Shown here: positions 1 to 22,961 of the stretch, piece by piece
Layout: the number at the start of each line of letters is the position of its first letter
Position numbering within the stretch: position 1 is the first letter of the stretch
IMG/VR virus record: IMGVR_UViG_3300021962_000688
Location: 1-22,961 of that record
Direction: 5' to 3' (one strand)
Length of the DNA stretch: 22,961 nt
From: a virus
The notes under the pieces: model-generated
What the model was told of the DNA's origin: nothing
The model's input: the letters and a program-made list of their open reading frames with translations, nothing else
Database searches by the model: none
Program-made: the position numbers and the translations under genes

Positions 1-17
1 TGACTAAGGAAGACATC

Positions 18-227
18 ATGCGATTGGCGAAGGAAGCGGGGTTAGCATCGGTGGATGTGGTCATGACCCTTGATGAATTGGAACGCTTCGCCGCCCTCGT
101 CCGAGAAGAGTGCGCCAAGATTTGCGATGAGGTGGAAGACGAGCTGTCCAACGACGATCAAGTCTCCGCTTCTGGCGGGGCATGGCGGTGTGGGTTTGAG
201 ATCAGAGAAAGGAAAACCAATGAATAG
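18..227 (+). CDS. small phage protein, 69 aa, function unknown
   Basis: A short acidic protein. The N-terminal half is predicted helical (residues about 16-45, with an ELERFAALVREECAKICDE-like stretch), followed by a Gly/Trp-containing tail with GAWRCGFEIRER. Helical segments of this 'FAALVREECAKICDE' kind recur in small phage proteins of unknown role; I recognise the style but no function. A TAAGGA-type ribosome-binding site lies about 7 bases before the ATG, which supports the start. The last 8 bases overlap the start of the DUF6378 gene, so the two are probably translated together. The window opens with TGA, which may end an upstream gene. Confidence 0.7.
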   Translation: MRLAKEAGLASVDVVMTLDELERFAALVREECAKICDEVEDELSNDDQVSASGGAWRCGFEIRERKTNE

Positions 228-504
228 AAAAGAAGTATTGGACCGGGCGGCTGAGTGCGTGCTGCGGGATAGAAACACACAGTACGGGGCACCTGAGGAC
301 ACGTTCACGGAGATTGCTGGCCTGTGGTCTATTTATTTGGGGTGTTCGTTGAAGCCCCATGACGTGGCGCTAATGATGGCGCTGCTGAAGATCGCGCGCC
401 TGAAAGGGAACCCGATTCACGGGGACTCGTGGGTGGACTTGGCCGGCTACGCTGCCTGCGGCGCTGAGTCTTCTGAGTTAATCCGGGTCCCTGACCCCAA
501 GTAA
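220..504 (+). CDS. DUF6378-family protein, 94 aa
   Basis: This matches the small DUF6378 family from memory: an N-terminal MNRKEVLDRAAECVLRDRN helix, a YGAPEDTF segment (about residues 24-31), an IAGLWSIYLG helix, a PHDVALMMALLKIARLKGNP helix (about 47-66) and the signature DSWVDLAGYAA near residues 70-80. The family is common in phages and has no known activity; the all-helical build with an acidic DSWVDLAGY segment loosely recalls MazG-like folds, but that is only a guess. The start at 220 is chosen over an in-frame upstream ATG because it has a GAAAGGA-type ribosome-binding site, begins at the family's usual N-terminus and overlaps the preceding gene by only 8 bases. Confidence 0.85.
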   Translation: MNRKEVLDRAAECVLRDRNTQYGAPEDTFTEIAGLWSIYLGCSLKPHDVALMMALLKIARLKGNPIHGDSWVDLAGYAACGAESSELIRVPDPK

Positions 505-522
505 GAGTTATTACAAGCCGCC

Positions 523-717
523 ATGACTACGCCTAAGCGAACGACCAGCCCCAACCGCGTCGCGGTGTATAAATTTTCTCACCCAGAGTACCGTCGGTAT
601 TTTGATACCGAGGAAAAATACGAAGCTGCTATGGAGAAAGCTGACGCATTAGAAAGTAAGGGGCTCAAAAATAGAGCTTGGCGGGTGAGATTAAACCTTG
701 ACTCTAAATCGGAATAG
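523..717 (+). CDS. small basic phage protein, 64 aa, function unknown
   Basis: I do not recognise a family. The protein is rich in Lys/Arg, with a mixed N-terminus (MTTPKRTTSPNRVAVYKF) and a helical middle (EEKYEAAMEKADALESKG, about residues 30-47), then a WRVRLNLD strand-like end. It follows the DUF6378 gene after 18 bases and has no good ribosome-binding site. Its reading frame is the only substantial + strand frame here. The C-terminal half is AT-richer than the surrounding sequence. The assignment as a gene rests on position and open frame. Confidence 0.55.
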   Translation: MTTPKRTTSPNRVAVYKFSHPEYRRYFDTEEKYEAAMEKADALESKGLKNRAWRVRLNLDSKSE

Positions 718-731
718 AGTTAGTATTTCAA

Positions 732-745
732 AGCGGATATCCGCT
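732..745. repeat. perfect 14-bp palindrome next to a ribosome-binding site
   Basis: AGCGGATATCCGCT reads identically on both strands. It sits between the 64-aa gene and the strong ribosome-binding site of the 67-aa gene, ending one base before AAAGGAG. It could be an operator for a dimeric regulator, or in RNA a 5-bp stem with an ATAT loop next to the Shine-Dalgarno site. No second copy was noticed in the window. Function is inferred from position only. Confidence 0.5.
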
Positions 746-752
746 AAAGGAG
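746..752 (+). promoter_or_regulatory. strong ribosome-binding site (AAAGGAG) fixing a GTG start
   Basis: AAAGGAG is followed by ATATATAC and then a GTG at 761, a phage T7-style leader with 8-base spacing. It decides in favour of the GTG start of the 67-aa gene rather than an upstream in-frame ATG at 698, which would overlap the previous gene and lacks such a site. Confidence 0.8.
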
Positions 753-760
753 ATATATAC

Positions 761-964
761 GTGTCTAATAAAGAGCAAGCAAAGAAGTTGTATTCAGTGA
801 CTGAAGAGATGACAGGCAAGACGATGTACGTGAAGGCCAAGTCCAAGCTGGCCGCACTGCGGTTTGCCGTAGGCTCTCTCTACACCGTGGCGGAGGTGAA
901 CGCCAAGAACGCTGAGAGTCTGGCGCACGCGCTTTCGGGCGGTGCGGAGATCCACGAAGCCTGA
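761..964 (+). CDS. small phage protein, 67 aa, function unknown
   Basis: Lysine- and alanine-rich protein beginning MSNKEQAKKLYSVTEEMTG. It has an alternating strand/helix pattern: a KTMYVKAKSKLAALRFAVG segment (about residues 20-38), then a YTVAEVNAKNAESLAHAL helix. No enzyme motif is seen and no family was recognised. The GTG start is chosen because of the AAAGGAG site 8 bases upstream. The gene stands after a short gap containing a 14-bp palindrome, so it could be separately regulated. It is followed by a GC-rich hairpin. Confidence 0.65.
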   Translation: MSNKEQAKKLYSVTEEMTGKTMYVKAKSKLAALRFAVGSLYTVAEVNAKNAESLAHALSGGAEIHEA

Positions 965-970
965 CGGGAT

Positions 971-989
971 GGGGGGTGATGAGCCCCCC
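971..989 (+). other. GC-rich hairpin between two small genes
   Basis: Six G (971-976) and six C (984-989) flank a 7-base loop, giving a 6-bp all-GC stem. It lies 6 bases after the stop of the 67-aa gene. What follows is TACCCTATAATAAAAAGG rather than a run of T, so it is not a canonical intrinsic terminator. It may be an RNA-processing or 3'-end-stabilising hairpin, or a weak transcription pause. Confidence 0.5.
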
Positions 990-1015
990 TACCCTATAAT
1001 AAAAAGGAAACCAAC

Positions 1016-1336
1016 ATGCTAAATAAAATTCTCTACTCCTTGTGTTCCGAGGAGGTCAAGCTCGTGCTGAAGCGGATGGAAGACCGTCCGAGCGACTTCA
1101 CGCACTTTCAACCTGTGCTGGCCACCAACGTGAGCCAAGACCCTACCAAGTTCAAGCTGACTTCACCGCCCCCATGGGCTCCTGCCGTATCACTGGCCGA
1201 ACCAGACCGCCGCTGGCGGATGCTGATCGAGTCGGGCATCTTTTCCAGATTTGAATCCTACGTACTGCGTCGCCGACTGCGACAGCTCGACATCAAGGCT
1301 ACCCACCAAAAGATCTACGAGGTTTTGTTTAAGTAA
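1016..1336 (+). CDS. phage protein, 106 aa, function unknown
   Basis: Starts with MLNKILYSLCSEEVKLVLKR, a helical segment. A proline-containing middle follows (SPPPWAPAVSLAEPDRRW, about residues 49-66), then a basic helical end with RRRLRQLDIKATHQKIYEVLF. I do not recognise a family; a small DNA- or polymerase-associated protein is possible because the charge is basic and the gene is coupled to the polymerase, but nothing in the sequence shows this. An AAGGA ribosome-binding site at 1004-1008 supports the ATG. The TAA stop shares one base with the polymerase ATG (TAATG), so translation is likely coupled. Confidence 0.7.
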   Translation: MLNKILYSLCSEEVKLVLKRMEDRPSDFTHFQPVLATNVSQDPTKFKLTSPPPWAPAVSLAEPDRRWRMLIESGIFSRFESYVLRRRLRQLDIKATHQKIYEVLFK

Positions 1337-3192
1337 TGCAGTTTATAACATTAGACTTCGAGACTTATTACGACAGGGAATTCAGTCTTACGAAGCTGAC
1401 GACTGAAGAGTATGTGCGCGACGACCGGTTCGAGATCATCGGCGTCGGCATCAAGGTGAACGACGAGGTGACGCAGTTCTACTCTGCGCCGCTGGACGTG
1501 CTGAAGGAAGTCCTTACAGAAAAGTACGACTGGGCTAATTCAATTTGTATCGCCCACAACGCGCAGTTCGACGCGGCCATTCTGACGTGGAAGTTGGGGA
1601 TAAAGCCGTACTTCTGGGTGGATACGTTGGCGCTGGCCCGTGCCATAGATGGGCTGGAGGTGAGTGGCAGTTTGAAGACTGCTGCGGAGCGGCATGGGCT
1701 GGGCGTCAAGGGTGACGAGGTAATCAACGCACTCGGGAAACGCCGACGGGACTTCAGCCGAGACGACCTGCAACGATATGGGACTTACTGCATCAACGAC
1801 GTGGACCTTACGTGGAAGTTGTATTGGGTATACGAGCCGCATGTGAGTTCTACCGAGCTGGAAGTTATCAGCATTACCACGAAGATGTTTAGTGAACCGG
1901 CGCTGGAGTTAGATCTCCCTCTGCTGGAGCAGCACTTGGAGGAAGTTAAAGACCGTAAGGAACAGTTGCTGGATGGGCTGGGGTTCCATCCGGGGCTGCT
2001 GGCGTCTAACCCGCAGTTCGCCGATGTACTGAGGTCGCTGGGTGTTACGCCGCCGACCAAGGTGTCCCTTACTACGGGAAAGTCAACCTATGCGTTCGCA
2101 AAAAGTGATGCAGAATTCAAGTTGCTGCTGGAACACGACGACCCGAGGGTGCAAGCTGTGGCGGCAGCGAGAGTGGGAGTTAAATCTACGCTGGAGGAGA
2201 CGCGCACGGAGCGGTTCATCGAGATAGCCAAGCGTGGTCCGTTGCCGGTGCCTCTCAAGTACTACGCCGCCCACACTGGCCGCTGGGGTGGTTCCGACAA
2301 AGTGAACCTACAGAACTTACCGAGCCGTGGAGACAACGCTAACACTCTGAAGAAAGCCATCGTTGCACCAGAGGGGTATGTCGTAATCGACTCGGACTCT
2401 TCGCAGATCGAAGCCCGCGTGCTGGCATGGCTGGCTGGGCAGGACGACTTGGTAGAGGTGTTTGAGAAGAACAACGCCGAGATATTGGCGGGGGTTTCCA
2501 AGGAAGAAATGGTGAACGACCCCTACAAAATCATGGCGTCAAAGATATACAACACTCCGGTGGACAACATTAGTTCGTCAGAACGGTTCATGGGTAAGAC
2601 GGTAGTGCTGGGCTGCGGTTACGGCATGGGCGCTGCAAAATTCAAGATGCAGATTGCACAGTCGGGGGTATGGCTGAGTGAGTTGGAGGCGAGCGCCATC
2701 ATCAATACGTATCGCACGACGTACAGTCAGATTCCCGCATTGTGGAAGCAGGGGCAGGGGTGTCTGGAAGCCATGATGGACAATCAAGTAACCGACATCG
2801 GAGTTCGCCCGAGGGCCTTGACATTGACGCCGCATGGGTTCCTACTTCCCAGTGGTTTTCATTTGGATTACTCCGGCTTGGAGAAGGACTCTAACGGTGA
2901 GTTTTCTTACCTTACGAGGGCTGGCCGGAAGAAGATTTACGGCGGAAAAGTTATAGAGAACGTATGTCAGGCCGTCGCACGGTGCATCATCGCGGAGCAG
3001 ATGACATGGATAGCCAAGCGGTACAAGGTAGTACTGACAGTCCACGACGCCATAGCCTGCGTGGTTCCGGAAGACGAGGCTCAGACCGCCGCCGACTACA
3101 TAGAATCCTGCATGAGAAGACCCCCCGCGTGGGCCGAGGGGCTTCCACTAAACTGCGAATACGGAATCGGGAGAAGCTACGGTGAGTGTTGA
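1336..3192 (+). CDS. family A DNA polymerase with 3'-5' exonuclease domain, 618 aa
   Basis: Replicative polymerase of the Pol I/T7 type, without a 5'-3' exonuclease domain. The N-terminal DnaQ-like proofreading domain shows ExoI LDFETY (D7, E9), ExoII HNAQFD (D79) and ExoIII YCIND (Y151, D155). The polymerase domain shows TGRWGG...NLQNLPSRG, motif A DSSQIEAR (D354, E359), motif B R417xxxK421...YG (429-430) and motif C HDA (570-572). D354 and D571 are the expected metal-binding aspartates. Two features are unusual: the residue at K+4 in motif B, equivalent to E. coli Phe762, is Leu425, and the HDE triplet of motif C is HDA. Length is somewhat below T7 polymerase (about 700 aa). It heads the replication operon and overlaps the next gene by 11 bases. 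Confidence 0.97.
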   Translation: MQFITLDFETYYDREFSLTKLTTEEYVRDDRFEIIGVGIKVNDEVTQFYSAPLDVLKEVLTEKYDWANSICIAHNAQFDAAILTWKLGIKPYFWVDTLALARAIDGLEVSGSLKTAAERHGLGVKGDEVINALGKRRRDFSRDDLQRYGTYCINDVDLTWKLYWVYEPHVSSTELEVISITTKMFSEPALELDLPLLEQHLEEVKDRKEQLLDGLGFHPGLLASNPQFADVLRSLGVTPPTKVSLTTGKSTYAFAKSDAEFKLLLEHDDPRVQAVAAARVGVKSTLEETRTERFIEIAKRGPLPVPLKYYAAHTGRWGGSDKVNLQNLPSRGDNANTLKKAIVAPEGYVVIDSDSSQIEARVLAWLAGQDDLVEVFEKNNAEILAGVSKEEMVNDPYKIMASKIYNTPVDNISSSERFMGKTVVLGCGYGMGAAKFKMQIAQSGVWLSELEASAIINTYRTTYSQIPALWKQGQGCLEAMMDNQVTDIGVRPRALTLTPHGFLLPSGFHLDYSGLEKDSNGEFSYLTRAGRKKIYGGKVIENVCQAVARCIIAEQMTWIAKRYKVVLTVHDAIACVVPEDEAQTAADYIESCMRRPPAWAEGLPLNCEYGIGRSYGEC

Positions 3193-3391
3193 AATAGATG
3201 ATTATGCGGAGTACGTCACGGAAGCCCGAGCGTCACTGAAAGAGTTGGAGGACATGTGCCTTCACGGCGTGGTGGATGACAGCAAATTGACCTACGCGCA
3301 CATCGAGGAAGAAGTACGGTACTTGATCACCAGACTTCAGTTACTCCAGAGCTGGGCTGCGGAGAAGAAAGCGACGTGTAAATCCAGATGA
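3182..3391 (+). CDS. small acidic phage protein, 69 aa, function unknown
   Basis: Acidic, mostly helical protein (MSVEIDDYAEYVTEARASLK, then a helix with HIEEEVRYLITRLQLLQSWAAEKK at about residues 40-63). It may form a small helical hairpin. The GTG start at 3182 lies inside the end of the polymerase gene; GGGAG a few bases upstream is a plausible ribosome-binding site, and no later in-frame ATG fits. Its stop overlaps the nuclease start as ATGA. The position between polymerase and nuclease suggests a replication accessory, but no family was recognised. Confidence 0.65.
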   Translation: MSVEIDDYAEYVTEARASLKELEDMCLHGVVDDSKLTYAHIEEEVRYLITRLQLLQSWAAEKKATCKSR

Positions 3392-4053
3392 CTACGTGGT
3401 CCTACTCTTCTATCTCCCTGTTCAAGCAGTGTCCGAGGAAATACCACCGGCTGAAGGTAGTTCGAGACATCATCGAGCCAGATGCCGAGCACCTGATTTA
3501 CGGTAAAGAAGTACACAAGGCAGCGGAAGACTACGGGCGTGACGGCACGCCGATTCCCGCGAAGTACGGATTCATAAAGCCACACATCGACGCCCTGCTG
3601 GAGATAGAGGGAGAGAAGTACTTCGAGTACGAGATGGGGCTGACCAAAGACAAGCAGCCCTGCGGGTTCCATGACAAGGCCGCATGGTGGAGAGGTATCG
3701 CTGACTTGATGGTGATGCCCAAGGATGGAACCCAAGGGTTCATTGTGGACTACAAGACTGGGAAGAGCGCACGTTACGCCGACCCCAGTCAGTTGGAAAT
3801 TCTATCGCTCGCGGCGTTCGCTCACTTTCCCCATATCAAGAAGATAAAGGGTGGGTTGATGTTCGTAGTCTCTGAGGAGTTCCTCTCCGTAGAGCTTAAG
3901 AGAGACGACATCCCCGCATTGTGGGACAAGTGGGATGTGCCTACGACCAGACTGGATAAGGCATTCGAGTCCGGAGTCTGGAACGCGAGCCCTAATTTTA
4001 CCTGTCGCAAGTGGTGCCCCGTCACCGACTGCGAGCATAACGGGAGGTTCTGA
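3388..4053 (+). CDS. PD-(D/E)XK nuclease, Cas4/RecB-like, 221 aa
   Basis: Predicted DNA exonuclease of the RecB/Cas4 superfamily. Motifs in order: SYSSISLFKQCPRKY (residues 5-19), GKEVH with H43, RGIAD with D106, DYKTGK with D121 and K123, and a QLEIL segment with Q135 at the position of the usual QxxxY motif. C15 near the N-terminus and C206, C210, C215 near the C-terminus (CRKWCPVTDC) are arranged like the 4Fe-4S cluster cysteines of Cas4 and AddB, so an iron-sulphur cluster is likely though not provable here. Phage relatives supply nuclease activity for recombination or host DNA breakdown. ATGA overlap with the previous gene shows coupling; the HNH gene starts one base after its stop. Confidence 0.92.
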   Translation: MTTWSYSSISLFKQCPRKYHRLKVVRDIIEPDAEHLIYGKEVHKAAEDYGRDGTPIPAKYGFIKPHIDALLEIEGEKYFEYEMGLTKDKQPCGFHDKAAWWRGIADLMVMPKDGTQGFIVDYKTGKSARYADPSQLEILSLAAFAHFPHIKKIKGGLMFVVSEEFLSVELKRDDIPALWDKWDVPTTRLDKAFESGVWNASPNFTCRKWCPVTDCEHNGRF

Positions 4054-4054
4054 A

Positions 4055-4336
4055 ATGCCATACGTCAACAAGCCGAGGCCATACAAGAAAGAGTATCAGC
4101 AACAGAAGGAACGTGGAGAAGCGCCGACAAGGAAGAAACGGGCGCAGGCTAGGTATCAGATGGACAAGAAGGGAGTAGATAGAAAGGGCAAGGACATCGA
4201 CCACGTGACCCCGCTCTCGAAAGGCGGAAGCAACGGTGCAGGGAACTTGAAACTCACTACGCCAAGCAAGAACAGGAGTTTTTCCCGAAACTCTGACCAT
4301 ACCGTAAAGATAAACAAACCAACGAGGAAACGATGA
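4055..4336 (+). CDS. HNH endonuclease, 93 aa
   Basis: Small basic HNH protein. The N-terminus (MPYVNKPRPYKKEYQQQKERG) is Lys/Arg rich, as in many phage HNH proteins encoded beside replication genes. The core is DIDHVTPLSKGGSN (D49, H50), then GNLKLTTPSKNRSF, with N64 and N73 as the remaining conserved residues, so the motif is H-N-N. No CxxC zinc knuckle is present. In phages such enzymes may nick DNA for packaging, act as homing-type nucleases, or work in replication; which applies is unknown. CGGGAGG just upstream is a strong ribosome-binding site and rules out a longer in-frame ORF beginning inside the nuclease gene. Confidence 0.9.
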   Translation: MPYVNKPRPYKKEYQQQKERGEAPTRKKRAQARYQMDKKGVDRKGKDIDHVTPLSKGGSNGAGNLKLTTPSKNRSFSRNSDHTVKINKPTRKR

Positions 4337-4617
4337 TGATCAAAACAACAGATACATTTGTAGTTGATGGCATTAAAGCTGTTACGGCGTTAGCGCACCT
4401 TACTTTATTCCAACAGAAAAATGAATTGGGAGAACGATACGAGGAAATAATTGCCCATTTGGTCAAGGCTACAGAGCTACTTACCGACGCGGTTCAAAGT
4501 AGCTGTGACACTGAGGGAGAATTTCTAGCCACAACCGCATTTGCGTATGGCGTGGCTTATGGAGATTCCCCCCGTTTCAAAGAAGAGGTTGAAGCAGCGA
4601 GGAAACCACGTGCCTAA
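4333..4617 (+). CDS. small helical phage protein, 94 aa (paralogue pair, member 1)
   Basis: Mostly helical, starting MMIKTTDTFVVDGIKAVTALAHLT. A helix-rich block HLVKATELLTDAVQ...CDTEGEF spans residues 42-64. This block aligns without gaps to residues 44-66 of the next protein with 10 of 23 identities (hand alignment), and both also share ALxHLT further upstream. They are therefore probably tandem paralogues. No enzyme motif is seen. ATGATG gives two possible starts three bases apart; the first overlaps the HNH stop as ATGA. GC content here is a little lower than in the neighbouring nuclease and helicase genes. Confidence 0.75.
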   Translation: MMIKTTDTFVVDGIKAVTALAHLTLFQQKNELGERYEEIIAHLVKATELLTDAVQSSCDTEGEFLATTAFAYGVAYGDSPRFKEEVEAARKPRA

Positions 4618-4879
4618 ACAAGATAAAGAAGTCGTATCACTACTGGACGTACTGGAAACAGAACTTCTAGTAATTACCGAACGGGTTGCTCTGGCACTAG
4701 GACATCTAACACAGCTCGATCCTGCAAACCCGAGTCCTCATGTCGTAGAAGCTGTAAAGCTCCTCAAAGATATAGTCGCTGACCAATGTGAAAGCCGCGC
4801 GGAGTTCGCTGAGTTGATGGGGCTGGCGATTACTGAGGCTAAGAAAATTTCAGGCGACCCTAAAACTATCACGCACTGA
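4610..4879 (+). CDS. small helical phage protein, 89 aa (paralogue pair, member 2)
   Basis: Begins at GTG (4610) as MPKQDKEVVSLLDVLETELL. A GAGGAA ribosome-binding site upstream and only an 8-base overlap with the previous gene favour this over an in-frame ATG at 4541. It is helical throughout; the block HVVEAVKLLKDIVADQC...EF (residues 44-66) resembles the preceding protein. Conserved Cys, Leu-Leu, Asp and Glu-Phe positions suggest a shared fold. No known family was recognised. It sits directly before the SNF2-type helicase, so a replication or recombination accessory role is plausible but not shown. Confidence 0.7.
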   Translation: MPKQDKEVVSLLDVLETELLVITERVALALGHLTQLDPANPSPHVVEAVKLLKDIVADQCESRAEFAELMGLAITEAKKISGDPKTITH

Positions 4880-4882
4880 CCG

Positions 4883-6439
4883 ATGCAAATTGTAGACAAC
4901 AAACAACTGATTGTGCGGACCAAGAATCCGCACCGTATTACCGAAGCTATCCCGAATAGCAAAGTGGTAAACGTAGAAGAAGACATCCACGAAGTCGCGG
5001 TTGAGTGGGAGTTGGCCGAGGCGCAGATGCTACGCCGACTGCGTATCAAGAACGTGCCTTCGCCGATCATGCGGGACTACGACTGGCCGGGGGTGTTCCC
5101 TCCCATGACCCACCAGAAGACGACGGCAGAGTTTCTGACGCTGCATTCCCGTGGGTTTTGTTTCAACGAGCAGGGTACAGGCAAGACGGCTTCGGCTATC
5201 TGGGCGTCGGACTACCTGATGAAAGAAGGGTACATCAACCGCGTGTTGATCGTATGCCCGCTCTCCATCATGCAGGCAGCGTGGGAAGCGGACCTGTTCA
5301 AGTTTGCTGTGCATCGCACTGTGGGTATCGCCCATGGCAACCGGGACAAACGCAAAGCTATCATCGCCGGAGACTACGACTACGTTGTGATTAACTACGA
5401 CGGTGTAGACATCGTAGAGAAAGAGATTGCGGCAGGGGGCTTCGACCTCATCATTATTGACGAGGCCAACAGCTACAAGAGCGCGTCCACCAAACGGTGG
5501 AAGTCTATGAAGAACTTAGTCACTTCAAGAACGTGGCTATGGATGATGACCGGCACCCCCGCTGCGCAGTCGCCGTTTGATGCTTACGGGTTGGCTAAGA
5601 TTTGCGTGCCAGACAACGTGCCTAAGTTCGCTACGACGTTTAGAGAGTCGGTGATGTACCAGCTTACTCGGTTCAAGTGGATTCCAAGACCGGAAGCCGC
5701 CGACCGGGTACATGCCGCGTTACAGCCCGCTATCAGGTTCACGAAGAAAGAGTGCTTGGACCTACCGGCTGTGACGTACGTGGACCGTGAAGCTCCGATG
5801 ACCCCGCAGCAGAAAAAGTACTACGACATAATGAAGAAGGAGTTTCTCCTACAGTCCGGGGACGAGGAGATTACGTCGGCTAATGCTGCTGTAAACTTCA
5901 ACCAGCTCATGCAGATCTCAGGCGGAGCTATCTACACCAACGACAAGAACGTGCTGGAGTTCGACGTAAGCAATCGACTCCGGGTGGTCAAGGAAGTCAT
6001 CGACGAATCCAGCAACAAGGTGCTGGTGTTCGTGCCATACCGGCATACGATTCAACTTCTCAAGGATTTCTTGACACGTGAGAGCGTCTCATTAGACATC
6101 ATCTCAGGTGAAGTCCCTATGGCTCGGCGTGGAACAATCATCCACGACTTCCAAACGAAGACCGACCCGAAGGTACTAATCATCCAGCCACTTGCTGCGG
6201 CGCACGGCATCACGTTGACCGCTGCTGACACTATCATCTGGTACTCTCCGGTAACGTCTACTGAGATATATCTACAAGCGAACGCTCGTATTGACCGCAA
6301 AGGTCAGACCAACCCGATGACGATTGTCCATGTACATGGAAGCCAGATTGAGCGTAGAGTGTACGCCGCATTGCAGGGGCGTTTGCTCAACCACACTAAG
6401 CTGATCGATCTCTACAAACAGGAACTCAATACCCCTTGA
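4883..6439 (+). CDS. SNF2-type superfamily 2 DNA helicase/translocase, 518 aa
   Basis: ATP-dependent DNA translocase or helicase. Motif I is NEQGTGKT (residues 95-102), motif II is DEAN (193-196), motif III TGTP (223-226), and the C-terminal RecA-like domain carries QPLAAAHGITL (435-445) and motif VI QANARIDRKGQ (465-475), typical of SNF2/Rad54-like proteins. It has no obvious extra domain beyond an N-terminal region of about 75 residues. In phages such proteins are thought to remodel replication forks or recombination intermediates, as T4 UvsW does. It follows the 89-aa gene by 3 bases with no clear ribosome-binding site, so translation is probably coupled. Its stop codon overlaps a promoter -35 element. 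Confidence 0.95.
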   Translation: MQIVDNKQLIVRTKNPHRITEAIPNSKVVNVEEDIHEVAVEWELAEAQMLRRLRIKNVPSPIMRDYDWPGVFPPMTHQKTTAEFLTLHSRGFCFNEQGTGKTASAIWASDYLMKEGYINRVLIVCPLSIMQAAWEADLFKFAVHRTVGIAHGNRDKRKAIIAGDYDYVVINYDGVDIVEKEIAAGGFDLIIIDEANSYKSASTKRWKSMKNLVTSRTWLWMMTGTPAAQSPFDAYGLAKICVPDNVPKFATTFRESVMYQLTRFKWIPRPEAADRVHAALQPAIRFTKKECLDLPAVTYVDREAPMTPQQKKYYDIMKKEFLLQSGDEEITSANAAVNFNQLMQISGGAIYTNDKNVLEFDVSNRLRVVKEVIDESSNKVLVFVPYRHTIQLLKDFLTRESVSLDIISGEVPMARRGTIIHDFQTKTDPKVLIIQPLAAAHGITLTAADTIIWYSPVTSTEIYLQANARIDRKGQTNPMTIVHVHGSQIERRVYAALQGRLLNHTKLIDLYKQELNTP

Positions 6440-6464
6440 CAGTGTGAACTGAAGGCGGTATCGT
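6436..6464 (+). promoter_or_regulatory. sigma70-like promoter
   Basis: TTGACA (6436-6441) is a perfect -35 box, followed by 17 bases and TATCGT (6459-6464), four of six matches to TATAAT. It lies in the 52-base gap after the helicase stop, the longest gap in the replication operon, and 28 bases before the next ATG. It would give separate transcription of the 131-aa gene, the candidate SSB, the HTH regulator and the primase-helicase. Prediction is by eye only. Confidence 0.6.
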
Positions 6465-6491
6465 TGTCCTCCCTACAAGCGGGAACACACG

Positions 6492-6887
6492 ATGGAAGAG
6501 AACTTCACAACAGAAGATCTCGTGTCTGCATATATCAAGATACGGGACCAGATCGCTGACGTAAAAAGGCAAGCCGACGAACAGGTAGCCGAACTCACTC
6601 AGCACTTAGACGCTATCTCGGACGAACTACAAAGTATCTGTAAGGCGCAAGGTGCGAGCAGCATCAGCACGTCCAAAGGCACTGTGATTCGTACAGTCAA
6701 GTCCAAGTTCTGGACGAACGACTGGCCGTCTATGTATGACTTTATCCGGGATAACGCGGCGTTCGAGCTGCTGGAGAAGCGGCTGCATCAATCCAATATG
6801 AAGACATTCCTAGAAGAAAACCCAGAGGCACACCCTCCGGGGCTCAACATCGAGCGGGAATTTGTAGTGACTGTAAGGCGTAAATAA
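6492..6887 (+). CDS. conserved phage replication-region protein, 131 aa, function unknown
   Basis: The N-terminal half is a long charged helix (about residues 8-50), probably a coiled coil (IKIRDQIADVKRQADEQVAE). The C-terminal half is mixed, with SSISTSKGTVIRTVKSKFW, then a DWPSMYDFIRDN segment and a conserved-looking end, LLEKRLHQSNMKTFLEENPE...PPGLN. Proteins of this design commonly lie next to single-strand-binding or primase genes in phages, but I know no proven function. It is first behind the predicted promoter at 6436 and 11 bases before the candidate SSB gene. Confidence 0.8.
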   Translation: MEENFTTEDLVSAYIKIRDQIADVKRQADEQVAELTQHLDAISDELQSICKAQGASSISTSKGTVIRTVKSKFWTNDWPSMYDFIRDNAAFELLEKRLHQSNMKTFLEENPEAHPPGLNIEREFVVTVRRK

Positions 6888-6898
6888 GGAGCCAACAA

Positions 6899-7747
6899 AT
6901 GAGCAACGAACTCGTACAATTCAGCCTGACTAGCGTGCCCGATTATCTCCGCGAGGAGCAGTCGGAACTCACCAAGAGCCTCATGGAAAACATGGGGTCA
7001 AGCCTCAAGCGTATCTCTATCCGTGGACGGAAGTTCCGCTGCGTAGTCGGCAAGGAAGAAGTCGCACGCATCGACAAGGACTACATGGATGTTGTGATCG
7101 TGCAGGTAGCCAAAGACCCTGCACGTCAGTACTACCCCGGTGCCTATGACCCGAAGGCCGAAGCTACTCCGCCAGCGTGCTGGTCGGCAGACAGCCGCGT
7201 GCCGCATCCTTCTGTGGAAGATCCGCAGGCCAAGAGCTGCGCCGAGTGTCCTCAGAACATCGCGGGTTCCGGTCAGGGGTCCTCCAAGGCGTGCCGTCTC
7301 AGCAAGCGTGTCGCTGTGGTGTTGGCCGACGATATGAATTCTGGTGTGTATATGCTCCAGTTGCCAGCCACGTCGGTGTTCGGCAAGGGTGATGCTGCCC
7401 ACATGCCCTATGACCAATACTTCAAGTTCATCTCGTCGCAGAACCAGAGCATCGACCGTATCGTGACCCGCATCCGATTCGACGATGACAGTGACGCTCC
7501 GAAGCTGTACTTCTCTGCTGTGGCTTACCCGCCCAAGGAAGCTCTGTCGTTGCTTGTCGATTATGGCAAGAGTCAGGAAGCGAAGATGGCAATCACCATA
7601 TCCATGGGGAAGAAGGCGGAAGGAGCCCCTCAGATTGCCGCACCCGCAGAGCCTACTGTGCGAGCAGCCAAGCCCGAAAAGGCCCCCACTGCCAAGCCCA
7701 GCGTGGCTGATGCTATCAGTAAGTTCCGCCAGACTGACGACGAGTAA
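6899..7747 (+). CDS. candidate single-stranded DNA-binding protein, 282 aa
   Basis: No exact family was recognised, but the design fits a phage SSB: a folded core of about 235 residues, a Pro/Ala/Lys linker (about 236-265) and a short acidic tail ending TDDE. Four cysteines, C94, C114, C117 and C132, form a C-x19-C-x2-C-x14-C pattern (ACWSAD, SCAECPQN, KACRLSK) that could bind zinc, as in T4 gp32, though with different spacing. A perfect AAGGAG site lies 8 bases before the ATG, consistent with high expression. It sits between the 131-aa gene and the HTH gene in the replication operon. A different replication role cannot be excluded. Confidence 0.65.
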   Translation: MSNELVQFSLTSVPDYLREEQSELTKSLMENMGSSLKRISIRGRKFRCVVGKEEVARIDKDYMDVVIVQVAKDPARQYYPGAYDPKAEATPPACWSADSRVPHPSVEDPQAKSCAECPQNIAGSGQGSSKACRLSKRVAVVLADDMNSGVYMLQLPATSVFGKGDAAHMPYDQYFKFISSQNQSIDRIVTRIRFDDDSDAPKLYFSAVAYPPKEALSLLVDYGKSQEAKMAITISMGKKAEGAPQIAAPAEPTVRAAKPEKAPTAKPSVADAISKFRQTDDE

Positions 7748-7750
7748 GTC

Positions 7751-7990
7751 ATGGACAACCGGGGCTATAGCAAGCGAATCGCCGACGCAAATAAAAATGC
7801 GTCGATCAATAGTCTTGGGGTTCGTCTAGGTAGGCTGTGTATCAACAAGGAGATTTCCGTCGCGGAAGTGGCGGAGATCTTCGGTGTAAGCAGACAAACG
7901 GTATACGCATGGTTTATCGGACAGTTCACCCCAAATCAAAAGTTTGAAGGAAAAATCCTGTCATTTATTAACAGCCGTAAATCAAAATAA
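7751..7990 (+). CDS. Cro/CI-like helix-turn-helix regulator, 79 aa
   Basis: Small DNA-binding protein. Residues 24-60 give a Cro-type helix-turn-helix: LGRLCINKEISVAEVAEIFG, then VSRQTVYAWFIGQ, where VSRQTVYAWF (46-55) is the recognition helix. No other domain is present. It may repress phage promoters, or act as a small accessory DNA-binding protein; an operator has not been shown, although the 14-bp palindrome at 732-745 is one candidate. The ATG follows the SSB stop by 3 bases with only a weak ribosome-binding site, so translation is probably coupled. Confidence 0.85.
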   Translation: MDNRGYSKRIADANKNASINSLGVRLGRLCINKEISVAEVAEIFGVSRQTVYAWFIGQFTPNQKFEGKILSFINSRKSK

Positions 7991-8008
7991 TAACAACAGG
8001 ACAAGTGT

Positions 8009-10801
8009 ATGCGGGAGTTTCTTTCCAAAGTACTGTCTGATAAAGGGTGGTACTGCATAGTCGGGCTACGGTCTGGCAAGCCGACGAAACAGATTTTTGT
8101 AGAGTCATTGGATGAAGTTGAGGCGGTAGCTGACCGTCTCATGCAGGACGATTACAACGCTTACTTTGCCTGTGCCAAATACGAAACCAACAACGGGCGA
8201 GTCAAGGAAAACGCGGCTTACTTCAAGTCGGCGTGGCTCGACATAGACTGCGGTGAGGGGAAGGACTACCCCGACCAAGAGACTGCGGTCAATGCGCTGG
8301 TCAAGTTCTGCAATGACAACTACCTGTCTGTTCCCACGATTGTCGATTCCGGCAGGGGGCTGCACGTCTACTTTGTGTGGGAGGAAGACGTTGGAAGGGA
8401 GGAATGGACCCTAGTCGCGGAGCAGTTGAAGGCGCTGTGTCGGCAGGATGGACTCTACGCTGACCCCAGCGTGACGGCGGATGCGGCGCGGATTCTCCGA
8501 CTGCCGGGTTCCAAGAACTACAAAGTAGACCCGCCGTTAGATGTTGTGGTGCTGCTGGAAGGCGAGACTACTACCTACGAGAAACATAAATCTTGTATGG
8601 GAGTGGTGCCCGCTCTTCCAGAGAAGCCTGATTACATCTCGGACGAGCCGTCGGAACTTCAGAAGAGCCTGCAACAGAACCAGATTTTCCGGTTCAGCAC
8701 CATCTTGCAGAAGACCGCCGACGGGCTTGGTTGTGCGCAGATTCAGTACATCATAGAGCGCCCGCACGAGCGGGTTGAACCTTTGTGGCGTGCTGGTCTG
8801 TCCATCGCCAAGTTCTGTGTGGACTCGGACGTAGCGATTGGGATCGTGTCGGAAGGACGCAGCGACTACGATTACGACGTTGCTGTGCGGAAAGCAGAGG
8901 GGATTGTCGGCCCCTACACCTGCAAATCTTTTGAAGGACTCAACCCTCAAGGCTGTAGAAATTGTGCACACCGTAAGGTTCTCAATTCTCCCATCAGGCT
9001 GGGCATAGAAGTGCTTGAAGCGGAGGAAGGTGAGACGGTTCTGTTGACAGACCCTACGGGCAAGACCATGGAGTACACGGTACCGGAGATACCGGCACCC
9101 TACTTCCGTGCGAAGAACCGGGGCATCTACTGCAAGACCGACGACGACTCTATCCTGATTTACGAGAACGACTTGTATCTCATAAAGCGTATGCACGACC
9201 CGGTACGGGGAGACCTCGTGCTGGCCAAACTGCATCTACCAAAAGATACGCCGAAGGAAATCATCATCCCGCTCTCTACCCTGACTTCTACGGAGGAGCT
9301 TCGGAAGCTGCTCGCATCCTATGGAGTAATCAGTGGTGGTAAGTCGTTCGTCGCGATTCAAAACTACCTTATCTATTGTGCGAAGCAGCAACAACATGCG
9401 CAGGAAGCGGAGATTCTGCGTACTCAGTTCGGATGGGTGGACGACGACTCCAAGTTCGTTTTAGGTACCAAGGAGATCCACGCCGACGAAGTTCGTTACA
9501 GCCCGCCTTCAGAAGTGACAGCGCCGTATGCCAAGTTGATGCACGAGAAAGGTGAGCTGGTCGAGTGGAAGCAGGTCGTTAATACCTACAACCTGCCGGG
9601 GTTCGAGCCACATGCGATGGCTATCTTTTTCGGACTCGGGGCACCCTTGATGAAGTTCACAGGTTACAACGGCCTTATGGTGAACTTGCTCAACAGAGAG
9701 TCAGGCACCGGGAAGAGTACGATCCTCAAGGTTATCAACAGCATCTACGGGCACCCCACTGACCTCATGGGTCAGGAGCGGGATACGCTCGCGCACAAGA
9801 TGTTCCGTCTGGGGGTGAGCAACAACTTACCAGTTACGAACGATGAGCTGACCAACATGCGGGGGGAGGACGTTTCCATCTACAGCTACGGCGTGTCGAA
9901 CGGCAGGGGTCCGGGGCGTATGCAGGCTCAGGCCAACATGGAGCGTAAGAACGACACTACGTGGTCTACCATCAGCATCTCTTCCAGCAACTCCTCTCTG
10001 ATAGAGAAGATTGGTGCAGTAAAAGTTTCATCCACAGGTGAGACGGCGCGAATCATCGAGTATCAGATTGATACGACAGACAACCTGACCAAAGACGAAG
10101 CCTATCAGTTGTTTGAAGGCCAGCTCATGCGCAACTACGGTATTGCAGGGGTGGTGTTCCTACAGTACTGCGTCAAGCACAAAGCTGAAGTTATAAAGCT
10201 GTACGAGAAAACTCGGGCAGAGTTCGATGCCATGGCCCAGTTCACCAATCGCGAGCGGTACTACTCGGCAGGCTATGCCTGCGCGTTCACGGCGGCAATC
10301 ATCGCTCACAAGCTGGGGCTGCACGACATAGACTACAAACGAGTCATGCAGTGGGCTATCGACAATCTGGTGCCCGAGAACAAGAACATGCTCACGCAGA
10401 GCCGAGCGACATACAAAGAGAACCTTGGCGACTTCATCAACCAGAACTTGAGCAGCATCCTCGTCATCAACGGGCCGGTGAATTCAGGACAGCCGATGCC
10501 CGACATTTATCCGAGGGACAAGCTGATCATCCGCATTGAGCCGGATACTTCGCGTATGTTCATAGCAACGAAGCCGCTCCGAGAGTATTGCGCCAGCGGC
10601 CAGCTCATCCTCCGGGACATGCTCCGTGTACTGAAGACTGAGGGGGTATTTCTTGGTGAGGTGAAGAAGCGGATGAACAAAGGCACCAAGCTGGCGGGTC
10701 CGCCAGTCAACGCTTATCTGTTCACGATGGATGAGACTATCTTGGGATTAGACGACCTTATAGAGACAGTGGCGGCTACAAATGATAATTCACGGGATTG
10801 A
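8009..10801 (+). CDS. archaeo-eukaryotic-type primase fused to P-loop helicase, 930 aa
   Basis: Replicative primase-helicase. The N-terminal primase (PrimPol/RepB-like) domain, about residues 50-190, has motif I WLDIDCG (D78, D80), motif II SGRGLHVYF (H119) and motif III RILRLPGSKNYK (161-172). A cysteine-rich element, C305, C316, C319 and H321, probably binds zinc. The C-terminal helicase domain, resembling DUF927-type ATPases, has Walker A SGTGKST (565-571) and a Walker B-like TNDE with D612 and E613. The enzyme would make primers and unwind DNA for the family A polymerase, replacing the DnaG-DnaB pair. AGGA at 7998-8001 gives spacing suited to the ATG. The last 20 bases overlap the 81-aa gene. 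Confidence 0.93.
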   Translation: MREFLSKVLSDKGWYCIVGLRSGKPTKQIFVESLDEVEAVADRLMQDDYNAYFACAKYETNNGRVKENAAYFKSAWLDIDCGEGKDYPDQETAVNALVKFCNDNYLSVPTIVDSGRGLHVYFVWEEDVGREEWTLVAEQLKALCRQDGLYADPSVTADAARILRLPGSKNYKVDPPLDVVVLLEGETTTYEKHKSCMGVVPALPEKPDYISDEPSELQKSLQQNQIFRFSTILQKTADGLGCAQIQYIIERPHERVEPLWRAGLSIAKFCVDSDVAIGIVSEGRSDYDYDVAVRKAEGIVGPYTCKSFEGLNPQGCRNCAHRKVLNSPIRLGIEVLEAEEGETVLLTDPTGKTMEYTVPEIPAPYFRAKNRGIYCKTDDDSILIYENDLYLIKRMHDPVRGDLVLAKLHLPKDTPKEIIIPLSTLTSTEELRKLLASYGVISGGKSFVAIQNYLIYCAKQQQHAQEAEILRTQFGWVDDDSKFVLGTKEIHADEVRYSPPSEVTAPYAKLMHEKGELVEWKQVVNTYNLPGFEPHAMAIFFGLGAPLMKFTGYNGLMVNLLNRESGTGKSTILKVINSIYGHPTDLMGQERDTLAHKMFRLGVSNNLPVTNDELTNMRGEDVSIYSYGVSNGRGPGRMQAQANMERKNDTTWSTISISSSNSSLIEKIGAVKVSSTGETARIIEYQIDTTDNLTKDEAYQLFEGQLMRNYGIAGVVFLQYCVKHKAEVIKLYEKTRAEFDAMAQFTNRERYYSAGYACAFTAAIIAHKLGLHDIDYKRVMQWAIDNLVPENKNMLTQSRATYKENLGDFINQNLSSILVINGPVNSGQPMPDIYPRDKLIIRIEPDTSRMFIATKPLREYCASGQLILRDMLRVLKTEGVFLGEVKKRMNKGTKLAGPPVNAYLFTMDETILGLDDLIETVAATNDNSRD

Positions 10802-11027
10802 GTTCGAGGTTAAATGGAGTGAGTTCAAGCCTTACTCCTCTTTCTTTATACCCTGCTTGGACTGGGAAGCTGCGCGTGAAGTGGTATTCCACGAGTGCGA
10901 AGAGCGCGGAATACCCGTTGTCATCCGATTCTCAGTTGAAGACAACATCCGTGGGATAAGAGTCTGGCGCGTCAAGGAGCCCCAAGACCAGCCTCCATCA
11001 TCGCCGCCTTCAGAAGTTTCGGATTGA
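10782..11027 (+). CDS. conserved small phage protein, 81 aa, function unknown
   Basis: Begins MIIHGIEFEVKWSEFKPYSS and continues FFIPCLDWEAAREVVFHECE, then IPVVIRFSVEDNIRGIRVWRV, an alternating strand-helix-strand pattern, ending in a Pro/Ser-rich tail. I have the impression that similar proteins follow primase-helicase genes in other phages, but no function is known. The start overlaps the primase stop by 20 bases and no clear ribosome-binding site is seen, so expression is presumably coupled. The Pro/Ser tail (about the last 18 codons) is also read antisense by the end of the giant virion gene, an unusual convergent overlap of 56 bases. Confidence 0.75.
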   Translation: MIIHGIEFEVKWSEFKPYSSFFIPCLDWEAAREVVFHECEERGIPVVIRFSVEDNIRGIRVWRVKEPQDQPPSSPPSEVSD

Positions 11028-14000
11028 AGGACGCTCCGAAGATTGCTTCCCGTTCACGCTGCTTGCGCATGTCATACGACTTTTCTTTGGTCTCGGGAGT
11101 AATAGGGTTGCTGCGACCCAGCTTGGAACGATTGAAGTCGTAGATTTCTTTGTTGATCTCCCGAATTCCGTCCGTATCGCCCGCTTGTCTCGCACCCCAC
11201 AAATCATCCAGCAGCCCGTTGCGGCGCTCCTGCGACTTACGCTCGAAGTCTTTCATTATGGCGATCTTAGAGTAGGCATCGTTCACGTCATTCGGAGAGA
11301 AACCGACAAGAGACATGAAGACACCGTAAGCACTGGGGTCGTCCACGATCTTATACCCCTTAGAGTTAACAACTCCTTCGGTAGCAAACCGGACAGACCT
11401 GAGTACGCTTTTTGCCATAGAAGGGGTCATGGTTTCTAGCCCCTTCATGGTGTCGCCTTCGATTACCTGCTGTGAACCTTTGACGATATTGTTCACGATG
11501 CTGAGTGCCGGGCCACCTCCCTGCTCTAAGATGTACGTAGAGAGTCCAATTTCCGCCAGCCGCTTTTCGTCGGGACGCCAGAGCAAATCTCCGAAACCCG
11601 TGCGAGTACCAAGATTCAAATTAAGTAACGCGCCTATAGGGCCACGGTAGCCTGCGGCACCGAAGGTAGCCTCTGCCCATTTATCGAAGTCGAACGGCTC
11701 ATCCTCGTCTCCGAACATCCCAGTCAAGAGAGACGCCATCAAGTTGATACCGCCGAAGATCGGCATACCTTTAGCCCCCGCGAAAGCATAGGCCATGGCG
11801 TTGATTCCCATGAACTGCTTTGCTGCCAACTTTTTGGTTTCTTTGTCCGCCCCTGCAAACACCGTCTTGAACAACTTGCACTGCAAGTAGATCTGATTGA
11901 GCGCAAACCGCTTGAACACCCCAAAGACTTTTCCGGGTCCAGTCTGGAATAACTGAGGCCCCAACTCGGACATGGCGTTACCATGCGCAAATTCAATCAG
12001 ATCCAAGGCATAGTCGGTGGCTTTAGATTCCGACATCCCACTCTTTCTAGCCAATTTGTATGCAGCAAGTAGAGTGACTTCACGGTTGTACCGCTCGGCG
12101 TTCTGGAACGCCCATCCCAGAGCCTGTTCCGCTTTTGCCATCTTATATTTCAGTTTGTTTTCAGGATCTGAGACACCAAGGTTACGCATCTCCATCAAGT
12201 CCTGCCCAGTCGAACGACGGACAGCGCCCCGCTGTACCGCGTTGTAATAGAGCTTCTCGTACTCAGGATCCAGCTTAGCCTTCTTGCCCGCAAACGACTT
12301 ATCAGACAAATTCAGACCAAATACATCGAAGGAGGAGTTCGTATCCTGCCCCCCAGCAAAGTACATCTTGCTGGCTTCGTTCATCGCAGAGATAGTCGCA
12401 CCCCACCCGAACTTCCCGCCGAGCAACGGCGCTACCACAATCGGAAGCTGCGTGATGTTGATGATCGCCGACGACACATTTCCAAGAATGAACCAACGAT
12501 AAGCATTATGGCCCGCAGCGGAAGCGAATCTGCCCATCTTGGTCTTCTGTATAGGGTTCTTCCAGAATCCCTCGCTCCTGTTGATCGTAGCCTCTACTGC
12601 CTCGGACCATTCCTGAGGCAAATCTTTCGCCGCAGCCTTTGCCTTGGTTATAGTTTCGTCCAACTTTCTGACAGAATTAAACTGCTCGATGTTGATAGCC
12701 ATACGGGTGCCCACGTCGGCGAAGTTCGCCAGCGCGTCATTACGGTACCCGGCGTAACCTTCTCGGCGCTTGAATGATTGCATCACCGACTGGTTGGAGA
12801 ACATATCCAGATATATGGAATAGATTCCCTCCATGACCTCATCGCGAGATTTAGTCATCGGGTCAGACGGAGCACTACTAGATTTCAACTTTTCCTTAAG
12901 TACCTTGATGACGGCTTGCATCTCCTTGAGCGGCATCATCGACTCAAGTTGGGCTTCGGTCGGCTTGATGTACTCTTTGATGTCTTTGTCTTGCACTCCA
13001 TCCTGCTTCAAGAACCGCACAAACTTACGTGCTTCGGCGGCAGTCTCAAACGCGGAGACTCCTTCCTTACCGTCCGGAGCTACGTACCGTACCCAGAAAT
13101 CTCCTCGGCGATACAGCGGGAAGTACGGATCAATCCGCTTCTTCATCAACTCGTTCAGAGTCTTACCGGCACTGCCAAGCAGCTCCGGCTTATTCAGCGC
13201 GTCCATAAATTCTTCGGATAGCTGCCTGTACTCGTTCCTCAGATCGTAGTAGAGCTTGGCGAGTTCAGGATACTTCTTTTCAAATTCTTGGAATTCGTCG
13301 AACAACTTCTTCAGTTCGGGGTCGTTCTGCACGCGGTCGTAATCTTCTTCCAGCTCTTTCATCAACGCTTTGTCGTTTGCGGCCTTAGCCGCAGCGTACC
13401 GCTTGTCGATGTCGAACTTGACCTGCTCGATTGACGACTCGTGCATGAAGTCGAAGAGTTTTCTTACGACTCTAGGGTCGTACTTAGCCGTGACTTTTCT
13501 CGCCGTGAGAATAAACTTCTCTATCTTCTGCTTACGATTAGCGACGTTTACGTCACGCGCAGCGGCAATGTTGTTGATAGATTTAAGCGCGGAAGAAAGC
13601 ACGGGGCTGTACTTCTCTACAATCTCGGCGATCTGCGTGACACTGAGCAAGCTCAGGTATGCTTGCTTGGCAAACCGAGACAGCCCCTCAAGCACGTCTC
13701 GTGCAAACTCAAGCTGCGGTTTGGCTACAGGCAGCGATTCAATCTTCTTATCAACCCACTCCAGCATCCTCCGGGCCATCGGCATAGTCGGCGGGGTGTA
13801 CCGAGCGTCACTCAGCTCCTCATCCGTCGCCGTCATGTACCCTGTGGGTTTAGCTTCCTCTACTTTTTTATCTTTTGTGGGGGCCGCTGTTTGAGCCTTT
13901 GCGTCATCCGCACGCTTGTAGGTAAGCTGCGCCGCACCGTAAGCGATGTCCACGATGTCTTGTGTGGTGGGTTCATAGTTTGGAATACCCAACCGGTTGA

Positions 14001-17000
14001 GGATGGCTTTAACTCCATCCATGATGTATCGGAAGAACGTACCCAGCGGGGTGTTGACCTTGGCAATGGCTTTCGGGCTGATCCCGCGTTCTACCGCTTC
14101 AGACACGAAGTATGCAATCGCTTCATCGCCCTGAATTTCCGAGCGTGTGTTTGCGGGGATGCGCGCTAGAGCCGCTTTAGCAATAGAAACTTCCAGCTCG
14201 CGGCCCTTGCCACTGCCCCACTCACGGACTTTATCTATCAGATACTTGTAGTTTGTCTTCCCTACAAGCCGCTCCATGCCGACATGTGCGCCGACTTCGT
14301 GCATGAAGACACTGATCTCTTTCCCCTTGGGAATACGCTTGGTAAAGAGCGCCGCTTTCTTACCACCGACTTCTGCAACAGCCATCGCCCTCTGAGGAAC
14401 GCCTTTCATCCCCGCCGCTCTAGGCGTAGTCGTTATACGGATGTCTTCGTTCTCTGGCTCTCTACCCAAGAAACCTTTTATGACTTCACGTGCCTTGGCG
14501 GGCGTAGTCGCCTTAATCTTTTCCTCTGCGGGGGCTTCGGCAAAACCCCGCTGCAATTCGTCAAGAAACTCTTCGTTTTCCGGTTTTTTCAAAAAATTCT
14601 TGAACCGGGATACAGGCGCGCGTTCTTTAAGGTCGGGGATGGCCTTTTCCGCTACAGTAAGATACTGCATCGGATCTTCGCCCTTGGGGATATTACCCAC
14701 TAGGCTTTCAGCATCCTCTCGAAGCCGTTCATATTCCGCGCGTCTACCGGTAACTTTTTCTATATCAGGAACCGTAAGAGTCTCAAACGCCCCACCCTCT
14801 CCCGTGACTTCAGTAAGTTCTTCCTGTGCTTCTGGGGTGGCCGCTTCAACTCGCGCCTCTTTCTCTGCTACAACGCGCTCTCTACGTCGGTCTGCGGCAC
14901 GCAGCCCCTTGAGCCGTTCTCGTACGGAAGCCTTCTCAACATCGGTCAACGTTGCCTCAAATTGAGCTTGTTCGGTAGGACCAGAGTAAGGGAGCGCTTC
15001 TTTCTCTGGTAATTTTCCTACGTGCTTATCCCCAAGAAGTTGAGCTATAGCCGCGTTCCTTCCGGCAACACGTTCTATTGCGGTGTAAGCGTTTTTGTCC
15101 TGCTCGATAACCGGAATAAGCTCAGGTGCGCTTATGCCTTCAGGTATAGGACGAAGTTCTCTTTCCGGGGCCAAAGAACTCAAAGCAGACAGAACTCTCT
15201 TCTTCTGATTTGGGTTCTTTATGTTTTCTTCAGTCAAAGAACGCAGTTTAGCTACCTGCTCCGGCGTCTCGTACGGCTTATCGGCTAGTACCTCTACTAC
15301 TTTGCTTTTTGGACTGAACTTGAAATCCGACACCAACATATCGCGAGTCAGAAGTTTCGGAGCCTCCGTTTCGACTGGGATTTCTGGTGCGATAGGTGTT
15401 TCAGGAGGCGCAACGACTACGGGCTCTCCCGGCGCAGGCTTACCTTTAGCAACGGCTTTAGCCACCTCTTCTTGAATATCTTGGTCAGCTACGGTAGCGG
15501 CGTCTTCAGCTCCTTCAAGCTCCGTCTCCTGCAAATTACTTTGTTCTTCTCCTTGACGCCCTAATTCCACAAAATCTTCCGCAGTTAGCTCTACATCGCG
15601 GACTTCCGGTGCAACTTCTTCGTTAAGCCCGGGAAGAATCGGGGGAACATCTGTGCTACCCAGTCCACCCCCAACAGGAGGAGGAACAGGGACAGGAGTA
15701 AGAGCACTCCGCTCAGCAATAGGACCGGCGTCAATAGCAGGAGGAAGGGTTTCATCTATATCTTCTCCAGTAACGGGGGCTCCCGGCGCAGATTCCGGAG
15801 GAGGTTCCCGGCGTGCGAACTCTTCTTTCTCAATCGCGCGAGTACGCAAGGCATCACTAAACCCGGGGACTGCACCGAATGCGCCACCCGCAATACCACC
15901 ACGCACCGCCGACTCTAGAATACGGTCGAACTCTTTGGACCCCCAGATGTCATCGCCTTCACGCACAAAGTTCTCGGCGGCGATGCTGACCGCTTCCTGC
16001 GCGGCTTCAGTCGCGGCTTCAGTTGCTACGCCTTTACCAATACCTAACGCTGTTCTACCAGCAAGGTCGGCGACTAAAGAATTAAGCTGCTTACGTTCAC
16101 CAATCTTCTTGATGACTTCCGCTTGAAACGATACGGGCTTGGACTTGAACGCCTTCAGTACCTGCAACGGCAGAATAGAATCCAGCGCAGCGGCGAACCC
16201 ACCACCCAAAACAGCAGCGGCAGGGGCAAGTTCCCCGGTGTTCTCATAGATGTTCTGGAAAATTTCAGGCGCACTAAGCCCAAGACCTCCAGCGTAGGTA
16301 CCGGCAATAGCCCCGGTTTCAGCGCCTTGAGACGCAGCAGCACCTAAGAAACTTGGAGCACGTCGCGCAACAGCAGCCTCGGCGGCTTCCTGTCTGATCG
16401 GTACGCTAGTAGGGAGTGCCTTGGCTCTGGCTTCAGCGGTCTTTCGGGCTACCTGTGCGGCAACGAGTTCATCCAGTTGTTTCTGCGCCGCTCGCTTTGC
16501 CAGCGTTCTTCCAGCTATTGCGCCGACGCCACCGGTACCAATCGTAGACGCTATGTTTGCGCCTTGTTCGCCAAGTGTTTCGAAAAGGAATGGCAGTACA
16601 TCACCGAGATTTTCTACATCTCTGAAGCTCTGGAACTGTGTGGGGTTTCTTTGCTGCAACGCCGCTTCTTTAGCGGCAGCTTCTTCCAACTGTTGCCTAG
16701 CGTAGTCATCTGCGCCAATAGCAGACCCAGCCAGACTGGGGATGATGTCGGTGATCGTAGATCCCATACGCGAGAAACTACGACCAAGCCCCGCACTCAA
16801 TGCTTCCATCGGAGACCGGTCAAGTTCAATCCCCGCAGCGATGTCTTCTATCGAACGCCCCTGCGGTATACCTGTTCGGGTATAAATATCGTCTTCCTCG
16901 GCCCCCTCTTCGGCAGGAGGTTGGTACATACCGAGCTGTTTCTGTACATAGGCAACCGCGTCATTCCCAGTAAAGTTTTCTGGTCCGACGACGGAATACT

Positions 17001-17037
17001 GCTTCCCAAAGGGAGTCGTGACTATGTACTTCGGCAT
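10972..17037 (-). CDS. giant ejection/polyvalent-type virion protein with putative zincin site, 2021 aa
   Basis: Probably packaged in the capsid and ejected with the DNA, like the T7 internal virion proteins but longer than T7 gp16 (about 1300 aa). The N-terminus MPKYIVTTPFGKQYSVVGPE is a small strand-rich domain common at the front of phage ejection proteins. Residues about 145-395 are Ala/Gly-rich and hydrophobic, suggesting membrane-active segments. A Pro/Glu linker (about 405-560) follows, then charged helical regions. At 913-918 HEVGAH, with DEAIAYF near E972, marks a putative metallopeptidase. Residues 1303-1318 (DPYFPLYRRGDFWVRY) resemble the large polyvalent-protein domains. Hydrophobic stretches occur near 1515-1542 and 1743-1776. 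ATG directly follows the stop of the 651-aa gene. Functions beyond virion location are inference. Confidence 0.85.
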   Translation of the reverse strand: MPKYIVTTPFGKQYSVVGPENFTGNDAVAYVQKQLGMYQPPAEEGAEEDDIYTRTGIPQGRSIEDIAAGIELDRSPMEALSAGLGRSFSRMGSTITDIIPSLAGSAIGADDYARQQLEEAAAKEAALQQRNPTQFQSFRDVENLGDVLPFLFETLGEQGANIASTIGTGGVGAIAGRTLAKRAAQKQLDELVAAQVARKTAEARAKALPTSVPIRQEAAEAAVARRAPSFLGAAASQGAETGAIAGTYAGGLGLSAPEIFQNIYENTGELAPAAAVLGGGFAAALDSILPLQVLKAFKSKPVSFQAEVIKKIGERKQLNSLVADLAGRTALGIGKGVATEAATEAAQEAVSIAAENFVREGDDIWGSKEFDRILESAVRGGIAGGAFGAVPGFSDALRTRAIEKEEFARREPPPESAPGAPVTGEDIDETLPPAIDAGPIAERSALTPVPVPPPVGGGLGSTDVPPILPGLNEEVAPEVRDVELTAEDFVELGRQGEEQSNLQETELEGAEDAATVADQDIQEEVAKAVAKGKPAPGEPVVVAPPETPIAPEIPVETEAPKLLTRDMLVSDFKFSPKSKVVEVLADKPYETPEQVAKLRSLTEENIKNPNQKKRVLSALSSLAPERELRPIPEGISAPELIPVIEQDKNAYTAIERVAGRNAAIAQLLGDKHVGKLPEKEALPYSGPTEQAQFEATLTDVEKASVRERLKGLRAADRRRERVVAEKEARVEAATPEAQEELTEVTGEGGAFETLTVPDIEKVTGRRAEYERLREDAESLVGNIPKGEDPMQYLTVAEKAIPDLKERAPVSRFKNFLKKPENEEFLDELQRGFAEAPAEEKIKATTPAKAREVIKGFLGREPENEDIRITTTPRAAGMKGVPQRAMAVAEVGGKKAALFTKRIPKGKEISVFMHEVGAHVGMERLVGKTNYKYLIDKVREWGSGKGRELEVSIAKAALARIPANTRSEIQGDEAIAYFVSEAVERGISPKAIAKVNTPLGTFFRYIMDGVKAILNRLGIPNYEPTTQDIVDIAYGAAQLTYKRADDAKAQTAAPTKDKKVEEAKPTGYMTATDEELSDARYTPPTMPMARRMLEWVDKKIESLPVAKPQLEFARDVLEGLSRFAKQAYLSLLSVTQIAEIVEKYSPVLSSALKSINNIAAARDVNVANRKQKIEKFILTARKVTAKYDPRVVRKLFDFMHESSIEQVKFDIDKRYAAAKAANDKALMKELEEDYDRVQNDPELKKLFDEFQEFEKKYPELAKLYYDLRNEYRQLSEEFMDALNKPELLGSAGKTLNELMKKRIDPYFPLYRRGDFWVRYVAPDGKEGVSAFETAAEARKFVRFLKQDGVQDKDIKEYIKPTEAQLESMMPLKEMQAVIKVLKEKLKSSSAPSDPMTKSRDEVMEGIYSIYLDMFSNQSVMQSFKRREGYAGYRNDALANFADVGTRMAINIEQFNSVRKLDETITKAKAAAKDLPQEWSEAVEATINRSEGFWKNPIQKTKMGRFASAAGHNAYRWFILGNVSSAIINITQLPIVVAPLLGGKFGWGATISAMNEASKMYFAGGQDTNSSFDVFGLNLSDKSFAGKKAKLDPEYEKLYYNAVQRGAVRRSTGQDLMEMRNLGVSDPENKLKYKMAKAEQALGWAFQNAERYNREVTLLAAYKLARKSGMSESKATDYALDLIEFAHGNAMSELGPQLFQTGPGKVFGVFKRFALNQIYLQCKLFKTVFAGADKETKKLAAKQFMGINAMAYAFAGAKGMPIFGGINLMASLLTGMFGDEDEPFDFDKWAEATFGAAGYRGPIGALLNLNLGTRTGFGDLLWRPDEKRLAEIGLSTYILEQGGGPALSIVNNIVKGSQQVIEGDTMKGLETMTPSMAKSVLRSVRFATEGVVNSKGYKIVDDPSAYGVFMSLVGFSPNDVNDAYSKIAIMKDFERKSQERRNGLLDDLWGARQAGDTDGIREINKEIYDFNRSKLGRSNPITPETKEKSYDMRKQREREAIFGASFNPKLLKAAMMEAGLGAP

Positions 17038-18993
17038 TTACAACCCACCAGAATCCGGTCTGTACTGGAACCCGCTGTTACCAAATATTCGTTCGCGAAT
17101 ACCGCCAATTTGGGTCTCCTGATTTGACATCAGTGAATCTATTATCCCCGCCACTCTTTGCTTTGCTATAGTGTCCATAGCTTCTGAAATTTGCGATTCA
17201 GTGGCGTCATCTAATTTACCTTGCGCTTCTAGCGCCGCTTCCGCCGCAGGCCGTAGTTGAGGATCGCTATAGACTTGTTCAAATATCTGCCTACCCTCTC
17301 CGGGTTTAACTAGACCTTGTTTTTCAAGATCAAGCATCATCTTCTGAAGCTCGTAGATGTTCCCCATAGCGCCGCTACGCGCTGTAAGAGCCGCACGATT
17401 AAACGCACCCTGCTCTTTCATATTGGCGATGTCTATCTCCAGATTGGCTGCGCGCTCGTTATCTTCTCTACTCTGATTGAGCGTGAACAGGCCCATCTTT
17501 TCAGCTTGGTTCAACTCCCTTTGCCTGTTCTCCTCGTTACGGTGAGTGATTTCGTTCTGGAGACGGGCTTCCTGTGCCTTAGCCGCCTGACCTTTACGTT
17601 CCAGATTGTCGGCTCTAGCAAGCTCCCTCTGGTACCGCTGTATCTCTCGCTTCTCGGCGCGTACGGTAGCATTGGAGGCTTCGAGGTCTTCTGACATCCC
17701 ACCAAACAGATTTGCAAGGCCCCCCATTAGTGTAGGTGCGCCCTGTCCGGGCTGTACATCCCAAGCACCCGCAGCGCGTTTACCAAGAGAAGCCCATGTA
17801 GCCTGCTTAGCCCGTCCTTGGAGTGCTGTGAGATCTTCGTTTAATGCAGTCTGCTGCTCTGCCAGTAGATTTGGATTCACTCCATAGGCTTTGTTCGCTT
17901 CCGCTTCTTGAGCGAGACGTTGCTCCAAGTTGAATTCTGGAGTCCGCTCAATTTGCATAGCGTCTGGGTATTCTTCCTCCGTTACCTTAGGAATACTGAC
18001 GCGGCCTAGCCCCGCCGGTCCTTGCTTAAACATGGCGTCAATTTCTGACATATAGGTATCGTCAGGATTGGGCTCTTCAAGCGCAGCGGGTTTTACAGGT
18101 CCCTTGGGCAAAGAGGGGTTTCTGTACCAGCGGCTCGGCCCGCCAGCGACCGATCTGAATTCTTCCGCGCCCATATCACCTGTCAGAGGCTCGGTAAACA
18201 AGTTAAAGGAAGTAGGATCTTGCATCATATCTCGGGAAATATGTCCGGGAGACGATAAGCCCCTAGCAGCAAAAATTTCATCCCGAGTAAGCATATTCAT
18301 GGCGTCTTTTAGAGCTTCTTCATCATCCCCAGCGCGGCGGAGGTCCGCCCGAAGTGAGCCGTCTTCCCGAGCTAGACGCCCTCTATCTCCTCCGGTGGCC
18401 CCATACAGAGCTTCTTGAACCTGCCGACTGTACCCTTCATCTTGATACGGATCCCGCAGTCCTTTCCTCAAAATCTCTTGAGCATTACTCCGCCCACCTT
18501 CGGCAAACGACACAATGCCGCCACCCGCGTAGTCGATATTCGCCGACAAACTCCCAAGACCTTGGTCTATAGCGTACTCATCTCCTCGTTCACCGGGGAG
18601 GCTGGCAACACCGTAGTCATTCACGGACCCACCTTCAGCCATGCCCTGAGGCGGCATCGGCGGGAGACCTTCTGGCATCGGCGGCATAGCCTGCTGGGGC
18701 ATCTCCTGCGGAGGAACCCCCGGTTGCGGCATACCTTGGGGCATACCTTGAGGCCCCCCCTGCTGCTGGGGCGCGGCTGCGGCAAGAATCTTATCTTTTA
18801 CGGTGCCTTGAGGAGCTTGCGCAGGGGGTTTGTTGGAGTTCATGATTTCTCCCACCACTCCCAGCAAAACTATTTCTGGTATCCCGGATTTAGAGAGACT
18901 CATGACTTTTTGAACGGCTTCCTCAGGAGGTAAACCGTACGCGGCTTGTTTCGCCGTTTTCACATACTCTTCATATCGCTTAGCGATAGCCAT
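17038..18993 (-). CDS. virion protein with Pro/Gln/Met-rich region and long helices, 651 aa
   Basis: Probable internal or tail-associated virion protein. Residues 1-55 are helical. Residues 73-118 are strongly enriched in Pro, Gln, Gly and Met (short repeats such as PQGMPQGMPQ). Two MAEGG/FAEGG motifs occur at about 118-122 and 163-167, the second inside GGGIVSFAEGGR. The C-terminal third (about 433-520) is highly charged and helical, probably coiled coil. I recognise the general style of phage structural proteins from freshwater and marine podoviruses, but no catalytic motif. AGAGGA 8 bases before the ATG is the ribosome-binding site; it lies in a hairpin with the preceding stop. Its stop is immediately followed by the ATG of the giant gene. 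Confidence 0.75.
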   Translation of the reverse strand: MAIAKRYEEYVKTAKQAAYGLPPEEAVQKVMSLSKSGIPEIVLLGVVGEIMNSNKPPAQAPQGTVKDKILAAAAPQQQGGPQGMPQGMPQPGVPPQEMPQQAMPPMPEGLPPMPPQGMAEGGSVNDYGVASLPGERGDEYAIDQGLGSLSANIDYAGGGIVSFAEGGRSNAQEILRKGLRDPYQDEGYSRQVQEALYGATGGDRGRLAREDGSLRADLRRAGDDEEALKDAMNMLTRDEIFAARGLSSPGHISRDMMQDPTSFNLFTEPLTGDMGAEEFRSVAGGPSRWYRNPSLPKGPVKPAALEEPNPDDTYMSEIDAMFKQGPAGLGRVSIPKVTEEEYPDAMQIERTPEFNLEQRLAQEAEANKAYGVNPNLLAEQQTALNEDLTALQGRAKQATWASLGKRAAGAWDVQPGQGAPTLMGGLANLFGGMSEDLEASNATVRAEKREIQRYQRELARADNLERKGQAAKAQEARLQNEITHRNEENRQRELNQAEKMGLFTLNQSREDNERAANLEIDIANMKEQGAFNRAALTARSGAMGNIYELQKMMLDLEKQGLVKPGEGRQIFEQVYSDPQLRPAAEAALEAQGKLDDATESQISEAMDTIAKQRVAGIIDSLMSNQETQIGGIRERIFGNSGFQYRPDSGGL

Positions 18994-18998
18994 GAATT

Positions 18999-19015
18999 AA
19001 ATCCTCTTAGGATTT
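18999..19015 (-). promoter_or_regulatory. hairpin covering a ribosome-binding site and upstream stop codon
   Basis: On the coding strand AAATCCT, a 3-base AAG loop and AGGATTT make a perfect 7-bp stem. It contains the TAA stop of the 401-aa gene and most of the AGAGGA ribosome-binding site of the 651-aa gene. A ribosome ending at TAA would open the stem and allow the next start, a typical translational-coupling device. The effect is inferred. Confidence 0.5.
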
Positions 19016-20212
19016 GCTGTTTAGCTGGTTATACAACCCTAACCCACTAAGCCCCGCACTTAGCGCGACACTAGCAGGGGACGGCTGTGCTCCGTACACC
19101 GCGGTGCTAGTAGGTATAGTCGGCGTTAACCCTCTGATGATATTGGAATAAAACGCGAGTTTTTCCATTGGGAGGTCACGCTGGCGCAGATAGTCTTGGT
19201 ACGCGACATCCTTCTTATACTGCTCCAAGGCTTGCCGCTGCTTACCGACTTCAGACTTCGCCGTAAGCCGTTTGAGATTAGCTTCCTGCCTTGCCCCTGC
19301 CACTTCAGCCTGACTAAGCCCCATAGTGCGGAGAGCGTCTGCGCGCCTAAGCGCCATCTCTTGACGGGCTGTACCCAACCCCTGCTGCTTAGCTCCGGCT
19401 TCTTGCAGTGCGGCATACCTCGCCAAATCCGTATCTTGCTGTAGCTTCCCAAGATCAGCTAGGGTTGTGGCTCCTTTACGGCGGAATTCCGCAGCGGAAA
19501 GCCTACGCGCCTCATCCTCACCATACAGGGCAGCGGCTTTATCATAGGCTTCACCAAGTCCTTTGGTGTAGAGATCCCCAATATCTTGCGACAAAGTTCT
19601 TTGCCGAATAGCTTCAGCGACGTTCTGCCCATACCCCCCATAAGTCCCCAGAGACGCAGATCTAGCCGCCAATCTAGCGGCCTCGCGCGCGGAAGCCTCA
19701 GTCGCCTGACGTGCGGAAACGTTGAGAACCTGATTAACATACGGGTTCATGTAATACGCAGCCTGTTCAGCACCAAATCGTTGAGTGTCAAAATCGGCGT
19801 CTCGGGCCATCATGTTCCGAGCAACGTCAAAATCTTGCGGGGTTTGCAATCCAGCGACACCCGCCTGTGCTTGGTTGTACGCTTGCTGGGCCTCGTTATA
19901 CGCAGCGGGGTCCTGCATCCCAGTAATTCGCCTCTGCGACACATCTAGTGCGCGGTTCGCATCCTGAAACCCTTGCGGCATACCCATGGAAGCTATCCCA
20001 CGGAAAGCGGCTTCTTGTGCGGGGTCGAATCCAGCAACACGCCCTATGCGCTGGTTAATAGGTACGCCTTCTTCATACCCTTTGACTGGCGCGTCATATA
20101 TAGCTTTTGCCTTCCCCGCTATATCAAGTATCGGCCCCTGAAGATATTCGGGGATATTGGTGTTCTGAACCGTAGTGCTAGTAGGTTGTGATGAACCGCC
20201 GCCGCTACTCAT
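19007..20212 (-). CDS. phage virion protein, probable ejection/tail-associated, 401 aa
   Basis: Starts MSSGGGSSQPTSTTVQNTNI, followed by IPEYLQGPILDIAGKAKAIYD and a GRVAGFDPAQEAAFRG segment. The middle has MNPYVNQVLNVSARQA and AARSASLGTYGGYGQNVAEA, which match the NPYtqxV and GAFGGSR-like segments of a widespread podovirus structural family. The rest is helical and Ala/Gln-rich, ending in a hydrophobic Gly/Ala/Leu stretch (SPASVALSAGLSGLGLYNQL). These proteins are generally annotated only as structural. An AAAGGA ribosome-binding site lies 6-7 bases before the ATG. It follows the GNAT stop by 3 bases and its own stop lies in the hairpin leading into the 651-aa gene. Confidence 0.78.
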   Translation of the reverse strand: MSSGGGSSQPTSTTVQNTNIPEYLQGPILDIAGKAKAIYDAPVKGYEEGVPINQRIGRVAGFDPAQEAAFRGIASMGMPQGFQDANRALDVSQRRITGMQDPAAYNEAQQAYNQAQAGVAGLQTPQDFDVARNMMARDADFDTQRFGAEQAAYYMNPYVNQVLNVSARQATEASAREAARLAARSASLGTYGGYGQNVAEAIRQRTLSQDIGDLYTKGLGEAYDKAAALYGEDEARRLSAAEFRRKGATTLADLGKLQQDTDLARYAALQEAGAKQQGLGTARQEMALRRADALRTMGLSQAEVAGARQEANLKRLTAKSEVGKQRQALEQYKKDVAYQDYLRQRDLPMEKLAFYSNIIRGLTPTIPTSTAVYGAQPSPASVALSAGLSGLGLYNQLNSKS

Positions 20213-20215
20213 AGG

Positions 20216-20638
20216 TTATCCTTTCAAATCTAATTCGCAGATATATCGTACCGGCGTATACCCATAAGGCTTGAGCACATCGACCCATCCTTTACGCCCG
20301 TATAACTGAATAACATCGCATTCTAATTCAGTAGCAAATCTACGAAATATAGACATAGCTGTGTCTAGTACCGGATTCATTGCGCCTGTTTTAGTCCCTA
20401 AATACTTTATCAAAAAAACTTTTCTTTTTGGGTGTTGAATTACTTGAGTTATCGCCGATCCATAAATCCCAAGTTCTTCGGAATACCCTACCCACAATAA
20501 TACGTATCCTTGCTTAACTTCGTCGTATAAGTTTTCTAGATATATTTCCCCTGCTACATCTAGTGATGGCTTTAGAAACGAAGCGAGCAAGGGCCATAGT
20601 TCATCTACCTGCTCTTCTGGAACTACGTACAAACTCAT
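20216..20638 (-). CDS. GNAT-like acetyltransferase (or GNAT-fold protein), 140 aa
   Basis: The pattern fits a compact GNAT fold: MSLYVVPEEQVDELWPLLAS, then GYVLLWVGYSEELGIYGSAI, a strand with KVFLIKYLGTKTG, helix MSIFRRFATEL, and the typical end IQLYGRKGWVDVLKPYGYTP. The classical RxxGxG acetyl-CoA loop is not clear, so activity is uncertain; phage proteins of this type often have the GRKGW...GY end. By hand count GC is near 39% over 20221-20580, against roughly 50-60% in sampled flanks, which suggests acquisition. ATG overlaps the preceding stop as ATGA with no ribosome-binding site, so it relies on coupling. Confidence 0.75.
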   Translation of the reverse strand: MSLYVVPEEQVDELWPLLASFLKPSLDVAGEIYLENLYDEVKQGYVLLWVGYSEELGIYGSAITQVIQHPKRKVFLIKYLGTKTGAMNPVLDTAMSIFRRFATELECDVIQLYGRKGWVDVLKPYGYTPVRYICELDLKG

Positions 20639-22350
20639 GCAAGGAACTTACTCGGATTGATCTGTTTGCCCTGCTGCGTATTACCAGTTCTTGCCCCACG
20701 CACACGGTCCATCATCGAATAAAGATGCTTAGCACCAGCCTTACTTGAGCCGTTCCCAAGATGGGAGACCACATCCGCAGGGACCACGAACTCTCCGTCA
20801 GCCAACCGGGCAGGCTGCTTATTAGCGATACTTGCAGGAATTGAGTCACTCATACCGTCACCGGGGCCGTCGAGATACCCACCCTGCTGTGTTACACCCG
20901 GGCGTCCACCAGCGGCGAAGGAAGCCAGCCCACCCGAGGCGAACGAAGGTGTAAGTTCAGGGTTGTAGTACGCCATAAAAGCGTTGGGGGTACCCATGAA
21001 GCTCCGCGCAATTTCCCGCATCTTCTGGTTGTACTGCTGGCGCGTTACATCCGGGGGGATGTAGCCATAGGGCTGCATGCCACCCTCATAGGGGAACTGA
21101 TAATTCAGCCCGGAAGACCCGCGTCGCAGCATCTCTTGCCCAAACGGAGAAGATGTCTGGTTTCTACCAAAAATGACGTTTCCTTGGTTCCTGATTCCAA
21201 TCATCGACTGACCCTGCTTGTTCTGCCATGACCGCAGTGCGGGGCTACCCGGAGTGTAAATGCCGTAACCGGGGTAATCCTGCTGTTTACGGTTAGCGTA
21301 AAAATTGAAGTATTTAGGGCGAATGTTATAGAACCCAGCAGGCATGTTCTTCGCCGGGGCTCCCAAAAACTTCGGTTTTACCGGAGCAGTCGGAGTCGGA
21401 GTCGGCGTGGAAGTCATGACCCCACCCTCTGCTGCGACACGGACCATACGTTGATTCTTGTACCAATTCCTAGACCCTCCAACATCAAAGTTACGCGGGT
21501 CGTATTTATCATACCCTTCGTCTCTTAACTCATATTCTCGGGGTTCCATGTCATCGTCGCCCATGCCTTCAGGAGGCATACCTCCCTGCATTCCGAAATC
21601 CAAGAAAGGCGCAGCCGATGCAGCGGCGGAAATACCTAAAGCCGGAGCACCCGTGCCCATGAAATCCGTGCCATATCCGGAAGGGTCAAAGCCTGACATA
21701 CCTTCGGTGAACAAATTCTTGGTACCTTGCCCGACGTTGGCGAAATTGGATCCAAAATTAGAGGTTCCAGCCGTCAATCCAGTTGATGATGGAGATAGCA
21801 GGGAAGCGGCGGCAGGATTCGTCGCGGAAGTACCAATAGAGCCAAGAGAGCCAGTAGAACCAAGAGAAGCGGCGGTAGGAGATGAAATGGGCGCGGCAGT
21901 TCCAGCAACAGTCCCCGGTGTAACAGATGTAAGAGGTGCAGCCGTGCCCGATGTAATAGGTGCAGCGGCGTTAGCGCCAGCACCAGCGCCCATTCCCGCC
22001 AGACCTGAAGCGAGAGACGCGCCGCCGAACCCTCCCAGTCCAGCAAGAAGTCCTTTCTTGAGGTCGCCGGTAGCAAGTCCAGTGCCCGCGCCAGTAAGCA
22101 GCCCCATGGTAAGCGGGTTAATTGCGCCGCCAGTGAGAAGCGTACCCAGTCCCCCAGCCAACATTGGAAGAATGTTACTCAGAAATCCGGCTTCTGGGAG
22201 ACCTGTCTGCGGGTTAACTGTCAGAGAGCCTCCGTGGGCCATCGCGATAGTCTGCAAACTCTGCACTTCTTTGGGAGTCATATGCACAAGCATAGAGTCC
22301 TCCCCACGCCCCAACGCCGCGATACCTTTAGCCAAATTACTGTGTTGCAT
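20635..22350 (-). CDS. Gly/Ala-rich phage structural protein, 571 aa
   Basis: Probable virion protein. It begins MQHSNLAKGIAALGRGEDSM and continues MLVHMTPKEVQSLQTIAMAH, GGSLTVNPQTGLPEAGFL, a start seen in many podovirus structural proteins. Residues about 55-130 are hydrophobic and Gly/Leu/Ala-rich (glycine-zipper-like); 130-260 are Ser/Thr/Ala/Gly low complexity; TPTPTPTAPV follows further on. Near the C-terminus come SFASGGLASFAAGGR and GPGDGMSDSIPA, ADGEFVVPADVVSHL, also common phage signatures. The start at 22350 is preferred over an in-frame ATG at 22380 because GAGG lies 6 bases upstream and overlap with the acetyltransferase falls from 44 to 14 bases. No enzymatic motif is visible. 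Confidence 0.8.
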   Translation of the reverse strand: MQHSNLAKGIAALGRGEDSMLVHMTPKEVQSLQTIAMAHGGSLTVNPQTGLPEAGFLSNILPMLAGGLGTLLTGGAINPLTMGLLTGAGTGLATGDLKKGLLAGLGGFGGASLASGLAGMGAGAGANAAAPITSGTAAPLTSVTPGTVAGTAAPISSPTAASLGSTGSLGSIGTSATNPAAASLLSPSSTGLTAGTSNFGSNFANVGQGTKNLFTEGMSGFDPSGYGTDFMGTGAPALGISAAASAAPFLDFGMQGGMPPEGMGDDDMEPREYELRDEGYDKYDPRNFDVGGSRNWYKNQRMVRVAAEGGVMTSTPTPTPTAPVKPKFLGAPAKNMPAGFYNIRPKYFNFYANRKQQDYPGYGIYTPGSPALRSWQNKQGQSMIGIRNQGNVIFGRNQTSSPFGQEMLRRGSSGLNYQFPYEGGMQPYGYIPPDVTRQQYNQKMREIARSFMGTPNAFMAYYNPELTPSFASGGLASFAAGGRPGVTQQGGYLDGPGDGMSDSIPASIANKQPARLADGEFVVPADVVSHLGNGSSKAGAKHLYSMMDRVRGARTGNTQQGKQINPSKFLA

Positions 22351-22762
22351 GTCGGGCCTCACTGATCCATTTACAACCATCTTTATACATTACGTAAACT
22401 AGAATGTCGCCACTCGGGCAGGCATTCTTCATACGTGTTTCTAGCTCAAATCCAATTCGATTATTGAATTGTTGTGCGTGAATATTGTCTTCGTCTACTA
22501 GCCCCGTTATTCTTTCCACATTACAAACGTTAAAAGCGTAATCAAATAAGTAATGTAGGTATGTTCTGTTCAACCATCTTGAGTCATCTGCTGCGGAGTG
22601 CATGAACACATTTCTATGGTTCCAAGTGTAGTAGACGCACCCACCGACAAGTATCCCGTCCCGGGAAGTACCAATTCCCGTCCCGTGCCCAAGAGAGACC
22701 CCGCCACAAACGCGGTCTATGACGAAATCGACAACGTGAGGGCCAACCTCTATTTTTAACAT
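22337..22762 (-). CDS. GNAT-family N-acetyltransferase, 141 aa
   Basis: A fuller GNAT than the downstream one: MLKIEVGPHVVDFVIDRVCG, a strand region GGCVYYTWNHRNVFMHSAAD, a helix after WLNRTYLHYLFDYAFNVC, the strand VERITGLVDEDN, then IHAQQFNNRIGFELETRMKN, which is the RimJ/RimL-like 'N..A..F..RiGF..E' end, and a final DILVYVMYKDG strand. Acetyl-CoA is the expected donor; the substrate is unknown. The canonical pyrophosphate loop is not obvious. No ribosome-binding site precedes the ATG, which is 3 bases after the upstream stop, so coupling is likely. The stretch 22381-22620 is about 39% GC by hand count, lower than surrounding genes. Confidence 0.82.
   Translation of the reverse strand: MLKIEVGPHVVDFVIDRVCGGVSLGHGTGIGTSRDGILVGGCVYYTWNHRNVFMHSAADDSRWLNRTYLHYLFDYAFNVCNVERITGLVDEDNIHAQQFNNRIGFELETRMKNACPSGDILVYVMYKDGCKWISEARHATQ
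22357..22360 (-). promoter_or_regulatory. ribosome-binding site deciding the 571-aa start
   Basis: GAGG, read on the minus strand within AGTGAGGCCCGAC, stands 6 bases before the ATG at 22350. The alternative ATG at 22380 has only GTATAAAG before it. This supports the shorter 571-aa product. Confidence 0.6.
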
Positions 22763-22765
22763 GGG

Positions 22766-22961
22766 TCAAGGTTGGGTAGCTATCACAACCCACCGAGAGT
22801 CAGGTGAGGAGTAGATCATCTGGATGGTACCTGTACCCGTCGTCACTACGTCCGCCCCTGAACCCGTAATAATCCTGTTCTCAGCGGTACTGCTGGCGCT
22901 CTCGTTTGCTACCGTCATATTCTGCGCTGTTGAGTTGAACAAATACAGCAATCTACCGTCC
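22766..22961 (-). CDS. C-terminal end of a probable phage virion protein (cut by window edge)
   Basis: The reading frame is open to the window edge, so only the last 65 or so residues are seen, DGRLLYLFNSTAQNMTVANE and onward, ending YSSPDSRWVVIATQP. The Ser/Thr/Asn-rich strand pattern with RIITGSGADV...IQMIYSSPDSRW is typical of tail fibre, spike or other decoration protein tips. No start codon should be inferred from this window; a TTG in this frame at 22951 is simply internal sequence. The stop lies 3 bases before the acetyltransferase ATG, so it belongs to the same operon. Confidence 0.7.
   Translation of the reverse strand, partial: DGRLLYLFNSTAQNMTVANESASSTAENRIITGSGADVVTTGTGTIQMIYSSPDSRWVVIATQP

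Follow-up and report, generated by a model that had tools for sequence, protein, structure and literature searches.

Polymerase gene and neighborhood

The window analyzed here is the entire virus record IMGVR_UViG_3300021962_000688, 22,961 bases in length (positions 1 to 22,961), in which no tRNAs were found. It carries a polA gene whose 618-amino-acid product consists of a 3'-5' exonuclease and a polymerase domain, with a 5' nuclease domain being absent from that product. The features of the gene and of its surroundings are as follows, with their basis in brackets.

1336 to 3192, plus strand: polA, family A DNA polymerase, 618 aa (profile matches, predicted structure)
1354 to 1362, plus strand: exonuclease motif I, D7 and E9 (invariant alignment columns)
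2350 to 2352, plus strand: Lys339 codon, at the position of E. coli Arg690, which is Lys in every window-clade row lacking Glu883 (alignment)
2395 to 2412, plus strand: motif A, D354-SSQI-E359, E. coli D705 ... E710 (alignment)
2524 to 2526, plus strand: Tyr397 codon, at the position of the triphosphate contact His734 of E. coli and His639 of Taq (alignment)
2584 to 2625, plus strand: motif B or O-helix, R417-FMG-K421-TVV-L425-GCG-Y429-G, residues 417-430 (phmmer, alignment, model)
2608 to 2610, plus strand: Leu425 codon, at the position of Phe762 in E. coli, Tyr526 in T7 and Phe667 in Taq (phmmer, alignment)
3043 to 3051, plus strand: motif C, H570-D571-A572, with the catalytic Asp882 kept and Glu883 replaced by Ala, whose codon is 3049 to 3051 (alignment, tree)
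3388 to 4053, plus strand: PD-(D/E)XK (RecB/Cas4-like) nuclease, adjoining polA (Pfam and PHROG matches)
4055 to 4336, plus strand: HNH endonuclease (Pfam match weak; start codon picked by eye)
4883 to 6439, plus strand: SNF2-family (SF2) DNA translocase/helicase (Pfam match)
8009 to 10801, plus strand: 930-aa primase/helicase (Walker A GTGKST within a DUF927 ATPase part; N-terminal region matching phage primases)

A Gam-like protein and a small HTH protein are also encoded near polA. On the minus strand, positions 10972-17037 encode an LPD39-domain protein of 2,021 aa, which matches "DarB-like antirestriction" or PLxRFG proteins of podoviruses and other phages.

Matches of the polA product to Pfam DNA_pol_A (E 9e-35) and PHROG 17 (E 4e-97), together with its fold, place it in family A. 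The AlphaFold2 model (mean pLDDT 85, pTM 0.82) has Bst, Taq and Klenow Pol I as its nearest structures and superposes on Bst and Taq Pol I with a VIA Z of about 27 (rmsd 3.8-4.1 over 495-528 residues). As seen in the alignment, all of the family A core residues are present (D354, E359, R417, K421, Y429 and D571, corresponding to Asp705, Glu710, Arg754, Lys758, Tyr766 and Asp882), including both the catalytic Asp and the steric-gate Glu of motif A, and the equivalent of Arg668 is likewise kept. The predicted proofreading site, formed by D7/E9 with H74-N75...D79 and Y151...D155, looks intact. The third carboxylate, Glu883, which is usual but not universal in family A, is missing, with A572 in its place, a variant feature that does not exclude membership in the family. 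Overall, these results indicate an enzyme of the established Leu762 type that serves an uncultured tailed phage as its replicative family A DNA polymerase.

Leu425 at position 762

The preliminary description had aligned Leu425 with Phe762 of E. coli Pol I, and this placement was borne out by three approaches. In a phmmer comparison with solved structures, motif B aligned ungapped to the Klenow sequence RRSAKAINFGLIYG, making R417 equivalent to R754, K421 to K758, L425 to F762 and Y429 to Y766. MAFFT alignments including E. coli Pol I and T7 DNA polymerase gave the same placement, and in the AlphaFold2 model L425 lies within a helix (residues 414-427) located where the O-helix is expected. No other residue was placed at position 762, and the enzyme did not cluster with Phe/Tyr polymerases, from which it is set apart by a branch with 100% SH-aLRT support.

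Leu was found at position 762 in all 204 distinct representatives of the Leu clade, and all six Leu codons were used there among 199 distinct relatives, a set that was found by a Leu-requiring motif and thus shows codon turnover rather than conservation. Given this constancy of the residue and the variety of its codons, Leu425 is not a product of chance or drift. Residues in column 762 were read by counting from Lys758, since intein-bearing rows probably shift the large alignment. The intein-like inserts lie right after Lys758-Thr of motif B (GKT^C...VVHN^C) in the polA genes of three relatives (L022, 966-3614; L023, 8001-10649; L111, 1272-3854), interrupting the same helix that carries position 762. 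Two further relatives have unusual polA regions. In one (L003, 1244-1501), a second copy of the first 86 polA residues, 94% identical, lies immediately upstream of the complete gene, a duplication that is either real or an assembly artefact, and in the other (L056, 2108-4726), an 873-aa polymerase frame is about 250 aa longer than usual and contains an odd motif-C-like stretch.

Origins and distribution of Leu762

In a tree of 104 polymerase domains, from which columns 762 and 883 were left out, all 89 Leu762 rows, the window polymerase included, fell on one side of the branch with 100% SH-aLRT support, and rows with Phe762 (E. coli, HMO-2011 type) or Tyr762 (T7) fell on the other. A broader set containing very divergent viral polymerases held three further Leu762 groups, distinguished by a motif A of the form QQE-P (30 rows) or by the strings GKVLVL (8 rows) and KSILLG (4 rows). 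Constraining all Leu762 rows to a single clade was rejected (p-AU 2e-5); therefore, Leu762 has more than one evolutionary origin and does not define a single lineage. A 2026 preprint on T7 described two monophyletic Leu clades (PMC13228545), and the present sample suggests at least two, perhaps four.

Leu-type polymerases had been said to be known mostly from environmental virus sequences, which proved inaccurate. The window polymerase matched 1,346 GenBank phage records, and among 24 of these, picked across the match ranking, all had Leu762; this sample favors the window's relatives, and two of its members derive not from cultured phages but from environmental or insect DNA. In addition, the Leu, Phe and Tyr types have all been reported as common among known tailed phages (PMC6302109). 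Leu762 is thus a known and common phage type.

Residues that vary together with Leu762

To examine which other positions change with Leu762, about 369 columns were scanned for a new residue that three or more of the four Leu groups have in common and that other rows seldom carry. Besides 762 itself, only positions 711 and 734 were returned. Position 711, the neighbor of the steric gate, is usually Leu in other polymerases; the three Leu groups that share a residue there have Pro, and the window group has mostly Ala. At position 734, among 239 representatives, Tyr was present in all 204 Leu762 rows and His in all 33 Phe/Tyr762 rows. In the broad set, His734 was present in 41 of 41 Phe/Tyr rows, and Tyr734 in the GKVLVL (8/8) and KSILLG (4/4) groups. 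The QQE group of Leu762 polymerases retains His734 (30/30), and hence Tyr734 is not required for Leu762 everywhere. An Asn845-to-Glu change considered as a further marker of Leu762 was rejected, as it appeared in one alignment only and was gone with a one-residue gap shift in another.

The contact at position 734 has been characterized in Taq polymerase, where H639 contacts the incoming triphosphate (PMC6345897) and the single change H639Y leaves 0.15 of the wild-type rate with lower accuracy (PMC11666352). By analogy, Tyr at 734 would be costly beside Phe762, given the low rate of Taq H639Y alone; this mutant shows the cost, not a rescue. We infer that Tyr734 and Leu762 may suit each other, each being costly alone.

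It is also conceivable, if rather unlikely, that Tyr734, together with the Ala883 and Lys690 described below, merely marks lineages by descent and is functionally unconnected with Leu762. In favor of this reading, a single origin of the Tyr734/Leu762 rows as a whole was not rejected (p-AU 0.079), and after correction for descent the tests of the 734/762 and 690/883 pairs had too few independent events, that of the 734/762 pair being without power. However, positions 734 and 883 belong to the active site by knowledge of the family, and Tyr734 is kept across divergent rows (55 of 57, with misalignment the probable cause of both exceptions) and reappears in two Leu groups placed apart by the best tree. 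Moreover, Lys690 is present in several lineages without Glu883 and in no row with Glu883.

Loss of Glu883 and the Arg690-to-Lys change

In the subclade of the window, motif C changed from HDE to HDA or HDS, and this change was paired with Arg690 to Lys. Among the 239 representatives, 125 had Glu883 with Arg690 and 114 had Ala or Ser883 with Lys690, with no exceptions. On the tree, the loss of Glu883 in the HMO-2011 group is separate from that in the window subclade. The pairing predicted Lys690 in the polymerase of phage phiYS40, which has Ser883, and this held. In the broad set, Lys690 was never seen with Glu883; the exceptions, all with Arg690, were two rows with Ser883, one with Asp883 and one with Gln883. 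The aligned sequences therefore point to a coupling of 690 and 883 that is strong, not absolute, and that was not significant after correction for descent, the independent events being too few.

The polymerase of phage Tt72 is active without the motif C carboxylate, and its S616A variant keeps 76% of activity (PMC9324360). By this precedent, Ala572 is compatible with an active window enzyme. Loss of Glu883 as a compensation for Leu762 was considered and rejected, because 109 representatives combine Leu762 with Glu883 and the Phe762 HMO-2011 group is also without Glu883.

Replication module

SNF2-linked polymerases have been proposed to unwind DNA themselves where no helicase is present (PMC9069017), which raises the question of whether the window polymerase makes up for an absent helicase by displacing strands. 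The SNF2 gene was found in 40 of 40 window-clade records, and some SNF2-linked PolAs displace strands in vitro (PMC9069017). Nevertheless, the 930-aa primase-helicase was also found in all 40 of these records, so that a helicase is probably not missing, although its unwinding role is putative. Strand displacement is not revealed by sequence, and we regard this explanation, after Keown 2022, as doubtful. The same primase-helicase matched (E 2e-13) the "putative integrase" of Rhizobium phage RHph_TM3_14A (L026, 22610-25693), which, judging from this match, is probably misnamed.

Ribonucleotide reductase (RNR) was found in 0 of the 40 window-clade records. SNF2-like and RecB-like genes beside polA with no RNR, as seen in the window, form the neighborhood described for Leu762 Group I.

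Lifestyle of the phage

For unknown viruses in metagenomes, position 762 serves as a marker of lifestyle and of how fast they replicate, and an association of Leu762 with temperate phages has been proposed from phage genomes (PMC6302109). The preliminary description had followed this proposal in linking Leu762 to slower or temperate lifestyles. That such a link has been proposed in print is correct; the lifestyle meaning itself did not stand, given the lytic and integrase-less phages that carry Leu762. As for "slower," this was measured for mutants, such as T7 Y526L with 97% of activity lost (PMC13228545), not for native Leu enzymes.

Leu762 was found by alignment in the PolA of Jerseyvirus wksl3, a member of a genus described as strictly lytic (PMC8425127), and in the PolA of phage KPP25, a close relative of which has been described as lytic and without an integrase (PMC13340246). 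Leu762 has also been reported for twelve virulent Bradyrhizobium elkanii phages (PMC12632393). Tyrosine integrases and resolvase-type/serine recombinases were each found in 0 of 40 window-clade records, which are incomplete (25 to 67 kb), so that the absence of an integrase from them is not proof. As a positive control, the same search found an integrase in 14 of 30 records of a sister Leu762 clade. Of the 14 relatives detected on scanning 84,980 prokaryote genomes, about seven were close, and most sat on short contigs; by comparison, more than 570 were seen in viral contigs. One candidate prophage, in the chromosome of a Dehalococcoidia metagenome-assembled genome (L109, about 8500-12800), was rejected; this phage polA fragment is flanked by N gaps and is most likely a misplaced viral contig.

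The absence of integrases and resolvases from the 40 records, together with the few close relatives in prokaryote genomes, indicates that the window clade, and with it this phage, is probably virulent. That Leu762 marks a temperate phage whose polymerase is slow and of high fidelity, a reading that follows Schmidt 2014 and Nasko 2018, is thus improbable here, in spite of the published association, the slowness of Leu mutants of Taq and T7 and the integrases of the sister clade, in view of the recombinase-free records of the window clade, the predominance of relatives in viral over bacterial sequences and the occurrence of Leu762 in strictly lytic Jerseyvirus and virulent Bradyrhizobium phages. 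Leu762 is not informative about lifestyle in any reliable way. Its use as such a marker is not warranted, since the phages that carry Leu762 include strictly lytic, integrase-bearing and integrase-less ones and since it arose more than once.

How native Leu762 polymerases may work

The change Y526L in T7 DNA polymerase abolishes 97% of the activity and renders the phage inviable, and according to the preprint reporting this, native Leu enzymes must carry compensating changes, which it does not name (PMC13228545). In the window polymerase, Leu425 occupies the place from which Phe762 (T7 Tyr526) would grip the incoming dNTP by its sugar. With the equivalents of R754, K758, Y766, D705, E710 and D882 kept, the enzyme has its two-metal core, the O-helix that binds the triphosphate and the gate against ribonucleotides. 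We infer that the dNTP pocket was rebuilt around Leu762 and that Leu is for this reason not crippling. Tyr in place of the His734 contact may supply the aromatic packing lost at 762, and the neighbor of the steric gate at 711 is usually small in the Leu762 type, which may form part of the same remodeling. The window subclade has also given up the auxiliary carboxylate Glu883, with Lys replacing Arg690, and the polymerase presumably works alongside the SNF2 translocase, the RecB-like nuclease and the primase-helicase.

Positions 734, 711, and 883 with 690 are named here, from alignment columns, as concrete candidate compensating residues. We tentatively propose that native Leu762 enzymes work via partner changes, with Tyr734 in one type and QQE-P plus His in a separately evolved type, in addition to a repeated loss of the motif C Glu with Arg690 to Lys in phages. 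If true, the compensations missing after the failure of T7 Y526L would be named and could be tested with two or three point mutants. Such covarying residues make the activity of native Leu762 enzymes testable, which is of relevance to phage biology and polymerase engineering. In a partial literature search, neither the T7 preprint (PMC13228545) nor Keown 2022 (PMC9069017) was seen to mention position 734 or its T7 equivalent in the context of Leu762, which does not establish priority. As a whole, a replicative polymerase of the established Leu762 type, with a remodeled pocket, in a probably virulent phage on whose lifestyle Leu762 is silent, is the explanation that we consider likely.

Comparison with known polymerases

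Within a partial literature search, the combination of Leu762, Tyr734, Ala883 and Lys690 is an undescribed variant of the already known Leu762 type. T7 DNA polymerase and E. coli Pol I share with the window enzyme the family A fold, motifs A, B and C and the proofreading domain, whereas they have Tyr or Phe762, His734, Glu883 and Arg690. The polymerases of the Thermus phages Tt72 and phiYS40 (PMC9324360) resemble it in a motif C (HDS) without carboxylate and, in phiYS40, in Lys690, but differ in Phe762 and His734. Similarly, HMO-2011-type PolAs have Lys690 and have lost Glu883 (motif C HDS), but they carry Phe762 and His734 and have DnaB and RNR as neighbors.

Closer likenesses are found among Leu762 phages. 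The PolA of Pseudomonas phage KPP25 (Kochitakasuvirus) has Leu762 and Tyr734 and matches over its full length with 33% identity, with a RecB-like nuclease and a helicase nearby; unlike the window polymerase it keeps Glu883, and the gene order differs. Leu762 Group I of Nasko et al. 2018 (PMC6302109) corresponds to the window in Leu762, in the SNF2-like and RecB-like genes beside polA and in having no RNR, this assignment being judged by residue and neighbors; the RecB-like gene of the window encodes a nuclease, not a helicase. Group I was read as temperate (PMC6302109), whereas the window clade is without integrases. The best GenBank phage match is the PolA of Rhizobium phage RHph_TM3_14A (MN988472), full length with 36% identity, which shares Leu762, Tyr734 and the gene order polA, HNH, RecB-like, SNF2 with the window, and which retains Glu883 and Arg690 where the window polymerase has Ala883 and Lys690.
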